A model generated the notes under the pieces. That model was not told the origin of the DNA, made no database searches, and saw nothing but the letters and a program-made list of their open reading frames with translations. Below, piece by piece: positions 1-64,000 of a DNA stretch of 64,000 nt. Source of the DNA: an uncultured Eubacteriales bacterium (GTDB lineage: Bacteria; Bacillota; Clostridia; Lachnospirales; Lachnospiraceae); NCBI GenBank assembly GCA_949283695.1, contig CASDTX010000052.1, forward strand, positions 1 to 64,000, given 5' to 3'. A program made the position numbers and the translations under genes. Numbering within the stretch: position 1 is the stretch's first letter; each line of letters opens with the position of its first letter.

Positions 1-41
1 AAGTTTCTTTTGGATTCTTCGTTCTTTTCTGCCCATTTCAA

Positions 42-89
42 CCTCACTGCGAAAAAGTTTTTTGCCATAATCTTATTTTCGCAGTGAGG
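42..89. repeat. Perfect 14-bp inverted repeat with 20-nt AT-rich loop
   Basis: CCTCACTGCGAAAA at 42-55 pairs perfectly with TTTTCGCAGTGAGG at 76-89. It lies about 100 nt past the stop of the hydrogenase gene on the minus strand. Neither strand shows a clear T-tract after the stem, so a factor-independent terminator is possible but not typical. The gene to its left is outside the window. Confidence 0.5.
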
Positions 90-185
90 CTGTGTATTTT
101 CAACAGATTTTAGTGCGAATTATTTTTACCTGTCAAAACTGCATGGGCTTCCGCTCACCGAATAACGCTTGGTGAATTATAATAT

Positions 186-1706
186 TTAGTCGAGTTCGAT
201 CTCCTCGAGCTCTTTCGCCGGGATCGGGCGGCTGGAATTCTTGACAAAGGCTGCCAGATTCTTCTTCGCTTTGGCCACAGGAATGTTCGTGCCGGCTCCG
301 GCGATACATCCGCCCGGACATCCCATTCCTTCAATCAGGCATCCGTTCATCTTTCCGGCCTTGGCCAGAGCCAGGATTTTCCTGCAGTCTGACAGGCCTT
401 CTGCGTGTTCGATATTAACCTGCACGTCCGGGTAGTATTCATTGATACATTTCTCAATGGCTCCGGCGACTCCGCCTGCGCATCCATACCCGCGGCCCGC
501 CCCGGTTGCATCATGGAAGGAGGACTCCGCTTCATATTCTGTCAGGTCAATTCCCTTTGCGTCGAACATGGCCTGCATTTCCTCAAATGTAACCACAAAG
601 TCTACGTCGCTTCGGACCGTTCGTCTGGACGCTTCCAGCTTCTTGGAGGCGCAGGGCCCGATAAACACGACTCTTGCGTTCGGATGCTGCTGCTTGATGG
701 TTCTCGCTGTCGCCACCATAGGAGTCAGTTCCTGGGAGATCTCATCGATTACATCCGGGAAATACTTCTTCGCCAGAACCGCCCAGGACGGACAGCAGGA
801 GGTGAGAAGGAAAGGAAGCTCTCCGGTCAGCACTTTCTCTACATAGTGATGGGCTTCCGCGATCGCCCCGATATCTGCGCCCAGTGCCACCTCGTATACC
901 TCGGAGAATCCAAGCTCTCTAAGAGCTGCCTTGATATTCCGCGGGGTAATATTGTCCCCGAACTGTCCCACGAATGCGGGCGCGATCTCAGCGATAACCT
1001 GCTCACCCTCGGACAGGGCTCTTGCCAGCTGGAAGATCTGGGACTTATCAGAGATTGCCCCGAATGGGCAGCTTACCATGCACATGCCGCAGGATACGCA
1101 TTTATCGTTGTCAATCCATGCGCGGCCGTATTTATCTGAAACGATCGCGTTCACACCGCAGGCTTTCTGACAGGGACGTTCTTTCTTCGCGATGGCATCA
1201 TAAGGACAGACGGATTTACATTTTCCGCACTTGATGCACTTATCCTGGTCTATGAAAGAGCGGCCGTTTACCATAGAGATGGCCCCTTTGGGACAGACTT
1301 CCTGGCACGGATGGGCCAGACATCCTTTACAGACATTGGTCACTTCATACTTATTTTCCTCACAGCTCTCACACGCGGAAGGGATCACCTGCATCAGCGG
1401 CGGTTCATAATACTTTTCAGAAATATTGCTGGCTTCCACGCCCGCGGTCAGGTGGACCGGCTTATTCTCCGGGCGCAGTGACAATCCCATGGCCAGCCGC
1501 AGCCGTTCACGCACGATGGCACGGGAACGGTAGGTGCTCTCCCGGTATTTCTCCGTGTCGTCGTTTACGATCTCATAGGGAATTGCTTCCATATCGTCAA
1601 GGAGCGTCTCCGCGTCTGCTTTAAATCCCAGTTTCGCGACTTCAGTGAATACTCTCCGCCGGATCGCTCTTACCGGTGTCTGTAATCCTCGCATTGTTGA
1701 TTCCAT
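186..1706 (-). CDS. [FeFe]-hydrogenase, multi-cluster monomeric type (paralogue 1)
   Basis: 506 residues; cytosolic iron-only hydrogenase catalysing H2 evolution or uptake. The N-terminal half holds ferredoxin-like [4Fe-4S] motifs: C126/C129/C134/C138, C157/C160/C163/C167 and C203/C206/C209/C213. The H-cluster motifs follow in order: TSCCPSW (C304, C305), PCASKK (C352) and EGMGCPGGC (C463, C467), so every cluster-ligand cysteine is present. Compared with the classical third motif, the usual MACPGGC reads MGCPGGC. The arrangement, with N-terminal clusters and TPM shortly after the first motif, resembles the group B monomeric hydrogenases common in gut Clostridia; that sub-grouping is inferred. 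The ATG at 1706 has AAAGGAGG 11 nt upstream; a second ATG four codons later is less well placed. A paralogue lies directly upstream on the same strand. Maturases HydE/F/G are not in the window. Confidence 0.9.
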   Translation of the reverse strand: MESTMRGLQTPVRAIRRRVFTEVAKLGFKADAETLLDDMEAIPYEIVNDDTEKYRESTYRSRAIVRERLRLAMGLSLRPENKPVHLTAGVEASNISEKYYEPPLMQVIPSACESCEENKYEVTNVCKGCLAHPCQEVCPKGAISMVNGRSFIDQDKCIKCGKCKSVCPYDAIAKKERPCQKACGVNAIVSDKYGRAWIDNDKCVSCGMCMVSCPFGAISDKSQIFQLARALSEGEQVIAEIAPAFVGQFGDNITPRNIKAALRELGFSEVYEVALGADIGAIAEAHHYVEKVLTGELPFLLTSCCPSWAVLAKKYFPDVIDEISQELTPMVATARTIKQQHPNARVVFIGPCASKKLEASRRTVRSDVDFVVTFEEMQAMFDAKGIDLTEYEAESSFHDATGAGRGYGCAGGVAGAIEKCINEYYPDVQVNIEHAEGLSDCRKILALAKAGKMNGCLIEGMGCPGGCIAGAGTNIPVAKAKKNLAAFVKNSSRPIPAKELEEIELD

Positions 1707-1830
1707 ACTGATAGATTCCTCCTTTCGTCAGGGCGTCCGTGTACAAAGGGGCAATGGTCCGCCGTCAGCTGGACTGCTGCTTATGTATATACTTATATAT
1801 ATTATGATATACGCCAGATACACAGACGCT

Positions 1831-1858
1831 GTCAGCCGGTAATCACATACCGGCTGAC
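1831..1858 (-). terminator. Strong hairpin after hydrogenase paralogue 2
   Basis: GTCAGCCGGT (1831-1840) and ACCGGCTGAC (1849-1858) form a perfect 10-bp stem with an 8-nt loop, 21 nt past the stop of the upstream hydrogenase gene. No T-tract follows on the minus strand, so it may end transcription inefficiently or protect the mRNA 3' end. An AT-rich stretch at 1785-1812 after it could hold the promoter of paralogue 1. Confidence 0.45.
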
Positions 1859-1879
1859 CTTTGCATCGATCTCGCTGTT

Positions 1880-3331
1880 CTATTCTCTGTGCATGGAGAA
1901 GGACTCCTCGTCGTAATTGCTCAGGTTCGCGTAGATGCCTCTGTCATCCGCCTGTTTAATCAGAGCGTCACGAGATTTCTTGGCCAACATCTGATCTTTA
2001 AAGGAGCTTGGTCCTCCCACACATCCGCCGTCGCAGGCCATCCCTTCAATGAAGTCTTCCGGAAGACGTCCGACCTTCATGAGCAGAAGCGCTTTCTTAC
2101 ATTCAGCCGCCCCGTTCGCTCTGCAGACCTTGATGTCGATCTCATTTCCAGACTCTTTCAGGCTCTGCTGCACAGCTGCCGTCACACCGCCGGAATTGCC
2201 GAACCGTTTGCCGTATACGGAGGATTCCTGATATGTATCTTCTACCGGTTCCAGAGCCACTTCTTTCGCGCGCATCATGGCGCGGATCTCACTGTAAGTC
2301 AGAACATAGTCTGCATTGCCTTCGATCTTCTGATCCACAACTTCAGACTTTTTCGCCATGCAGGGTCCAATAAATACGGTGACTGCTTCCGGGTCCTTGG
2401 CTTTGATCATACGGGAGACTGCACACATCGGAGAAACTGTAGTAGACACAGCGTCATTTAACTCTGGGAAGTGTTTGCGCACCATGTTTACGAATCCGGG
2501 ACAGCAGGAAGTAACTTTCTTCTTGCCCTCCTCGTGGGCCTCTCTCCACTCTTCTGCTTCATATTTCGCTGTCAGGTCTCCGCCCAGGCCGACTTCGACG
2601 AAATCTGTGAAGCCAAGTTCGAGCATTGCCTTTTTCCAGCTGGCCATGGTAATATCCTCGCCGAACTGTCCTTCTGTGGCCGGCGCCAGCATTGCGTACA
2701 CATGCTTTCCGGACTTTATGGCTTTGATCACCTGGACGATCCATGTCTTGGAGCCGATTGCTCCGAACGGACAGCTGTGGATACATTTTCCGCAGCGGAT
2801 ACACTTTTCATCATCGATGACAGAAATGCCATATTCATCATAGGAGATGGCGTCTACCGGACAGCTGAACTTGCAGGGACGCTTCAGATGAGCGATGGCA
2901 TTGTATGGACAGGCATCCGCACATTTCCCACACTCTTTACACTTGGAAGCGTCGATGTGGGTGCGGTGTCTTCCCGGTTCGATCGCCCCGAATTTACAGG
3001 CATTGATACATGCCTTTCCGATACAGTTCTGACAGTTCTCTGTAACCGTATAACTGGAAATCGGACAGTCCTCACAGGCAGAACTGATCACCTGAATAAT
3101 ATTTCCGTCGTCTGTAAGCCCGGGCGCCTTTCCCTCGGCAAGGCGGACACGCTGTCTGATAATCTCCCTTTCTTTATAGATACAGCAGCGGAACTGGGCT
3201 GTCGGTCCTGGGATCAGTTTCATCGGGATCTCATCCTTGCGCTCCTCCAGTTCTCCTGCGAACGCCAGCCGCGCGACTGCCTCCAGAACTTCGTGTTTGA
3301 TTTTGATTACGTTTGCATCTGCGTACCTCAA
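1880..3331 (-). CDS. [FeFe]-hydrogenase-like protein (paralogue 2, CDGGC variant)
   Basis: 483 residues, same architecture as its downstream neighbour: a short N-terminal helical part, Cys-rich ferredoxin motifs (including C131/C134/C137/C141 and C177/C180/C183/C187), then the H-cluster motifs TSCCPGF (C276, C277), PCMAKK (C324) and EGMACDGGC (C433, C437). All cluster cysteines are kept, but the near-invariant proline of CPGGC is Asp434. That change close to the active site could alter activity or point to a sensory role; this is inference. Start: TTG at 3331 with an excellent AAGGAGG 8 nt upstream; no ATG is better placed. The divergence between the two paralogues suggests an old duplication with division of labour rather than recent copying. 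Confidence 0.85.
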   Translation of the reverse strand: MRYADANVIKIKHEVLEAVARLAFAGELEERKDEIPMKLIPGPTAQFRCCIYKEREIIRQRVRLAEGKAPGLTDDGNIIQVISSACEDCPISSYTVTENCQNCIGKACINACKFGAIEPGRHRTHIDASKCKECGKCADACPYNAIAHLKRPCKFSCPVDAISYDEYGISVIDDEKCIRCGKCIHSCPFGAIGSKTWIVQVIKAIKSGKHVYAMLAPATEGQFGEDITMASWKKAMLELGFTDFVEVGLGGDLTAKYEAEEWREAHEEGKKKVTSCCPGFVNMVRKHFPELNDAVSTTVSPMCAVSRMIKAKDPEAVTVFIGPCMAKKSEVVDQKIEGNADYVLTYSEIRAMMRAKEVALEPVEDTYQESSVYGKRFGNSGGVTAAVQQSLKESGNEIDIKVCRANGAAECKKALLLMKVGRLPEDFIEGMACDGGCVGGPSSFKDQMLAKKSRDALIKQADDRGIYANLSNYDEESFSMHRE

Positions 3332-3369
3332 AATATTCCCTCCTTAAGAATTCTCATCTCTCTGTGCAA

Positions 3370-3391
3370 AAGCATGCGGGAATGCATGCTT
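3370..3391. promoter_or_regulatory. Inverted repeat in the leader of hydrogenase paralogue 2
   Basis: AAGCATGC-GGGAAT-GCATGCTT is a perfect 8-bp inverted repeat about 40 nt upstream of the TTG start. A TTGTTAA half-site resembling the Rex redox-regulator motif lies further upstream on the minus strand (TTAACAA at 3442-3448), but its second half is poor. A regulatory role is inference. Confidence 0.3.
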
Positions 3392-3466
3392 CCTCCGTCT
3401 TTCATAATAACACGGCTTTGCCGAATTTCCTAGATATTTTTTTAACAATTAGTTCGTCAAACTGAA

Positions 3467-3509
3467 CGGCAGCCACAATAAGCACGCAGTGCGGTTTTAC
3501 GAATGGCGC
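3467..3509 (+). repeat. Dispersed structured repeat, copy A
   Basis: Intergenic copy of the repeat family with core CAGCC-ACAATAAGCACGCAGTG followed by CGGTTTTACGAATGGCGC. It lies between the stop of metH and the leader of hydrogenase paralogue 2. The 3' part matches copy E (62204-62263) almost base for base. The leading GCGGC/GCCGC hairpin of other copies is degenerate here. Confidence 0.7.
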
Positions 3510-3539
3510 TCCTGTGAACGGCAACGAACGGCAGCGGAC

Positions 3540-5972
3540 TCACAGCGAGGCGAAAAGCTCCTGCGCATAGTGTACGGACTGCATCGCGTCTTTCCCATAG
3601 AAATCTGCGCCGATCATATCTGCATATTCCTGGTTCAGCACAGCGCCTCCGACCATCACCCGGCACCAGGGGGCTTTCTCTCTCAGCTGCCGGATCGTCT
3701 CTTCCATACTGACGACAGTAGTTGTCATCAGTGCGCTCAGTCCTACCAGCTTCACATTCTTTTCCAGTACGATGTCCACGATCCGCTCCGGCGGCACGTC
3801 TTTCCCAAGGTCGATCACGTCGAAACTGTAGTTCTCGAGAAGGACTTTGACAATATTCTTGCCGATGTCATGGATATCCCCCTTGACGGTAGCGATTACT
3901 ACGGTGCCCAGCTTTTTCTGCACTTCTCCGCTTCTGTCCATCTTCTCTTTCAGCACGCTGAAGGCACTCTTGGCAGCTTCCGCACTCATCAGAAGCTGGG
4001 GGAGAAACACCGTTCCCTTCTCAAACCCGTCACCTACGTGATTCAGTGCGGGGATCAGTTCCTCATTAATAAGATCCAGCGGGGAGCGTTCCGCGGAGAG
4101 TTCCGCCGTGATCCGGTGCGCGTCTTCCCGAAGTCCCTTTTCGATTGCCGCTGAAAGGCTCAGGGCGGCAGATGCGGTTCCCGTTCCGGAAGAACCTGCC
4201 GGTCCTGTGCCGGCGCTGCCGGCCGGGGCGGCGCCGTAGCGGTCAATGTATTTCTCGCAGTTTGCATCCAGATTCATCAGCGCATGATATGCATGCCATG
4301 CTTTCATCATGTCTTCGGAGGAAGGATTAATAATGCCTGCACTGAGTCCGCACATCATGGCCAGGGTGTAAAAAGCGGAATTGATAATCGGGCGGCTGGG
4401 AAGGCCAAAGGAAATATTGGACACGCCCAGCACGGTGTTGACTCCAAGTTCGTCACGAAGGCGCCTCAGGGTCTCCAGCGTAACCTTCGCTCCCTCTGGT
4501 TCTGAACTGATCGTCATAGCCAGGGCATCGATTACAATATCTTTCTTCTGAATCCCATACTTCGCCGCCTCTTCGATGATCTTCCCGGCAATGCGCACCC
4601 TGCCGTCCGCATCCGCGGGAATCCCGGATTCATCCAAGGTCAGGCCGATCACCACGCCGCCGTACTTCTGAATCAGCGGGAAGACCAGATCCATGGACTC
4701 CTGTTTGCCGCTGACAGAGTTCACCATTGCTTTGCCGTTGTAGATCCGCAGTGCGTTCTCCATGGCTTTCGGGTCCACGGTATCGATCTGCAGAGGCAGA
4801 TTGACCACACTCTGGAGTTCCTGTACGACTTCCTCCATCAGAGCAGGCTCATCAATATCCGGAAGTCCCACATTCACGTCCAGGATATGTGCTCCGTGAT
4901 CCTGCTGTGTGATGCCTTCCCGCAGGATATAATCCAGGTCATGTTCTTTGAGGGCCTGTTTAAACCGCTTCTTTCCCGTGGGATTAATCCGTTCCCCGAT
5001 GATCTTTGATCCGCACCTGCTGTCTTGCGCGTTTCCAAGAAAAACGCATTGTCCGTAAGAAGAGACAACCGTATCTTTCTTCTCAGAGATGGGGAGGATG
5101 TCCGTACCCCGGCAGAGTTCGGTCATTGCTTTGATGTGATCCGGCGTCGTGCCGCAGCAGCCTCCGATCACACAGGCGCCCATTTCCACGATTTCCTTCA
5201 TGTATCCGGCAAAGGCCTCCGGCTCTACATCATAATACGTCTGTCCGTCTCTCTGCTTGGGCAGACCGGCATTGGGCTTTACGATAACCGGGAGGGAAGA
5301 ATAAGTGAGCAATTCTTCCAGCACAGGAATCATCTGTTCCGGACCCATGCCGCAGTTGATCCCAAGCGCGTCCACCCGCAGGCCTTCCAGCAGTGCCACA
5401 ACAGAAGGAACGTCTGCCCCTGTGAGGAGCTTATGCCGTTCATCGAAGATTGCTGTGACGAAGACCGGAAGTGAGGTGTTCTCCTTGGCTGCAAGTACAG
5501 CCGCTTTCATTTCATAAGTATCACTCATGGTCTCGATATGGATCAGATCTGCACCCGCCTGTTCTCCGATGATCATCACTTCTTTGAAGGCCTGATAGGC
5601 TGTTTCAAATTCCAGATCCCCCATTGGTTTCAAAAGCTTCCCAGTGGGACCGATATCCAGTGCGGTATAGATCTTCCGGCCCTGTCCTGCCTCCTCTGCC
5701 GCAGCTTTCACATGTCCTGCCGCGGCCCGGATAATCTCCTCCAGGGACCAGGTATCGTCATGAAATTTCAAAGCGTTTGCACCGAAGGTGTTGGTCAGCA
5801 CAATCTGGCTGCCGGCCTCGATATACCGCCTGTGTATCCCGCGGATGATTTCCGGATGGGTCAGATTCCAGGTCTCCGGCAGTTCACCGGGAGCAAGGCC
5901 TTTCTCCTGCAGCAGGGTTCCCATCCCGCCGTCAAAAAATAAGAGTTCTTTTCCAAGTCGTTCTCTGAGCAT
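3540..5972 (-). CDS. metH: Cobalamin-dependent methionine synthase, without reactivation domain
   Basis: 810 residues; transfers the methyl group of 5-methyl-THF through cobalamin to homocysteine. Residues 1-290 form the homocysteine barrel with zinc ligands C207, C272 and C273 (GINCG and GGCCGTT). Residues about 324-590 are the pterin-binding barrel (IIGERINPTG). A low-complexity Ala/Gly/Ser/Thr linker comes next, then the cap and B12 domains, with the DIHDIG cobalamin motif at 699-704 (H701 as lower ligand). The C-terminal SAM-dependent reactivation domain of long MetH proteins is missing; the next gene upstream supplies it. Start: ATG 5972 follows AAAGGAC. Longer in-frame starts lack a ribosome site and would run into the neighbouring gene. 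Confidence 0.95.
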   Translation of the reverse strand: MLRERLGKELLFFDGGMGTLLQEKGLAPGELPETWNLTHPEIIRGIHRRYIEAGSQIVLTNTFGANALKFHDDTWSLEEIIRAAAGHVKAAAEEAGQGRKIYTALDIGPTGKLLKPMGDLEFETAYQAFKEVMIIGEQAGADLIHIETMSDTYEMKAAVLAAKENTSLPVFVTAIFDERHKLLTGADVPSVVALLEGLRVDALGINCGMGPEQMIPVLEELLTYSSLPVIVKPNAGLPKQRDGQTYYDVEPEAFAGYMKEIVEMGACVIGGCCGTTPDHIKAMTELCRGTDILPISEKKDTVVSSYGQCVFLGNAQDSRCGSKIIGERINPTGKKRFKQALKEHDLDYILREGITQQDHGAHILDVNVGLPDIDEPALMEEVVQELQSVVNLPLQIDTVDPKAMENALRIYNGKAMVNSVSGKQESMDLVFPLIQKYGGVVIGLTLDESGIPADADGRVRIAGKIIEEAAKYGIQKKDIVIDALAMTISSEPEGAKVTLETLRRLRDELGVNTVLGVSNISFGLPSRPIINSAFYTLAMMCGLSAGIINPSSEDMMKAWHAYHALMNLDANCEKYIDRYGAAPAGSAGTGPAGSSGTGTASAALSLSAAIEKGLREDAHRITAELSAERSPLDLINEELIPALNHVGDGFEKGTVFLPQLLMSAEAAKSAFSVLKEKMDRSGEVQKKLGTVVIATVKGDIHDIGKNIVKVLLENYSFDVIDLGKDVPPERIVDIVLEKNVKLVGLSALMTTTVVSMEETIRQLREKAPWCRVMVGGAVLNQEYADMIGADFYGKDAMQSVHYAQELFASL

Positions 5973-6009
5973 TCCTCTTGTCCTTTCTGCTGTCATTCGC
6001 TGCCAGTAT

Positions 6010-6663
6010 TTATATTCTGCGGTACTCGCAGTCGGTTTTCTCACACATTTCACAGCCGGCCGCAGGGCACCTTTCTTTCCCTGTGCCGGCTCCGATCAGT
6101 GCTGTCACGGATTTCGTGGGCGTCATCATAAAGCCGTCTGTCATGGTAAGGCCGATCGTCTTCGCGCAGTCCAGCATCCGCATAATCGGTGCCTGGTAGG
6201 AGATATCAAAATCCCCGTAGCCGGGACTGAAGCGCGGGCGCAGGTACAGGCCGGACGATTCCAGTTCCTGCCCGATCTTCTTCTGCTGCGCATCACAGTA
6301 TTCTTCCAGAACAGCTGCGGCGCAGGCCTGCAGCACCACGGCCTTGGCCATATCTGTGACCGACCATCTTCGGATCAGCCGGTCAGTCTCCTCGCCCAGC
6401 GTAGCACCGAAGAGTACTACGCTGCCGCACCCTTTCAGGTTCCGGCTCAGACTGGTGCTCTTGATTTCCATCGTGCCGATTCTGATTCTGCCGTCCGCTG
6501 TCTGTTCCAGATCAAAAATGCGGCAGACCGACTTCGGCGCCGCTGATCTGTCAAGTTCTGCAAACGCATCGTTTATCAGCGCCAAAGTCCTGTCATCTGC
6601 CGCATTTCTTCCATAGCCCAGATATCGGACAGCTTCTCTCGTTCGTCTGTCCATCTTTTTCAC
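6010..6663 (-). CDS. Methionine synthase reactivation-domain protein
   Basis: 217 residues. It resembles the free-standing vitamin-B12-dependent methionine synthase activation domain of Clostridia, which binds SAM to re-methylate oxidised cobalamin on MetH. Family features seen are the N-terminal YLGYGR segment, the LFGATLG stretch near the middle, the RPRFSPGYGDFDIS block with SAM-contacting residues, and a Cys-rich tail (CPAAGCEMCEKTDCEYR). It sits between metF and the truncated metH, 37 nt from metH, so the three genes look like one methyl-transfer operon. Start is uncertain: GTG at 6663, directly after the metF stop, or ATG at 6654. Confidence 0.85.
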   Translation of the reverse strand: MKKMDRRTREAVRYLGYGRNAADDRTLALINDAFAELDRSAAPKSVCRIFDLEQTADGRIRIGTMEIKSTSLSRNLKGCGSVVLFGATLGEETDRLIRRWSVTDMAKAVVLQACAAAVLEEYCDAQQKKIGQELESSGLYLRPRFSPGYGDFDISYQAPIMRMLDCAKTIGLTMTDGFMMTPTKSVTALIGAGTGKERCPAAGCEMCEKTDCEYRRI

Positions 6664-7533
6664 CTATGCCTTTATAATCTCTGACAGGTTATTCATGATT
6701 GCTGCCGCCACATCCGGTTTATTCATAGTATAGATATGGATATTCTTTACCCCGTTGGCCAGAAGGTCAATAATCTGATCCGTCGCATAGGCAATGCCTG
6801 CCTGCTTCATGGCAGCCGGCGAACTCCCGAACCTGTCAAGTATCGCAAGAAATCTTCTCGGGAAAACAGTTCCTGAGAGTTCCTGACTTCTCTTCATCTG
6901 TGTGGCACTCGTGATCGGCATAATGCCTGGTAGTACCGGCACCGTGATTCCGGCTTCCCGGATCCGGTAAAGGAAATTATAGTGGATATCATTGTCAAAA
7001 AACATCTGGGTAGTCAGGAAATCCACTCCGCTGTCCACCTTTTGCTTCAGGTAGCGTATATCGTCCGCCTTGTGCTCGTTTTCCACATGTCCTTCCGGAT
7101 AACATGCGGCTCCAATACAGAAATCCCCGTGACTGCGGATCTCTTCCACCAGCTCATAGGCATATCGAAATCGTTCTGCGTCCGGGAACTTCATTCCCGC
7201 GGGGATATCTCCCCGCAGAGCGAGAATATTCTCGATCCCAAGTTCCTGAAGGCTGCGGATTACCCCCCGCACCTCCTCCTTTGTGGAGGATGCGCATGTC
7301 AGATGTGCCAGGCTCAGCACATGCAGATCATCCTTGATATGAGAGGCGATCTTCGCTGTATTCCGGCTGGTTCCCCCGCCCGCTCCATAGGTCACACTGA
7401 TAAACGCGGGGTTCAGTTTAGCCATCTCGTCCGTGGCGGCGGCTACCTTATCATATCCTTCGTCCGTCTTTGGCGGAAATACTTCAAAAGAAATATGTAT
7501 CCTGTCTTCTCTCAGTCTGTCACTTATCTTCAT
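6664..7533 (-). CDS. metF: 5,10-methylenetetrahydrofolate reductase
   Basis: 289 residues, the normal length for bacterial MetF. This FAD-containing TIM-barrel enzyme reduces methylene-THF to methyl-THF, the substrate of MetH encoded two genes downstream. Recognisable blocks are ISFEVFPPK near the N-terminus, FISVTYGAGG, the LALRGD segment, GAACYPEGH and TTQMFFDN. ATG 7533 has AGGAG about 9 nt upstream. Its stop touches the start of the reactivation-domain gene, which supports co-transcription metF-activator-metH. No SAM riboswitch or T-box was recognised in the 130 nt before it. Confidence 0.95.
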   Translation of the reverse strand: MKISDRLREDRIHISFEVFPPKTDEGYDKVAAATDEMAKLNPAFISVTYGAGGGTSRNTAKIASHIKDDLHVLSLAHLTCASSTKEEVRGVIRSLQELGIENILALRGDIPAGMKFPDAERFRYAYELVEEIRSHGDFCIGAACYPEGHVENEHKADDIRYLKQKVDSGVDFLTTQMFFDNDIHYNFLYRIREAGITVPVLPGIMPITSATQMKRSQELSGTVFPRRFLAILDRFGSSPAAMKQAGIAYATDQIIDLLANGVKNIHIYTMNKPDVAAAIMNNLSEIIKA

Positions 7534-7624
7534 CCGGTCAAAAGTCTCCTGTCCTGTATATTACCATCCCTGCGGTCCTTTTCTCCTGCGTCGGTCAGGC
7601 GCGGAGACCGCTCGGAACAGCAGT

Positions 7625-7651
7625 GCCGCCTTCTTTTGATTCGAAGGCGGC
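7625..7651 (-). terminator. Hairpin downstream of glgA
   Basis: GCCGCCTTC (7625-7633) and GAAGGCGGC (7643-7651) form a perfect 9-bp stem with a 9-nt loop, 15 nt past the glgA stop. A T-tract is absent on the minus strand, so this is only a candidate terminator separating glgA from metF. Confidence 0.5.
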
Positions 7652-7665
7652 AGCCGCAGTGTTTC

Positions 7666-9114
7666 TTACTCGCCGATCAGGCCTTTGTACAGTTCTTCGT
7701 ACTGTCTTGCAGAGTTCTTCCATGAGAAGTCCTGACTCATGGCACGCTCTACGATCTTGTTCCAGTCTCTCTTTCTGTCATAGTAGATTCTCTCTGCATA
7801 GCGAATGGTATTCAGCATCTCATGTGCGTTATAGTTGCAGAAACTGAATCCGGTTCCAGTCTTTTCGAATTCATTATACGGCTCTACGGTATCCTTCAGA
7901 CCGCCTGTCTCACGTACGATCGGCAGGGTGCCGTAACGAAGGCTCATGAGCTGGCTTAAACCGCAGGGCTCGAAGAGTGACGGCATGAGGAAGGAATCAC
8001 AGGACGCATAGATCTTATGGGAAAGTTCGTCAGAATAATAAATGTTGGCGGATACCTTTCCGGAATATTTCCATGCAAAGTGGCGGAACATATTCTCATA
8101 CTTCACATCTCCTGTGCCAAGCACTACGATCTGAACCGCATCCTGGCAGAGCTCATCCATCACATAATCGATCAGGTCAAACCCTTTCTGATCTGTCAGA
8201 CGGGAAACCATACCGATCAGCATCACCTTGGGATCTACATCCAGCCCCAGTTCTTCCTGAAGAGCGGTCTTGTTCATCGGCTTATTCTTACGGAAATTCT
8301 CAATCGTAAAGTTCTTCGCGATCCGGTTGTCTGTTGCCGGGTTCCAGTCGTCGTAGTCCAGTCCGTTCACGATACCGCACAGGTCTCCTGCTCTTGCGGA
8401 CATCAGGCCGTCCAGCGCCTCGCCGTAGAACGGAGTCTTGATCTCCTCTGCGTAGCTGTTGCTGACAGTCGTTACCTTATCTGCATAGACGATACCGCCT
8501 TTTAACAGGTTGGCATCCTTGTATGCTTCCATCTTGTCCGGCACAAAATAGTACTCCGGAAGTCCGGTAATACCTCGCACGGTCTTTGTGTCCCACACGC
8601 CCTGGAACTTCAGGTTATGTATGGTCATCACTGTTTTAATCCCGCGGTAGTACTCTCCCAGGTATCTGAAATTGTCCAGGTAAACCGGAATCAATCCTGT
8701 CTGCCAGTCATGGCAGTGGATGAGGTCCGGGCGGAATCCGATCACAGGAAGAATACTCAGAGCTGCCTTTGAGAAAAACGCGAACTTCTCAATATTCCAT
8801 TTCGGGTCCCCGTCATAGGGTGCAAAGCCGCTGAAATAATGCTCGTTGTCGATAAAATAGAAAGTGATGTCATTGAGGACAGTTTTTAAAACTCCCACAT
8901 ACTGGTCCTGTCCCGCAATGTCCATATAAAAATGCGTTACATACTCCAGCTTATCCTTCCATTCCTGCTTCATACAAGTGTACTTGGGAAGGACGACGCG
9001 CACGTCGTATTTCTCTTTGTCAAATTCTTTGGGGAGTGATCCCGCAACATCTGCAAGGCCGCCTGTCTTGATGAATGGCACACATTCTGAAGAAGCAAAT
9101 AAAATGTTTTTCAT
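7666..9114 (-). CDS. glgA: Glycogen synthase (ADP-glucose type)
   Basis: 482 residues, a standard GT5 glycogen synthase that extends alpha-1,4-glucan from ADP-glucose. The N-terminal MKNILFASSECVPF and the KTGGLADVAGSLP block carry the ADP-glucose-binding Lys of the KxGGL motif; the C-terminal part has EPCGLSQL and TGGLKDTV. Start: ATG 9114 has GGAGG upstream. An in-frame ATG at 9168 is rejected because it lies upstream of the expected transcription start of the TTGCAT-N16-TATAAT promoter at 9170-9197. The gene stands alone between spo0A and metF, without other glg genes in the window; glycogen storage before sporulation would suit its place next to spo0A, which is inference. Confidence 0.95.
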   Translation of the reverse strand: MKNILFASSECVPFIKTGGLADVAGSLPKEFDKEKYDVRVVLPKYTCMKQEWKDKLEYVTHFYMDIAGQDQYVGVLKTVLNDITFYFIDNEHYFSGFAPYDGDPKWNIEKFAFFSKAALSILPVIGFRPDLIHCHDWQTGLIPVYLDNFRYLGEYYRGIKTVMTIHNLKFQGVWDTKTVRGITGLPEYYFVPDKMEAYKDANLLKGGIVYADKVTTVSNSYAEEIKTPFYGEALDGLMSARAGDLCGIVNGLDYDDWNPATDNRIAKNFTIENFRKNKPMNKTALQEELGLDVDPKVMLIGMVSRLTDQKGFDLIDYVMDELCQDAVQIVVLGTGDVKYENMFRHFAWKYSGKVSANIYYSDELSHKIYASCDSFLMPSLFEPCGLSQLMSLRYGTLPIVRETGGLKDTVEPYNEFEKTGTGFSFCNYNAHEMLNTIRYAERIYYDRKRDWNKIVERAMSQDFSWKNSARQYEELYKGLIGE

Positions 9115-9169
9115 ATCTTTCGATCCTCCATTTTCTGCATTAATCGCCGAAAGGCTTTCATTAGACATT

Positions 9170-9197
9170 ATTATACCTTATTTCCTGCATAATGCAA
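9170..9197 (-). promoter_or_regulatory. Sigma-A promoter of glgA
   Basis: On the minus strand, -35 TTGCAT (9192-9197) and a perfect -10 TATAAT (9170-9175) are separated by 16 nt. The predicted start point near 9163 decides the glgA start codon in favour of ATG 9114. Confidence 0.75.
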
Positions 9198-9267
9198 AGG
9201 ATTTTATCACTTCACCATATTGATTTATTTTGTCCGCGTCCTGCTTTTTCTTACAATGGCAGTCACT

Positions 9268-10062
9268 CTATGAGGAACTGCCGTGTCTGTACTCCAGCTG
9301 TATGGTATCTGCGATCAGTGCAATAAATTCGGAATTGGTAGGTTTGCCCTTCCCTGTGCTTACCGTATATCCGAAAAGTTCATCCAGTGTATCCAGTTTG
9401 CCCCTGCTCCAGGCGACTTCGATTGCGTGCCGTATGGCCCTCTCCACACGGCTGGAAGTTGTCTGATACTTCTTTGCCACAGTAGGGTAGAGAATCTTGG
9501 TAATCGCGTTGAGCACGTCCATATCGTTCACGGCCATCATAATCGCGTCCCGCAGATAGTGATAGCCTTTGATGTGCGCGGGTATGCCGATCTCATGAAG
9601 CATATTTGTCACACGGTTTTCCAGATTGTCGCCTCTTACCTTATCCCCACTCTGGTCTTCCTCCCTCTTTTCGTGATTACGGAACATTTTTCTTACGGAT
9701 TTTATCCGTTCCAGCAGAAGTTCGTTGTTGAACGGTTTCATGATGTAGTAATTTGCCCCTTTGTTAAAGGCATCTTCAGTAATCCTTTCCTGTCCCACCG
9801 CTGTGATAACAATAAAATATGGACGCTTATTGACAAGTTCCCCCTGATTCACCTGTTCCATTACTGTCAATCCATCCATTTTCGGCATGATCAGATCGAG
9901 AAGAACAACGTCCGGCTGTCTGTCTTTGATGATCTGACACATCTCTTCACCATTTTTTGCTTTTCCAACCAGATCGAGATCCTTGTCTGTACTGATAATA
10001 TCGCCCAGCACATCAAGGATCCTCTGATTATCATCAGCGATGGCAACACTCAAATGCTCCAT
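9268..10062 (-). CDS. spo0A: Sporulation master response regulator Spo0A
   Basis: 264 residues. The receiver domain (1-125) has the acidic pocket DD (10-11), phospho-acceptor D56 in VVLLDLIMP and the conserved Lys in YYIMKPF. A linker of about 25 residues leads to the Spo0A C-terminal DNA-binding domain, with the recognition-helix stretch [17 protein letters not shown]. Phosphorylated Spo0A binds TGTCGAA boxes to start sporulation. AAGGAGAG precedes ATG 10062. Its own upstream region carries a sigma-A promoter and two exact Spo0A boxes, so it is probably autoregulated. The order spoIVB-spo0A is typical of Clostridia and Bacilli. Confidence 0.97.
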
Positions 10063-10112
10063 TCTCTTCTCTCCTTTAGATTTGAGAACCAGCTCTGAAA
10101 CGCCACTTGCTT

Positions 10113-10141
10113 ATTATATCCGCGCCAATATGCAGATTCAA
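10113..10141 (-). promoter_or_regulatory. Sigma-A promoter of spo0A
   Basis: -35 TTGAAT (10136-10141) and -10 TATAAT (10113-10118) on the minus strand with an ideal 17-nt spacer, about 50 nt before the spo0A start. Confidence 0.75.
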
Positions 10142-10156
10142 GAAGATTTTGTAACA

Positions 10157-11272
10157 CTAATTCGACATGGTTTTCGACATTTCAGACGATTCGACCTGCT
10201 TCAACATATTTTCTATAAATATGCCATAGCCCATTGTCGAATCCTGCACGAACACATGTGTCACTGCTCCGATCAGTTTCCCATCCTGAATAATCGGACT
10301 TCCGCTCATGCCCTGGATGATACCGCCTGTTTTTTCCAGCAGTTCGGGGTCTGTCACTTTTATGACGAGTCCTTTGTTGATCTCGGTACTGTCCGTGTCA
10401 ACTTCTGTCACCTCAATGTCGTACTCTTTCAGCTCGTTGTCGATATAACAGCGAATTGCTGCCGGCCCGGCGTGAATCTCCTCCTTTTCTGCCGTCTCGA
10501 TGGGGATCTGGTCTTCAAACAGCTCGTCAATACGGTCAATGCTGCCGTAGATTCCGGCCTCTGTATTCTGGTCGATGGTTCCCAGAATATTGTAGCGGTT
10601 GTAGACAATGATCCCTTCCATGCTGCCGGGCAGACCGTCTGTTCCGCGGATAATATTCTGGATACTGGTTCGGTATACAGTTCCGTCCGAAATCGTCATC
10701 AGCACATTGGTATCTGTATCGTGAATCCCATGTCCCAGTGCCCCGAACCTGCTTTTGTCTGTCAGAAATGTGATGGTTCCCAGTCCCTGGACATTATCCC
10801 GTACCCAGATCCCCAGGCGGTAATCGTCCGGCGAGCATTCCACAGGCTGAATGCGGATATCGAGCACCTCGCCGTCACGCCGCACCGTGAGCACCACATC
10901 ATCACCGTCAATTGCTTCCACCGCGTCCAGCAGATCTGATTTCCCGGATATTTCCTGATGGTTCACCGCCGTGATATAATCCCCGGTCCGCACAAGATGC
11001 GCCGCCGGTTCATACTCATGCCCGTCAACCCCCTTCATCTGTTCCGTGCCAAGTACCATAACACCGTCTGTTTCCATGTAGATTCCAACCGGCATTCCTC
11101 CCAGGAGCACCGTTCCGCTGTCCGATGACTCGGTGGATGCCTCTGTCTGGCGGATATCCGGATCCCCGGATTCTGCATGGATGCATCTCTGTACCAAAGC
11201 GCCGGCCAGAATGAGCCCGCCGAGGATGCCTGTCAGGATCATGCCCGCCATATATCTTCGCTCTCTTCTCAT
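10157..11272 (-). CDS. spoIVB: SpoIVB serine peptidase (signals sigma-K activation)
   Basis: 371 residues. In spore formers this forespore-secreted S55 peptidase cleaves SpoIVFA to release pro-sigma-K processing. An N-terminal membrane segment follows MRRERRYMAG; a PDZ domain covers roughly residues 80-160; the protease domain has its His in GALGHGIHDT and its nucleophile Ser in GMSGSPI. Start: ATG 11272 with AAAGG 9 nt upstream is preferred; ATG 11281 has the same AAAGG directly abutting it. The gene follows the recN terminator, so it needs its own (sigma-F/G) promoter, which I could not place with confidence. Confidence 0.93.
   Translation of the reverse strand: MRRERRYMAGMILTGILGGLILAGALVQRCIHAESGDPDIRQTEASTESSDSGTVLLGGMPVGIYMETDGVMVLGTEQMKGVDGHEYEPAAHLVRTGDYITAVNHQEISGKSDLLDAVEAIDGDDVVLTVRRDGEVLDIRIQPVECSPDDYRLGIWVRDNVQGLGTITFLTDKSRFGALGHGIHDTDTNVLMTISDGTVYRTSIQNIIRGTDGLPGSMEGIIVYNRYNILGTIDQNTEAGIYGSIDRIDELFEDQIPIETAEKEEIHAGPAAIRCYIDNELKEYDIEVTEVDTDSTEINKGLVIKVTDPELLEKTGGIIQGMSGSPIIQDGKLIGAVTHVFVQDSTMGYGIFIENMLKQVESSEMSKTMSN
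10162..10180 (-). promoter_or_regulatory. Two Spo0A boxes upstream of spo0A
   Basis: Two exact TGTCGAA boxes on the minus strand (10162-10168 and 10174-10180, 12-nt period), centred about 60 nt upstream of the predicted spo0A transcription start and overlapping the last codons of spoIVB. A third near-match, GGTCGAA, lies at 10191-10197. They match the known Spo0A consensus TGNCGAA. Confidence 0.7.
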
Positions 11273-11300
11273 ACCACACATCCTTTCTTTTGTGATTTTC

Positions 11301-11340
11301 AAGACAAAAAGAAACGGATACCTCTGCCGCATCCGTTTCT
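11301..11340 (-). terminator. Rho-independent terminator of the nusB-recN operon
   Basis: Perfect 10-bp stem AGAAACGGAT (11310-11319) / ATCCGTTTCT (11331-11340), followed on the minus strand by TTTTTGTCTT. It lies 34 nt past the recN stop. Confidence 0.85.
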
Positions 11341-11374
11341 AGTATGTGTGGAATCTCCCGGTTTCACACTGGTA

Positions 11375-13051
11375 TTATCTATGACACTTTGCCAATTGTT
11401 TCATCTCTTTTGCACTTTCTACAATGTGTGCGGTCACCTTGTCGCCGCCCAGAATCCTGGCCAGCTCTTTTACGGATCCTTCCTCGGACAGCCGCTCGAT
11501 TCCGGTCTTGACAGACTCTTTGTCTGCTGTTTTTTCGATCAGGAAATGGACATCTGCAGCAGCGGCAATCTGAGGCAGATGAGTGATGCAGATCACCTGG
11601 CGGCTCTTCCCGATCCGCCTTAGCTTCTCTGCCACTTTGCCTGCGGTAATGCCGGAAATCCCGGTGTCGATCTCATCGAAAATCAAGGTCGGCGTATCCT
11701 CCTCGTCCGCCAGTACGGTTTTAACTGCCAGCATGATTCTGGACAGCTCGCCTCCGGAAGCGATATGTTCCAGCGATTTCAGCGGTTCGCCCGGATTTAC
11801 GGCCAGATAGAATTCCGCTTCATCCTTCCCGTCCGCGCTGTAACGTCCGGTGTCGGTCACACGCAGTTCCAGCCTGGTATCAAGGAAATTAAGCTCTGCC
11901 ATCTGTGCGCGGATATCCGCTGCAAAGAAGACGGCAGATTCTTGGCGGATTTGGTGGAGTTTCTCCGCGGTTTGTTCTACTTCTGCCAGCACGCGCGCTT
12001 TCTTTTCCTGCAGTTCCCGCTGATAAGAATCATAATCATTCAGCTCTTCTATTCTTTTCTTTTTCTCCTCGCAGTATGCCAGGATATCACTGACAGAATT
12101 GCCATATTTTGCTTTTAAATGATTCAGAAGATTCAGTCGGTCTTCTGTCTCCCGGAATTCCTCTTCTGAGAATTCAAATGATTTGGCATAGTCAGAAAGT
12201 TCCCGGTTGAAATCATTGAGCAGACTGTCCACCTCCAGCAGCTGACTGTAGAGCTGAGCCCCGGTCTCATCGAACTCTGCCGCTTCCTGGAAGGCACGGA
12301 TCGCCCGGCTCAAGAAATCACTGGCATTCGCTCCCCCGTCACCGCCTGCGTACCGGTAAGCCTCGGCCACCGCCTCGGTCATCCTTCTGCTCTCCGTCAT
12401 CCGGCGGTAAAGGGCTTCTGTTTCTTCGTCTTCTCCGGGAATCAATGCCGCTTCCTCGATCTCATGAACTTCATACTCTGCAAGCGAAAGCTCTCTTCTT
12501 CTTCCCTCTTCATCCAGTGCAGATGCCGCTTCCTGACGGCAGATCTCCTGATATTCCCGGTACTGCCTCCGCATCTGCTCCTGCCAGGGACGGACTCTTT
12601 CGCCGGCATAGAGGTCAAGAAGCGCCAGGTGGTTCTTCCGGTTCAGCAAGGTCTGATTATCATGCTGACCGTGAATATCAATGAGCAGACCAGCTGCGGT
12701 TTTCAGAACAGACATATTCACATTCTCTCCGTTGATCCTGCTGATGCTGCGTCCTTCCATCAGACGGCGGCTCAGAGTGATCATCCCGTCCTCCGGATAG
12801 ATGTCCATGGCTTCCAGTTTCTGAAGGATTCGCTCATCCTCCACAGAAAAGGTCAGCTCTACCAGGCCGCTTCCGGCTCCGTTCCTGAGCATATCCGCAC
12901 TATATCTTCCCCCCAGGGCAAGTCCTACGGACCCGAGAAGGATTGATTTTCCCGCACCGGTCTCACCGGTCAGAATGTTGAGTCCCCGGCCAAAATCCAC
13001 TTCTGTCTCATCGATCAGTGCCAGATTTTTCACATGCAGATTCTGTAACAT
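11375..13051 (-). CDS. recN: DNA repair ATPase RecN
   Basis: 558 residues, usual length. This SMC-like protein acts early in double-strand-break repair. Walker A GETGAGKS lies at residues 29-36 of the N-terminal half-ATPase; the middle is a long charged coiled coil interrupted by a head-distal insert; the C-terminal half has the signature ASGGELSRIMLA and the Walker B segment TLIFDEIDTGISG. It is the last gene of the operon before a clear terminator. The recN-argR-nadK-tlyA order is widely conserved in Firmicutes. Confidence 0.96.
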   Translation of the reverse strand: MLQNLHVKNLALIDETEVDFGRGLNILTGETGAGKSILLGSVGLALGGRYSADMLRNGAGSGLVELTFSVEDERILQKLEAMDIYPEDGMITLSRRLMEGRSISRINGENVNMSVLKTAAGLLIDIHGQHDNQTLLNRKNHLALLDLYAGERVRPWQEQMRRQYREYQEICRQEAASALDEEGRRRELSLAEYEVHEIEEAALIPGEDEETEALYRRMTESRRMTEAVAEAYRYAGGDGGANASDFLSRAIRAFQEAAEFDETGAQLYSQLLEVDSLLNDFNRELSDYAKSFEFSEEEFRETEDRLNLLNHLKAKYGNSVSDILAYCEEKKKRIEELNDYDSYQRELQEKKARVLAEVEQTAEKLHQIRQESAVFFAADIRAQMAELNFLDTRLELRVTDTGRYSADGKDEAEFYLAVNPGEPLKSLEHIASGGELSRIMLAVKTVLADEEDTPTLIFDEIDTGISGITAGKVAEKLRRIGKSRQVICITHLPQIAAAADVHFLIEKTADKESVKTGIERLSEEGSVKELARILGGDKVTAHIVESAKEMKQLAKCHR

Positions 13052-13059
13052 ATTGATAC

Positions 13060-13518
13060 CTATTCTCCTTTAGAAACAATCTTCCGGATCTTGTCCATAA
13101 CCAGTTCCGTATCGTCCACTGTCCGGATCGCGCACATAATCGTGTCGTCCCCCGCAATACAGCCCACAACCTCATGCCATTTCATCGCATCCACTGCGGC
13201 AGCCACAGCCATTGCCATGCCCGATACCGTCTTAATCACAAGAATATTCTGGGCCATATCCATAGACACGTAGCCGTCCCTGAGCACCCGCATATATTTC
13301 TCATTTATGCCGGTCTCATCCTGTCGGTGGATGATGTATTTCTGTCTGCCTCCATTGACAGAGATCTTGGTAAGCTTCAGGTCCCGGATATCTCTTGAGA
13401 CGGTGGCCTGCGTGACCTTAAACCCTGCGTTGTTCAGATATTCCGCCAGTTCCTCCTGGGTCTCAATATCATACTGGCTGATGAGTTCGATTATTTTTGC
13501 ATGCCGGCTGACTTTCAT
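13060..13518 (-). CDS. argR: Arginine repressor ArgR
   Basis: 152 residues. The N-terminal winged helix (about 1-70) contains the YLNNAGFKVTQATVSRDI recognition region; the C-terminal domain (about 80-152) has the arginine-binding and hexamer-forming GCIAGDDTIM segment. It binds ARG boxes when arginine is plentiful. It is embedded between nadK and recN with gaps of fewer than 10 nt, so it is co-transcribed with them rather than sitting next to arg genes, none of which are in the window. Confidence 0.95.
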   Translation of the reverse strand: MKVSRHAKIIELISQYDIETQEELAEYLNNAGFKVTQATVSRDIRDLKLTKISVNGGRQKYIIHRQDETGINEKYMRVLRDGYVSMDMAQNILVIKTVSGMAMAVAAAVDAMKWHEVVGCIAGDDTIMCAIRTVDDTELVMDKIRKIVSKGE

Positions 13519-13524
13519 TGTTTT

Positions 13525-14358
13525 CTAATTTCCTTTCATTTTTCTGCGCATGGTCTTCATAAAGCTCTCTTTGCTCAGCTTGATCAGTCTGGCGGTCTGC
13601 TCTGCGCGTCTGATGCAGACCTTCTCGCCGGTTACCAGCGTGGTCTGTTCCGCTCCGTCGAAACAGACGGAGACCTGCTCCTGTCTGCCGTAGCGTCCTT
13701 CACAGACCTCAACCTCCAGAATGTCCTCTGCCGAGAGGACGACGCTGCTCGTATTCAGCGCATGGGAGCAGATCGGCGTGACGACGATCATCTGGGCAGT
13801 CGGTTCCACCACCGGCCCGCCGGCAGAAAGGTTATATCCGGTGCTGCCCGTCGGGGTCGATATGATCACTCCATCCGCATGATACGTATTCAGCAAAGTC
13901 CCGTTTACGTAGAGGTTGAAGCTGACAATCCGTACTTTCCCTTCCCGGGTCAGAACAATATCATTCATGGCAAGATCCTGACGGTTATTCCGGAACGTTC
14001 CGGAGAGCATCATCCGCTCCTCGATCTCTGGCTCATTTGCAAAAAGGGAGTCAAGCGCCGTGCGGAAATCCGTCAGCTCCACATCTGTCAGATATCCCAG
14101 GCGCCCCATATTGATCCCCAGGAGGGGGATGCTGCGTCCGCCGAGATCACGGACGGCGCGGATGAGCGTTCCATCCCCGCCCAGCACAAGACCGCACTGG
14201 ATCTTGTCCGGCACGGTGCCTGGGATAATATGCCCTTCGCCGTCCTTCTCCGAGACAAAGCAGATCTTTCCGTGGGATTCGATATAACGGCGGATTTCGT
14301 TCGTAATCCGGTAGTCTTTGTCTTTCAGCTTGTTCGTAATAATATAAAAATAATCCAT
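13525..14358 (-). CDS. nadK: NAD(+) kinase
   Basis: 277 residues. It phosphorylates NAD to NADP. The family motif GGDGT is at 60-64 (D62 catalytic), followed by GINMGRLGYLTD; the second motif TPTGSTGYNLSAGGP lies near the middle and NDIVL upstream of it. It is a member of the nusB-recN operon, six nt from argR. Confidence 0.95.
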   Translation of the reverse strand: MDYFYIITNKLKDKDYRITNEIRRYIESHGKICFVSEKDGEGHIIPGTVPDKIQCGLVLGGDGTLIRAVRDLGGRSIPLLGINMGRLGYLTDVELTDFRTALDSLFANEPEIEERMMLSGTFRNNRQDLAMNDIVLTREGKVRIVSFNLYVNGTLLNTYHADGVIISTPTGSTGYNLSAGGPVVEPTAQMIVVTPICSHALNTSSVVLSAEDILEVEVCEGRYGRQEQVSVCFDGAEQTTLVTGEKVCIRRAEQTARLIKLSKESFMKTMRRKMKGN

Positions 14359-14393
14359 GCCGTACCTCTTACTGCTTCCTGTGTCTTATCGAC

Positions 14394-15200
14394 TTATTTT
14401 GCCAGGGCTTCAAACGCCTGATCCACGATCTGGTCCGGATCCAGTCCCAGATCGGTGCCGGTTTCCTGCGCACTCTTCTTCAGATGAATCAGGTATTCAA
14501 TATTTCCCTCCGGTCCTTTGATGGGCGAAAAGTCCAGTTCGCAGAGATCAAATCCCACGGAAACCGCATAGTCCATAATCTTGCGGATCACTTCCCGGTG
14601 AGTGCTCTTCTCGCGCACGACGCCCTTTTTTCCAACCTTCTCTCTGCCTGCCTCGAACTGGGGCTTGATCAGAGCAACGATTTCACCGTCTTCCCGCAGA
14701 TAGTCGCGGATCGGCACCAGCACCTTGGTAAGAGAAATAAACGATACATCAATCGAGGAAAAGTCTACCGGCTCTCCGATATCATCCGGCGTGACGTAGC
14801 GGATATTGGTTTTCTCCATGCAGACGACCCGCGGATCATTGCGAAGCTTCCAGTCCAGCTGGCCCCTCCCCACGTCAATGGCAAAGACTTTCACCGCACC
14901 GTTCTGGAGCATGCAGTCCGTGAACCCTCCGGTGGACGCCCCTACATCTGTGCATACCTTCCCCGCCACATCAACGTCAAAATTAGCCAGCGCCTTTTCC
15001 AGTTTCAGCCCTCCCCTGCTCACATAGGGAAGGGTGTGTCCCCGCACTTCGATCTGGACTTCCGGGGAGAAGGTGCTTCCTGCTTTGTCCTCCCGCTCAC
15101 CATCTACGAAGACATTTCCGGACATAATCACCGCTTTTGCCTTTTCTCTTGATTCTGCCAGATTTCTCTTTACAAGCAGTACATCCAAGCGTTCTTTCAT
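14394..15200 (-). CDS. tlyA: TlyA-family rRNA 2'-O-methyltransferase (hemolysin A family)
   Basis: 268 residues. An N-terminal S4 RNA-binding domain (about 1-65, starting KERLDVLLVKR) is joined to an FtsJ-like methyltransferase domain with the SAM-binding VGASTGGFTDCML motif. In mycobacteria TlyA methylates 16S and 23S rRNA; the Firmicutes homologues share the fold, but their target is less certain. One nt separates it from the dxs stop, so translation may be coupled. Confidence 0.93.
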   Translation of the reverse strand: MKERLDVLLVKRNLAESREKAKAVIMSGNVFVDGEREDKAGSTFSPEVQIEVRGHTLPYVSRGGLKLEKALANFDVDVAGKVCTDVGASTGGFTDCMLQNGAVKVFAIDVGRGQLDWKLRNDPRVVCMEKTNIRYVTPDDIGEPVDFSSIDVSFISLTKVLVPIRDYLREDGEIVALIKPQFEAGREKVGKKGVVREKSTHREVIRKIMDYAVSVGFDLCELDFSPIKGPEGNIEYLIHLKKSAQETGTDLGLDPDQIVDQAFEALAK

Positions 15201-15201
15201 A

Positions 15202-17079
15202 TCATCTGTTTCCTTTCAGCAGCAGGTAATCTGTCGTCACCTGCTTCACAATCGTTTCACAGTCCAGGCCCACTTCTTTTCTCAGCAGTTCTACATTTCC
15301 GTGCTCCACATAATCGTCGGATATTCCGATATTGCGCACGCAGACATCCAGCTTCGCACAGGAAACATAATCCATGACCTGTTCTCCAAAGCCTCCGGTG
15401 AGAACATTCTCCTCAATGGTTACAAACAGGCAGTGGTCCTTCGCAAGTTCCTCCAGAAGTTCTTTATCTAAAGGCTTGACAAATCTTGCGTTCACCAGGC
15501 TGCAGCTGTAGCCGGTCTCTTTGAGCCTGCGCCGCACACGGTCTGCAAGTTCTGCCATATGTCCGACAAAGAGGATCACGATCTCCTCTTCTTCATAGAG
15601 TACCTCGCTCCTGCCATATTCGATCGGGGCGCGGAACTTCCGCATGCCCTCATAAGCTTCTCCTCTGGGATAACGAATAGCAATCGGATACTGGAAGTCA
15701 ACCGCGAACCGCAGCATATCTGCCAGCTCCCAGCGATTCTTCGGTGAGATCACTGTCAGATTCGGTATTGTGGACAGGAACGAAAGATCAAATACGCCCT
15801 GATGGGTCTCCCCGTCGCTGCCCACCAATCCTGCGCGGTCTACTGCGATCACAACAGGAAGGTTCTGAAGACAGACATCGTGAAGGGTCTGGTCATAAGC
15901 TCTCTGAAGGAAGGAAGAATAAACCGCGAAAACGGGCTTCATCCCGCCCGCCGCAAGTCCCGCCGCAAAGGTCATGGCATGTTCCTCCGCGATTCCCACG
16001 TCGAAGAACCTGTTAGGGAACCTTCTGGCGAAGGGGGCAAGTCCTGTCCCGTCCGCCATAGCCGCGGTGATCGCCGCTACTTTCTCGTCCTTTTTCGCAA
16101 TGTCCAGCAGTACTTTGGAGAATACTTCGGTATAAGTATCCGCAGCGCTGACAGACGTTGGCTCCCCGGTCGTGATATCGAAAGGACCGGGGCCGTGGAA
16201 GCGGGAAGGATTCTCCTCTGCCGGGGCATATCCTTTTCCCTTCTTTGTGATCACATGAACAAGGACGGCATGATCTACCCGTCTGGCTTCTTTGATTACT
16301 TTTACGAGCTTGCGGATATCATGTCCGTCTACCGGTCCGAGATAAGTAATGTCCATATCTTCAAAAAACATTCCCGGCACAAACAACTGTTTAATGCCGC
16401 TCTTTGTCTTCCGGATCTGATGTACAATCCGGTCTCCTTTGCCGGGAATTTTCTTCAGCGTGTCCTCAACGCCTCTTTTTAGCTCTGTATAAGCCTGTGC
16501 GGTCCGAAGACTGCTTAAATATTTGGACATGCCGCCGACATTTTCAGAGATGGACATATTGTTGTCATTCAGAATGATAATAAAATTGCTTTTCAGCCGG
16601 GAGGCATTATTGAGTGCCTCGTAGGCCATCCCCCCGGTCAGGGAGCCGTCTCCGATCACGGAGACAACCATATGATCTTCGCCGAGGATCTCCCGTGCGG
16701 CCACATATCCCAGCCCGGCTGAGATGGAAGTAGAGCTGTGCCCGGTGTCAAACGCATCACAGTCGCTCTCCTTGCGCTTCGGGAATCCGCTCAGACCGCC
16801 GTATTTGCGCAGAGCGTCGAATCCTTCTTTCCTGCCCGTGAGAAGCTTGTGTGTATAGGACTGGTGTCCCACATCCCAGATCAGCTTGTCTTCCGGGAAA
16901 TTCATCACCAGATGAAGTGCCATGGTCAGTTCCACGACACCAAGGTTCGATGCCAGATGGCCTCCGGTCTTGCTGATCTTTTCAATCAGGAACTGCCGGA
17001 TCTCATCCGCCAGCACCGGGAGCTGCTCACTGCTTAGCTTCTTTATATCATTCGGTTTCTGGATCAAATCAAGTATCAC
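15202..17079 (-). CDS. dxs: 1-deoxy-D-xylulose-5-phosphate synthase
   Basis: 625 residues. This thiamine-diphosphate enzyme joins pyruvate and glyceraldehyde-3-phosphate, the first step of the MEP isoprenoid pathway. Visible are the GHSSTSISAGLG block, the TPP-binding GDGSLTGGMAYEALNNA, the middle domain with DVGIAEEHAMTFAAG, and a transketolase C-terminal domain. Start: GTG 17079 with GAGGGG about 8 nt upstream gives the family length and an N-terminus VILDLIQKPNDIKKL; a longer reading would overlap ispA by 130 nt. Together with ispA it places isoprenoid precursor synthesis in this operon. Confidence 0.95.
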   Translation of the reverse strand: MILDLIQKPNDIKKLSSEQLPVLADEIRQFLIEKISKTGGHLASNLGVVELTMALHLVMNFPEDKLIWDVGHQSYTHKLLTGRKEGFDALRKYGGLSGFPKRKESDCDAFDTGHSSTSISAGLGYVAAREILGEDHMVVSVIGDGSLTGGMAYEALNNASRLKSNFIIILNDNNMSISENVGGMSKYLSSLRTAQAYTELKRGVEDTLKKIPGKGDRIVHQIRKTKSGIKQLFVPGMFFEDMDITYLGPVDGHDIRKLVKVIKEARRVDHAVLVHVITKKGKGYAPAEENPSRFHGPGPFDITTGEPTSVSAADTYTEVFSKVLLDIAKKDEKVAAITAAMADGTGLAPFARRFPNRFFDVGIAEEHAMTFAAGLAAGGMKPVFAVYSSFLQRAYDQTLHDVCLQNLPVVIAVDRAGLVGSDGETHQGVFDLSFLSTIPNLTVISPKNRWELADMLRFAVDFQYPIAIRYPRGEAYEGMRKFRAPIEYGRSEVLYEEEEIVILFVGHMAELADRVRRRLKETGYSCSLVNARFVKPLDKELLEELAKDHCLFVTIEENVLTGGFGEQVMDYVSCAKLDVCVRNIGISDDYVEHGNVELLRKEVGLDCETIVKQVTTDYLLLKGNR

Positions 17080-17102
17080 AACAGCATCCCCTCTTCTGTT
17101 CT

Positions 17103-17993
17103 CTATTTCTCTCTGGATACAAGCCAGTTCAGAATCTCTTTCATAAAACTGCACTCCCGTCCCAGGCTCTCCAGCCCGCGGACGGCCTCTGCCGTCATCC
17201 GGGCTACGTCGCTGCGGGCCTCGTCCAGGCCCTTCCAAGTGACATAGGTGGTCTTCTCATTCTTCTCGTCACTGTGCACCGGCTTGCCCAGGACCTCTGT
17301 TGAACTGGTTACGTCGAGGATATCATCCTGGATCTGGAAGGCCAGTCCTACCTGACGCGCGATGCCTTCCATGGTCTGAATCTCTGCCTCCGACGCTCCG
17401 GCAAGCACCGCTCCGATCATGACGGAAGATTCGATCAGGGCGCTGGTTTTCAGACGGTAGATGAATTCCAGCATCTCGCCTGAGACTGCGTGGCCGGATT
17501 CTTTCACGTCCACCACCTGCCCTCCGATCATGCCGTAGATGCCGGCCTTAGCGGCAAGGATCGTCATGGCGCGTCCGATCCGACGGCTGTCTTCCGGTGC
17601 CAGCTCAAAGGCAGTGCATGCCGTCTCAAATGCATAATTCAGCAGGGCGTCTCCTGCAAGGATGCCCATATCTTCTCCGTATACCACATGGGTTGTTTTC
17701 CTTCCCCGCCGGTACTCATCATTGTCCATAGCCGGAAGATCGTCATGTACCAGAGAATACGTATGAATCATCTCAATGGCTGCCATGAACGGTTCGATGA
17801 TCTTGCCCGTTCCGTCAAACATGCGGAATGTCTCCCGCATCAGCATGGGGCGCAGGCGTTTCCCGCCCGCCATCAGGCTGTATTCCATGGCCTCCATGAT
17901 CAACTTCTGGTATCCTTCTTTCCTGGGAAGATAGGTTTCTAATATTGCTTCAATCTCGGTTGTCCGCTTCTGATATTCTTCTTTAAAATTCAT
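17103..17993 (-). CDS. ispA: Farnesyl/geranyl diphosphate synthase (polyprenyl synthetase)
   Basis: 296 residues. It condenses IPP with allylic diphosphates. The first Asp-rich motif HDDLPAMDND and the second, QIQDDILD, are intact, as is GGKRLRP. Start: ATG 17993 (MNFKEEYQ) after GGATGGAG; it overlaps the end of xseB by 11 nt, as usual for this pair. Upstream in-frame ATGs at 18005 and 18011 are worse placed. It supplies C15 or C20 chains for undecaprenyl-type lipids and quinone-like products. Confidence 0.94.
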   Translation of the reverse strand: MNFKEEYQKRTTEIEAILETYLPRKEGYQKLIMEAMEYSLMAGGKRLRPMLMRETFRMFDGTGKIIEPFMAAIEMIHTYSLVHDDLPAMDNDEYRRGRKTTHVVYGEDMGILAGDALLNYAFETACTAFELAPEDSRRIGRAMTILAAKAGIYGMIGGQVVDVKESGHAVSGEMLEFIYRLKTSALIESSVMIGAVLAGASEAEIQTMEGIARQVGLAFQIQDDILDVTSSTEVLGKPVHSDEKNEKTTYVTWKGLDEARSDVARMTAEAVRGLESLGRECSFMKEILNWLVSREK

Positions 17994-18243
17994 GAGTCTC
18001 TCCATCCTCATCGAGAATCAGTACCTTCTTTTCCACTTCATCGATTGTCTGGGTACATTTTTTCAAAAGGTCCATGCCTTTGCTGTACAGTTCAAAAGAC
18101 GTTTCCAGAGTCGTGCCGTCCTTCTCCATCTCGCCGAGCACAGCCTCGAGACCGGCAAAGAGTTCTTCCAGACTCTCCTTCCTCTGCTGTTCATCTGGTT
18201 CTTTCGATGGTTCCGTTCTCTGATCATTCCGCTGCTCTTCCAC
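17983..18243 (-). CDS. xseB: Exodeoxyribonuclease VII small subunit
   Basis: 86 residues, an acidic coiled-coil protein (LEELFAGLEAVLGEMEKDGTT then LYSKGMDLLKKC) that pairs with XseA. Start: GTG 18243 has AGGAGG 6 nt upstream; a longer version from 18300 would overlap xseA heavily and has no ribosome site. The N-terminal tail is Glu/Gln-rich. Overlap of 20 nt with xseA fits translational coupling. Confidence 0.92.
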   Translation of the reverse strand: MEEQRNDQRTEPSKEPDEQQRKESLEELFAGLEAVLGEMEKDGTTLETSFELYSKGMDLLKKCTQTIDEVEKKVLILDEDGETHEF

Positions 18244-19447
18244 CGTACTCCTCCTTCTTCGCTGACAGAATTCCTGCCCGGATACGTCCGTCGCGTACAT
18301 AAATCTCTATTTCGGTCCCAGGATCTGCCTGGGAAATGCTTTTGATATTCTTGCCGTCAAGGGTCTGCACATAGGCGTATCCCTGGCTCAGTTTCTGCAG
18401 CGGGGACAGGCCCTTCATTTTCTCGGCATACAGAGCCAGTCTGTGCTTTTCTCCTGTCAGGTGCCGTTCCATGCTGCCCCGCAGCCTGGTCTCCAGATCT
18501 CCGGCATACTGGCGGCTCACATTCAGCCGCTGCCGGGGATGGGCCAGCTTCAGCCGCATTCTGCAGTGTTCAGCCGCTCTTCGGTTCTCCTGAACCTTCT
18601 GCAGCATCTGTCTGCGCAGCAGCCGTCTCCGTTCCTGCAGATATTCCATGGTCTCCCTCACGTCATAGACCGCCAGCTCAGCGGCCGCCGAAGGGGTAGG
18701 CGCCCGCAGGTCAGCCACGAAGTCTGTGATCGTGGTGTCTGTCTCGTGCCCTACGGCGGAGATCACCGGGATCCGGCAGTCAAAGACAGCTCTGGCCACG
18801 ACCTCTTCATTGAAAGCCCAGAGATCCTCGATGCTACCGCCGCCTCTGCCTACGATGATCACATCTACCTGTTTCGCTTCCAGCGCCCGTATCCCTCTTA
18901 CAATGCTCTCTGCAGCCCCGTCACCCTGGACCAGAGCCGGGTAAAGGATCAGCTGGACAAAAGGATTCCGCCGGGCGGCAATATTCATGATGTCCCGCAC
19001 TGCCGCCCCGGTGGGCGCTGTGACGATCCCGACTGTGCGTACATAGCGGGGAACCGGCTGCTTGTATTCCGGTGCAAACATCCCCATCTCTTCCAGTTCC
19101 CGCTTCAGTGCCTCGAACTTCTCGTGCAGGTTCCCTGCGCCGTCCTGGACGATCTCCTTCGCGTAGAGCTGGTATTTCCCGTCTCTCTCATACACGTTCA
19201 CAGCTCCGAGAACAATCACCTGCTGTCCGTCCCTTAACTGAAAAGAAAGCCCTGACCTGTTTCCTGCGAACATCACGCAGGCGATCATGCCGGACTCATC
19301 TTTCAGGGAAAAATAGATATGCCCCGAGGTATGGTATTTGCAGTTGGAGACTTCTCCCTTCACATAGATCCGGCTCAGCATGAAATCCTGGGTGAACATA
19401 TTTTTGATATAGAAATTGACCTGCTTAACCGTATAAACGTTCTTCAT
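18224..19447 (-). CDS. xseA: Exodeoxyribonuclease VII large subunit
   Basis: 407 residues. An N-terminal OB-fold (about 1-100, VKGEVSNCKYHTSGHIYFSL) binds single-stranded DNA; the catalytic domain has VGIVTAPTGAAVRD, the VGRGGGSIEDLWAFN block and ISAVGHETDTTITD; the C-terminal part is coiled coil. It degrades single-stranded DNA from both ends with XseB. It sits between nusB and xseB with two-nt spacing to nusB. Confidence 0.96.
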   Translation of the reverse strand: MKNVYTVKQVNFYIKNMFTQDFMLSRIYVKGEVSNCKYHTSGHIYFSLKDESGMIACVMFAGNRSGLSFQLRDGQQVIVLGAVNVYERDGKYQLYAKEIVQDGAGNLHEKFEALKRELEEMGMFAPEYKQPVPRYVRTVGIVTAPTGAAVRDIMNIAARRNPFVQLILYPALVQGDGAAESIVRGIRALEAKQVDVIIVGRGGGSIEDLWAFNEEVVARAVFDCRIPVISAVGHETDTTITDFVADLRAPTPSAAAELAVYDVRETMEYLQERRRLLRRQMLQKVQENRRAAEHCRMRLKLAHPRQRLNVSRQYAGDLETRLRGSMERHLTGEKHRLALYAEKMKGLSPLQKLSQGYAYVQTLDGKNIKSISQADPGTEIEIYVRDGRIRAGILSAKKEEYGGRAAE

Positions 19448-19449
19448 CC

Positions 19450-19857
19450 TCAGGACTCCAGTTTGGCAATCCTGCCGAGTACTCCATTGACAAACGAAGG
19501 ACTGCTGTCACCGCCGAAGCGCTTCGCAAGCTCAACCGCCTCGTTGATCGCGACGCCCGTCGGCACGTCCGCATCCCACCGGATCTCATACACTGCCAGT
19601 CTGAGAATGGCGAGATCGGTCTTGTTCATTCTGGAAGTCTTCCATCCGGTTGTATTTTCGTTTAAGATCTTGTCGATTTCTTCCGACTTTGAGACGACCG
19701 CCTCGTATTTCTTGCGTATATAGTCTTTATCCTTATCTGCGGCGTCCTCCAGTGTATCGAAATAAAGCTTCAGATGCTCCGGCATATCCGCCGCATCGTT
19801 GAATTCGATCTGAAAGAGCATTTTGAAAATGTGTTCACGCAGTTCTGTCCTTATCAT
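19450..19857 (-). CDS. nusB: Transcription antitermination factor NusB
   Basis: 135 residues, all-helical. Conserved blocks are the N-terminal REHIFKMLFQIEF, the WKTSRMNKTDLAILRLAVYE stretch and the C-terminal VAINEAVELAKRFGG. It binds boxA RNA with NusE (S10) in rRNA antitermination. It appears to be the first gene of the long operon ending at recN. The 80 nt before it are GC-rich, and no clear sigma-A promoter was seen. Confidence 0.95.
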   Translation of the reverse strand: MIRTELREHIFKMLFQIEFNDAADMPEHLKLYFDTLEDAADKDKDYIRKKYEAVVSKSEEIDKILNENTTGWKTSRMNKTDLAILRLAVYEIRWDADVPTGVAINEAVELAKRFGGDSSPSFVNGVLGRIAKLES

Positions 19858-19941
19858 ATTCGTTCCTTTCTTGTCTGGTACTTCTGCCGGCCGGAGGCAG
19901 CAGCTGAAACGCCCGTTCCATCCGGCGGCACACTTATAGAA

Positions 19942-19965
19942 AAAGGATGTCTTACGACATCCTTT
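19942..19965 (-). terminator. Rho-independent terminator of asp23
   Basis: AAAGGATGTC (19942-19951), loop TTAC, GACATCCTTT (19956-19965), followed on the minus strand by TTCTATAAG. The perfect 10-bp stem with a tetraloop lies 34 nt past the asp23 stop. Confidence 0.85.
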
Positions 19966-19998
19966 CGCCGCATAAAAGCAAAAGCCATGCTGAACAGA

Positions 19999-20382
19999 TC
20001 AGTCCTGATTCTCCATCTCAACGCCGGCTACTCTGATATTGACATCAGCCACTTCCAGGCCTGTCATATTCTCTACGGCATTCTTTACCTTTTCCTGTAC
20101 CTTTGCTGTCACATCCATGATGCTGTAATTATATTTCAGATTCAGCGCGAGAGATACGGTTACCACGCCCTCAAGCACATCCACCTTCACTCCCTTGGAA
20201 AGGTTCCTGATTCCAAGCTTTCCGATCACTTCATTAGTGATGTTTCCGGCCATGGAAGAGACTCCCTCAACTTCTGTCGCCGCCAGTGCAGCTATAATAG
20301 CCACGACTTCATCCGCGATCTTTACTTCGCCCAGGCTTGCGTCATTCTGTATCGTATATGTGTTTCTTTCGTCCTTTGCCAT
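19999..20382 (-). CDS. Asp23/Gls24 family envelope stress protein
   Basis: 127 residues. The compact Asp23/Gls24 fold is visible from about residue 15: GEVKIADEVVAIIAALAA, then ATEVEGVSSMAG and a C-terminal VKNAVENMTGLEVADVNIRV. In Firmicutes these proteins sit at the membrane and respond to alkaline or envelope stress; in Clostridia the gene commonly precedes nusB, as here. Start: ATG 20382 with GGGAGG 8 nt upstream; the TTG two codons earlier is too close to that site. It has its own sigma-A promoter and terminator, so it is a monocistronic unit. Confidence 0.92.
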   Translation of the reverse strand: MAKDERNTYTIQNDASLGEVKIADEVVAIIAALAATEVEGVSSMAGNITNEVIGKLGIRNLSKGVKVDVLEGVVTVSLALNLKYNYSIMDVTAKVQEKVKNAVENMTGLEVADVNIRVAGVEMENQD

Positions 20383-20418
20383 ATTCAAAACCTCCCGTTT
20401 TGTCTGATCTCTTTTCCC

Positions 20419-20446
20419 ATTATAGCAAATCTCACCACATTTGCAA
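20419..20446 (-). promoter_or_regulatory. Sigma-A promoter of asp23
   Basis: -35 TTGCAA (20441-20446), 16-nt spacer, perfect -10 TATAAT (20419-20424) on the minus strand, starting only nine nt after the prfC stop. Confidence 0.75.
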
Positions 20447-20454
20447 AGGAAAAG

Positions 20455-22047
20455 TTATGAGCGGCCGAACTCGGAGAGCAGCAGCCCATCGTTTCGTTCC
20501 TGGGTCATCCGGATACTCCATTCGTGGATAAAAAGCAGCAGCGGACGGCCCTTCAGGTCCTTGATTTTCTTCATATCAGAGGTGCCGCTTAAGCGGTCCA
20601 GGTCGATCCCTTCGTTCTCGATCCAGCGGATATATTCATAAGGCAGATTCTCCAGGATGATCTCCACATTATATTCATTCTTCAGCCGGTATTTCAGCAC
20701 ATCGAACTGCAGAACGCCTACCACGCCTACGATGATCTCCTCCATGCCGGTATTGTACTCCTGGAAGATCTGGATCGCGCCTTCCTGGGCGATCTGATTG
20801 ATGCCTTTTACAAACTGCTTCCGCTTCATGGTATCCACCTGGCGCACACGGGCGAAATGCTCCGGCGCAAAGGTGGGGATGCCCTCGTAGGCAAACCGTT
20901 CTTTCGAAGTGGTCAGCGTATCTCCGATGGAGAAAATCCCCGGGTCAAACACACCGATAATATCCCCGCCGTATGCCTTGTCGATCATCTTCCTCTCACT
21001 GGCCATCATCTGCTGCGGCTGAGAGAGGCGGACGTCCTTCCCGCCCTGCACATGACAGACGGTCATGCCGGCGTCAAACGCCCCGGAACAGATACGCATA
21101 AACGCGATCCGGTCTCTGTGGGCTTTATTCATATTTGCCTGAATCTTGAACACAAACGCGGAAAACTCTTCTTCCGTCATGGGATCAATGATCCCGTGGT
21201 CAGACTTTCTCGGAAGCGGCGACGTGGTCATTTTCAGGAAATGCTGAAGAAAGGTTTCTACGCCGAAATTGGTGAGGGCAGATCCGAAAAACACCGGAGA
21301 GAGCTCGCCCCGGTCTACCAGTTCCTGGTCGAATTCCGCAGCCGCTCCGTCCAGAAGCTCGATCTCCTCAGCCAGCGTGACTTTGGCCTCTGTACCGATG
21401 AGCCAGTCTACCTCGGGATTGTTGATAGAAACCTTTTTCACCTCTCCAACTGAGGTCCCCTTCCGTGTATCTGAGAACAGCTCGACCTCTTCTTTCTGCC
21501 GGTCATATACGCCTTTGAATTCCTTTCCCGAGCCGATGGGCCAGTTCACCGGACAGGTGGGGATCCCAAGTTCTTTCTCAATATCATCCAGAAGATCAAA
21601 GGTATCCTTCGCGTCCCGGTCCATCTTATTAATAAATGTAAAGATCGGGATATGTCTCATGGCACAGACCTTGAACAGTTTCCGCGTCTGCGCTTCCACG
21701 CCCTTCGACGCGTCGATTACCATCACCGCTGAGTCCGCGGCCATCAGTGTCCGGTAGGTATCCTCCGAGAAGTCCTGATGTCCCGGCGTGTCAAGAATAT
21801 TGATGCAGTAGCCTCCGTAATTAAACTGCAGTACAGAGGAGGTGACGGAAATTCCTCTCTCTTTCTCGATCTCCATCCAGTCGGAGACCGCATGTTTCGC
21901 CGTTGCTTTGCCCTTCACGGACCCGGCTGTGTTAATGACTCCCCCGTAGAGCAGGAATTTCTCCGTGAGGGTTGTCTTTCCCGCGTCCGGGTGGGAAATA
22001 ATTGCAAACGTCCGCCTCTTCTTTATCTCATTCATCATATCTGACAT
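20455..22047 (-). CDS. prfC: Peptide chain release factor 3
   Basis: 530 residues. This translational GTPase removes RF1/RF2 from the ribosome after peptide release. G1 is HPDAGKTTLTE (residues 18-28), followed by switch II DTPGHQDFSEDTYR and G4 NKMD; the EF-Tu-like domain 2 and RF3 C-terminal domain follow. ATG 22047 has GGAG 8 nt upstream and gives the family length; an upstream in-frame start would add 36 unrelated residues. It stands alone between asp23 and the spoIIIA operon. Confidence 0.95.
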   Translation of the reverse strand: MSDMMNEIKKRRTFAIISHPDAGKTTLTEKFLLYGGVINTAGSVKGKATAKHAVSDWMEIEKERGISVTSSVLQFNYGGYCINILDTPGHQDFSEDTYRTLMAADSAVMVIDASKGVEAQTRKLFKVCAMRHIPIFTFINKMDRDAKDTFDLLDDIEKELGIPTCPVNWPIGSGKEFKGVYDRQKEEVELFSDTRKGTSVGEVKKVSINNPEVDWLIGTEAKVTLAEEIELLDGAAAEFDQELVDRGELSPVFFGSALTNFGVETFLQHFLKMTTSPLPRKSDHGIIDPMTEEEFSAFVFKIQANMNKAHRDRIAFMRICSGAFDAGMTVCHVQGGKDVRLSQPQQMMASERKMIDKAYGGDIIGVFDPGIFSIGDTLTTSKERFAYEGIPTFAPEHFARVRQVDTMKRKQFVKGINQIAQEGAIQIFQEYNTGMEEIIVGVVGVLQFDVLKYRLKNEYNVEIILENLPYEYIRWIENEGIDLDRLSGTSDMKKIKDLKGRPLLLFIHEWSIRMTQERNDGLLLSEFGRS

Positions 22048-22219
22048 TGTAAATCTCCATTCTGCCGTTCCTGTGCGGCATTGATCACTTATCCTGCGGA
22101 ATGTTCTCCGCGCATACGGATCTAATATAGCATATCCGGAATCAGAGTTCAACATACAGAAGCCGGTTTTGTACAGCGGTTTTGTGAAGAGTTTTGTACT
22201 GAAGCCGGTTTATGAAGAA

Positions 22220-22267
22220 AGCGGAACGATGGGGACTGCTTTGTTTCGACAATCCCTTCGTTCCGCT
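22220..22267 (-). terminator. Terminator of the spoIIIA operon
   Basis: AGCGGAACGA (22220-22229) pairs with TCGTTCCGCT (22258-22267), and an inner GGGA/TCCC extends the stem. On the minus strand it is followed by TTCTTCAT. It lies about 70 nt past spoIIIAH. Confidence 0.65.
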
Positions 22268-22338
22268 GAACAACAGTTCCGCGCCCGTTCAGATATGGGC
22301 AGCTATTGGGTTCGCGAATATCCCTCACTTAAGAGCGT

Positions 22339-22950
22339 TCACTCATGGATGGGGGTAATCACGATATTCTCAGGCGCGATCTCGGTCTTCCGCGTCACGA
22401 TATCCTCGATCTGGGCCCGGTTGGCGTCGGTCAGCTCATCCGCCTTCACAACGATATCAGCAGAATCCGCGTCCAGACTTACCACTGCTTCTGAAAAGCC
22501 TTTGGAGGCCATCAGGGTCTCAATCGCTGCTTCCTGTTCTGCGATCTGTGTCATCTGAACCATCTGATCTACGGCAGTCTGCTTCTCTGCGTCACTTAGA
22601 TTCGTATTGTCAATGATCGCCTGCAGCGTCTCCTTATTCTGAGCCCGCACCTGTTCTCTTGTTACTTTGGCCTGTGCGACTGTAGTCTCAGCAGTTCCGC
22701 TTGTAAGGACAGCTTCCCCCGGGGTGCCCTCCACGTCAGAATCATTGCTGGCAATATCCTCTGTGGATGTCTCAATGTCTTCCTGGGAGATGTCCAGAAG
22801 TTCCTGGTTCGCAAGATCCGCATTGGCTTCTGCCGTGCCGTCTGCAGAATCTCCGAACAGCCTGCCGGAATAGTTCAGATATCCGGCGACCGCGATCATG
22901 ACTGCCAGGGTGGCAATGATAATCTGGTTCTTCTTAAATATTTTTTTCAC
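22339..22950 (-). CDS. spoIIIAH: Stage III sporulation protein AH
   Basis: 203 residues. An N-terminal membrane anchor (residues 9-25, IIIATLAVMIAVAGYLN) is followed by a long acidic linker and a C-terminal ring-building-motif domain related to the YscJ/FliF fold. In the mother-cell membrane it binds forespore SpoIIQ to form the feeding-tube channel. GTG 22950 follows AAGGAGG and overlaps the spoIIIAG stop (GTGA). Last gene of the operon. Confidence 0.95.
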   Translation of the reverse strand: MKKIFKKNQIIIATLAVMIAVAGYLNYSGRLFGDSADGTAEANADLANQELLDISQEDIETSTEDIASNDSDVEGTPGEAVLTSGTAETTVAQAKVTREQVRAQNKETLQAIIDNTNLSDAEKQTAVDQMVQMTQIAEQEAAIETLMASKGFSEAVVSLDADSADIVVKADELTDANRAQIEDIVTRKTEIAPENIVITPIHE

Positions 22951-23603
22951 TTTTCCACTCCTCCTTCTATGTATGAAGCCCGTTTCATTATTTTTATCTT
23001 ATGCGCCTCCACACCGAATAATGCCTGAACTGCTTCTGTTATATTCTGTGCTACTACTGCATCGCCGCCTCCGTCCGCGATCACGGCTACCCCCTCGATC
23101 TCGGGGGACAGTTCTTTGCTCACATAAGGCGTCGAAGAACCGTCCGTCTCCTGAGTATAGATGCTGGTTTTATCCGAAGACTGGTCCGTGGTACTTCGTG
23201 TGCCCCCGGCACTGTCCGCCTCTTCCGTCGTCTGGGAGGTGCTGGACTGATCTTTCTCCACGATCCGCTGTCCGCTGGATTTCAGTGTGATCATTACGCT
23301 GACTTCTCCTACGCCCTCTACCTCCCGGAGCACCTGTGCGGTCTTCTGTTCCAGATAAGCCTCATATTCGCCCAGACTGTCAGAGCCGGAGACAGATGCA
23401 GAGCTGCTCGCGTCTGTGCCGGTTCTGAACCGTCCGCCTGTCTGTGATTCAGAAGTTCCGGAACCGGAAGTTCCCGGGACCGGGATCACGATGACCAGAA
23501 GCAGGATGCCGATCAGAAGAAGGATCAGAAGCTGGTTTTTCTTCGGAAGCTTCTCTCCTGACCGCAGTTCATTGAGCCACTCCTTCCACTTTTTATTCGC
23601 CAA
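22947..23603 (-). CDS. spoIIIAG: Stage III sporulation protein AG
   Basis: 218 residues. Cytoplasmic N-terminus, one membrane segment (QLLILLLIGILLLVIVIPVP, about 24-43), a Ser/Gly-rich region, then the ring-building-motif domain with VLREVEGVGEVSVMITLKS and a C-terminal VVAQNITEAVQALFGVEAHK. In Bacillus it forms a large ring in the A-Q complex. A 60-residue Ser/Thr/Gln-rich insertion interrupts the domain, as in other SpoIIIAG proteins. Overlaps both neighbours by a few nt. Confidence 0.94.
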   Translation of the reverse strand: MANKKWKEWLNELRSGEKLPKKNQLLILLLIGILLLVIVIPVPGTSGSGTSESQTGGRFRTGTDASSSASVSGSDSLGEYEAYLEQKTAQVLREVEGVGEVSVMITLKSSGQRIVEKDQSSTSQTTEEADSAGGTRSTTDQSSDKTSIYTQETDGSSTPYVSKELSPEIEGVAVIADGGGDAVVAQNITEAVQALFGVEAHKIKIMKRASYIEGGVEK

Positions 23604-23967
23604 TTTCTATCTCCTCCACTCTGATAAGGCTTTCCCTGTCTCCTGCTGCTCCATCTTTCGTTTCTCCGAAGGCCGGATCAGCGCTTTCCCATTCGCCGGC
23701 GTTTAAGGACTGTTCATAGATCTGCAGCGCTCTCTCGATCTCCTTCTGTTCCATCTCGTATTCCTTCGTACTGTAGAAGGAACGGAAGCTCTGCTCCATC
23801 CCGGTAAGCTTAAGCACAGGGGTAAACAGCAGAAGAATCAGCACCAGACCTGAGAAAAAGCGGATATATTTGCCATAATCCTTCCCCGGAATCACATGGA
23901 GTACCGCTGAGATCATGATCAGATAAACCGCAAGATTCTGTATCCACCCATAAATCGCATCCAGCAT
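23593..23967 (-). CDS. spoIIIAF: Stage III sporulation protein AF
   Basis: 124 residues. Two membrane segments near the N-terminus (MLDAIYGWIQNLAVYLIMIS and FFSGLVLILLLFTPVLKL), then a Glu-rich soluble tail. ATG 23967 has AAGGAGG 5 nt upstream; a longer in-frame reading lacks any ribosome site. Overlaps spoIIIAG by 11 nt. Confidence 0.93.
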   Translation of the reverse strand: MLDAIYGWIQNLAVYLIMISAVLHVIPGKDYGKYIRFFSGLVLILLLFTPVLKLTGMEQSFRSFYSTKEYEMEQKEIERALQIYEQSLNAGEWESADPAFGETKDGAAGDRESLIRVEEIEIGE

Positions 23968-24044
23968 TGCTGCCTCCTTATCAATCAAACTGGGACCTGC
24001 CGCCCGTTTCGCCGGTCTCTCCGCCGCAGAATCAGAACAGAAAG

Positions 24045-25220
24045 TCATGACGTAGAAGCCGCAGCCACCCCGATGGTCAGAAGGAACAGGATCGCAACGG
24101 TCCCGATGATCCGCATCATCAGCTCATACCCTTCGCTTACCCCGCTGATACAGGAAGTGATCCGCTTATCGGACACCGGCTGTACCAGAGCGGAGGCCAG
24201 CTTATACATCAGTGCGGTGACTGCCAGCTGCAGGATGGGAACGGCACAGATCAGGACTGCAATCACTGCGCCTGCCATGCCGATCCCGTTCTTGATCAGG
24301 ACAGCTGTTCCCAGGAAAAGTTCTGCCGTTCCTCCCATCACATTTCCCACCCACGGCAGGGCCTCCGCTGTCCGGGTCAGCGCGCTCCGCTTCAGAGTAT
24401 CAATGGCCGGCACCAGCAGTCCCTGGACGGCATTCACTCCGATGACGCCGGCTAGGAGTGCCCGTGTGCTCCAGGTCACGGCTTTCCGGATCAAATCTGC
24501 AAATTCCGAAAGAAAATCCTCTCCGGTCAGGCTTCCCATCACCCGGATCATGATGTAAATATTCACCACCGGAAGCAGGAAGCGTATGATCGCAAGCTCC
24601 ACCAGATAGATCAGAAAGAGGATGAAATTGTAGAAAAACATGGACGTCATGCTTCCGGAAGCAAAGGCCACGGCGAGAAAGTAAGCCGGACAAAGAGCCC
24701 GCATGAAATCCAGCAGAACGTTCAGACGTTCTTCCATTCCCTGAACTGCCGTGCGAAAAGATACCAGGCACAGTGTGATCAGAAGCATGTACATGATATA
24801 GAAGCTGATATCGGAGATCTGCCTGCTCTGGAAAGCTCCGGCAAAATTCGTAAACACTGCGGCTGCCAGCGCAATCAGCAGGATGTATACCAGCTGATGA
24901 CGGCTGCTTCGGAACTCATAAGCGGCCTGATCTGACAGGAAATCCATGACCAGGCCGCCGGCTTCTTCCAGATCGCCGGAGAGAAACGCTGCAACCACGT
25001 CCGCAAACTTGACCTTTTCCTCCGGAAACATCTCACGAAGACTTTTCTCAATCTCATCAAAATCAAACTCTGACAGGAGCGCTTCTTCCATACCCTGTAC
25101 TTCTGGCTCTTCCATGTTCTGTGTTTCTCCCTCTTCCGCCCGGACGATCCGCGTACCCAGTCCGAAGATCAGCAGCACGAGAACGATCAGAAAGAGGAAC
25201 TGCCGGCTTCTCCCTCTCAT
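24045..25220 (-). CDS. spoIIIAE: Stage III sporulation protein AE
   Basis: 391 residues. A signal-like N-terminus (FLFLIVLVLLIFGLGTRIV, ending near VRA) and about 30 acidic residues lead into a polytopic region of eight or so membrane helices, the usual SpoIIIAE layout. It is the largest membrane component of the A-Q channel and has been suggested to be a transporter. The start ATG overlaps the spoIIIAD stop. Confidence 0.95.
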   Translation of the reverse strand: MRGRSRQFLFLIVLVLLIFGLGTRIVRAEEGETQNMEEPEVQGMEEALLSEFDFDEIEKSLREMFPEEKVKFADVVAAFLSGDLEEAGGLVMDFLSDQAAYEFRSSRHQLVYILLIALAAAVFTNFAGAFQSRQISDISFYIMYMLLITLCLVSFRTAVQGMEERLNVLLDFMRALCPAYFLAVAFASGSMTSMFFYNFILFLIYLVELAIIRFLLPVVNIYIMIRVMGSLTGEDFLSEFADLIRKAVTWSTRALLAGVIGVNAVQGLLVPAIDTLKRSALTRTAEALPWVGNVMGGTAELFLGTAVLIKNGIGMAGAVIAVLICAVPILQLAVTALMYKLASALVQPVSDKRITSCISGVSEGYELMMRIIGTVAILFLLTIGVAAASTS

Positions 25221-25603
25221 GACAGGAACTCCTGTATCGTTTCGAGAAGTGCCAGCAGCACCGGCATCCCCAGTGCCAGTATGGTCAGTTTCCCGAAGAT
25301 CTCGATCTGTCCGGCCACGGTCTGGTAACCGGCATCCTTACAGATATCCGAAGAAAACTGAGCAATATAAGTGATGCCGATCATTTTCAGCATGGTAGAA
25401 AGATATCCGGTATCCATATCAATATAGGAACCGATCTCTTCCACCGTGCGAATGAACACTTCCAGCCGGTCCACAATAAGAACGAACAGTACAATACTGA
25501 CTCCGATGCTCACATAGATCCCGTACTCCGCTTTCCCGGCTTTCATCTGAACCGCCAGAACAGCTCCGATCACGCCGATAATACCGGCTTGTATGACGCT
25601 CAT
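25217..25603 (-). CDS. spoIIIAD: Stage III sporulation protein AD
   Basis: 128 residues with four predicted membrane helices (MSVIQAGIIGVIGAVLAVQ at the start). ATG 25603 has AAAGGAGG 8 nt upstream; nine extra codons before it are not needed. It overlaps spoIIIAE by four nt. Confidence 0.94.
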   Translation of the reverse strand: MSVIQAGIIGVIGAVLAVQMKAGKAEYGIYVSIGVSIVLFVLIVDRLEVFIRTVEEIGSYIDMDTGYLSTMLKMIGITYIAQFSSDICKDAGYQTVAGQIEIFGKLTILALGMPVLLALLETIQEFLS

Positions 25604-25682
25604 TTCTGATCCTCCTTTCGCTGCGGCCATCCATCTGCTCTCAGTCGCCCTGTCTGCGATTCGAGTTCATGGGACGCTGCCG

Positions 25683-25877
25683 TCACAGTGCGAACAGCTG
25701 GCGGATCGACAGGAAGAGATCGTAGATATAAGGCAGGATCCAGGAGAGTACCAGGATCAGTCCAGCCAGACTTGCAAGAAAGGCCTGTTCCTCTCTGCCG
25801 CTGTGTTTGAGCACCTGACTTAAGATAGATACCAGGATCCCCACTGCCGCGATCTTGAAGATAAGATTGATATTCAT
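25683..25877 (-). CDS. spoIIIAC: Stage III sporulation protein AC
   Basis: 64 residues with two membrane helices (FKIAAVGILVSILSQVL and ASLAGLILVLSWILPYIYDL) joined by a short charged loop with the family segment KHSGREEQAF. Its size and position between AB and AD are diagnostic. Confidence 0.94.
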   Translation of the reverse strand: MNINLIFKIAAVGILVSILSQVLKHSGREEQAFLASLAGLILVLSWILPYIYDLFLSIRQLFAL

Positions 25878-25892
25878 GCGTCCCTCCTACGC

Positions 25893-26411
25893 TCAGAGCA
25901 GAATCACGATCAGGAAGATCCCGCTCATCACTCCCAGACATCTGCCGATCCGTGTCCTGGCTGCGAGCCCTTCTCTTAATTTCTCCACTTCCAGATCCAC
26001 CTGATTCAGATACATCTGCATCGTATGATCCAGGGTATCTGCCTCCAGACTCCCCAGAAATGTGCCCGGCTCTTTCGCCAGGATCCGGTGTTCATATTTC
26101 AGATCCAGACATTTCAGATACCGGTCCACACACCGGTTCCAGGTCCGTGTAAACCCGGATTCTTCCCGCTGTTCCAGTTCCTGTGCTGTCCGCTTCAGCC
26201 ACAGCCGGTAAGGTTCTTTGACCCTTCCGGCCACTGCGGAGAATACTTCCGGGAGGGGCGCGCGGGTATATGCGATCTCTCCTTTGATCAGACTCATCAC
26301 ATACCGGAAATACTGCATCTTATCCAGATATCGTTTCAGCTCTTTCCCATATACATACCCCGCGCCGCCGGTGGCCGTCAGGATCAGGACGGCTCCGATC
26401 ACCCTCTGCAC
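25893..26411 (-). CDS. spoIIIAB: Stage III sporulation protein AB
   Basis: 172 residues. One membrane segment at each end (VIGAVLILTATGGAGYVYG and the C-terminal LGVMSGIFLIVILL) flanks a helical soluble domain related to the GspF fold. GTG 26411 follows GGGGGAG and overlaps the spoIIIAA stop. It probably works with the SpoIIIAA ATPase. Confidence 0.93.
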   Translation of the reverse strand: MQRVIGAVLILTATGGAGYVYGKELKRYLDKMQYFRYVMSLIKGEIAYTRAPLPEVFSAVAGRVKEPYRLWLKRTAQELEQREESGFTRTWNRCVDRYLKCLDLKYEHRILAKEPGTFLGSLEADTLDHTMQMYLNQVDLEVEKLREGLAARTRIGRCLGVMSGIFLIVILL

Positions 26412-27337
26412 AACACACTCCCCCGCCCGTCATAAATGCCGCGGATCTCTCCCGGATGTTCTCCATTGCCCAGAACGACATAGCGCTCGAACATTCTTCT
26501 CCGGATCAATTCCCCCAGCACCGGCTTCCTGGTGGCTTCATCCATATCAAGCCCGTGAACGCTGGCGATCAGCCTGCATCCGCACTGCATGGCATATTCG
26601 ATTGCATGAATATCCTCGCTGGTCCCGATCTCATCCACAGCGATCACCTGCGGAGCCATGGAACGGATCAGCATGATCATCCCTTCTGCCTTCGGACAGC
26701 AGTCAAGGATATCCGTCCTTGTGCCCAGGTGGTTCTGGGCGATCCCGAAATAGCATCCTCCAAGTTCGGACCGTTCGTCCACAACCCCCACGGAGCATCC
26801 TTTTACATATTCATTTCCGTCCGAGATCTGCCGGATCAGATCCCGGATCAGTGTCGTCTTCCCGCAGCACGGCGGAGAAATAATCAACGTATGGCATACC
26901 TGCCGGTTCTTCGTGATATACGGCAGAACCCGGTCTGCGCAGCCGAGCACCTCATGAGATACCCGGATATTTATGGATGATATGTATTGGATATTCTTCA
27001 CCTTTTCTCTTTCCATGATCACTTTCCCTGCCACTCCTACTCTGTGCCCTCCTTCTATGGTCAGGAATCCCTGCCTTAATTCATTTTCATACGCATAGAG
27101 GGAGTAATGGCTGATATATTCCATTGTCTCCCGCACCTCTTCTTTCGTGACAATATGTGCGCTGCGCTCCCGGGGGAGTTCAGCCTCCGCGCCGTTCAGC
27201 AGGATCCGCACCGGCTGTCCCGTCCGCAGCCGAATCTCCTGCAGTCCGGTAAAATCCGGGACATCATCTTCCAGGATTCTGCGTATGCTTTTTGCAAGAA
27301 TATTCAGTATTTGTGCCTTTCGATCCCTTCTTTCCAT
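26399..27337 (-). CDS. spoIIIAA: Stage III sporulation protein AA (ATPase)
   Basis: 312 residues. A secretion-ATPase-like protein: an N-terminal domain with LQEIRLRTGQPV, then the P-loop PPCCGKTTLIRDL and the Walker B-like MAPQVIAVDEIG. ATG 27337 (MERRDRKAQ) follows AGGTGG and a sigma-E-type promoter; an upstream in-frame reading of 69 residues is hydrophobic noise crossing the miaB terminator. First gene of the eight-gene mother-cell operon, complete here from AA to AH. Confidence 0.95.
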   Translation of the reverse strand: MERRDRKAQILNILAKSIRRILEDDVPDFTGLQEIRLRTGQPVRILLNGAEAELPRERSAHIVTKEEVRETMEYISHYSLYAYENELRQGFLTIEGGHRVGVAGKVIMEREKVKNIQYISSINIRVSHEVLGCADRVLPYITKNRQVCHTLIISPPCCGKTTLIRDLIRQISDGNEYVKGCSVGVVDERSELGGCYFGIAQNHLGTRTDILDCCPKAEGMIMLIRSMAPQVIAVDEIGTSEDIHAIEYAMQCGCRLIASVHGLDMDEATRKPVLGELIRRRMFERYVVLGNGEHPGEIRGIYDGRGSVLCRG

Positions 27338-27356
27338 CTTGTCCACCTCTTTACAC

Positions 27357-27384
27357 AATATATGAAGCGAATCTGGAAATATGA
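27357..27384 (-). promoter_or_regulatory. Sigma-E-like promoter of the spoIIIA operon
   Basis: On the minus strand, TCATATT (27378-27384) matches the sigma-E -35 consensus KMATATT exactly; 13 nt later CATATATT (27357-27364) matches the -10 CATACANT at all but one fixed position. The start point would fall just before the ribosome site of spoIIIAA. Confidence 0.65.
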
Positions 27385-27411
27385 CTTCAAATGAAAAGAG
27401 AAGGAACAAAG

Positions 27412-27466
27412 AAAAAAGCCTTTCGGCAAAACGGCTCTCTGTTAAGAAACCATTCTGCTGAAAGGC
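27412..27466 (-). terminator. Rho-independent terminator of miaB
   Basis: GCCTTTCGGCA (27418-27428) pairs with TGCTGAAAGGC (27456-27466), an 11-bp stem with one wobble, followed on the minus strand by TTTTTTCTTTG. It separates the miaB unit from the spoIIIA promoter. Confidence 0.85.
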
Positions 27467-27507
27467 GCGGGCTGAACTGATATGTTTAATAGGAAAATAG
27501 ATCGGAA

Positions 27508-28968
27508 TTATACACGGCTGCCCAGGAAATAGAAGCCTCTGCACTCATCCAGACGGACTTCCGAGAACTTCCCGATCAGAGAAGCATCTCCCGGGAAATG
27601 AACAAGCAGGTTGTTGCTCAGCCGTCCGGTGACCAGACTGCTGTCGTGATCATTCAGCGATTCTACAAGGACAGTCTGTACCGTGCCCTGATGCCCGGCA
27701 CAGACCTCTGCCGAGATATCCTGGACTTCTTTTAACAGTCTGCCGAAGCGGTCCTTCACCGTCTCCTCCGGCACCTGGTCTTCCATGACAGCTGCCGGAG
27801 TACCGGTGCGCTTGGAATAAATAAATGTAAAGGCACTGTCATAACGGACGGTCCTTACTACATCCAGCGTCTCCTGAAAGTCTTCTTCCGTCTCCCCGGG
27901 GAAGCCTACGATAATATCTGTGGTCAGAGAAATATCCGGCATAGCATTCTTGATACGCCTAACCAGATCGAGATAGCCCTCTTTCGTATAACGGCGGTTC
28001 ATCTTCTCCAGAATCCTTGTGCTTCCCGACTGCACCGGCAGATGCAGGTGGCGGCAGATCTTCTTTGACTCTGCCATAACCCGGATCAACTCGTCGGAGA
28101 GATCCTTGGGATGAGAGGTCATGAACCGGATGCGTTCCAGTCCGTCAATCTTCTCAATCTCCTGCAGAAGCTGGGCAAAGGTCATCGGATGCTCCAGCGT
28201 CTTCCCGTAAGAATTCACATTCTGTCCCAAGAGCATAACTTCCACTACGCCGTCAGCCGTCAGCCGTTCAATCTCACGGATAATTGCCTTCGGATCCCGG
28301 CTTCGTTCTCTCCCGCGTACATAAGGGACGATGCAATAGCTGCAGAAATTATTGCAGCCGAACATAATATTGACGCCGGATTTGAAGGGATATTTTCTCT
28401 CCACAGGCAGGTCTTCTACGATCTTATCCGTGTCCTTCCAGATATCGATCACCGTGCGCCCGGATTCCATTCTTGTAACGAGAAGCTCCGCAAATTTATA
28501 GATATTGTGCGTGCCAAAGATCAGATCGACAAAAGGATAACTCTTCTTTAACTTCTCGACCACTTCCGGCTCCTGCATCATACAGCCGCACAGGGCGATC
28601 ATCATATGAGGATTTCGCTTCTTCATGCGGCCGAGTTGTCCCAGGCGGCCGTATACGCGCTGATTCGCATTCTCCCGCACGGTACAGGTATTATAGATCA
28701 CGAAGTCTGCTTTCTCTTCTTCCGGCTCCTCACGATATCCGACCCGTTCCAGGATTCCCGCCAGTTTCTCAGAATCTCTGGCGTTCATCTGACATCCGAA
28801 TGTTGTCACGCAGAAGGTAAGCGGCCGTCCCGCTTCTTCCGTGAGCTTCGCCAGATTCTCAGCGGCTCTCTCCATAAAATAATACTGTCTTTCCGGCTCA
28901 GAAGCCGGGACAGGATCTGAAATATCATTTGTTCGATCGTACACGAATTTATTATCTGAGTTCATCAT
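27508..28968 (-). CDS. miaB: tRNA-2-methylthio-N6-dimethylallyladenosine synthase
   Basis: 486 residues. This radical-SAM methylthiotransferase modifies A37 of tRNAs. The N-terminal cluster domain has Cys in TFGCQMN, YNTCTVRENA and ALCGCMMQ; the radical-SAM cluster is CNNFCSYC; a C-terminal TRAM domain closes the protein. The N-terminus carries about 45 extra residues before the first domain, common in Clostridia. ATG 28968 has only a weak ribosome site. The usual mutS/mutL partners are not next to it. Confidence 0.95.
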   Translation of the reverse strand: MMNSDNKFVYDRTNDISDPVPASEPERQYYFMERAAENLAKLTEEAGRPLTFCVTTFGCQMNARDSEKLAGILERVGYREEPEEEKADFVIYNTCTVRENANQRVYGRLGQLGRMKKRNPHMMIALCGCMMQEPEVVEKLKKSYPFVDLIFGTHNIYKFAELLVTRMESGRTVIDIWKDTDKIVEDLPVERKYPFKSGVNIMFGCNNFCSYCIVPYVRGRERSRDPKAIIREIERLTADGVVEVMLLGQNVNSYGKTLEHPMTFAQLLQEIEKIDGLERIRFMTSHPKDLSDELIRVMAESKKICRHLHLPVQSGSTRILEKMNRRYTKEGYLDLVRRIKNAMPDISLTTDIIVGFPGETEEDFQETLDVVRTVRYDSAFTFIYSKRTGTPAAVMEDQVPEETVKDRFGRLLKEVQDISAEVCAGHQGTVQTVLVESLNDHDSSLVTGRLSNNLLVHFPGDASLIGKFSEVRLDECRGFYFLGSRV

Positions 28969-28998
28969 TCCATGCTCACTTTCTGTATTTCGTATGAA

Positions 28999-29181
28999 TC
29001 ATATGAACTGATTTCTTCCTGCATCGTATGTATAATCAATCATGCCCAGCTTCTGTGTCAGTTCGCAGGCATCGATCTGCATGTCATCGCAGAGAGCTTC
29101 CAAAGAAGGATAGAAATCCCGCAGTTTGGTATTAATGACCCCAAGAAGTATTACCGGGTCTCCCGGAAGTCCTGAAAGCAT
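28999..29181 (-). CDS. DUF4250 domain-containing small protein
   Basis: 60 residues starting MLSGLPGDPVILLGVINT, followed by KLRDFYPSLEALCDDM and ending YTYDAGRNQFI; this matches my memory of the DUF4250 family, whose function is unknown. ATG 29181 has AAAGGAG 9 nt upstream and lies inside the last codons of the cyclo-ligase gene (overlap 31 nt), so the two are translationally linked. No membrane segment; the start of the protein (NTKLRD) looks like a helix-turn-helix-type core, which is only an impression. Confidence 0.8.
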   Translation of the reverse strand: MLSGLPGDPVILLGVINTKLRDFYPSLEALCDDMQIDACELTQKLGMIDYTYDAGRNQFI

Positions 29182-29774
29182 TTGATCAGCTCCTTTTCTG
29201 TAATTATGATGTCCGGGCGGATATCGTGGGGATCCGCCGGAATGTGGTCTGTACATTGGGCCGCGAAAGCCAGTGCGGCTCTTAGGCACTGCGGGCAGTC
29301 CGCGAGGTAGGTATCGTAATATCCCCCGCCGTAGCCGAGCCGGTTCCCTTCCCGGTCGAAAGCGGCTCCCGGCATAATGACCAGGCATGTCTCATCCGGT
29401 TTCGGTGCCTGCGTACACCATGGCCCGGGTTCTGGGATCGACCAGGTCCCGGGGCGCAGGTCCTCCATGCTGCGCAGATAGAAGAACTCCATCTTCCGCT
29501 TCCCCATGACCCGGGGGACTGCAGTCGGTTTGCCCTGTCTCAGAGACTCTGTCAGGATCTCCCCAGTTCCGGCTTCTTCCCGGAAAGCGGCGTAGCAGTA
29601 GATCCTTCCGGCAGTTTGATAGAGCTCTGTCTCAAACAGGCGCTGCGCGATCTGTCTCTCTGCCTGTCTGCGTGCTTCTTCTGGGATATTCTTGCGGATT
29701 TGGAGAAACTGTCTGCGCAGCCGGTCTTTTGTCACTGATTTAATTTCCAATGTTCTTCCCGTATTTTTCACCAA
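29151..29774 (-). CDS. 5-formyltetrahydrofolate cyclo-ligase
   Basis: Up to 207 residues. It converts 5-formyl-THF to 5,10-methenyl-THF with ATP, linking to the folate genes at the left of the window. The family motif LGYGGGYYDTYL and the IMPGAAFDREGNR stretch are present; N-terminal KDRLRRQFLQIRK is the substrate-side helix. The start is uncertain: TTG 29774 and GTG 29771 overlap the DUF896 gene by about 30 nt; TTG 29750 or GTG 29735 are also possible. No ATG exists near the N-terminus. Confidence 0.9.
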   Translation of the reverse strand: MVKNTGRTLEIKSVTKDRLRRQFLQIRKNIPEEARRQAERQIAQRLFETELYQTAGRIYCYAAFREEAGTGEILTESLRQGKPTAVPRVMGKRKMEFFYLRSMEDLRPGTWSIPEPGPWCTQAPKPDETCLVIMPGAAFDREGNRLGYGGGYYDTYLADCPQCLRAALAFAAQCTDHIPADPHDIRPDIIITEKELIKCFQDFRETR

Positions 29775-29961
29775 GATTTACCACGGTTCCATCTTGCTGT
29801 TCGATGTCGATCTGATTCAGCTGGCTCTTAAGATTCGCCCGCACAGCTCCCAGATACTCTGCACGGAGGATCTTCTGCTCTTTCTTCTCTGCTTCGGTAA
29901 GCCCTTCCGCTTTTGATTTTCTGTATAATTCATTGATTCGTTTTATCTTCTGCGCGTCCAT
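29740..29961 (-). CDS. DUF896 family protein (YnzC-like)
   Basis: 73 residues, MDAQKIKRINELYRKSKAEG then LTEAEKKEQKILRAEYL: the classic DUF896 two-helix hairpin, ending in a flexible tail. In Bacillus the YnzC family is small, cytosolic and of unclear function. ATG 29961 has AAAGGA 7 nt upstream. Next gene on the strand is the cyclo-ligase. Confidence 0.9.
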   Translation of the reverse strand: MDAQKIKRINELYRKSKAEGLTEAEKKEQKILRAEYLGAVRANLKSQLNQIDIEQQDGTVVNLGEKYGKNIGN

Positions 29962-30063
29962 TGCGATTCCTTTCTTCATTCCTTTTTCGGGCTATTATAC
30001 ACTATTTCCTCTGCTTCGTCCAGAACTCTGAGCGCCTGTTCATGAGCAGTTACAGTTCACAGG

Positions 30064-30104
30064 AGCGCAGCCGCAATGAGCACGTGAGTGCGTCTTTGCG
30101 CTGC
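30064..30104 (+). repeat. Dispersed structured repeat, copy B (diverged)
   Basis: AGCGCAGCCGCAATGAGCAC, then GTGAGTGCGTCTTTGCGCTGC: shares GCAGCCGCA, GAGCAC and GTGCG-CTTTGCG with the other copies, but the 3' GAATGGCGC is lost. It forms a stem AGCGCA/TGCGCT. Located between the BofC-like and DUF896 genes. Confidence 0.55.
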
Positions 30105-30111
30105 ACCGGCG

Positions 30112-30492
30112 CTAGCTCGAATAATTCTCCAGGAAAGCATAGAGGTCATCTGCTGTCTGAATATATTTCCCTTCTGCCACTTCCTGCTGGAGCTCTTCCG
30201 GCAGGTCTGTCAGAGGGATCTCCGTCAGCTCATAGATGGTTTTCTGATCCTTCAGATACACCACTACAAATCCCTGCAGTTCGCACAGATAGAAGCCTTC
30301 TTCCTCTGCGTCTTCTTTCACTGCCTCCCCTTCTGCGGCGATGCTCTCCGATCCCGCGAACTCTCCGGAAAGTTCCTCCTGCGCCATCTGCCGGTCAATG
30401 GCCCGGTGATAGGTATACTGATAGCCGGCGGTCAGCAGGATGCCCGCGGCCAGAAAGAATGCAAAAAAGCCGATAATGTATCTGGGTTTCAT
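30112..30492 (-). CDS. BofC C-terminal-domain-like membrane protein
   Basis: 126 residues. One N-terminal membrane helix (YIIGFFAFFLAAGILLTAGY), an acidic linker, then a small domain FYLCELQGFVVVYLKDQKT leading into EIPLTDLPEELQQEVAEGKY. The latter resembles the BofC C-terminal domain found in many clostridial proteins; BofC controls SpoIVB in Bacillus. Whether this protein touches SpoIVB is inference, but it lies in a block rich in sporulation genes. ATG 30492 with AAGGAG 8 nt upstream is chosen over GTG 30501. Confidence 0.7.
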   Translation of the reverse strand: MKPRYIIGFFAFFLAAGILLTAGYQYTYHRAIDRQMAQEELSGEFAGSESIAAEGEAVKEDAEEEGFYLCELQGFVVVYLKDQKTIYELTEIPLTDLPEELQQEVAEGKYIQTADDLYAFLENYSS

Positions 30493-30556
30493 AGTCTCCA
30501 CTCCTTTTTCCTACATTATTGGCTTTTTTCGATCTTTTATTCAGGTTGAAACAGGT

Positions 30557-32254
30557 TTACTCTTCTTCCTCCTGATTTTGCGGCATGAGATGCAGTTTCC
30601 GGCAGTATCTGAGAAGCCGGACGCCCATCGGAAGCGCCAGGATATCATCCTCGGAAAGCGCGCCGATCTTAAGCACCACCACAACATAGACGGGGATGGC
30701 TGCCAGAATTGCTGCGCACACAGGGAACCAGCGCCCGCCGATGACGGCATTCAGTCCAAGATAAACCAAAAGTGCAACAACGCCCATGACAGCTGAGGCG
30801 ATCAGAGGCTTTACAAAGGTATCCCCTATATTCAGTTTGAATCCGCAGACTTTATGTACTTTCCGCTGATCAAGCCAGCACATGCACATCGAGAAAACGA
30901 TATTTCCCGCAGCCAGCGCGTACACATTCATCTTGAATACGGTCATCATAATCACGAAAGCCACCAGATGGATCCCCAGAGCAATCGCTGCGTTCTTGGC
31001 CGGACTTGAGATATAATTCAGTCCGTGCAGGATGGAATTGAGGATGGAAGCCCAGGCATAGAGCACCACCACTACGGATCCAAGCATCAGCAGATATGCA
31101 GGCGTCTTGCTCGCGTCGTTATAAAGCAGTACCATGAGAGGCGACGCCAGAACAAGGAAGCCGACCCCGCAAGGGATTGTGATTACCATGGTCAGGCGGA
31201 GTGTCTGGTCAATCTTATCGTGAACCAGTTTCTTTGATCCGTTTGCAACCGCTGCTGTCAGACTCGGAACCACAGAAGCACAGAGCGCGGTCGGGATCGA
31301 GAGAGGCACATTTACCAGGGTGTCGTATTTTCCGGAATAGATTCCCTGCAGAGCCATGTATTCTTCTTCTACGTAGCCCTGCGCTTCCATAATGTGATTG
31401 AAAATCGTCAGATCCAGGATCTGATTGATATTATAGATCGCTGTGCTGAACAGGATCGGAACAGCCGTAAATACAAGCACTTTCAGGATATGGCTGTAGC
31501 TTTCCTGCTTCCTGGAACGGTCGGTTCTGTACTGCCGGCGCATCGTTCCCTTATACGCCCAGAGCACAAAGAACAGGAAAAACAGCGCAATCAGGGCTCC
31601 CAGAACCGTCCCCAGTGTAGCGCCGGCAGCGCCGTAAGCCGGGCCCAGCAGTTCTTCGCCGGCCTTCTCACCTGCACTGGTCCCCAGATCTACAAAGATA
31701 CTTGCGCCCACAATACTGATCACCGCGCGGATCAGCTGTTCAATGATCTGGGAAACCGCGGTCGGCATCATGCTGCCCAGCCCCTGGAAATATCCCCGGA
31801 TCACTGCCATGATGGCCACGATAAAGAGACCGGGGGCAAGCATCTTCAGCGCATAGACGCTCAACGGAGACTTCATAGCATAAACGGAAATCGCATCCGC
31901 TCCGAAGAAGATCGCAGCCGTTACAGCCAGTCCCACGACAACAGCGAAGACCATGGAACAGGCAAATACACGCAGGGCATTACGCTTCTGTCCGACTGCC
32001 ATCTTGGCTGAAACCAGCTTCGATACAGCCGTCGGAAGGCTTAAGGATGACACCATCAGTGCCATGGCGTAGATCTGGTATGCATATCCATAGAATCCGT
32101 TTCCCGCGTCTCCCAGTATATTGGCCAGAGGGATCCTGTATACGACTCCAATGACTTTCGTCAAGACTGTTGCAGCCGCAAGGATCGCGCCCTGGGCGAT
32201 AAAATCATCATTCTGGGCAGGCGCCGTCTGTCTCTTCCGTATCTCTTCTGCCAT
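30557..32254 (-). CDS. SpoVB/MurJ-family lipid flippase-like polysaccharide transporter
   Basis: 565 residues with 14 predicted membrane helices of the MOP superfamily. The N-terminal AAATVLTKVIGVVYRIPLAN is characteristic of the SpoVB group, which is thought to flip lipid-linked peptidoglycan or polysaccharide precursors during sporulation or growth. Start: ATG 32254 with GGAGG 9 nt upstream; a TTG five codons earlier overlaps that site. It follows ybeY closely. Exact substrate cannot be told from sequence. Confidence 0.88.
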   Translation of the reverse strand: MAEEIRKRQTAPAQNDDFIAQGAILAAATVLTKVIGVVYRIPLANILGDAGNGFYGYAYQIYAMALMVSSLSLPTAVSKLVSAKMAVGQKRNALRVFACSMVFAVVVGLAVTAAIFFGADAISVYAMKSPLSVYALKMLAPGLFIVAIMAVIRGYFQGLGSMMPTAVSQIIEQLIRAVISIVGASIFVDLGTSAGEKAGEELLGPAYGAAGATLGTVLGALIALFFLFFVLWAYKGTMRRQYRTDRSRKQESYSHILKVLVFTAVPILFSTAIYNINQILDLTIFNHIMEAQGYVEEEYMALQGIYSGKYDTLVNVPLSIPTALCASVVPSLTAAVANGSKKLVHDKIDQTLRLTMVITIPCGVGFLVLASPLMVLLYNDASKTPAYLLMLGSVVVVLYAWASILNSILHGLNYISSPAKNAAIALGIHLVAFVIMMTVFKMNVYALAAGNIVFSMCMCWLDQRKVHKVCGFKLNIGDTFVKPLIASAVMGVVALLVYLGLNAVIGGRWFPVCAAILAAIPVYVVVVLKIGALSEDDILALPMGVRLLRYCRKLHLMPQNQEEEE

Positions 32255-32272
32255 AAATATTTCCTCCAAAAT

Positions 32273-32788
32273 TCATTCCGTTCCATCTGCTGTCTGGCGC
32301 AGAATCCCGGTTCTGTCCATAATCACACGCTGCCGTTCCTCCATCACAGTTCTCTCGTCATCCTCCATATGATCATACCCCATAAGATGGAGCATGCTGT
32401 GCGCAATGAGAAACGCGTATTCTCTCCGCGGAGAATGGCCGTATTCTTCTGCCTGCGAGAGAACCCGGTCCTTCGAGAGCACAATGTCACCCAGAATCAG
32501 TTCCCCTGTTTCCGGATTGAAAGCATCTCCCGTCTCCTCCAGCCCGGAGAAATCAGCAGGCCTCTCATAGGCTGTCATCGGGAATGACAGCACGTCCGTC
32601 GCCCGGTCGATCTGCCGGTATTCCAGGTTCATTTTATGGATCTCCTCATCAGACGTAAGCAGAAGATTGACCTCTGCCTCATATGGACAGTTCTCACACT
32701 CCAGAGCTGCCTCGATGACAAGTTCTGCCACTTCTTTTACATCAAAGGGAAGTTCTGTGGTTCCCTCTTCTTCTATAAACAGACTCAT
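32273..32788 (-). CDS. ybeY: rRNA maturation endoribonuclease YbeY
   Basis: 171 residues, metal-dependent endoribonuclease for 16S rRNA 3' maturation and ribosome quality control. The zinc-binding motif HSMLHLMGYDH is complete, with the preceding TDVLSFPM and GDIVLS blocks. Overlaps the phoH stop by four nt (ATGA). The phoH-ybeY pairing is very widely conserved. Confidence 0.95.
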   Translation of the reverse strand: MSLFIEEEGTTELPFDVKEVAELVIEAALECENCPYEAEVNLLLTSDEEIHKMNLEYRQIDRATDVLSFPMTAYERPADFSGLEETGDAFNPETGELILGDIVLSKDRVLSQAEEYGHSPRREYAFLIAHSMLHLMGYDHMEDDERTVMEERQRVIMDRTGILRQTADGTE

Positions 32789-33792
32789 GGATTTCTCCTT
32801 CTGGCGCCCTTGGTCCGTCCGGCGCTCTTCTTCTCAGATTTCTTCTCGTACTCTTCATAGGCTTTGACGATCCGCTGGACCAGAGGATGCCGGACCACAT
32901 CTTTGCTGGTCAGGGTGCAGATACTGATGCCTTCCAGTTCTTTGACGACTTTCACAGCTACATCCAGTCCGGAGACTGCACCTGCGGGCAGGTCTTTCTG
33001 CGTGGAGTCTCCGGTAATGACGACCTTGGAACCGAAGCCGATCCTGGTCAGGAACATCTTCATCTGAGCCGGCGTCGTATTCTGCGCTTCATCGAGGATG
33101 ATAAATGCATTGTCGAGCGTACGGCCTCTCATATAGGCAAGCGGAGCCACTTCGATCAGTCCTTTCTCAGAATTCTTAAGAAAGCTCTCCGCACCCATGA
33201 TCTGATAGAGTGCGTCATAAAGGGGCCTCAGATAGGGATCGATCTTACTCTGCAGGTCTCCCGGCAGAAATCCCAGCTTCTCTCCCGCTTCAATCGCGGG
33301 CCGGGTCAGAATGATCCGTCCGACTTCCCCGCGTTTAAACGCCGTGATCGCCATTGCCATGGCGAGATAGGTCTTTCCTGTTCCGGCAGGGCCGAGACCG
33401 AAAGTGATCATATCCTTCCGGATCGCATCTACATACTTTTTCTGCCCCAGGGTCTTAGGCTTGATCGGTTTCCCCTGCAGTGTATGACAGATCAGTTCCT
33501 TATCAATCTCCACGATTCCTTCTTCCTGATCCTCAAACACAAGAGAAATCGCGTAATCCACGTTCTGCTCTGTGATGGTATTTCCACGCCTGGAGAGCTC
33601 CAGAAGCTGGGTCAGTACCCGGAGCGCCTTCTGCGCCGCCGCGTTCTCACCTACGATCTTCGTGTTCCCGTCCCTGGCGATCAGCGTAATACGGAAGGTT
33701 CTCTCCAGTTTTTTCGCATAAGCATCAAACTGGCCGAACACATTTGCCTCGTGTTCAGCCGGTATCTCAATGATCAGTTCCGACAGACTCAT
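32785..33792 (-). CDS. PhoH-like ATPase
   Basis: 335 residues. An N-terminal KH-like segment (EHEANVFGQFDAYAKKLE) is followed by a P-loop ATPase domain with GPAGTGKTYLAMA and Walker B FIILDEAQN. A basic tail (KSAGRTKGARRR) ends the protein. A role in RNA metabolism with YbeY is suggested for the family. ATG 33792 lies 26 nt inside the yqfD 3' end with AAAGG upstream. Confidence 0.93.
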   Translation of the reverse strand: MSLSELIIEIPAEHEANVFGQFDAYAKKLERTFRITLIARDGNTKIVGENAAAQKALRVLTQLLELSRRGNTITEQNVDYAISLVFEDQEEGIVEIDKELICHTLQGKPIKPKTLGQKKYVDAIRKDMITFGLGPAGTGKTYLAMAMAITAFKRGEVGRIILTRPAIEAGEKLGFLPGDLQSKIDPYLRPLYDALYQIMGAESFLKNSEKGLIEVAPLAYMRGRTLDNAFIILDEAQNTTPAQMKMFLTRIGFGSKVVITGDSTQKDLPAGAVSGLDVAVKVVKELEGISICTLTSKDVVRHPLVQRIVKAYEEYEKKSEKKSAGRTKGARRRNP

Positions 33793-35023
33793 CTGTTTCT
33801 TTCCTTTCAATGGTCAAGATTTCCGTGTCCGCCTCTTCCGTAATCCGCTCATTGAGCCAGAGCGTGCCGGAAGCGGCGGCAGATGTTTCATCCACATGTA
33901 TTTTAACATCATTTTTGCGGATTTGAATACCTTTTTCCTCCAAATCTTCACAAAACCGCTGAAAATTCAGGCTCAGCTTCTCCTGGATCTCTTCCTCCGT
34001 ATAGGCGGTTTCCTCAAACGAATAGGACCTTGCGGTTTTCTTTCCGAAGGACACCGGCAGATAAAAATTCTCCCCCAGCTTAAGCGGCGTCTCTTGTACC
34101 GAGATCTCGCTGTGCTCGTAAGAGCTGCGGATACTGCCGACGGATATCTTCCATCCCGCAAGATTGAGAAAGAGCTGAGCTTTCTTTTTCCCGTCATAGA
34201 CCTTCTTCTGCCAGCTCAGAGGCATCGTATCCGAATAGGTCAGCTGAGTATCCGCAAAAACATCCGCGTCGGACTGCTGATACTGATAGCCGATGACCTC
34301 CTGGCTGTCGTTGATCACATCAACGCGCCCTAAGACAAGAATATCCCCTTTTTTCACCTGGTCGCCCACATGCACCTGAGGAACGCCGGACCGGGTTACA
34401 ATCTCTGTGATCACCCCGTCTTTCGAGGCGATCAGATCGGTCGGCGTCTCTTCAGCGGAGACATCCGTCTCCTCTTCGCGAAAGGTATCCTCGTTTTCTT
34501 TGATCTGGATTTTGAGCCGGCTTCCGTCTATGGAGGCTGAAACCCAAACGATATCATTATATGCCTTTCGGATGTCTTTTACAATACCCGGACAGTCAAC
34601 GCTGCTTTTCGCCATTCCTGCCTTCACGCCGCCGGAGGCCAGGAATTCCGCCAGTGTCTCATCCGGCCAGCGCCGATTGCCCTCAAAATGAATGTCCCAG
34701 ATGAACAGAGAATACACCTTCAGAAGTATGATACAGAAAAGAATCCCGGCGAAGAACAGCTTTCTCTTCCTGTAGCGGGCCAGAAAAAAAGGAAATCCTG
34801 CCCGGTCACACAGCACGGCTCTTACATGACTCTTTTTCACCAGAGGCTTCAGTTTCCGAAAATCAGCTACACTCAGATACATCTCATATCCGTTCCCCAC
34901 AGGCTTCAGTCCCCAGATATAAATCTGATGGAAAGAACACAGATTGAGAAATCGTTCCGGAGAATAGCCTGTGATACGGATTTTCACATAGCCTTTCAGG
35001 TATCGGATGAATAAACGGATCAC
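33767..35023 (-). CDS. yqfD: Sporulation protein YqfD
   Basis: 418 residues. N-terminal basic region (LIRYLKGYVKIRITGYSPE-like start), one membrane helix (KLFFAGILFCIILLKVYSLF, about 87-106), a POTRA-like region (WDIHFEGNRR), then a C-terminal beta-rich domain. In Bacillus, YqfD is a mother-cell protein that secretes or organises spore-envelope factors and supports SpoIIQ maintenance. Start overlaps the yqfC stop by four nt. Operon yqfC-yqfD-phoH-ybeY. Confidence 0.93.
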   Translation of the reverse strand: MIRLFIRYLKGYVKIRITGYSPERFLNLCSFHQIYIWGLKPVGNGYEMYLSVADFRKLKPLVKKSHVRAVLCDRAGFPFFLARYRKRKLFFAGILFCIILLKVYSLFIWDIHFEGNRRWPDETLAEFLASGGVKAGMAKSSVDCPGIVKDIRKAYNDIVWVSASIDGSRLKIQIKENEDTFREEETDVSAEETPTDLIASKDGVITEIVTRSGVPQVHVGDQVKKGDILVLGRVDVINDSQEVIGYQYQQSDADVFADTQLTYSDTMPLSWQKKVYDGKKKAQLFLNLAGWKISVGSIRSSYEHSEISVQETPLKLGENFYLPVSFGKKTARSYSFEETAYTEEEIQEKLSLNFQRFCEDLEEKGIQIRKNDVKIHVDETSAAASGTLWLNERITEEADTEILTIERKETDESVGTDH

Positions 35024-35322
35024 TCTGCCTTCCTCCCGTCGATAAATTCCATGGTGTCGATCTTCCCCGTGATCTTCATCTCATCATTGGTATAATACTC
35101 CACCTGAAGGCGCTGCCCGGTCAGCCGGAGCTGCCCGCCTTTGATCCAGATCCGGACCAGATTTTCGGTATATTCTGCAATTCCCCGGTAGTTCTCGATA
35201 CAGGCTTCAAAATTCCCAAGCACCGTGATGACTGCAGCGCCCATCACCACATCCTTCGGCATACTTGCAGCCGATATAAGCTTCTCCCTTAACTGTCCAC
35301 TTTCCATATAAAAATGCCACAC
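35020..35322 (-). CDS. yqfC: Sporulation protein YqfC (YabP/YqfC family)
   Basis: About 100 residues. MPKDVVMGAAVITVLGNFEA, then YRGIAEYTENLVRIWIKGGQ and a C-terminal beta segment, the typical small YabP/YqfC fold; early mother-cell gene in Bacillus. Start uncertain: GTG 35322 has AAAAGG 5 nt upstream but lies in the 3' arm of the upstream terminator; ATG 35307 gives 95 residues with a weak ribosome site. Confidence 0.85.
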   Translation of the reverse strand: MWHFYMESGQLREKLISAASMPKDVVMGAAVITVLGNFEACIENYRGIAEYTENLVRIWIKGGQLRLTGQRLQVEYYTNDEMKITGKIDTMEFIDGRKAE

Positions 35323-35356
35323 ATACGCCTTTTATAAAAAGTATATGTGCGGCATA
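35309..35356 (-). terminator. Rho-independent terminator of the Dabb gene, overlapping yqfC start
   Basis: On the minus strand, ATGCCGCACATA and TATGTGTGGCAT form a 12-bp stem with one G-U pair, followed directly by TTTTATAT. It ends the Dabb transcript and reaches into the possible GTG start of yqfC. Confidence 0.7.
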
Positions 35357-35373
35357 TTCCGTCCTATTCATGT

Positions 35374-35682
35374 TCAGGCATTGGTTTCGTAATCCAGGCA
35401 GGCCCTCTCTGTCACAAAGGGGCGGACATAGGTGTCTGCCACGGCCACATGGGCCGGATGCGAGCCATAGACTGCAATATCTCCGGCCTTCTCCAGTGTA
35501 CTCACAAGCGCTATATCGTGAGTGCTGGATGGGATCGGCTCTTCTACAAACTCCAGAGACAGAAGTCCGGGCACCTGTCCCACAAGACCTGTCAGATGCT
35601 CCTTCATTGCTGCTTTGAGCTCCGGCTTCTGCTCCTCTGCGATTTCGGGTTTGAATTTCCACATTACAATATGATATACCAT
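35374..35682 (-). CDS. Dabb family protein (stress-responsive alpha/beta barrel domain)
   Basis: 102 residues, one dimeric alpha/beta barrel domain: MVYHIVMWKFKPEIAEEQK at the start, PGLLSLEFVEEP and GSHPAHVAVADTYVRPFV at the end. The conserved His in YHIVMWKF and the HPAH segment are present. Family members include plant and bacterial stress proteins and some enzymes; function here unknown. ATG 35682 has AGGAGG 7 nt upstream. Flanked by its own promoter and terminator. Confidence 0.9.
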   Translation of the reverse strand: MVYHIVMWKFKPEIAEEQKPELKAAMKEHLTGLVGQVPGLLSLEFVEEPIPSSTHDIALVSTLEKAGDIAVYGSHPAHVAVADTYVRPFVTERACLDYETNA

Positions 35683-35722
35683 TGCGAATCCTCCTGCTGT
35701 TCTTGTATTCATTTTGAGTTCA

Positions 35723-35751
35723 TTATAATCAGAATGGGCGGGAATCACAAG
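35723..35751 (-). promoter_or_regulatory. Sigma-A promoter of the Dabb gene
   Basis: -35 TTGTGA (35746-35751), 17-nt spacer, -10 TATAAT (35723-35728) on the minus strand, about 40 nt upstream of the start codon. Confidence 0.7.
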
Positions 35752-35767
35752 TACTTTCTGCCCGGGT

Positions 35768-37399
35768 TTATGCGTGACTGCCGCTGTGTTCGTCTGTGTG
35801 ATTGATCAGCAGCCGGTCGCCCGGTTTCAGCAGCGTACTTCCGTCTGGTATCAGATAGTCCTGTCCGCGCTGCACCAGGATAATCAGACTGCCCGGCTGA
35901 TGGGGCAGATCTGCCAGCGTCATCTCTGAAGCACGGTCATTCTTTTCCACGATCTTTTCGGACAGGTATAATTCCGGCATTCCTTCGCACTCCAGGGCAC
36001 ACATTACGAGGATATCCCCAGGTTCCAGGCAGGTGTCTCCCTTAGGGATCATCCGCTCGTCCCCGCGCTGCAGATCAACCAGGATAGACCCCGGCGGCAG
36101 AACCAGCTCCGCCACATGCATACCACACCAGGGGTGCTCTTCCTCAATCCGGAACTGAATGAAGTTGACAGGCGTCTCATCCACATAGTCCGTAAATGTC
36201 TTCAGTACATCGCCTTCCTCATCAATCATATCCAGGCGCTTGGCAACCGCCGGAAGCAGCGTGCCCTGAAATGCAATCGAGAACAGGACCACCACAAACG
36301 CGATATGAAACAGATCGTTCTCCATGGCTGCCGGACTGAGCACAGTCATAATTGCGAATACGACAGATGCGGCTCCTCTGAGGCCGGAAAATGAGATCAG
36401 GATCCGCCTCGCCAAACTTCCTCCGAACGGCGCCATAAGAAGGAAAACGGACAGCGGACGGATCACAAACGTCAATGCAAGGGCAATGGCCAGAGCCGGC
36501 AGAAGTACCTTCAGCATCTGTCCGGGGAAGGAAAGGAGCCCCAGCAGGAAGAAAAGCACGGCCTGCATGATCCCGGTCACTCCGTCGAAAAACGGGACCA
36601 GCGTCATCCGCTCAGGAAGTTTCGAATTCCCGAGAATCATTCCCGCGATATAGACGCTTAAGAACCCGTTCCCGCCCAATATGGACGGCGCGGCGTACCC
36701 CAGCAGGGCGACGGATACGACGAAGAGCGTTTCCGTCCCGGATGTGTCGAATCTGCGCTTCAGCATCAGCCACCGCACGGCCCCTCCGATTCCAAATCCG
36801 AATAGAATCCCGAGAAGAATCTGCTTCACCAGCAGCCCGGCCACAGCAGTTGGCGTAATCCCTGTCTCCATAGCAGACAGAAGCACCACGGTCAGCATAT
36901 AAGCAAAAGGGTCGTTTGAACCGCTCTCCACTTCCAGGATCGGCGCCGCGTTCTCCTTTAAGGCCAGCTTCCGGGATCGCAGAATCGAGAACACCGACGC
37001 CGCGTCTGTAGAGCTGAGCAGAGCGCCGCAGAGCAGCCCTTCCAGTATGCCCATTCCGAGAGCATAGTAACAAAACAGTCCGGTCAGCAGTGCCGTGACC
37101 ATCGTCCCTGCGCTGGACAGCAGAATGGATACCCCTGCCACCGGACGCGCGGCACTCCAATTCGTACCGAATCCACCGTAAAACATAATGAAGACAAGCG
37201 CGGTGGTGCTGACCTGTTCGGCGAATCCGTAGTCTTCAAACGGAATCTTAAACAGGCCGTCTGACCCGAACAGCATTCCGAGCAGGATAAACGCCAGCAG
37301 CGCCGGAATCCCAAGCCGGCCGGACACTCTCTTAAGAAGTGTGCAGGCCAGCAGAATGACCGAGATAAATAAAAGCAGCGATGTAAGTGTAAAAAGCAC
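35768..37399 (-). CDS. Potassium/proton antiporter, CPA1-type with two RCK_C-like domains
   Basis: 543 residues. About 12 membrane helices (residues 1-390) of the Na/K:H exchanger fold, with the ion-site segments CGALLSSTDAASVFSI and EVESGSNDPFA. The cytosolic tail has two TrkA-C-like domains (around 405-470 and 485-540), each ending in a PGDxL pattern (LEPGDILVM and LKPGDRLLI). This layout matches the NhaP2/CvrA group. GTG 37399 has AGGAGGG 7-8 nt upstream. Roles in K+ or pH balance are inferred from the family. Confidence 0.9.
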   Translation of the reverse strand: MLFTLTSLLLFISVILLACTLLKRVSGRLGIPALLAFILLGMLFGSDGLFKIPFEDYGFAEQVSTTALVFIMFYGGFGTNWSAARPVAGVSILLSSAGTMVTALLTGLFCYYALGMGILEGLLCGALLSSTDAASVFSILRSRKLALKENAAPILEVESGSNDPFAYMLTVVLLSAMETGITPTAVAGLLVKQILLGILFGFGIGGAVRWLMLKRRFDTSGTETLFVVSVALLGYAAPSILGGNGFLSVYIAGMILGNSKLPERMTLVPFFDGVTGIMQAVLFFLLGLLSFPGQMLKVLLPALAIALALTFVIRPLSVFLLMAPFGGSLARRILISFSGLRGAASVVFAIMTVLSPAAMENDLFHIAFVVVLFSIAFQGTLLPAVAKRLDMIDEEGDVLKTFTDYVDETPVNFIQFRIEEEHPWCGMHVAELVLPPGSILVDLQRGDERMIPKGDTCLEPGDILVMCALECEGMPELYLSEKIVEKNDRASEMTLADLPHQPGSLIILVQRGQDYLIPDGSTLLKPGDRLLINHTDEHSGSHA

Positions 37400-37449
37400 T
37401 TATGTACCCTCCTGTTCTAAGTTTTTCGATTTTTTCTTTCCGGATATGC

Positions 37450-38307
37450 TCAGTTGTCTGCGCCGGGATCTGCATCCAGAATCACACAGCGGTTTCCGCG
37501 GGAGACAAATACCGATTCAAACTGTGTCCGGCTGTATTCTGTCTGGCCGGTAATCGGATCCGCAATCACGACAGTATGCGGACTGTAGCCGATGAGAACT
37601 GCTCCGTGATCCCATGTTCCCCAGTCTACGTAACTTCCGTCCTCAGTATACCAGCCGTCCTCCACCGTTCGGTCCAGCATCTCAATGGTGCACCATACCA
37701 CAACCGGAATATCTTCACTGACCAGACGGTACAGTTCATCCGGCCCGGCACCGGTAAGATCTGCCGCCCGGACAGAACTTCCGCAGTCTTGCAGAAACGC
37801 GTTGGCCGCGGTGACAATTGCGCCGGTCCCGCAGGCGATGCCCTCTTCCGTGGTCGGATCCCCGATAAAATACTGGTTCAGGTCATTCCCGTATCTGCGG
37901 CCGCCCTCACCGTAATAGATCCCCGTGGAATACAGGGTCGGCAGATACTGTACCGCCATCTCCACCTTGTCTGCCGGGAACTCATAATAATTCAGCACCA
38001 TCGTCATCGCAGTAATCTCGCAGCCGGTGGGCAGTTCCGGCATCTGATTGATCAGAGGAAATGGATCAATGGTATAGGTATCCGGCATTTCATCAGAGGA
38101 GGCCGCAGCCGCAGCTATTTCTGAATCCGTCTTCTTCTCTGCCGCTTCCGGGTCTGTCTCCAGGAAGTCTGCTTCTATCTGAGCCTCCCCGGATATATCG
38201 CCATACCCGCATCCGCTCAGCAGAAGGACCAGACCAGTCCATACAGCAAGGATTCCGGTATGGGATCTCCTGTTTCTGTCTTTCGTATTTTTCCTGATTG
38301 CTCTTAT
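37450..38307 (-). CDS. Lipoprotein C39-like cysteine peptidase with apparent AUA start
   Basis: 285 residues if it starts at the ATA at 38305-38307. This codon has a perfect GGAGG with an 8-nt spacer (38316-38320). The extension reads basic residues, a hydrophobic stretch and the lipobox LLLSGC, a linker rich in Asp, Glu and Ala, then the peptidase domain. The first standard start, ATG 38088, gives 212 residues without any export signal. The C39_2-like domain has the nucleophile Cys in LPTGCEITAMTMVLNYY, the His in WDHGAVLIGY and an Asp in VIADPITGQ. The reading frame stays open to a stop just upstream of the ribosome site. So either AUA initiation or a point change of an ATG must be assumed. 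Substrate unknown; surface protein or peptide processing is likely. Confidence 0.8.
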   Translation of the reverse strand: MRAIRKNTKDRNRRSHTGILAVWTGLVLLLSGCGYGDISGEAQIEADFLETDPEAAEKKTDSEIAAAAASSDEMPDTYTIDPFPLINQMPELPTGCEITAMTMVLNYYEFPADKVEMAVQYLPTLYSTGIYYGEGGRRYGNDLNQYFIGDPTTEEGIACGTGAIVTAANAFLQDCGSSVRAADLTGAGPDELYRLVSEDIPVVVWCTIEMLDRTVEDGWYTEDGSYVDWGTWDHGAVLIGYSPHTVVIADPITGQTEYSRTQFESVFVSRGNRCVILDADPGADN

Positions 38308-38335
38308 GTTCTTCGCCTCCGAATCTTCTTGATCC

Positions 38336-38374
38336 TAAAAAGGGAAGCACCTGCTTCTCAAGCCTGTGCTTCCC
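38336..38374 (-). terminator. Rho-independent terminator of the 39-residue gene
   Basis: GGGAAGCAC (38342-38350) pairs with GTGCTTCCC (38366-38374); on the minus strand TTTTTAGG follows. It lies 28 nt past the small gene and 16 nt before the lipoprotein's ribosome site. Confidence 0.85.
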
Positions 38375-38401
38375 CCTTTGTAAAGCCTGCTTCTGTATGG
38401 G

Positions 38402-38521
38402 TTACTCATTCTTATCGGTCACTCTGTCAGTGAAATCCTTCCACGCTCTGCCTTTGAGCAAGGTTAAAACCACGATGCCTGCTATGGCTGACAGAAAAAG
38501 CAAGAATCCGACAACATCCAT
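38402..38521 (-). CDS. 39-residue single-pass membrane protein
   Basis: MDVVGFLLFLSAIAGIVVLT then LLKGRAWKDFTDRVTDKNE: one N-terminal membrane helix and a charged cytosolic tail. GGGAGG stands 7 nt before ATG 38521. It has its own sigma-A promoter (38578-38607) and a strong terminator, which makes it a real gene although it is very short. I do not recognise a family; the size resembles small regulatory membrane proteins. Confidence 0.8.
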   Translation of the reverse strand: MDVVGFLLFLSAIAGIVVLTLLKGRAWKDFTDRVTDKNE

Positions 38522-38577
38522 ATGCTCACCTCCCGAGACAAAACGCTTTCCTGCTTCATCGTCTATGTTCTGGCTCC

Positions 38578-38607
38578 ATTATAGCACTAATTTGCCCGCC
38601 GTGACAA
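38578..38607 (-). promoter_or_regulatory. Sigma-A promoter of the 39-residue gene
   Basis: -35 TTGTCA (38602-38607), 18-nt spacer, perfect -10 TATAAT (38578-38583), minus strand. Confidence 0.75.
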
Positions 38608-38609
38608 TC

Positions 38610-38651
38610 TTTTCTTCTCTCGCATCTTTTCTGCAGATTTTCTTCTCTCGC
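38610..38651 (-). repeat. 14-bp direct repeat upstream of the small-gene promoter
   Basis: TTTTCTTCTCTCGC occurs at 38610-38623 and 38638-38651 (28-bp period), ending three nt upstream of the -35 box. The arrangement suggests a regulator site, which is inference. Confidence 0.55.
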
Positions 38652-38664
38652 AGGTTATTACTGT

Positions 38665-41600
38665 TTACAGTAGCGCCATTTTCAGATAAATGCGGCAGTT
38701 CTGGTGGTTAAAATCATATTTCAACGCCTTTTTAAAATGTTTCGCAGCTTCTTGTTTCTCGCCGGTCCCAAGATTCGCCAGTCCCATCAGATAATAACAG
38801 TGTGCCTGATTCTTCCGGGTCATGTCATCTTCAAAGATCAGGAAATCTGGCAGAGATACCGCGAAGAAATCATTCTTTGCCTGATCGTATACGTGTCTTT
38901 CTCCGTAATCCATCAGTTTGTTAAAACATGCGTGGGCCGCTTTTGTATCTCCCAGCTCCTGTTTCGCGAGACCTTTATAGAAGATCATGTCCGCAGGCTG
39001 ATCGTAATAATACATTACGCCTGCCGGTTCGTCGTCTCCAAGGGCTGCCTTTTCAAAACATACAGATGCCTCCTCCGCATGCCCCAGCGCCTTTCTCACC
39101 ACGCCAAGATAGTACCAGATATTGTTGTCTTTCGTTCCCTCCAGTCTTCCTTCTCCAAGATTCATCGGATATTCCAGGGCTTTTTCCAGGAGCTCTTCTG
39201 CCCTGGCCAGATGGGCTGTTTTCTGTTCGGAACTTACGGCAGCAAGCGTCTGATCCGACTGTTCCGCGGATGAGCATTCTGCTGCGGATGCATCGATTTC
39301 TGCTTTCGCCATCTCTGTCAATGCGATCTTATACTGCCCGGAGATCCGCCCCTCAGCGCCCTCCCACGGCCGGAACACATGGGACATAATCGTCTCGTAT
39401 GCCGTCTGGTGCTTTCCGGTCAGGTTGTATAAAGTAGCGAGCTCCAGCATGGCGTCATCTCGTTCTCTGACAATGTCAATCCGTTCCTCATAATGTTTCA
39501 GGCGTTCTTCAAATGCTGTACCGGTTTTCTTATAGAGCTGATCCAGTTCCAGAAATACCCGGGAATCTGTCGGGTCGAGAGCGAATGCTTTTTCCATGTA
39601 TGCCACGGCTTTCTGCGGATCATTCTGCTTATTATAATACGCAAGGGAAAGATTCCTGTGTACTGTGGGATAAGTATCGTCCAGTTCTGCAGACCGCTCC
39701 CATAATTCTGTGGCTGTCTGGAACTGAAGCTTATCATAATATAGATTGCCCAGGTAATAATAGGCTTTCGCCCCGTCTGGATTCGTCTTGACCGCATCTT
39801 CCAAAACTGCGATATCTTCCAGTTTATTGGGAAAACAGTATGCGGGTGACCTTCTTTCTGCTTCCAGGTATGCTTCCAGTCCTTTTTCGGAGAATCCGGC
39901 CTTCCTGAGATAGTATCCCTCGTAGTATTTCAGCATCGGCTGTTCTTTCACACACTGTCTGAGAACCGCTGCCGCTTCTTCGTATGACTTTGATTCAGCG
40001 TAATCTCTTGCAGTCTGCAGATAGCTCTCATGGAAGCCGCGAGTCAATGTATTCATCCGATCAAGGATCTGGCGGGATTTCTCTCCGGCTGCAAGGAACG
40101 ACGCTTCCATCATGGAGAGATAATCGAACGGATCGATGGTCAGATTCTCTTTGATCCACTGTTCTGCTGCTTCTTTCTGTCCCAGTTTCCTTAAGATCAG
40201 TGCTTTCAGGCCGCGTGCTTTCACATTATGCATATTCTTGACAAGCCCTTTCTCCACCAGTTCCAGGGCAGACACAAAGTGCTTCTTCCCTGCTTCGATT
40301 GCCGCGAGATAGTAGAAAGACATCTCCTGCTGCTCACTGCTCCATGTGGCCTTATAGAAGGCGTCGTAGGCTTCATCTTCCCGTCCCTGATAGTACAGGG
40401 CAAGGCCAAGATCATAGTAAGCTTCACTGTTATAAGGATTCGGACTTCTCCATGTAAGGCGGCGGACAGCAGTGCGGAAGTGGGTTTCTGCTTCCTGGAA
40501 TTGCCCTCTGCGCAGAAGCAGAATTCCGTAGGCTGTATTGATGCGGCTGTCTTCCGGGTCTCTTTTGAGGCCTTCCAGATAATAGGGATCCGGAAGATAG
40601 GTGGCGTGCCGGTGCTGTTCGATATGCTGGCCGGTCAGAAGCAGTTCTTCGTTGGTCATAATCTCTTCCGGGTCTTTCGCTGCTTCTGCCGGTTTCCCAA
40701 TCTCCGGAATCTCCTCTGCTTCCGGCTGGTATTCTACGAGCCGTTCTCCGTCTGAAGAAACGGAAACACAGAAGTCCTGCAGATGCTCGATCTCTGCCGG
40801 GATCTCTTTCTCGTAAATATCTGTGGGAGACAGCAGTGTTGTCTCGCAGAAAATTTCCTGACCGTTTTTCGTCACGGTGATAACCGCGTTCTCGTATCTT
40901 TCCGTCCCGTACACGGTTACATGAAGTCCCGTTTCTGTCTGCTCCGCTCCGAGCGCTGCATGGATCGTCGCATTTTTGACAGCGCCGACTTTCTTATAAG
41001 GCATAAAATACTGCTTGAATACTTTTTCTTCAAAAGGTTTCAGCCATGTGAAATCCGGCTGGTTCTCTGTATACACCCCGGTCATCAGCTCAATATACGG
41101 GCCGTCCTCATCGGTTAAGTTTCGGTCCCATGCCTTTCCGAATTCCCCGCAGCCCCAGGTCCACTGCTTCTTGCCCGGTGAATAATGATGATCCGCCACG
41201 TGAAGCAGCCCGGCTTCCTTCTGATAGTCATATCCGCCCATAAAATCATATCCGGATGTCTCTGCCATATAAGAAGTCGGAACCGGTATGTTTTTGTATC
41301 GTGAGATATCTACGCCTTCACTGTAGTCATGTTTATAATAGACGCCCTTCGCAATCGGAAACCTGGATACAGCCCTCTTGCCATGATCATATACGGTATG
41401 TACATCCGGCGGGAAGATGGACTGGGTATGATCATTGACCGGTACTGCCGGATTCGCCCACCAGAGAAACGTCTGCGGCAGTGCTGTCCGGTTGTAGAGC
41501 TGACCGCGGATCTCTATATATGCTTTCCCCGGGTAGAGGGTGAAAGAAGCAATGCCTTTCGTTCCGTACATCTGATCCACATCGTTGACCAGGAGGGTTT

Positions 41601-42027
41601 TGCTTCCGTCTGCGTGCTCAGTGATCTGATGATCTACCGGCATATAAGTCGTCGGTCTGTGGTGCTGCGGCCAGTTGAATTCGATCCCGCCGGAGATCCA
41701 CGGCCCTGCAAGCCCCACCAGCGCAGGCTTAATCACATGGTTATAATAGACGAAATCATAGTCGTTTGTTTTATCGTAAGCTCTCTGGATCCGGGCGCCC
41801 AGTTCTGGGAGGATCATCACTTTCAGATATTCATTTTCCATCCAAACAGCATGCCATATTTTATCCTTCTTCTCATGGCTGATCTTCTCTGTCGTAGGGT
41901 ACGGGTAAAGCTTTCCCGAACTCCCCTGATACACTCTTTTCTCCAGAAACATCGGATTCTTATCCGGTTCCCCCACTTCATATGTAGGGATAACCACCGC
42001 TTCTTCCCAGATCTTTACTGCCTCCAT
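38665..42027 (-). CDS. DUF5107 and TPR-repeat protein
   Basis: 1120 residues, no signal peptide. Residues about 1-390 are a DUF5107 domain, which by pattern looks like a galactose-mutarotase-type beta-sandwich: LPELGARIQRAYDKTNDYDF, GPWISGGIEFNWPQHHRP and FLWWANPAVPV. From about 480 to the end there are many TPR units (for example INTAYGILLLRRGQFQEAE and AYYYLGNLYYDKLQFQTATE). Divergent from an AraC-type gene and followed by the rest of a sugar locus. It carries the shared operator in its promoter. A role in recognising or processing an oligosaccharide is inferred from fold and neighbours; no catalytic residue can be named. ATG 42027 has an AGGAGG-type site. Confidence 0.85.
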   Translation of the reverse strand: MEAVKIWEEAVVIPTYEVGEPDKNPMFLEKRVYQGSSGKLYPYPTTEKISHEKKDKIWHAVWMENEYLKVMILPELGARIQRAYDKTNDYDFVYYNHVIKPALVGLAGPWISGGIEFNWPQHHRPTTYMPVDHQITEHADGSKTLLVNDVDQMYGTKGIASFTLYPGKAYIEIRGQLYNRTALPQTFLWWANPAVPVNDHTQSIFPPDVHTVYDHGKRAVSRFPIAKGVYYKHDYSEGVDISRYKNIPVPTSYMAETSGYDFMGGYDYQKEAGLLHVADHHYSPGKKQWTWGCGEFGKAWDRNLTDEDGPYIELMTGVYTENQPDFTWLKPFEEKVFKQYFMPYKKVGAVKNATIHAALGAEQTETGLHVTVYGTERYENAVITVTKNGQEIFCETTLLSPTDIYEKEIPAEIEHLQDFCVSVSSDGERLVEYQPEAEEIPEIGKPAEAAKDPEEIMTNEELLLTGQHIEQHRHATYLPDPYYLEGLKRDPEDSRINTAYGILLLRRGQFQEAETHFRTAVRRLTWRSPNPYNSEAYYDLGLALYYQGREDEAYDAFYKATWSSEQQEMSFYYLAAIEAGKKHFVSALELVEKGLVKNMHNVKARGLKALILRKLGQKEAAEQWIKENLTIDPFDYLSMMEASFLAAGEKSRQILDRMNTLTRGFHESYLQTARDYAESKSYEEAAAVLRQCVKEQPMLKYYEGYYLRKAGFSEKGLEAYLEAERRSPAYCFPNKLEDIAVLEDAVKTNPDGAKAYYYLGNLYYDKLQFQTATELWERSAELDDTYPTVHRNLSLAYYNKQNDPQKAVAYMEKAFALDPTDSRVFLELDQLYKKTGTAFEERLKHYEERIDIVRERDDAMLELATLYNLTGKHQTAYETIMSHVFRPWEGAEGRISGQYKIALTEMAKAEIDASAAECSSAEQSDQTLAAVSSEQKTAHLARAEELLEKALEYPMNLGEGRLEGTKDNNIWYYLGVVRKALGHAEEASVCFEKAALGDDEPAGVMYYYDQPADMIFYKGLAKQELGDTKAAHACFNKLMDYGERHVYDQAKNDFFAVSLPDFLIFEDDMTRKNQAHCYYLMGLANLGTGEKQEAAKHFKKALKYDFNHQNCRIYLKMALL

Positions 42028-42092
42028 TTTCTTTCCTCCTGTTAATATTTATTGTTCTCTTTACCTCAGACGCTTTCTGCGTTGATAGCTAC

Positions 42093-42121
42093 ATTTTACA
42101 ATGTATATTTTGGTTATTCAC
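42093..42121 (-). promoter_or_regulatory. Promoter of the DUF5107 gene (activator-dependent type)
   Basis: -10 TAAAAT (42093-42098) with a poor -35 GTGAAT (42116-42121) at 17 nt, minus strand. The weak -35 and the adjacent operator suit positive control by an AraC protein. Confidence 0.5.
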
Positions 42122-42130
42122 TATTTTGAC

Positions 42131-42159
42131 TTGCGCTTTTATTTATATTTTTTGCGCTT
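42131..42159. promoter_or_regulatory. AraC-type operator A: TTGC-N7-TTTATA-N4-TTGC
   Basis: TTGCGCTT at 42131-42138 is repeated exactly at 42152-42159, a 21-bp period, with TTTATA between. The near end is 33 bp from the -10 box of the DUF5107 promoter. The same layout occurs before the binding-protein gene. Confidence 0.6.
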
Positions 42160-42230
42160 GTAATCTGATTCTGAGACGGGTAAAATATCTGTAGCAGAAA
42201 CGAAATGTGATTTGTGAAGGCGGTGTGATT

Positions 42231-43082
42231 ATGAAATCCTGTGAAAAATTTATTTCTTTGGATTCGAACTATTTTGTCTATCTTCCCAGCGCTGTGGCGC
42301 AGAAGACATTTTTCTATCCGATCTGTACCGGCGAGTTTATCTACGAGCCCGGGTATATGCTGAAGAGAGATGCCTATGACAGCTTCCTTCTGATGTATAT
42401 TCAGAAAGGCCAGCTCACTCTGGAATACGAAAATAAAAAAACGACAGTAACAGAAGGAAACTTCGTCCTGCTTGACTGCTACAGACCTCATGTCTACTAC
42501 TCGGATACCGGATGGGAAAGCCTCTGGTTCCACTTTGACGGTCCGGCAGCCCGTGCTCATTATGAATTAATCACTTCCCAGCTTGGACAGGTCTTTTCCC
42601 TCTCAAAGCCCTATCTGGTGCTTGACAAAATGACTGCCCTGTACCGGACTTTCCTCTATGGAGAACGTATCAAAGAACCATTGCTCTCCAAGATGATTAC
42701 GGATATTCTGACCGCGCTTCTGCTCTATACTGCTTCCAGTCCTGCTGCGGTTAATTATGCAAATATAATGGAAGAGATTGTATCTTACATTCACGAGCAT
42801 TATACGGAAGATATCTCAATACAGCAGCTTGCTGATCGTGCGATGTTAAGTCAATATCATTTTATCCGGGTCTTTAAGAGAGAGACCTGCTTCACCCCTC
42901 ATGAATACATCCGGAATATTCGCATCAGCACGGCCAAATATATGCTGAAGACGACCCACATGTCTGTAAAAGACATCTGTTTCAGCACCGGATTTTCTAA
43001 TGTCAGCGTGTTTTGTACCGCATTTAAGAAAAAGACCGGCCTCACGCCGGCGGAATACAGAAATTCTGTCTCCGCTCTGTGA
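42231..43082 (+). CDS. AraC-family transcriptional regulator 1
   Basis: 283 residues. An N-terminal cupin-like sensing domain (LLMYIQKGQLTLEYENKKTT and LLDCYRPHVYY) is followed by two helix-turn-helix units (ISIQQLADRAMLSQYHFIRV and MSVKDICFSTGFSNVSVFCT). Start: ATG 42231 after AAGGCGG; an earlier GTG at 42207 is less likely. Divergent from the DUF5107 gene with the operator between them; it probably activates the locus in response to a sugar. Confidence 0.92.
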   Translation: MKSCEKFISLDSNYFVYLPSAVAQKTFFYPICTGEFIYEPGYMLKRDAYDSFLLMYIQKGQLTLEYENKKTTVTEGNFVLLDCYRPHVYYSDTGWESLWFHFDGPAARAHYELITSQLGQVFSLSKPYLVLDKMTALYRTFLYGERIKEPLLSKMITDILTALLLYTASSPAAVNYANIMEEIVSYIHEHYTEDISIQQLADRAMLSQYHFIRVFKRETCFTPHEYIRNIRISTAKYMLKTTHMSVKDICFSTGFSNVSVFCTAFKKKTGLTPAEYRNSVSAL

Positions 43083-43099
43083 GCCGGTCTTTCCGGTTC
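43081..43099 (+). terminator. Terminator of AraC regulator 1
   Basis: GAGCCGG-TCTTT-CCGGTTC stem (one G-T pair) starting at the stop codon, followed by CTTGTTTGATTCTTTT. It lies between convergent genes. Confidence 0.5.
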
Positions 43100-43113
43100 C
43101 TTGTTTGATTCTT

Positions 43114-43941
43114 TTATTCTTTCACCGCACCTCCGGCCAGTGACGAGATAATCAAATCCTGTGCCGCCACAAAGAAGATGATGAATGGGATTGCAACCAG
43201 AATTGATCCGGATGCAAAGACGGTAAACATATTCTTTTTCTCTGAGACGAAGGAAAACAGTCCCAGTGCAAGTGTCTGCATTTCCGATGACCGCAGTACC
43301 ATCTTGGGAAAGATGTAATCCATCCAGGGAGCCGCAAAGCTGGAGATTGCAGTGAATACAAGGATTGGCTTTGTTACCGGCATCACGATGGTAGAGAAGA
43401 TTCGCCAGTGGCCTGCGCCGTCGATTCTCGCCGCTTCATCCAGAGATCTCGGCACCGTGTCCACATAGGTCTTAACCATCCACGTATTATATGGGATGTT
43501 TCCTGCCACGTAGACAAGGATCAGACCCCACAGGGTGTCCAGGGCATTGATTCGCAGAAGGATCACATAGATGGCCACCATTCCCACGAAAGACGGGAAG
43601 ATCTGCAGGATCAGCATAGCCATCAGCATCCCTTTCTTAATCCGGAATTGAAATCTGGAAAATATATATGCGGACAGTGCGGCGATGGAGACGGTCAGTA
43701 TCATCGTTCCCACTGCAATGATCAGGGTATTCATGAACCATCTCGGATAATCCGTACGTGTAAACAAGTACTCAAAATGCTCCAGTGTGAATCCGTTTTT
43801 AAACGGAACCACATCCAGTGTGGCAATCGAGGATCCCGGAGCGAAGGCGCCGCTTACCACATAAATCAGGGGATAGAGCACCCACAGTGAAATCAGCACG
43901 AGAAATACAACTGCGAAAATCCCCATAAATTTCTTTTTCAT
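43114..43941 (-). CDS. Sugar ABC transporter permease, MalG type
   Basis: 275 residues, six membrane helices. The EAA loop that docks the ATPase is SLDEAARIDGAGHWRIF. The gene is last in the importer operon; the start TAATG overlaps the MalF-type stop, with GGAGGG upstream. The matching ATPase is not in the window, so a shared MsmX-type ATPase encoded elsewhere is expected. Confidence 0.93.
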   Translation of the reverse strand: MKKKFMGIFAVVFLVLISLWVLYPLIYVVSGAFAPGSSIATLDVVPFKNGFTLEHFEYLFTRTDYPRWFMNTLIIAVGTMILTVSIAALSAYIFSRFQFRIKKGMLMAMLILQIFPSFVGMVAIYVILLRINALDTLWGLILVYVAGNIPYNTWMVKTYVDTVPRSLDEAARIDGAGHWRIFSTIVMPVTKPILVFTAISSFAAPWMDYIFPKMVLRSSEMQTLALGLFSFVSEKKNMFTVFASGSILVAIPFIIFFVAAQDLIISSLAGGAVKE

Positions 43942-45227
43942 TACAGTTCGCCCTCCTTATATGCTTTTGTTCTCCTGAAATTCCATATCGCAAACGGTGC
44001 GATAAATACAAAGATCAGAACCGCGATCACGGATGCGTAATTATACTTCAGCGCATTCATGGTCAAATTATAGATCCATGTCACAAGAATATCTGTGCCT
44101 CCCGCGTTCGTGGTCGTTGAATCCGCCACATAAGGCATTCCCTGTGTGAGAAAATAAATTGCGCCAAAGTTGTTGATATTGGAGGTGAATCCCATAATCA
44201 GAAGAGGCATGGTCTGATAAAGCACCAGAGGAAGCGTAATCCTTTTGACGATCTGAGCAGAGCTTGCGCCGTCGATCTTTGCCGCCTCGAATACATCTTC
44301 CGATATGGAAGTCATCGTCCCCGTCACCAGCAGCATATAGTAGGGGAATCCGCCCCACAGGTTGATCAGCACGCAGGTAAATTTCGCCAGCGTTGGATCG
44401 CTCAGCCAGGGAATGGTCTGATGCAGCGTTCGGTTGACGATGCCGAAAGACCCATTGAGCAGGTTCGCCCATACAAGCATGCTGACCACCGACGGAACAG
44501 CATACGGGAGAATGAACAAGGTCCTGAATACTCGTTTGAATCGGATCTTTGCTTCTTTGAGCACAACCGCAAGCAGCAGGCCAACGGAAAAACAAATAAT
44601 GGTTGCTGAGAAGGCCCAGATCAATGTCCATAATGCAACCCGTCCGAAGGCAGCCGTCCATGTCGTATCTCCTCCGAACAGTGTTACGAAATTATCAAGA
44701 CCGACCCAGTCTACCGTACTGTTCGGCGGGATGTGCTCCGGAGAAGAATAGTTCGTAAATGCCACACACGCCGAAAATACCAGCGGCGTCAGTACAAAAA
44801 ACACAACAAGAAGTACCGCCGGCGCCATTCCGACCACAGGGAAGGTCTTGCCGGACATGTTTCTTTTTCTTTTCAAAGTCCCCCACAGACAATACTGGCG
44901 ATATTCTTCCTGGGCATTCTTCACAGACATAAAATACAGAATGAGGAAGATTGCTATGATCATAATAACCAGAATTCCGTCGATCAGCATAAAAACGGAG
45001 TTGCTTCTTTCTTTGACCGGGAGATCCGGCTGAGGAGAACCGAGAGTGACAAGATTGATCAGTTTCGTTATAATCGCAGGGATGCTGCACAAAAACAAAA
45101 TCTCGATAAAAGCATAAGCAGCTCCTTTTATATATTGCTTCAGATAGAGAATATGTCCCATTCCCATAAACAGGATTGATGCAAGCGTGATCTTTCCCTT
45201 TGAGCTTCCGTCCCGTTCTAGTTTCAT
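43941..45227 (-). CDS. Sugar ABC transporter permease, MalF type with N-terminal extension
   Basis: 428 residues. An extra N-terminal part has two membrane helices with a GHILYLKQYIKGAAYAF stretch, like MdxF/GanP-type permeases of Firmicutes. The core permease has the EAA loop VFEAAKIDGASSAQIVKRIT. ATG 45227 (MKLERDGSSKG) after GAGGTG is preferred; an upstream in-frame reading would run through the intergenic hairpin. Together with the GH35 enzyme it points to galacto- or gluco-oligosaccharide uptake. Confidence 0.92.
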   Translation of the reverse strand: MKLERDGSSKGKITLASILFMGMGHILYLKQYIKGAAYAFIEILFLCSIPAIITKLINLVTLGSPQPDLPVKERSNSVFMLIDGILVIMIIAIFLILYFMSVKNAQEEYRQYCLWGTLKRKRNMSGKTFPVVGMAPAVLLVVFFVLTPLVFSACVAFTNYSSPEHIPPNSTVDWVGLDNFVTLFGGDTTWTAAFGRVALWTLIWAFSATIICFSVGLLLAVVLKEAKIRFKRVFRTLFILPYAVPSVVSMLVWANLLNGSFGIVNRTLHQTIPWLSDPTLAKFTCVLINLWGGFPYYMLLVTGTMTSISEDVFEAAKIDGASSAQIVKRITLPLVLYQTMPLLIMGFTSNINNFGAIYFLTQGMPYVADSTTTNAGGTDILVTWIYNLTMNALKYNYASVIAVLIFVFIAPFAIWNFRRTKAYKEGEL

Positions 45228-45250
45228 TTTATACACCTCGCTTAAAGAAA

Positions 45251-45288
45251 GGCTGCTGAGTTGGTTCAGCAATACCAAATCAGCAGCC
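45251..45288 (-). terminator. Intercistronic hairpin between binding protein and permease genes
   Basis: GGCTGCTGA (45251-45259) and TCAGCAGCC (45280-45288) form a perfect 9-bp stem, followed on the minus strand by TTTCTTTAAG. It probably lowers read-through or protects the 5' transcript, giving more binding protein than permease, as in the malEFG operon. Confidence 0.6.
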
Positions 45289-45313
45289 GTCAGCATGTTC
45301 AAGATCGTCTCTC

Positions 45314-46573
45314 TTATTCAGCCAGGATCGCTTTCTCTGCCGCATCCAGTTCTTTCTTCACGTCTGCGCCGTCCCAGATATTTGCGGTCGCTGCATCCAT
45401 AGGCTCCCAATAATCGTTCATCTTTGCGATTGCGGGAGTCGGTGCCGCGTATTCGAGCTGCTTCAGGAAGCCTTCTACATAATCTGCCTCCACTTCCGTA
45501 TTTACGGACGGAAGTGCCCCGGTCAGCTCAAATCTGAGTTCCTGCATCTCATCCGAGATCAGGAATAAGCCAAATGCCGCCGCTTCATTCGGATAGTCAG
45601 AATATGCCGATACGACCATATCTCTGGCGCTGGACATGGAGGCCGGAGGTGTATCTGTGCCTTCCAGACAGGGAACTGTCGTCACGCCGAAGTCGATTCC
45701 CGCATCCTGGAAGTTTGCGACATTCCATAGTCCTGTCACATACATTGCGGCTGTTCCGCTCATAAAAGCTCCGTCGCACTGTGATACTGCAAGATCTGCG
45801 GCCGGGACGTCAAGGATCTCTCTGAGTTCCTGAAATTCTGTCATTCCTTCCACCGCGGCCTCAGTATTAACATTCGGTGACGCCGGGTCGTCTCCGTTGG
45901 GACCGAATGCATAGTTCCCGTCTTTACTAATAAACATATATGCATAATAGATAGCCGGATTCATCATAAATCCATGTTTGTCCGGATTTTCTTTGTTGAA
46001 AGTTCTGCACCACTCTTTCAGTTCTTCAAATGTCGCAGGAATTTCATTATCTCCGATCAGGTCTTTATTATAAAACAGCGCATAGGTATCAGCAGAGATC
46101 GGATATCCGTACATCGTCCCGTCCAGAGTAATGGCCGAAGCACAGGAAGCCAGGAGCTGCTCGTTTACGTACTCTTCGTTCTGAGTCGGAAGGATATGTC
46201 CGCTCTGAACCAGCTGTCCGACTGCATTGCTCGGTGTGGCAAAGAGATCCGGTCCTACTCCGGCCGGCCCGTCCAGAGCGATCTGTCCGGGAGAGTCGCC
46301 AAGTTCCACATTCACATACTCGATCTTAATGTTCGGAAACATCTCCGTGAATTTCTCCCCTGCCTGAATGATAAATTCATCCGCTCCGGCAGTAGATTCC
46401 CATACAGTGAGTTCGATTTCTTCATCAGTCAGTTCGATCCCTTCATAGGTCTGTCCGCCGCCGGAAGAGTTTCCGCTGCCTTCTTTGGAATCTTCACCGT
46501 TTCCGCCGCATCCGGTAAGCACTGTTCCAAGCATTGCGCCGCACAAAAGTACACTCAATAGTTTTTTCTTCAT
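45314..46573 (-). CDS. Sugar ABC transporter substrate-binding lipoprotein
   Basis: 419 residues. Signal peptide MKKKLLSVLLCGAMLGTVLT ends at the lipobox cysteine (LTGC), followed by a Gly/Ser/Asp-rich tether and a two-lobed MalE-like domain (ELTVWESTAGADEFI, YGYPISADTYALFYNKDL, MYVTGLWNVANF). Expressed from its own promoter with operator C. It binds an unknown oligosaccharide and feeds the two permeases. Confidence 0.93.
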   Translation of the reverse strand: MKKKLLSVLLCGAMLGTVLTGCGGNGEDSKEGSGNSSGGGQTYEGIELTDEEIELTVWESTAGADEFIIQAGEKFTEMFPNIKIEYVNVELGDSPGQIALDGPAGVGPDLFATPSNAVGQLVQSGHILPTQNEEYVNEQLLASCASAITLDGTMYGYPISADTYALFYNKDLIGDNEIPATFEELKEWCRTFNKENPDKHGFMMNPAIYYAYMFISKDGNYAFGPNGDDPASPNVNTEAAVEGMTEFQELREILDVPAADLAVSQCDGAFMSGTAAMYVTGLWNVANFQDAGIDFGVTTVPCLEGTDTPPASMSSARDMVVSAYSDYPNEAAAFGLFLISDEMQELRFELTGALPSVNTEVEADYVEGFLKQLEYAAPTPAIAKMNDYWEPMDAATANIWDGADVKKELDAAEKAILAE

Positions 46574-46622
46574 CTTTTTCCTCCTTGAAGTTCATTTATT
46601 TGTCGGAATTGACTATGTTTGA

Positions 46623-46651
46623 ATCATATCACGCGTACTTTTTGGGCACAA
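46623..46651 (-). promoter_or_regulatory. Promoter of the binding-protein operon
   Basis: -35 TTGTGC (46646-46651), 17-nt spacer, -10 TATGAT (46623-46628), minus strand, about 50 nt before the start codon. Confidence 0.65.
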
Positions 46652-46660
46652 TTTTCTCAA

Positions 46661-46689
46661 TTGCTATGTTGTTTATAAAAATTGCTTGC
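46661..46689. promoter_or_regulatory. AraC-type operator C: TTGC-N7-TTTATA-N4-TTGC
   Basis: TTGC at 46661 and again at 46682 (21-bp period) with TTTATA at the same inner offset as in operator A. The near end is 33 bp from the -10 box of the binding-protein promoter, exactly as for operator A. Confidence 0.6.
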
Positions 46690-46698
46690 AGCTTTCAC

Positions 46699-47568
46699 TT
46701 AATCTGTATCCTGTTCTCCCCACATTTTTCTATATTCTGTCGGGCTTAACTTTCGATACTTGCGGAATACTCTGCTGAAATATAGCTGGTCTTCAAACCC
46801 GCACATTGCGGCGATCTCTTTCACTGTCAGGTTCGTATACCGCAGAAATTCACAGGCCTTCTCCAAACGGATATTCATCAGATACTCTTTCGGGGCAGCC
46901 CCTGCAGCCTCCCGGAAGATCTGTATGAAGCGGCTGACCGAAAGACCGCTGTTTTCCGCCAGCTCTTTTATCATAATTTTTTTTTGATAATTCAGGTTCA
47001 TATAGTTGATAGACGTACCGACACACTCACTGATTTCAGGCTCATTTCTGCCTGCGCGGCTTGCGAGAAGTTCAGATACCTTATAAAGCAGCTGCTGCAT
47101 CAGGATCGCCGTATGGATCTCATAATGTGCTGTCTTCTTCATGACAGCGCTGATCATTGACTCGAAGGTAACTGGCAGCCACCGATCCGCGCCAATGTCC
47201 AGGATCTCTCCCGTGGGGATCTCCAGATCGTCCAAAAGGGCGTTTACACCATATCCTGAGAAACAGACCCAGTAGCATTTTGTACATATATTTCGAATCT
47301 GTCCGTAAAATTGCTCCTCGCCCGGGCGATAGAGATACGCCGTCCCGGCAGCAGCCTCCTGTTCCTCCGCGCCAAACCGTACCATAGAACGGCCCGTATG
47401 GGTGTAAATCAAAAGGAAATCCTTTCTCCCCCGCTTTCTCTGGGTAATGCAGTAGTCCTCTTCTTCCAGCTGATAGCTGCCGACGCAGTTGACCTGCATG
47501 TACTCCTGGTCCACGTTCATTCTGCTGACTTCATCGTCCTTATACCGGTAAGCCGAATAGTAGATCAT
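46699..47568 (-). CDS. AraC-family transcriptional regulator 2
   Basis: 289 residues. N-terminal cupin-type sensor (FLLIYTHTGRSMVRFGAEEQ and AYLYRPGEEQFYGQI), C-terminal double helix-turn-helix (MIKELAENSGLSVSRFIQIF and TVKEIAAMCGFEDQLYFSRV). ATG 47568 has AAGGAGG 7 nt upstream; the ATG ten codons earlier is not preceded by a ribosome site. Divergent from the GH35 gene and downstream of nothing else, so it likely controls it or the importer. Confidence 0.92.
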   Translation of the reverse strand: MIYYSAYRYKDDEVSRMNVDQEYMQVNCVGSYQLEEEDYCITQRKRGRKDFLLIYTHTGRSMVRFGAEEQEAAAGTAYLYRPGEEQFYGQIRNICTKCYWVCFSGYGVNALLDDLEIPTGEILDIGADRWLPVTFESMISAVMKKTAHYEIHTAILMQQLLYKVSELLASRAGRNEPEISECVGTSINYMNLNYQKKIMIKELAENSGLSVSRFIQIFREAAGAAPKEYLMNIRLEKACEFLRYTNLTVKEIAAMCGFEDQLYFSRVFRKYRKLSPTEYRKMWGEQDTD

Positions 47569-47621
47569 CCTGACCCTCCTTCCAAACCCTTTTTTCATAT
47601 ATTATCATTTTGTCCATAGAT

Positions 47622-47650
47622 TTGCGAATTTTATTTATATCTTTTTCTGC
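47622..47650. promoter_or_regulatory. Operator-like sequence B in the AraC2/GH35 intergenic region
   Basis: TTGCGAATTTTATTTATAT resembles the first half of operator A (TTGCGCTTTTATTTATAT), with a one-base shift and a degenerate second half. It lies between the divergent AraC 2 and GH35 genes. A weaker case than A and C. Confidence 0.35.
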
Positions 47651-47706
47651 AGGATTTTTTTATACTCGATTTACAAACTATGAGAAAGAGAAAGGAAAGA
47701 ACTGAC

Positions 47707-49998
47707 ATGCCAAACGAAATTAACCTCAGAGATTTTCAGAAGAAAACCTATCATTCCCTTGGGAATCATTTCCAGGGCAATCATCCGGACGGCAGCGTAT
47801 TATCTTTTACCAATTATTACATGGAGGTCAACGGCCGGCCCTTCTACGGCGTCAGCGGAGAATTTCACTTCTCCCGATGCGACGAGTGCCGCTGGGAAGA
47901 TGAGATCATCAAAATGAAAATGTGCGGCATCAATATCATTGCAACGTATGTATTCTGGATTCACCACGAAGAGGAAGAAGGTGTCTTTGATTTTTCCGGA
48001 AGCAAGAACCTGCGGAAGTTCATACAGCTCTGCGGGAAGCATCAGATGTATGTGATCCTCCGAATCGGTCCTTTTGACCACGGAGAGGTAAGAAACGGCG
48101 GGCTTCCAGACTGGCTCTATGGGAAATCCTTTGAAGTAAGAAAGCTGAGCGACGGCTTTCTCTTCTATACCAGACGGCTGTATGAGAACGTTGCCGGCCA
48201 GATCAAAGGGCTCCTGTACAAGGACGGCGGGCCCATCATCGCCACCCAGATCGATAACGAATACATGCATTCCTCCGCGGTATGGGAGATCACAACCGGG
48301 ATTTCCGACGAATGGATCTTTGGCGGCGACGAAGGGGAGAACTACATGCTCACGCTCCGCGATCTGGCGAAAGAATGCGGCATCGAAACCCCGTTCTACA
48401 CCTGTACAGGCTGGGGCGGCGCCATCACTCCGGATGAGATGATGCCCCTCTGGGGCGGATATGCGTACCGTCCCTGGCTCTTTTATACTGCACGGGGCGA
48501 GCACCCTGTCACAGAAGAATATATTTATCAGGATTACCACAATAACGATGCAGTGGTGACCAGTGATTTCAAGCCGGCCTACCTGCCGGAAGACCGGCCT
48601 TACGCCTGCTGTGAGATGGGCGGAGGTATGACATGTACTTACTATTACCGGTTTATCATTCCTTTTAAAAGTGTGGATGCCATGGCAAATATTAAAATGG
48701 CTTCCGGCTGTAATTTCCTGGGATACTATGTGTTTCAGGGAGGCACGAATCCGAAAGGCAGGCACGGAATCTTCATGAACGAGGCACAGACGCCGAAGAT
48801 TTCCTATGACTATCAGGCGGCACTGGGCGAATTCGGGCAGATCCGGGAATCCTACCAGCGCTTAAAAGCACTCCACTATTTCGCCCGTACCTTCGGAGAG
48901 AACTTCTGTGAAATGCAGACTGTTCTTCCGGAAGGAGCCTCCCTGATAGATCCGAAGGATCTGGACACTCTTCGGTATGCGGTCCGCACAGACGGGAAAC
49001 GGGGATTTCTCTTTCTGAATAACTTCCAGGATCATGCAGCTACGAAAGTGAAAACCAACGAGACCGTCACCCTGCATATGGATCAGGAGGATCTCACATT
49101 CTCCGGCATCAGTCTGGCAGCGGATGAGAACTGTGTTCTCCCCTTCCACATGGATCTCGCGGGAATCGATCTCATTACGGCGACCGCGCAGCCGATCACT
49201 GCAGTGCAGGACGGAAAGCAGACGTTTGTGTTCTTGAAGCCTGACGGGATGGACGCTGTATTTCATTTCGAGGACGGCACAGTCACAGATCAGGGCGGCG
49301 CTGTGTACTGCTGCACTTCCCGGGACGCCGCAGAAGCATTCCGGGTGAGGAAGCCCGCCCCGTCCGGCCGGTCAGAAGAAGATCTGTCTGTGGAAATCCT
49401 CTGCCTTGACCGAACGCTTGCGAACCAGATGTATCTTCTCTCGGACGGAACGCTTCTCTTTGCCGAGGGCGCTGTTATGGAAGATGAGAATGGGATTCGG
49501 CTGGAGTCCGTCACTTCGGAAAACAGAATCCTTTCCTTCCCCAAAGGAAGGACCCGCCTGTCGTACGCTCAGCCGGTTTCCGGAACAGCGGAAGATCTGT
49601 TTGACGTGTGGACAGCAAATGCGGATCATAAGGAGATCCCGGTTACAGTGAAGCAGACAGCTGCTTCTAAATATGAGGTTTCCATTCCGGAACACTTTAT
49701 GGATGGGCTGAAGGACGCTCTGCTGCAGATCGACTATAACGGAGATATCGGCTGTGCATTCATTGACGGAGACATGATCCATGACAATTTCTGCAATCAA
49801 GATACATGGGAAATCGGACTTCGCACCTTTGCAGACAGGCTGAAAGAGACTCCTCTCACACTCTCCATCGCCCCGCTGCGGGAAGGCGTGAATGTCAATG
49901 TAGAATCTGCCATGGCCGCAAGAATGGAGAGCGCGGAAGCATATATCGCCGAGCTGAAAGGCGTGAAACTATGCCCGGTGTATGAACTGAAGCTGTAG
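47707..49998 (+). CDS. GH35-type beta-galactosidase-like enzyme
   Basis: 763 residues, no signal peptide, so cytoplasmic. The catalytic barrel has GVSGEFHFSRCDECRWEDEI, YVFWIHHEEEEGVFDF and the acid/base Glu in GGPIIATQIDNEY (E185). The likely nucleophile Glu is in CCEMGGG (E303), and FLGYYVFQGGTNPKGRHG closes the barrel. The C-terminal 380 residues are beta-rich domains. The nucleophile region differs from plant and animal GH35 enzymes, so the exact sugar is open. ATG 47707 follows AAAGGA by 10 nt; an earlier ATG at 47680 has no ribosome site. It would cleave the oligosaccharide brought in by the neighbouring importer. Confidence 0.85.
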   Translation: MPNEINLRDFQKKTYHSLGNHFQGNHPDGSVLSFTNYYMEVNGRPFYGVSGEFHFSRCDECRWEDEIIKMKMCGINIIATYVFWIHHEEEEGVFDFSGSKNLRKFIQLCGKHQMYVILRIGPFDHGEVRNGGLPDWLYGKSFEVRKLSDGFLFYTRRLYENVAGQIKGLLYKDGGPIIATQIDNEYMHSSAVWEITTGISDEWIFGGDEGENYMLTLRDLAKECGIETPFYTCTGWGGAITPDEMMPLWGGYAYRPWLFYTARGEHPVTEEYIYQDYHNNDAVVTSDFKPAYLPEDRPYACCEMGGGMTCTYYYRFIIPFKSVDAMANIKMASGCNFLGYYVFQGGTNPKGRHGIFMNEAQTPKISYDYQAALGEFGQIRESYQRLKALHYFARTFGENFCEMQTVLPEGASLIDPKDLDTLRYAVRTDGKRGFLFLNNFQDHAATKVKTNETVTLHMDQEDLTFSGISLAADENCVLPFHMDLAGIDLITATAQPITAVQDGKQTFVFLKPDGMDAVFHFEDGTVTDQGGAVYCCTSRDAAEAFRVRKPAPSGRSEEDLSVEILCLDRTLANQMYLLSDGTLLFAEGAVMEDENGIRLESVTSENRILSFPKGRTRLSYAQPVSGTAEDLFDVWTANADHKEIPVTVKQTAASKYEVSIPEHFMDGLKDALLQIDYNGDIGCAFIDGDMIHDNFCNQDTWEIGLRTFADRLKETPLTLSIAPLREGVNVNVESAMAARMESAEAYIAELKGVKLCPVYELKL

Positions 49999-50097
49999 GC
50001 CGGACTCCGATAGAATCCGCGGAAAAATCGCCGAAATTACGCGGGGTGAGGCGTGCTGCCTCTTGTACACCGACGCGAATAAATTATAAGAAGAATA

Positions 50098-50145
50098 CTG
50101 CCCTCTGCACACAAAGGACTGCGGACCATTGTGTACAGAGGGCAG
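50098..50145 (-). terminator. Terminator of azlCD
   Basis: CTGCCCTCTGCACACA (50098-50113) pairs with TGTGTACAGAGGGCAG (50130-50145), 16 bp with one mismatch; on the minus strand TATTCTTCTTATAATTT follows. It lies just past azlD and may also stop the converging GH35 transcript. Confidence 0.65.
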
Positions 50146-50149
50146 ACTG

Positions 50150-50476
50150 TCAGAATACAAGCTGCACAAGAAGCATATAACATACCGTTCCTCCGGCAAT
50201 CGACAGGAGCATCTGCCGTTTCCACAGATGCAGGCCGATCACCAGAAGAATGGAGATCAGTTCCGGAATTCCGTGGCTGCCGGCAAAAAGGGTTACGTCT
50301 TTCAGGCAGTAGATAACCAGCAGGCCGAACACTGCAGAGGGAAGCACTTTCCCCAGATAGCGGATATAGTTCGGCGTCTGCTTTCCGGCCGGAAATATAA
50401 GGAATGGGAGGAACCGTGTAACCATGGTTCCCAATACGACCATGGCAATCGTGATCAGTTGTTGTATCAGTGTCAT
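50150..50476 (-). CDS. azlD: AzlD-domain branched-chain amino acid exporter subunit
   Basis: 108 residues, four membrane helices ([20 protein letters not shown] at the front; [15 protein letters not shown] at the end). AzlD is the small partner of AzlC in branched-chain amino acid (azaleucine) export. The ATG overlaps the azlC stop by four nt. Confidence 0.9.
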
Positions 50477-51192
50477 TCTGTCACTCCTCCTTTCTCAAGC
50501 GGACCTCTCATCAGAGTCAAAACGATCAGGATCGAAAGCATGGACGGAATGATAAAGTTGTCTGCTCCAAACGCGATCAGACAGAGCAGAGACAGTCCCA
50601 GCCCGATCAGAGCGCTTCTGTGATCCTTCTCTTTGAGCCATTGTTCCAGGAAAATCACCACGAACATGGCTGTCATTACAAACTCAAGTCCCTCCGTATT
50701 AAAATGGATCAGAGATCCGAAGATCCCTCCCAGTGTAGCGCCTGAAAACCAGTAGAAATGGTTCAGAAGCGTGACGAAGAACATAAACCAGCCCCGGTCT
50801 ACATCCTCCGGGATATCGGCGGTATAATTGATGGAAAAGGATTCATCGCACATGCCGAAGATCAGATAGATCCTTTTCCATCCAAGCCCGCGGAACTTGT
50901 CCAGCATGGAAATCCCATAGAACAAATGCCTGGCATTGATCATCAGTGTCATGGCAAACGCCTGCAGGGGGGTAAATGCTCCCAGCAGCATATTGACAGT
51001 TACAAACTCGATCGATCCGGCGAAGATCGTAAGACTCATCAGCATGGGATACCAGAAGCTGAAGCCTGAGACATTCATATAGATCCCATAGGTAAGACCG
51101 AGAAACCAGAAACCGGCGAAGATCGGTATTGTGTAGGGAAAGGCGGCGGTAAACGCTCTCTTTAATGTTGTTCTTTTCGATTCAGACTGCAT
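50473..51192 (-). CDS. azlC: AzlC-family branched-chain amino acid exporter
   Basis: 239 residues, about seven membrane helices. The family blocks [40 protein letters not shown] and [10 protein letters not shown] are clear. ATG 51192 has AAGGAG 9 nt upstream; ten extra upstream codons are unlikely. With azlD it forms a two-subunit exporter; no Lrp-type regulator is adjacent. Confidence 0.93.
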
Positions 51193-51324
51193 TGGTTTAC
51201 TCTCCTTAAAATAACATTGCATTTTTTGCCCGCGTTTTATCCTTCGGTTCTCTTCCTGCAGCAGCGCGGGCCATCTGCAGATACATGTTCTTCTATCCTG
51301 TTCATGAAACAGCGGAAGGATGTA

Positions 51325-52473
51325 CTAGCAGCCAAATAGCTCCTTCGCCTGCCGCATATTGTCCATAATCGGCACCTGGAACGGGCATCGGGTCTCACAG
51401 GCTCCGCATCGAATGCACTCGCCTGCGTGATGTTCCAGGACTGCATAATGCTCCCGCACAGTCTCCGGAATCTGTTTCTGAGCTTTCGCAAGATTGAGGA
51501 ACTTGGTCACAGATGCCACGTCGATCTTCTTCGGACAGGGGGCACAGTGGCTGCAGTACATACAGTGGCCTTCCCAGCTGATATTCGGGAAAGACGCGAA
51601 AGCAGGCGCATAGTCCTTCTCTGCTTCTGAGGCGTCTTCATAGGCGATACTTTCCCTGAGCTGTTCGACACTGTGCGCGCCTGAGAGGACTGTGGCCACG
51701 GCCGGACGGGTCAGGGCATAATGCAGGCACTGGACGGCAGTCAGCGCTTTGCCCGCAGGCGACAGGTTCTCATCCAGCAGATCGCCTCCTCCGAATGCCT
51801 TCATTACAGTCACGCCTACGCCCAGCCGCTGACAGGTCTCGTAGAGTGCCTGCCGCTCCGGGTTCATGTTCACCAGATGTTTCTCATAATTCTTCTCAGC
51901 CCAAAGCTCCTCCACATCTTCACTTGCAGGCTGCAGATCATAACATGGATTGACGCTGAACATGAGTACTTCGATCTCCCCGCTTCGGACCGCTTCCAAA
52001 GCTGCCTCCGGATTGTGGCTGCTCAGCCCGATATGACGGATGGTACCCTGCTCCTTCAATTCTTTCACATAGGCAAGCACCGGACCGTTCTTGATCTCCT
52101 CCCAGTCCTTCAGAGAATCTACATAATGAATCATTCCGATATCTATGTAGTCTGTCCGAAGCAGAGAGAGCATTTCCTGCATGCCTTCCTTCACTTCTTC
52201 GATCTCTCTTGTACGCTTATACTGCCCGTCCTTCCACACCGAACAGACATGGGACTGTATGAGAAAGCGTTCCCGTCTCCCCTGAAGCGCCTCGCCTACA
52301 TGTGCGCGCACTACTGGATCCGACGCATAAAGGTCAAAATAATTGATCCCTTGGTTCTGTGCTTCATCCAGAAGCCTCTTGGTATTCCGGTACTCATCTT
52401 CAGAGAAGCCCTCACATCCGAGCCCGATCTCACTGACCAGCAGTCCGGTATTTCCTAATTCACGGTATTTCAT
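51325..52473 (-). CDS. Aldo/keto reductase with C-terminal 2[4Fe-4S] ferredoxin domain
   Basis: 382 residues. Residues 1-280 form the aldo/keto reductase barrel (YRELGNTGLLVSEIGLGCEG, NYFDLYASDPVVRAHVGEAL, IRHIGLSSHNPEAALEAV). The tail carries Cys motifs CMYCSHCAPCPKK and CIRCGACETRCPF for two iron-sulfur clusters, a combination common in anaerobes. The active-site Tyr is in DLYASD. Substrate unknown. ATG 52473 has GGGAGG upstream; the ATG six codons earlier lacks one. Confidence 0.9.
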   Translation of the reverse strand: MKYRELGNTGLLVSEIGLGCEGFSEDEYRNTKRLLDEAQNQGINYFDLYASDPVVRAHVGEALQGRRERFLIQSHVCSVWKDGQYKRTREIEEVKEGMQEMLSLLRTDYIDIGMIHYVDSLKDWEEIKNGPVLAYVKELKEQGTIRHIGLSSHNPEAALEAVRSGEIEVLMFSVNPCYDLQPASEDVEELWAEKNYEKHLVNMNPERQALYETCQRLGVGVTVMKAFGGGDLLDENLSPAGKALTAVQCLHYALTRPAVATVLSGAHSVEQLRESIAYEDASEAEKDYAPAFASFPNISWEGHCMYCSHCAPCPKKIDVASVTKFLNLAKAQKQIPETVREHYAVLEHHAGECIRCGACETRCPFQVPIMDNMRQAKELFGC

Positions 52474-52700
52474 AATTTCATTTCCTCCCATCTATTCCCA
52501 CGAGCAACGAGCCAAGCGGGCACGTTTGCATCGCGGTATTTGACTGATGCAGCATGACGCTGTACAGATTCGTATACGACGTTCCGATTTTTGCCGTTTA
52601 CAGCTATTATATCTGCCATTCCGTCAGGACGTAAGGCAAAAAGACCGTCTGCTCCTTATGCAGGCAGCGTCGGTGGACAAGGGGCAATACGGCCGATGAC

Positions 52701-52753
52701 GAGCAAAGAAGCGGCGCAGCCGCAGTTAGCACGTCAGTGCGGCTTTGCGAATA
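52701..52753 (+). repeat. Dispersed structured repeat, copy C
   Basis: GAGCAAAGAA then GCGGC-GCA-GCCGC hairpin, then AGTTAGCACGTCAGTGCGGC and TTTGCGAATAGC. AGCCGCA also pairs with TGCGGCT, an alternative stem that excludes the first. Closest to copy D (62046-62103). Confidence 0.7.
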
Positions 52754-52820
52754 GCAGTATGACTGTGTACCTGTTCAAAATGATGCATGAATACGCGAAA
52801 ATTTTTGTTCAAATCTCCCT

Positions 52821-52849
52821 TTGAAATCTGCCCGGATATTCCCTATAAT
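52821..52849 (+). promoter_or_regulatory. Sigma-A promoter of the MATE operon
   Basis: -35 TTGAAA (52821-52826), 17-nt spacer, perfect -10 TATAAT (52844-52849). The predicted start point is near 52856. Confidence 0.85.
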
Positions 52850-52855
52850 ACAATC

Positions 52856-52879
52856 ATGACGTGTAGCACTCATGCGTAA
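52856..52879 (+). CDS. Possible 7-codon leader ORF before MATE gene
   Basis: ATG ACG TGT AGC ACT CAT GCG TAA encodes MTCSTHA. The ATG coincides with the predicted transcription start, so it would be translated leaderless, and the ORF covers exactly the 5' arm of the terminator hairpin. No ribosome site is present. Real translation is not shown by the sequence. Confidence 0.4.
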   Translation: MTCSTHA

Positions 52880-52914
52880 TTCCAGTTGCGTATGTGCTGC
52901 ACGTTCTTTTTTTT
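52859..52914 (+). terminator. Attenuator-like terminator in the MATE leader
   Basis: ACGTGTAGCA/TGCTGCACGT (10 bp) plus an inner CATGCGTAA/TTGCGTATG stem, 6-nt loop, then TTCTTTTTTTTG. It is a strong intrinsic terminator between the MATE promoter and the MATE start codon; no other plus-strand gene lies upstream for it to serve. Confidence 0.75.
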
Positions 52915-52931
52915 GACAGGAGGCGAATCCA

Positions 52932-54338
52932 ATGGAACATTCAAACCAATTTCTTGGAACGGAGCGCATCGGAAAACTGATGACAACATATGCCGTTCCC
53001 TGCATCATCTCACTTCTGGTCGGCGCCCTTTATAATATTGTTGATCAGATTTTTATTGCAAATGCCAGCTATCTCGGCTCTTACGGGAATGCTGCGAATA
53101 CCGTAGTATTTCCCCTAACAGTGGTGGCCCTGGCGATTGCGGTTATGATTGGAGATGGCTGCTGTGCATTTGTCAGCATCAGTCTTGGGAAAGATGAAAC
53201 AGAATCTGCCAGACGAAGCGTGGGCAATTCGATTCTTATGAGCATTGCGAGCAGTCTGATTATCACCGCACTGTATCTGCTCTTCCAGACACAGATCATC
53301 TCCATGTTCGGAGGTACAGTCAACGAAGAAACTTTCCGTTATTCACAGGAGTATTTCTTCTACATCAGTCTGGGAATTCCCTTTTATATGTTCGGACAGT
53401 CTATGAACCCGGTGATCCGTGCCGACGGAAGCCCAAGGTTCGCGATGGCTTCCACTCTGGCCGGGGCAGCCGCCAACATCATCCTGGATCCCATTTTCAT
53501 TTTTCTGTTCAAATGGGGGATGATGGGAGCCGCTGTCGCTACGGTGATCGGGCAGATCATCACGGCGGCTTTGGCTGTCTGGTATATTCTGCACATGAAA
53601 ATCATGAAGCCATGCAGGCATGATTTCCGTATTGACCTGAAAGTATGCGGCAGGACTCTGCTTCTCGGCATTACCAGTTTTCTCTCCCAGATCTCCCTGG
53701 TTGCCTCTATGGCAGCTGTCAACAACATGCTGCGTAAATATGGGGCGGCAGATGCGGTTTTCGGACAGGCACAGTATGCCCAGATTCCGATGGCAGTGGT
53801 GGGGATCGTGATGAAATTTTTCCAGATCGTTATCTCCATTGTTGTGGGTATGGCCGCCGGATGCATCCCTGTTGTAGGATTCAATATCGGAGCCGGGAAA
53901 AAAGCTCGTGTAAAAGAATTATTCACAAGACTCCTCATTGCAGAAGCACTGGTTGGAGCTGCGGGATTTCTTCTGGCAGTGTTCTGCCCCCGGCAGCTGA
54001 TCGCCGTTTTCGGTGCGGCAAATGAGAGTATATATTATACGGAATTTGCGGTCAAGGCATTTCGGACCTATCTGTGTCTGATCATTCTTGCCTGCGTCAA
54101 CAAGGCCTGCTTCATCTTCCTGCAGGCGATGGGAAAGGCGGCTGAATCCACGATACTGTCTATGATTCGTGAAGTGGTCTTCGGTGTGGGATTTGCACTT
54201 CTGCTCCCCATATTCCTGGGACTGGACGGAGTCCTCTTCTCCATGCCGGTATCCGATCTTCTGACCTTTATCGTGGCTGTAGTTCTGATCCGCCGCACTT
54301 ACAGCGAATTGAATGAGAAAGGAGCATCACCAGTATGA
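52932..54338 (+). CDS. MATE family efflux transporter
   Basis: 468 residues, 12 membrane helices in two six-helix halves. Typical stretches are VPCIISLLVGALYNIVDQIF, AGAAANIILDPIFIF and GCIPVVGFNIGAGK. Exports drugs or metabolites using an ion gradient. ATG 52932 has AGGAGG 8 nt upstream. Its leader holds a promoter, a short ORF and a terminator, pointing to conditional expression. The stop overlaps the next gene (ATGA). Confidence 0.92.
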   Translation: MEHSNQFLGTERIGKLMTTYAVPCIISLLVGALYNIVDQIFIANASYLGSYGNAANTVVFPLTVVALAIAVMIGDGCCAFVSISLGKDETESARRSVGNSILMSIASSLIITALYLLFQTQIISMFGGTVNEETFRYSQEYFFYISLGIPFYMFGQSMNPVIRADGSPRFAMASTLAGAAANIILDPIFIFLFKWGMMGAAVATVIGQIITAALAVWYILHMKIMKPCRHDFRIDLKVCGRTLLLGITSFLSQISLVASMAAVNNMLRKYGAADAVFGQAQYAQIPMAVVGIVMKFFQIVISIVVGMAAGCIPVVGFNIGAGKKARVKELFTRLLIAEALVGAAGFLLAVFCPRQLIAVFGAANESIYYTEFAVKAFRTYLCLIILACVNKACFIFLQAMGKAAESTILSMIREVVFGVGFALLLPIFLGLDGVLFSMPVSDLLTFIVAVVLIRRTYSELNEKGASPV

Positions 54339-54913
54339 AACACCGCATTATTACCATCAGCCGTGAATTCGGAAGCGGCGGACGCACGATCGGGAGAGAA
54401 ACTGCAAAGCAGTTAGGCATCCCGTGTTATGACAGCGAATTGATTCAAAAGACTGCACAAGAAAGCGGATTTGAAGAATCCTATATCATAAACGCTGACG
54501 AATCCACTTCTGGGGGCTTTATCGGCTCTGCGTTCTCTACACGGGCGTTCGGTCCTACAGCCGAAGATTATCTCTGGGAGGCGCAGCGCAAAGTGATTCT
54601 TGAACTGGCGGAGAAAGGTCCCTGCGTGATTGTGGGGCGCTGTGCAGACTCGATCCTCCGCGAGAAAGCGGACTGCCTGACCGTGTTTATTCACGCGGAT
54701 CTGAAATACCGGGCCGACCGCATCGTGAAAGTATACGGAGAACGGCAGGAATCCCCGGAACAGCGCATCAGGGAGAAAGACAAACGGCGTGCCGCATATC
54801 ACCGGTTTTACACAGATATGAAATGGGGATATGCGAAGAATTATCAGATCTGTCTGGACAGCGGAAACCTTGGAATCAATCAATGTGTAAACATATTAAA
54901 GATACTGTATTAA
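54335..54913 (+). CDS. Cytidylate kinase-like family protein
   Basis: 192 residues. P-loop-like start RIITISREFGSGGRTIGRET, middle LAEKGPCVIVGRCADSIL and AAYHRFYTDMKWG near the end match the cytidylate-kinase-like family (AAA-type nucleotide kinase fold) common in gut Clostridia, often next to transporters; the real substrate is unknown. Coupled to MATE through ATGA overlap. Confidence 0.85.
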   Translation: MKHRIITISREFGSGGRTIGRETAKQLGIPCYDSELIQKTAQESGFEESYIINADESTSGGFIGSAFSTRAFGPTAEDYLWEAQRKVILELAEKGPCVIVGRCADSILREKADCLTVFIHADLKYRADRIVKVYGERQESPEQRIREKDKRRAAYHRFYTDMKWGYAKNYQICLDSGNLGINQCVNILKILY

Positions 54914-54942
54914 GCAGTCAGACAGCAGCGGATGAGAAACTA

Positions 54943-54981
54943 TTTATAGAGAATTCCTATAAGTCATTTTTTCTTATTTTT
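54943..54981 (+). terminator. Weak terminator after the MATE-kinase pair
   Basis: TTATAG/CTATAA stem around GAATTC, followed by GTCATTTTTTCTTATTTTTTTT. The stem is short and AT-rich but the T-tract is long. Confidence 0.4.
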
Positions 54982-54989
54982 TTTACTGA

Positions 54990-55019
54990 TTGGACGCTCC
55001 GGATGACTCACGGTAAAAT
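54990..55019 (+). promoter_or_regulatory. Candidate promoter of the activase-reductase pair
   Basis: -35 TTGGAC (54990-54995), 18-nt spacer, -10 TAAAAT (55014-55019), about 35 nt before the activase ATG. Confidence 0.5.
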
Positions 55020-55053
55020 ATGATCGTATAGATGAATTATCAGAGGTCAGATC

Positions 55054-55821
55054 ATGCATTATATTGGAATTGATATCGGATCAACAGCAGCAAAAGTTGT
55101 TGTAAGGGGCGACACAGAACTGGAATTTGTGATGCCCACAGGCTGGAGCGGCAAGGAAACCGCAGGCATCATCAAAGAGCGGCTGCTTGAAAGGGGAATT
55201 GATGTGGCAGACAGCGCGTCAAAGGTTGTGGCCACAGGTTACGGCCGTGTAGCCGTTGACTATGCGGACAAAGTAATCACAGAGATCACCTGTCACGGAA
55301 GAGGCGGCAGAGAGATGGGCGGGGAAAACTGTGCGGTCATCGATGTGGGCGGACAGGATACGAAGGTCATCCTTCTCTCCCGGGGGATGGTGCAGGATTT
55401 CCTTATGAATGACAAATGCTCTGCAGGAACAGGAAAGTTTCTTGAAATCATGGCAAACCGTCTGGGCGTAACGCTCACGGAGCTTTTTGATCTGGCGTCG
55501 GCCGGGCAGGTCCTTCCGATCAGTTCGCTCTGCACCGTATTCGCAGAATCCGAAGTGATCAGCTATATCGGTGAGGGCCGCAGGCGGGAAGATATTGCTG
55601 CCGGAGTGGTAGATTCCGTCGCCGCCAAGGTGGCCCAGCTCGCCTTAAGGAAGGATCTTCCCGAGCAGATCATTCTCACCGGAGGCTTAAGCGGCAGCAC
55701 CTATTTCGCCGAATGCCTGAGCGGTAAGGTGGGGAAACCTGTAACCCCAACAGAGTACGGCACGTATGCAGGGGCCCTTGGAGCCGCCCTGCTTGCAAAA
55801 GAAAAACTATCTCAAAAATAA
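55054..55821 (+). CDS. 2-hydroxyacyl-CoA dehydratase-type activase (BadF/HgdC family ATPase)
   Basis: 255 residues. An ASKHA-fold ATPase that, as a homodimer with one [4Fe-4S] cluster, injects low-potential electrons into a partner protein. Visible are the phosphate loop GIDIGSTAAKVVV, VIDVGGQDTKVI, the cluster cysteines in NDKCSAGTGKF and SSLCTVFAESEVI, and LTGGLSGS. Its partner is encoded 14 nt downstream. The dehydratase/activase system normally has two dehydratase subunits; only one follows here. Confidence 0.93.
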   Translation: MHYIGIDIGSTAAKVVVRGDTELEFVMPTGWSGKETAGIIKERLLERGIDVADSASKVVATGYGRVAVDYADKVITEITCHGRGGREMGGENCAVIDVGGQDTKVILLSRGMVQDFLMNDKCSAGTGKFLEIMANRLGVTLTELFDLASAGQVLPISSLCTVFAESEVISYIGEGRRREDIAAGVVDSVAAKVAQLALRKDLPEQIILTGGLSGSTYFAECLSGKVGKPVTPTEYGTYAGALGAALLAKEKLSQK

Positions 55822-55835
55822 GAAAGGGACGAAGT

Positions 55836-56987
55836 ATGGAATTAATTAAAGATCTACCGGAAGTATTTGAAGAATTTGCAGAGCAGAGAAAGAATTCCTT
55901 TCTCGGTGTGAAGAAACTAAAGGAACAGGGGGTGCCCGTAGTCGGCGCGTACTGTACCTACTTCCCGCAGGAAATCGCCATGGCCATGGGCGCAGCGACG
56001 GTCGGCCTGTGCTCTACGTCAGACGAAACCATTCAGGATGCGGAGAAAGAATTACCCAAAAATCTCTGTCCGCTGATCAAGTCCAGCTACGGATTCGCCC
56101 GCACAGATAAATGTCCGTTCTTCTACTTTTCCGATGTGGTTGTCGGCGAGACAACCTGTGACGGAAAGAAAAAGATGTACGAATACATGGCAGAATTCAA
56201 GGATGTATTCCTCATGGAACTGCCAAACACGCAGGGCGAGGCAGCGTTACAGCTCTGGAGAAGTGAGATGATCCGTTTCCGTGAATATCTGGAAAAGAAG
56301 TTTGACGTTACGATCACAGAAGACCAGATCCGCGAAGCGATCAAGGTCAATAACGCAGGCAGACGTTCTCTGAAGAAACTGTACGAGGTTATGCAGAATG
56401 ATCCCGCTCCGATCACCGGACATGATTTATTCAAGGTGCTTTATGGAAGTACATTTAAGTTCAACCGCAGGGAAATCCCTGCGGAAGTAGACGCTCTTGT
56501 TGAGAAAATCAATAAGAAATATGCAGAGGGCAAGATGCTCAAGAAAATGCCCCGCATTCTGATCACCGGATGTCCCATCGGCGGTGCCACAGAGAAAGTG
56601 ATCCGCGCGGTGGAGGACAATGGCGCTGTGGTTGTCACATACGAAAACTGTTCAGGGGCCAAATCGATTGACAAGCTGGTAGATGAGGATAATCCGGATG
56701 TATACGATGCTCTGGCGAAACGCTACCTGAACATCGGATGTTCCGTCATGACTCCCAACCCCAACAGATTAGAACTCCTGGGACGCCTCATCGACGAATA
56801 TAAGGTAGACGGCGTCGTGGAGATGACGCTCCAGGCATGCCATACCTATAATGTTGAATCTTTCGGCATCCGCAAATTCGTCAACGAAGAAAAACACATC
56901 CCTTACATTAGCGTAGAAACCGATTACTCTCAGGCTGATATCGGCCAGCTGAATACAAGGATCGCGGCGTTTATAGAGATGCTGTAG
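55836..56987 (+). CDS. Double-cubane-cluster-type anaerobic reductase (2-hydroxyacyl-CoA dehydratase family)
   Basis: 383 residues. Single-subunit member of the HgdB/FldB family. The cysteines lie in GAYCTYFPQE, LCPLIKSSYGF, ETTCDGKKKM, TGCPIGG, YENCSGAK and LQACHTYNVE. This pattern fits the double-cubane [8Fe-9S] cluster proteins, which work with an activase-like reductase and reduce small molecules such as acetylene in vitro; their natural substrate is unknown. No CoA-transferase or second dehydratase subunit is adjacent, which speaks against a normal dehydratase. ATG 55836 has AAAGGGACG upstream. Confidence 0.85.
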   Translation: MELIKDLPEVFEEFAEQRKNSFLGVKKLKEQGVPVVGAYCTYFPQEIAMAMGAATVGLCSTSDETIQDAEKELPKNLCPLIKSSYGFARTDKCPFFYFSDVVVGETTCDGKKKMYEYMAEFKDVFLMELPNTQGEAALQLWRSEMIRFREYLEKKFDVTITEDQIREAIKVNNAGRRSLKKLYEVMQNDPAPITGHDLFKVLYGSTFKFNRREIPAEVDALVEKINKKYAEGKMLKKMPRILITGCPIGGATEKVIRAVEDNGAVVVTYENCSGAKSIDKLVDEDNPDVYDALAKRYLNIGCSVMTPNPNRLELLGRLIDEYKVDGVVEMTLQACHTYNVESFGIRKFVNEEKHIPYISVETDYSQADIGQLNTRIAAFIEML

Positions 56988-56996
56988 AAAAGTAAG

Positions 56997-57049
56997 AAAA
57001 TGAATCTTTGTTATACGGATAAACAGCTGTATAACAAAGATTCATTTTT
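56997..57049. terminator. Bidirectional terminator, 20-bp perfect stem
   Basis: AAAATGAATCTTTGTTATAC (56997-57016) pairs perfectly with GTATAACAAAGATTCATTTT (57029-57048); loop 12 nt. It serves the converging reductase (plus) and XRE-type (minus) genes. Confidence 0.85.
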
Positions 57050-57105
57050 CAGTTCCTTTATCTGTTCTTTCACCTGTTTCCTTTCGGGTAGGGATAAATA
57101 CTGGC

Positions 57106-57681
57106 TCAGCCCAGAACCCATAAGAAGAATATTGAAATGATCAAAGTGATCACGGCTGCTCCGGCTGCGCATAAGATTTTCTGGTATACCCGCTTGCCCT
57201 CTTCTCTTGCTTTTTCAATCTCAGTCAGATTTTTCCCTTCTGTAAACGCAAGGATTTCCTTATAAGTCTGAATATTCAGCGCCTTTTTCTTGCGTTCTAC
57301 GAGAATACTTACATACAATGCCGCGATGAAGATCACAGCCCAGATTCCAATCCCAATCCAGGAAAGAAAATGTACCAGTGGAATCGGTGTAAGGGCGGTT
57401 GCCGCCAAAAGCACGGTAAAAATAATACTTAAGCGTCCAAACTGTTCCTGATCGTTTTTGTTGATTTGTTGTTTCATTTCCTCTACGTCTCCTTTTATTA
57501 ATTGATCTAAAGAGACTTCGAAGACTTCGCTGAGCAAGACAAGACTTTTTACATCCGGATAGCTTTTGTCATTCTCCCAATTTGAAATTGTCTGCCTGGA
57601 AACGAAGACTCTGTCAGCCAGTGCTTCCTGAGATAATGTCTTTTCATTCCGATATTTTTTAATCTGTTTTCCTAGTTCCAT
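57106..57681 (-). CDS. XRE-family regulator with two membrane helices
   Basis: 191 residues. N-terminal helix-turn-helix (1-65: LSQEALADRVFVSRQTISNW, then PDVKSLVLLSEVFEVSLDQL), a linker, two adjacent membrane helices (about 85-130) and a third at the C-terminus. Membrane-tethered XRE proteins of this kind are frequent in Clostridia; targets unknown. A palindrome TGTCAAA-TGTC-TTTGACA upstream may be its site. Confidence 0.88.
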   Translation of the reverse strand: MELGKQIKKYRNEKTLSQEALADRVFVSRQTISNWENDKSYPDVKSLVLLSEVFEVSLDQLIKGDVEEMKQQINKNDQEQFGRLSIIFTVLLAATALTPIPLVHFLSWIGIGIWAVIFIAALYVSILVERKKKALNIQTYKEILAFTEGKNLTEIEKAREEGKRVYQKILCAAGAAVITLIISIFFLWVLG

Positions 57682-57775
57682 CTTCCCTCTCCTTGTGATT
57701 CAGATCGTAATCGGTCCGCAGAGGATCCGTCTATCAAAGGGCTTTGCCATCCCTGTTTTTTCGCTCTTTTCAAGC

Positions 57776-57793
57776 TGTCAAATGTCTTTGACA
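57776..57793. promoter_or_regulatory. Palindrome TGTCAAA-N4-TTTGACA
   Basis: Perfect 7-bp inverted repeat with 4-nt spacer, about 95 nt upstream of the XRE-type gene and 42 nt past the stop of the next gene. Contains TTGACA (-35-like) on both strands. Operator role is inference. Confidence 0.4.
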
Positions 57794-57834
57794 AGGCAGT
57801 TTTACGCTGTTTTTGCGCATGCTTATTTCCACAG

Positions 57835-58245
57835 TCAGGGAATCTCAAAGACTGCTTCCTTTACTCTGCCGTCTGTCCCATATGTCACGAGAAGATACTC
57901 CTCCCCGCCCAGCTGCCACACATCCTGGTCTTCGCCGGATGTATCATCCGGTTCGCCCCAGACGCTGATCAGCTGACTGCGGTGGTATCCTTCCAGTTCT
58001 TTAAGCTCGTCCGCTTCCAGGGATGATAAAGCCGGCAGATTGTCTTCATGCTTCGTGTGGCGGTACATATAGAGCCATCCCTGCCATGCAACAACGAGGA
58101 TGATCAGGATTATCACAGTATTTCTGATCACATTTTTTAGTTTTATCCTCCCGTGTAAGATCCCGTATACGAGATATACAAGACCCGCCAGAAGGATCAA
58201 CATAATTATTGGAGCAATCATATATAAGATTCCCACAACAGTCAT
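57835..58245 (-). CDS. Hypothetical membrane protein with lipid-facing N-terminus
   Basis: 136 residues, not recognised. Two N-terminal membrane segments (VGILYMIAPIIMLILLAGLV and NTVIILIILVVAWQGWLYMY) with a short basic loop between, then an extracytoplasmic or cytosolic domain that includes LISVWGEPDD and EEYLLVTYGTDGRVKEAVFE. The last part resembles SmpA/BamE-like small folds, in which a short GxPD turn is common; that is a guess. ATG 58245 has GGAGG 9 nt upstream; GTG 58263 is rejected as it overlaps that site. Confidence 0.7.
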   Translation of the reverse strand: MTVVGILYMIAPIIMLILLAGLVYLVYGILHGRIKLKNVIRNTVIILIILVVAWQGWLYMYRHTKHEDNLPALSSLEADELKELEGYHRSQLISVWGEPDDTSGEDQDVWQLGGEEYLLVTYGTDGRVKEAVFEIP

Positions 58246-58342
58246 AATAACACTCCTCCGCACATGTTCAAAATCGAAGCTTTCCCTTTACTCTTGCATT
58301 GTAGCATACCGGATAACTGCTGTAAATTACAGGAAAAGAAAT

Positions 58343-58362
58343 GGCAGACCCGAAAGCCTGCC
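58343..58362 (-). terminator. Terminator of the zinc-finger gene
   Basis: GGCAG/CTGCC stem with a 10-nt loop, followed on the minus strand by ATTTCTTTTCC, eight nt past the stop codon. Confidence 0.5.
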
Positions 58363-58369
58363 TCAATCT

Positions 58370-58600
58370 TTATGCCGCCGTTGCATAATCCAGAATAAAA
58401 ATTTTACTTGCAATTTTTTCAATGCTATCTAAAATGCCGTCGATTTTTTCAGCAACAACACTATTTAAAAATTCTTCTCCGCACTGTTCACACTTCAAAC
58501 ATGGCATGTTTTCAATGATTACATAGCAATTATTTAATTGTGCAAAATATGTTGTCTTTGCTGGTTTCATCTCTCCAACCTTGCAACTCATACACCTCAT
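58370..58600 (-). CDS. YgiT-type zinc-finger protein (orphan MqsA-like antitoxin domain)
   Basis: 76 residues. Two CxxC pairs (CMSC and CLKCEQCGEEF) form the YgiT/MqsA N-terminal zinc domain; the C-terminal part is a helix ending LDYATAA. Such proteins usually pair with a DUF4258 or MqsR-like toxin placed just upstream; none exists here, and the upstream DNA is AT-rich and non-coding. The DNA-binding half of true MqsA is also absent. ATG 58600 has AAAGGAG 9 nt upstream. AT-rich composition suggests acquisition from elsewhere. Confidence 0.8.
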   Translation of the reverse strand: MRCMSCKVGEMKPAKTTYFAQLNNCYVIIENMPCLKCEQCGEEFLNSVVAEKIDGILDSIEKIASKIFILDYATAA

Positions 58601-58757
58601 TTTGACCGCTCCTTTCTTTCGCGTTATTGTAAGTTCTTTCATCCTTACAATTATAATATACATTATTTTAATCCTTTTCAAGACTGTTACATTATAAATA
58701 ATGTACAAATATCATGCTTCAAATTTACAAAAAAGGAGCTCAAAAATATGATATAGT

Positions 58758-58793
58758 CAGGGCAGACACTTAAGAAATGTAGTGCCTGCCCTG
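58758..58793 (-). terminator. Terminator candidate of the GH3 gene
   Basis: CAGGGCAG-A-CACT pairs with AGTG-C-CTGCCCTG, followed on the minus strand by ACTATATCATATTTTTG; 23 nt past the GH3 stop. Confidence 0.55.
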
Positions 58794-58815
58794 TTCAAAA
58801 ACGTTTTTTATTCTC

Positions 58816-61800
58816 TTATTTTTTCTCTTTTCCTAATGAAACTACCGCGTTCAGTACGCACAGTACCAGTCCGGCAATTCCAAGCGGGATTCCCATGCCG
58901 AAGTAATCTTCTCCTGCCAGCAGGCAGACCGCCAGACCGCCTCCGAAGATGATCACGCTGCAGATTCCTGACAGGACTGCGCTTAATGTCTTCTTCCGGT
59001 CAGTTCCTTTCACTGCGTCCATCGTGGCAAATGCAGCGCCAAGCAGTGCGATGAGTGCGAATACGACATCAATGGCATATACACCGATCTGCCACAGCGG
59101 TGTGATCTGTACGATCTTGCTGCTGCTTGAGAGTCCGTTCATGGCGTTGGTCCTTGTGATGGCGAAAACAATATTCTTTGCTGCCCTCTGCATCGATGTC
59201 ACGATCGTGTCGTTCATATCCGCGTCGCTTAATTTCCACAGTTCTGTATCCGTATTCAGCCAGAGATCTGTTCCTGCCGCCAGTCCGGCTCTCAGGTCTT
59301 CATAAGCGAACACTTCAAAAGATGCCTGGTCTGTAATTGCGAGGCCTTCAAATCCCCACTCATTACGCAGGGTTTCTGTCATCAGGCCGTAGTGGGCGCC
59401 TGTCCATTTCGAGCCAATGCGGTTCATGCTGACCATAGCTGCATGGGCATCCGCCTCCCGGACCGTGATCTCGAAGGGCTTCAGATACAAGTCTCTTGTA
59501 CTCTGCTCATTTGCGAATATGGACACGCCCATACGGTTCGTCTCCTGGTCATTGAGTGCGAAATGCTTAATATAGACCAGGACGCCCTTCTCTTGCGCGC
59601 CGCGGACCACTGCCGCGCCCATTTTTCCGGACAGTTGGCTGTCCTCGGAATAATATTCAAAGTTACGTCCACTGTAAGGGGTACGGTGGATGTTCATCGC
59701 CGGAGCATACCATCCTGTCACTCCAAGGTCAATGCTGTCCTCACCGATACAGCGTCCCATCTCTTCTGCCAGCTCGTCGTTCCAAGTGGCCGCAAGCACG
59801 ATCTCCGGCGGGTAGGATGTCCCGTTCTCACCGCCTACCAGGGTGCTGGAGATTCCTGCCGGGCCGTCCTTATCCTGTGTGGACGGAAGCTGGATGGAAT
59901 CAACGCCCATTGTGGCATATCCTCCGACGCGCACCAGATTGTCCAGCTCTTCCACGCTCATCTGGCTGATCAATGTATCCCACATCGGATCATCATAATC
60001 CATCTCCATCATCATTGCTGCCGTCAGCTCGCCTGTACTCTCATCAACCGTGCCTGTGACCGGCGCTTCTTCTGCCGTATCCTCTACCGTCGGGATCTCC
60101 AGCGCTGCCACGAACTCCTCCGGTGCTGTCCACGCGCCGTCCGCGTAGGTCGCCGGCCAGGTGCCGCTCCAGTCGCTCCGGCTCAGATAGACATGCTCGG
60201 TATCGTAAGTATTGATATTCACATCCTCATACTGATTCACGATCTCATATCCTGTCTCCTGGGAGACTGCATATGTGGCATTGTCCTGCTCCGCAACCGT
60301 AACCTTCGCCGTCAGATCTGCACTGCCGTCGGCATCCATTCCGTCCGCTGTGGTAAATCCTTTTGCCGTAAGCACGTTATTTACCGCGTCGTGGGCGTCT
60401 GTTCCCACTGTAAAGTAATAATCCCCTGCGTCTAAAATGTACGTTCCCTGCCCGTACGCATCGTAGACTTTCATCACTTCTTTCGGGATCTCTACGGATA
60501 CTGTTTCAGAAGCTCCTGCTTCCAAAGTATCTGTCTTTGCATAACCAACCAGCTCGACCGCTGATTTTTCAATCTGATTTTCACGGTCATAATCCGTATA
60601 CGGAGACTGCATGTAGATCTCCACCGCGTGCTTGCCGGATGCGTCTCCGGTATTAGTCACTGTAACTTCTGCGGTGTAGTGATCGTCTTCTTCACTGAGG
60701 CTGAAATCCGAGTATGCGAATTCCGTATAAGACAGTCCATATCCAAAGGGATACTGCACGGTTCCGGTATAATTATAGTTGGCTGCGTCTTCATTTCCCA
60801 GGACCACATCCTCATACCTTGTCTCATAATACCGGTATCCCACATAAATACCCTCGCTGTAGACCATATATGTATTGCCGAACATGACCTGGCTGTTGGT
60901 GATGGCATAGCTTCCGAAGTTCGCCATCGCCGGGGCGCTGAGACTGTCATAAGCGTAAGTATCTGTCAGTCTGCCTGATGGTGATACTGCACCGCTTAAG
61001 AGCTCGCCTACGGCTTCCGCTCCCGTCTCGCCCAGAGCGCCGATCCAGAGCACGGCGTCAACATCTGTGTTCGTGATCTCTCCCAGCTCCATGGGGTTCT
61101 GCGTGTTCAGAAGAACAACAACATTTTCGAAATTGCGGCACGCAAGATTAATCAGTTCCATCTCATTTTTATCCGGCTCCAGATAGTAAGAACCGGTATC
61201 CAGAGGCGTACTCTGTAGATCCGAGCTCTCCCCGCCGCTTCGTCCCAGCACGACGATCGCCGCGTCACTGTACTCTTCGAAACTGTCGATCACCTCATCC
61301 GTAAACTCTGAGACCGGAACCTCATTGACACCGAAGACACCCTGGCCGTACGCATCAGGCACAGTCTTGCGGTAGCTGCTTCCTGCCCCTTCGGTATAGA
61401 ATTCATATACCGTATCATTGGTCAGATAACCTGCTTCCTGAATCCCGCTGTACAGGTCGATGGCTGTGGACGTATCCACAGAACCGGCTCCGCCTCCGCC
61501 ATAGACGGGATCCACGCTGTCCTGCCCCAGGATCGTGATCTTCGCCGCATCCGTCAGAGGCAGGGTCCCGTTGTTTTCCAGCAGGACTGCACCTTCCGCT
61601 TCGATCTGCTTTCCGATCTCCTTCAGATGAGCGTTCCTCTCATCCTCACCGGAGTAATCCGAGGTGAAATGCTCTGTCACCTCATCTTCTGCTTCAACAA
61701 TTTTCTGATTCGGCATATTCAGATAAACCGAGATCAGGTTCGCGTAGCGTGATGCCATGAAGTTCGCCAGTATCAGCGCCACTGCTGTGGCTGCCACGAC

Positions 61801-61848
61801 GATCCAGGCAAATACTGCACGCAGGATCCGTTTTTTCTTTGCATCCAT
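58816..61848 (-). CDS. Membrane-anchored GH3 beta-glycosidase with permuted domain order
   Basis: 1010 residues. One N-terminal membrane helix (about 12-31) and three C-terminal helices (about 910-1005) flank an outside enzyme. The order is reversed from standard GH3: the alpha/beta sandwich (about 75-370, AEGAVLLENNGTLPL) and the fibronectin-like domain (about 380-500) come first, then the catalytic barrel (about 610-895). The barrel has KDGPAGISST, VYIKHFALNDQETNRMG and the likely nucleophile Asp in LAITDQASF. Permuted GH3 enzymes are known in Butyrivibrio and Ruminococcus; the combination with membrane segments at both ends is unusual. ATG 61848 follows AAGGAGG. Probably a beta-glucosidase or -xylosidase. 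Confidence 0.85.
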   Translation of the reverse strand: MDAKKKRILRAVFAWIVVAATAVALILANFMASRYANLISVYLNMPNQKIVEAEDEVTEHFTSDYSGEDERNAHLKEIGKQIEAEGAVLLENNGTLPLTDAAKITILGQDSVDPVYGGGGAGSVDTSTAIDLYSGIQEAGYLTNDTVYEFYTEGAGSSYRKTVPDAYGQGVFGVNEVPVSEFTDEVIDSFEEYSDAAIVVLGRSGGESSDLQSTPLDTGSYYLEPDKNEMELINLACRNFENVVVLLNTQNPMELGEITNTDVDAVLWIGALGETGAEAVGELLSGAVSPSGRLTDTYAYDSLSAPAMANFGSYAITNSQVMFGNTYMVYSEGIYVGYRYYETRYEDVVLGNEDAANYNYTGTVQYPFGYGLSYTEFAYSDFSLSEEDDHYTAEVTVTNTGDASGKHAVEIYMQSPYTDYDRENQIEKSAVELVGYAKTDTLEAGASETVSVEIPKEVMKVYDAYGQGTYILDAGDYYFTVGTDAHDAVNNVLTAKGFTTADGMDADGSADLTAKVTVAEQDNATYAVSQETGYEIVNQYEDVNINTYDTEHVYLSRSDWSGTWPATYADGAWTAPEEFVAALEIPTVEDTAEEAPVTGTVDESTGELTAAMMMEMDYDDPMWDTLISQMSVEELDNLVRVGGYATMGVDSIQLPSTQDKDGPAGISSTLVGGENGTSYPPEIVLAATWNDELAEEMGRCIGEDSIDLGVTGWYAPAMNIHRTPYSGRNFEYYSEDSQLSGKMGAAVVRGAQEKGVLVYIKHFALNDQETNRMGVSIFANEQSTRDLYLKPFEITVREADAHAAMVSMNRIGSKWTGAHYGLMTETLRNEWGFEGLAITDQASFEVFAYEDLRAGLAAGTDLWLNTDTELWKLSDADMNDTIVTSMQRAAKNIVFAITRTNAMNGLSSSSKIVQITPLWQIGVYAIDVVFALIALLGAAFATMDAVKGTDRKKTLSAVLSGICSVIIFGGGLAVCLLAGEDYFGMGIPLGIAGLVLCVLNAVVSLGKEKK

Positions 61849-61919
61849 AACTTGTTCCTCCTTAGCGTTCTTTTCTTTAACAAAACATTAACAAAAGAAT
61901 CGCCAAGAAAAAAGAGGAC

Positions 61920-61953
61920 CGGCAGAATCTGCGCGATCCACGGCAGAATCTGC
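61920..61953. promoter_or_regulatory. Tandem palindromes GCAGAATCTGC, 21 bp apart
   Basis: CGGCAGAATCTGC occurs at 61920-61932 and 61941-61953; each includes the palindrome GCAGA-A-TCTGC. The 21-bp period is two helical turns, 72-105 nt upstream of the GH3 start. Could be a regulator site or just a repeated short peptide frame. Confidence 0.4.
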
Positions 61954-62045
61954 ACCCACAGTTCAGCCATGGATATAGAGCGAAGAGAAAAATATGCTTG
62001 CATATTTTTTCAAGCGATTATATCCATGAGCTGAGCGCCTGCCTA

Positions 62046-62103
62046 TGAGCAAAGAAGCGGCGAAGCCGCAGTAAGCACGAAGTGCGGCTTTGCGAATGGC
62101 GCG
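62046..62103 (+). repeat. Dispersed structured repeat, copy D
   Basis: GCGGC-GAA-GCCGC hairpin, then AGTAAGCACGAAGTGCGGC and TTTGCGAATGGCGC. AAGCCGCA and TGCGGCTT form an alternative 8-bp stem around CAC-GAA-GTG. Part of tandem unit 1. Confidence 0.75.
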
Positions 62104-62203
62104 TGCTGAACTGCGATATTAAACAGCCATGGATATAGAGCGAAGAGAAAATATGCTTGCATATTTTTTCGAGCGATCATATCCATGGGCTGAGCGCCCG
62201 CTT

Positions 62204-62263
62204 ATGAGTAAAACAGTGGCGTCAGCCACGATAAGCACGCAGTGCGGTTTTACGAATGGCGCG
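62204..62263 (+). repeat. Dispersed structured repeat, copy E
   Basis: GTGGC-GTCA-GCCAC hairpin, then GATAAGCACGCAGTGCGG and TTTTACGAATGGCGC. Compared with copies C and D, the second stem pair changed from C-G to T-A on both arms, so pairing is kept. Part of tandem unit 2. Confidence 0.75.
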
Positions 62264-62331
62264 TGCTGAACTGTGATATTAAACAGCCATGGATAAAACG
62301 CGTGCTGAACTGCGATATTATCCTCTCCATC

Positions 62332-63672
62332 TTAACCCGCCGGGATCATAATCTGCAAAGTGAAGATACCATCTTCGGTATCGATACTGATATCTCCGCC
62401 GTAATTTTCCGCAATGAGCCTGACGCTCTTAAGGCCGAATCCGTGGCTGTATTTTCCTTTCTTCGATGTGAGCGGAAGCCCGTCCCGGATCTGCAGGTTA
62501 CCTTCGTAATAATTGCAGACCTGGATACTGACAAACGCGCCGCTCCGTCCGACATTCACTGTGATGACCCGCTTTCGCTCATCAGCCAGCTTCATCACAC
62601 TCTCCACCGCGTTGTCCACCGCGTTTCCAAGCAGTACATAAAGATCCTGAGCCCGCATGAATCCGTCCGGCACATCTCCTGCCACACAGTCCAGCCTTAT
62701 GCCTCTGTTTTCACAGTAGACCGTTCTCTCCGCAAGAACCGTGTTCAACTCCTCATAATCCGTCTGTACCATCCTCCGATAGGCCTCGATATCCCGCCGC
62801 GTCTCATCGATAAACTGCTGCTTTTCCGCTCCGTCCGCCCGTTCCAGTGCATTAAGGATGTGTTTCATATCATGGCTCTTCCGGTTCACCGTCTCGATCA
62901 GTTCCTTCGATATGGTGTAAAAGCGGGCGCTGTCGCTCTGCATCTGTTCCAGAACTGCTTTTTCCTTAGCGTCAAGATAAACCTTGCATATATTGTACTG
63001 GTTCGAAAGGATGAGTATGCAGAGCAGACAGTCTACCAGTGCTGCGTAATAGCGCAGTTTATCTGATGATTCAAAGATGTGCTGGCATGTAAATGTACTG
63101 ACCATCAATACCACCAAGACAAAGAACTCGGTTGCTTTTCCTTTTGCACTGTTTCTCACAATGGTCCCTTCGCACAGAGCCAGTGCCCGGCTAAAGACCA
63201 GATAGATCACAAAATAAAGAATGCAGCACACCAGCACGGACACTCCAATATAGAGGAAAAGCCATCTGCTCAAATCCTTCCATACTCCTTTTGCCAGAAC
63301 TTCATGCGCGATCACATAGATCATATGCTGTGCGGTATATCCCGAGATCACGATATAGGCAGCGTCAGAAAATGTCACAAAAAAACAGTACTTTGACAGC
63401 AGCAGCGACAACAGCACCAGAAGGAGATACCAGGAGACAACCACCCATTTTTGCAGCACGCCGGGTACATATCCGGCAAGTCCCAGCACTATAAAATAGA
63501 ACTGGGCACATACTCCCAATACGGCAGCGCAGACGGTGATTCTGCCGGCTAATCCTGTTTTCGCTTTTGCAAAGGGAAACAAAAGGATCAGCTCCGCCGC
63601 ATATAACTCCCACACAAACCGGAGTTCTTCAAATACCCCAACGGGAGTCAGGGCTGACATCACTTCCTTCAC
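62332..63672 (-). CDS. Sensor histidine kinase, GHKL (AgrC-like) type
   Basis: 446 residues. Six or so N-terminal membrane helices (about 20-225) sense a signal at the membrane; the cytosolic half has a coiled dimerisation part with phospho-acceptor His in KSHDMKHILNAL and a GHKL ATPase with N-box LLGNAVDNAVES and GFGLKSVRLIAENYGG. GTG 63672 has GGGAGG 9 nt upstream and overlaps the stop of the regulator gene (GTGA). It likely phosphorylates the adjacent LytTR regulator and may control the GH3 gene downstream. Confidence 0.9.
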   Translation of the reverse strand: MKEVMSALTPVGVFEELRFVWELYAAELILLFPFAKAKTGLAGRITVCAAVLGVCAQFYFIVLGLAGYVPGVLQKWVVVSWYLLLVLLSLLLSKYCFFVTFSDAAYIVISGYTAQHMIYVIAHEVLAKGVWKDLSRWLFLYIGVSVLVCCILYFVIYLVFSRALALCEGTIVRNSAKGKATEFFVLVVLMVSTFTCQHIFESSDKLRYYAALVDCLLCILILSNQYNICKVYLDAKEKAVLEQMQSDSARFYTISKELIETVNRKSHDMKHILNALERADGAEKQQFIDETRRDIEAYRRMVQTDYEELNTVLAERTVYCENRGIRLDCVAGDVPDGFMRAQDLYVLLGNAVDNAVESVMKLADERKRVITVNVGRSGAFVSIQVCNYYEGNLQIRDGLPLTSKKGKYSHGFGLKSVRLIAENYGGDISIDTEDGIFTLQIMIPAG

Positions 63673-64000
63673 TGGCGCATTCCTCCCAGATATCTTGTAT
63701 AACGGTTAATAAACTCCTGCTTCTTCCCCCTGCTCATCTTCAGCACGGCTCCCGCCACAGTGACCTCATTTCTGCTGATCGCCTCCACATGGCGCAGGTT
63801 CACAAGATAACTCTTATTACAGGACGCGAAGGAATATTTCCGCAGCAGCTCCTCTGCCCGCGACATGGATTCCCGTACCCGGTAGTCCCCGCTTTTCGCA
63901 TGATAGGTCAGATTGTGCAGCATGGATTCCACATAATAGATATCCGACACATTGAGCGTAACGATTCCCCCTGCAACGTGAAGCACCACCTTCTCATCTC
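63669..64000 (-). CDS. LytTR-family response regulator, partial (N-terminus outside window)
   Basis: The last 110 codons are visible; the frame stays open to the window edge. The LytTR DNA-binding domain is seen: IYYVESMLHNLTYHAKSGDY, RVRESMSRAEELLRKYSFAS and NKSYLVNLRHVEAISRNEV. A receiver domain is expected beyond 64000. It forms an AgrC/AgrA-type pair with the kinase. Confidence 0.88.
   Translation of the reverse strand, partial: DEKVVLHVAGGIVTLNVSDIYYVESMLHNLTYHAKSGDYRVRESMSRAEELLRKYSFASCNKSYLVNLRHVEAISRNEVTVAGAVLKMSRGKKQEFINRYTRYLGGMRQ

Follow-up and report, generated by a model that had tools for sequence, protein, structure and literature searches.

A conserved 34-nt leader RNA element overlapping a terminator-like hairpin upstream of a MATE exporter gene: a candidate orphan riboswitch

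Introduction

Leader-peptide attenuators exist for resistance genes of Firmicutes, and an earlier note on the DNA studied here proposed one for a gene encoding a MATE-family exporter, with slowed or drug-bound ribosomes on a 7-codon open reading frame (ORF) holding open a terminator. The locus raises the question of whether the leader of this gene indeed acts through a peptide or whether its RNA serves another mode of control. It is located in a stretch of 64,000 nucleotides from an uncultured Eubacteriales bacterium of the Lachnospiraceae, a likely gut inhabitant (contig CASDTX010000052.1, positions 1 to 64,000), the whole of which is referred to as the window; coordinates are those of the window and all features given are on its plus strand. 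Here we describe the leader, its occurrence and conservation in relatives, and the genes that follow it.

Results

The MATE gene and its leader

The gene (52932 to 54338, ATG at 52932) encodes a 468-residue protein, the proposed identity of which as a MATE exporter is borne out by Pfam (MatE, E 5.8e-30) and by an NCBIfam matE subfamily match above cut-off; its closest solved relative by sequence is the BH2163 protein (5c6o). The MATE stop codon is overlapped by a cytidylate-kinase-like gene (54335 to 54913; Pfam Cytidylate_kin2, E 7.4e-50), with which the MATE gene likely forms one operon. Counting that of the window, the gene pair was seen in 18 of 80 loci.

The promoter, hairpin with T tract and ribosome site that the earlier note had described close together are all found in the sequence. 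The predicted sigma-A-type promoter (52821 to 52849) comprises a -35 box, TTGAAA (52821 to 52826), a 17-nt spacer and a -10 box, TATAAT (52844 to 52849), and has 11 of 12 consensus matches; in a consensus scan of 6 kb at a looser limit (9 of 12 matches) it was the top of nine promoter-like sites, compared with 5.8 expected from shuffled sequences. It is followed by an intrinsic-terminator-like hairpin (52858 to 52905) with a tract of eight T residues (52907 to 52914) and, directly behind the tract, by the MATE ribosome site, GGAGG (52919 to 52923). The predicted energy of the hairpin is -30.6 kcal/mol, versus -19.6 +/- 3.1 kcal/mol for shuffled sequences (z -3.5; 0 of 200 as good); it was not listed by a terminator scan, probably because of a 2-nt bulge in its stem. 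As had been claimed, no plus-strand gene ends at the hairpin; the gene 5' of the promoter region is on the opposite strand, and the hairpin is therefore assigned to the MATE leader.

An invertible promoter was considered and rejected. Two weak inverted pairs bracket the promoter, one of 11 nt (91%), whose arms are separated by 252 nt and include the T tract as one of the two, and one of 12 nt (83%, 324 nt apart); the nearest relative (L031, with an 89% identical MATE protein) has exact copies of both right arms and of neither left arm, and the pairs are taken for chance.

Occurrence of a conserved element in MATE leaders and genomes

From at least 583 MATE relatives, the 80 best were compared; together with four further loci (L001 to L004), they gave 84 loci. 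Upstream of the MATE genes one string recurs, (A/G)CGWGURGC - variable - GCGUAANUCCRG. In 78 of the 84 loci a strict pattern for its core matched, in 26 of them twice, although the second match of L106, beside the start codon, is by eye a spurious one. When the core was relaxed and a 5' flank included, 110 copies were collected from 78 loci (76 of the 80 relatives together with L001 and L002), such that at least one copy lies within 450 nt upstream of the MATE gene in 76 of these best 80. The pattern is absent in L044, L048, L060 and L107 among the 80; for L044 and L107 the sequence upstream extends over no more than 225 and 114 nt, respectively, and L048 has, by eye, an altered core. Among the loci with the element are those of the cultured relatives Fusibacillus kribbianus (L042) and Hominifimenecus microfluidus (L058). 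By assembly label, the 80 relatives are mostly gut or rumen Lachnospiraceae, Oscillospiraceae, Ruminococcus and similar; labels of another kind, as given, are Chloroflexi (L093), Flexilinea (L098) and Solobacterium (L079).

Copies also stand in tandem, with 32 second copies, eight of which have a -10 box of their own. In several loci, a gene for a 79-residue protein with no Pfam or NCBIfam name is located between two copies.

The MATE relatives L003 (67%) and L004 (43%) have no copy of the element. L003, from genome G010, is the sole close MATE relative in the 36 genomes of the window's own genus that were searched; the MATE gene is patchy within that genus. A covariance model, R1, was built for the element and run on whole genomes. 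In the window's own genome the strong match (E 1.4e-7) is the window element itself, and a second match is weak (L112, E 0.5), with a core that is not intact and no clear target gene. At the level of the order, R1 matched in at least 47 of 295 genomes, at that of the class in at least 53 of 391 and at that of the phylum in at least 11 of 398; these samples share some genomes and the counts are lower bounds, owing to stricter filters in the large searches.

Anatomy and covariation of the 34-nt element

The element, a predicted aptamer, spans 52856 to 52889 (R1 positions 1 to 34). It comprises an outer stem, P0 (52858 to 52860 with 52885 to 52887; G-U, A-U and C-G in the window), an internal loop (5' strand GUGUA, 52861 to 52865; 3' strand GUAAUUCCA, 52876 to 52884) and a small hairpin, P1 (52866 to 52868 with 52873 to 52875), closed by a 4-nt loop in the window. 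Across the 110 copies the loop between the paired P1 columns varies from 2 to 8 nt. The internal loop follows the consensus GWGUR / GUAANUCCR; we predict it to be a binding pocket.

Two alignments were used, i.e. A1, of 79 of the 110 copies after near-duplicates had been removed by hand, and A2, of 105 R1 matches from 99 loci fitted to R1 (these sources omit L111, L112, L130, L141, L146, L155 and L156). A1 has ten invariant columns, with P0 at columns 3-5 with 34-36 and P1 at 11-13 with 22-24; seven loop positions (A2 columns 6, 8, 41, 42, 43, 46 and 47) are identical in 105 of 105 A2 matches. Paired cells amount to 93.5% in A1 and 94.7% in A2 (99.0% for P0 in the latter), and the covariation scores, 0.373 for A1 (shuffles 0.155 +/- 0.014, slid partners at most 0.055) and 0.511 for A2 (shuffles 0.200 +/- 0.014, slid partners at most 0.107), are supportive rather than probabilities, because shared ancestry survives shuffling and A2 is fitted to the model. 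The middle pair of P0 is the clearest case, being formed in 79 of 79 A1 rows at 4-35 (AU 41, GC 31, UA 5, GU 2) and, at 4-50 in the 98 distinct A2 sequences, occurring as AU 38, UA 30, GC 22, GU 6 and CG 1, with one unpaired. In A1, pair 3-36 of P0 is unformed in 14 of 79 rows and pair 13-22 of P1 in 17 of 79.

Mutual information calculated on A2, with no structure supplied, ranked three P0 pairs at the top (4-50, 5-49 and 2-52), with the P1 pair 11-39 fifth; the column pairs ranked fourth and sixth (37-50 and 4-37) are not model pairs, and 9-44, ranked seventh, hints at a further pair inside the loop. RNAalifold applied to A1 returned P1 only, and the support for P0 comes from the pair counts and the mutual information. 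A conserved, structured 5'-leader RNA with covariation, as is characteristic of riboswitches, is hence present at this locus.

The leader ORF is not conserved

The 7-codon ORF MTCSTHA (ATGACGTGTAGCACTCATGCGTAA) is literally present at 52856 to 52879, as described previously, beginning at the predicted transcription start and covering much of the 5' arm of the terminator-like hairpin. Its start codon is found in only 1 of 110 leader copies, and any in-frame ATG within 60 nt in 15 of 110; by the spacing between element start and 'stop', the 110 copies are spread over all three frames (52, 40 and 18). In L031, ATA replaces the ATG, and the stem is kept through a two-sided change (GCAC/GTGC to GCAT/ATGC). 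The UAA 'stop' lies within the core GUAANUCC, five bases of which (U, A, A, C and C) are invariant across the 105 A2 matches, and we consider it to be simply part of the RNA core. The conserved pairing implies conservation of an RNA type, not of a codon series. Neither a conserved start codon nor a conserved reading frame, as expected of a leader-peptide attenuator, is thus present, and the ORF is judged fortuitous. The comparison of homologous leaders, which the earlier note had itself named as a possible refutation, divides accordingly: the ORF is absent in relatives and the stem is kept.

Position behind the -10 box and competition with the terminator-like hairpin

The transcription start is predicted at about the first base of the element, in agreement with the start near 52856 that had been proposed. 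Among the relatives' first copies, 62 of 76 have a similarly placed -10 box, compared with 164 of 1560 random places, and in 43 of the 70 copies with a box exactly 6 nt separate it from the element. Given its position directly behind the -10 box, the element is predicted to form the very 5' end of the RNA in relatives, as in the window.

A strong hairpin abutting a T tract accompanies 108 of the 110 copies, compared with 51 of 660 random places, which upholds the proposal of a terminator-type attenuator in the exporter leader, the hairpins being presumed to terminate transcription. In the window, the hairpin is built partly from P0, loop and P1 bases. The layout was assessed in 213 of 215 copies, L193 (wrongly anchored) and L156 (which has no 5' flank) having been dropped. 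In type a, which includes the window's copy, the terminator 5' arm starts in the 5' strand of the element (156 of 213 copies); in type b the terminator starts later and uses the GUAANUCC side (52 of 213). The remaining copies comprise three with no T tract and two unclassified. Whichever layout is used, the terminator draws on bases that the P0/loop/P1 fold also requires, and the two folds therefore compete. The predicted terminator partner strand changes along with the element: in 145 distinct type a folds, with pairs taken from each predicted fold, the partner of column 7 gives TA 84, AT 22, TG 27 and CG 5 (7 unpaired), and that of column 10 gives AT 76, GC 47, TA 6 and GT 8 (8 unpaired). 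P0 and P1 occur in none of the minimum-energy folds predicted for the ligand-free nascent RNA of the window. The overlap with an expression platform that is typical of riboswitches is thus observed here as a terminator-like hairpin with competing pairing, the hairpin being a putative site of termination.

Genes behind the element

For each of 105 element rows, the gene assigned was the one on the element's strand that, within 700 nt, best matched a protein set; one place (L141, the first copy of L145) is counted twice. An assignment was obtained for 101 rows, the other four having none. MATE genes are behind 71 of the 105 rows (52 close to that of the window, 17 of a distinct MATE subfamily and two between), followed by CarD-like genes (11 rows; Pfam CarD_TRCF_RID for the two scanned), a small membrane-type protein with no Pfam name (five), a copper-amine-oxidase N-domain (four; Pfam for the one scanned), ABC exporters (two; Pfam for both) and MFS exporters (two; Pfam for one). 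Six assignments are singletons, i.e. UvrA (by eye), a nitroreductase, a polysaccharide deacetylase, an M20 peptidase, an XRE-type protein (by eye) and an unnamed protein. For two small membrane-type proteins a DUF2798 identity was considered and dropped, as Pfam gave no confirmation. Some genes that start hundreds of bases away may not be targets.

The genome of L247 has two copies of the element about 5 kb apart, one with a CarD-like gene and the other with a MATE gene, and a protein of cytidylate-kinase-like appearance follows the MATE gene there too. That exporters of several unrelated families follow the element is as expected of a ligand-sensing RNA for a toxic compound; how the CarD-like and UvrA genes would fit a role in export only is not obvious.

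Discussion

The attenuator anatomy at this locus is real, and its best reading is as an orphan riboswitch of a new class, with protein-mediated antitermination as the main rival. We consider it probable that the leader (52856 to 52914) is a transcriptional ON riboswitch of an orphan class with no Rfam match and a candidate small-molecule ligand. By default, transcription would end early at the hairpin and its T tract. A small molecule would bind the internal loop as the element emerges from RNA polymerase, and the bound ligand would stabilise P0 and P1. In type a layouts, such as that of the window, the terminator 5' arm would be kept from pairing; in type b it would be the terminator's GUAANUCC segment. 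Read-through would then express the MATE gene, probably along with the kinase-like gene that overlaps it, and the ligand would be a toxic compound or metabolite removed by the exporter. Such a read-through scheme has been demonstrated for HMP-PP riboswitches (PMC6478431) and is reported for guanidine-IV (PMC11611296). Weak points of the riboswitch reading include the very small size of the element, the short P0 of the window (three pairs, one of them G-U), the lack of P0/P1 among the predicted folds there and the MATE relatives that have no copy.

The alternative that survives best, though we regard it as unlikely, is that an RNA-binding protein holds the element against the terminator in the manner of BglG/LicT at RAT sequences. 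RATs are imperfect hairpins with an asymmetric loop that overlap a terminator arm, and the layout of the element, a short imperfect hairpin with an asymmetric loop over the terminator arm, is that of a RAT in outline; moreover, the window's own genome encodes all three of the antiterminator families that were looked for (CAT_RBD, ANTAR and GlpP-type). RAT control, however, needs a CAT_RBD protein and serves other genes. In 38 element-bearing genomes, hand-picked from the R1 matches in the order, class and phylum, none of the three families is present throughout: CAT_RBD was found in nine, the window's own among them, and GlpP-type in 10 over cut-off, or 15 at E 0.001. ANTAR is present in 31 of the 38, compared with 29 of 38 genomes with no listed match to the element. 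An ANTAR protein acts on a target of two hairpins whose loops are fixed, whereas the element has one hairpin with a P1 loop of 2 to 8 nt; a pair of fixed-loop hairpins for an ANTAR protein is thus not what is found. The known antiterminator families therefore appear not to be in step with the element, and a protein partner for antitermination from another family is possible.

The orphan riboswitch reading must also be weighed against membership of a known class. That the element belongs to guanidine-IV or its variant Gd4v, or is a variant of these, is very doubtful. Both are reported before MATE genes and overlapping a terminator, with Gd4v being gut-rich (PMC7736828, PMC9788692, as far as the available parts extend), and one of the 84 MATE loci (L079) has a fragment resembling sugE, a guanidine exporter gene, about 0.2 kb upstream of the element, which makes some link to guanidine conceivable. 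The definition in the accessible text of the same two papers is of two hairpins joined by a pseudoknot, in tested RNAs of about 81 to 105 nt; the element, in contrast, is 34 nt long, is separated from the -10 box by about 6 nt and has one small variable-loop hairpin, and so does not show the two-hairpin pseudoknot of that definition. Nor was a sugE association seen: tblastn with nine sugE proteins, which as a control cross-match their own loci, detected none in the 1400 nt that follow the element in the 105 rows, and R1 had no matches in 12 sugE loci.

The likeness to known riboswitches is instead, it would seem, one of mechanism. Guanidine-IV (GGAM-1/mepA) is likewise described as a transcriptional ON switch acting on a terminator, with MATE genes among its targets, but as a kissing-loop RNA of two hairpins and about 90 nt found most often before sugE (PMC7736828, PMC11611296, in part), whereas a 34-nt single hairpin is present here. 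Gd4v, itself an orphan, is similarly a gut-rich riboswitch candidate with MATE among its targets; it has two hairpins with a pseudoknot and, in over half of cases, precedes a transaminase gene, according to the available text of PMC9788692. The HMP-PP (thiS) riboswitch, as described in the accessible sections of PMC6478431, is a terminator-embedded aptamer in which an extended hairpin with a U run is unusually conserved inside and a competing fold breaks the terminator, giving an ON switch there, as predicted here; it has two major stems, a possible pseudoknot and thiamin genes downstream. The element, by comparison, has one outer stem, a small hairpin and an internal loop, and precedes MATE, CarD-like and other genes. 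All 101 assigned rows of the 105 were assigned to genes other than thiamin genes or a PRK07324 transaminase, in a protein set that includes queries for neither. Compared by their descriptions, the element thus appears to resemble HMP-PP and guanidine-IV in mechanism and not in anatomy or main genes. The preQ1-I riboswitch is also a leader aptamer of about 34 nt, but is an H-type pseudoknot before queuosine genes, and the element has no Rfam match.

With respect to Rfam 15, no family reached the gathering cut-off on the element, either in the window or in a further 39 element-bearing loci (a 40th other locus in the scan, L048, has no element by pattern), and a permissive search of the window leader alone gave at best sbrA, at 14.6 bits against a cut-off of 45. 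Guanidine-I is detected by Rfam in 7 of the 12 sugE loci, which indicates that the search works. Two sugE leaders with no Rfam match (L225 and L226) are, by eye, two-hairpin leaders with a terminator, and guanidine-IV may be absent from Rfam 15; the lack of an Rfam match therefore does not prove novelty. The same caution extends to the HMP-PP consensus, as the thiS motif is perhaps outside Rfam 15. The element was not found described in the available parts of PMC7736828, PMC9788692, PMC11611296, PMC6478431, PMC11109978, PMC8632094, PMC2864571, PMC10043782, PMC7266159 and PMC11477304, nor elsewhere in the limited literature searched, outside which lie the 2017 set of 224 motifs and published motif alignments.

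An attenuator that is constitutive, or simply an intrinsic terminator, neither of them sensing anything, would explain the terminator-like hairpin seen with nearly all copies, but would not be expected to have seven invariant loop bases in 105 matches together with a competing, covarying stem, and seems scarcely credible. The least probable alternative is leader-peptide attenuation, for which the position of MTCSTHA speaks, and which, in addition to the lack of a conserved ATG or frame, the ATA of L031 and the UAA in the invariant core, would need a ribosome on a leaderless 7-codon ORF before the hairpin folds; as a conserved mechanism the leader peptide is, on the comparative sequence evidence, refuted.

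Taking the orphan riboswitch reading further, we lean, with somewhat less assurance than for the window's leader itself, towards a general proposal: that the element is a 5'-end aptamer of about 34 nt, among the smallest classes, with two interchangeable terminator layouts and often in tandem, which responds to a toxic metabolite, yet to be discovered, of gut bacteria and turns on exporters of the MATE, ABC and MFS families together with CarD-like regulators. Orphan riboswitches have exposed hidden metabolites before, with guanidine as the standard case. If the proposal is true, knowing the ligand would reveal the substrate of these MATE pumps, and a ligand-responsive element would offer a sensor for that compound. 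The overall results imply that a supposed peptide attenuator is likely an RNA-sensing one, and that a tiny element, present in many gut-type bacteria, links several exporter families with CarD-like regulators.

Downstream of the element, the conserved 34-nt RNA preceding the MATE exporter gene, a cytidylate-kinase-like gene (window 54335-54913) has a 4-nt overlap with the MATE stop, and this gene pair is present in 18 of the 80 loci. On either side of the promoter lie the arms of two short inverted pairs, both imperfect (window 52638-52648 with 52901-52911, and 52658-52669 with 52994-53005); because the left arms of both have no exact copies in L031, the locus whose MATE is 89% identical to that of the window, the pairs probably reflect chance. 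The window's own genome holds a second, weak match to the element (G000:C19:13894-13925, locus L112; E 0.5), in which the outer stem is kept but the GUAANUCC core is missing. No gene is clearly its target, and it is perhaps a decayed copy.

With respect to ligand identity, one MATE locus (L079) carries a sugE-like fragment (2-283) ~0.2 kb upstream of its element (494-530), an arrangement that may be a coincidence or may point to a guanidine-related ligand. The leaders of two sugE loci, L225 and L226, give no Rfam match and by eye resemble two-hairpin leaders with a terminator; on that visual judgement they are possibly guanidine-IV riboswitches, a class of two hairpins plus a pseudoknot that may be absent from Rfam 15.

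The element also occurs near CarD-like genes. In L186, an azaaromatic (yjdF) riboswitch (2638-2736, - strand) lies at most ~1.2 kb from an element preceding a CarD-like gene, a proximity that may be fortuitous. In L247, CarD-like, MarR-like and ABC-type genes, the latter two labels being assigned by eye, cluster with an element-bearing MATE gene in ~7 kb (4508-11099), and the MarR-like gene overlaps a weak element match.

In L050, L054, L064, L073, L080, L086, L088 and other loci, a protein of ~79 residues (MKRVKAACICQTLHF...YNTSPVGDYLD in L064) is encoded between two element copies upstream of MATE. Pfam and NCBIfam searches assigned it to no named family. Given this placement between tandem copies, its gene is likely a second target of the element, besides MATE.
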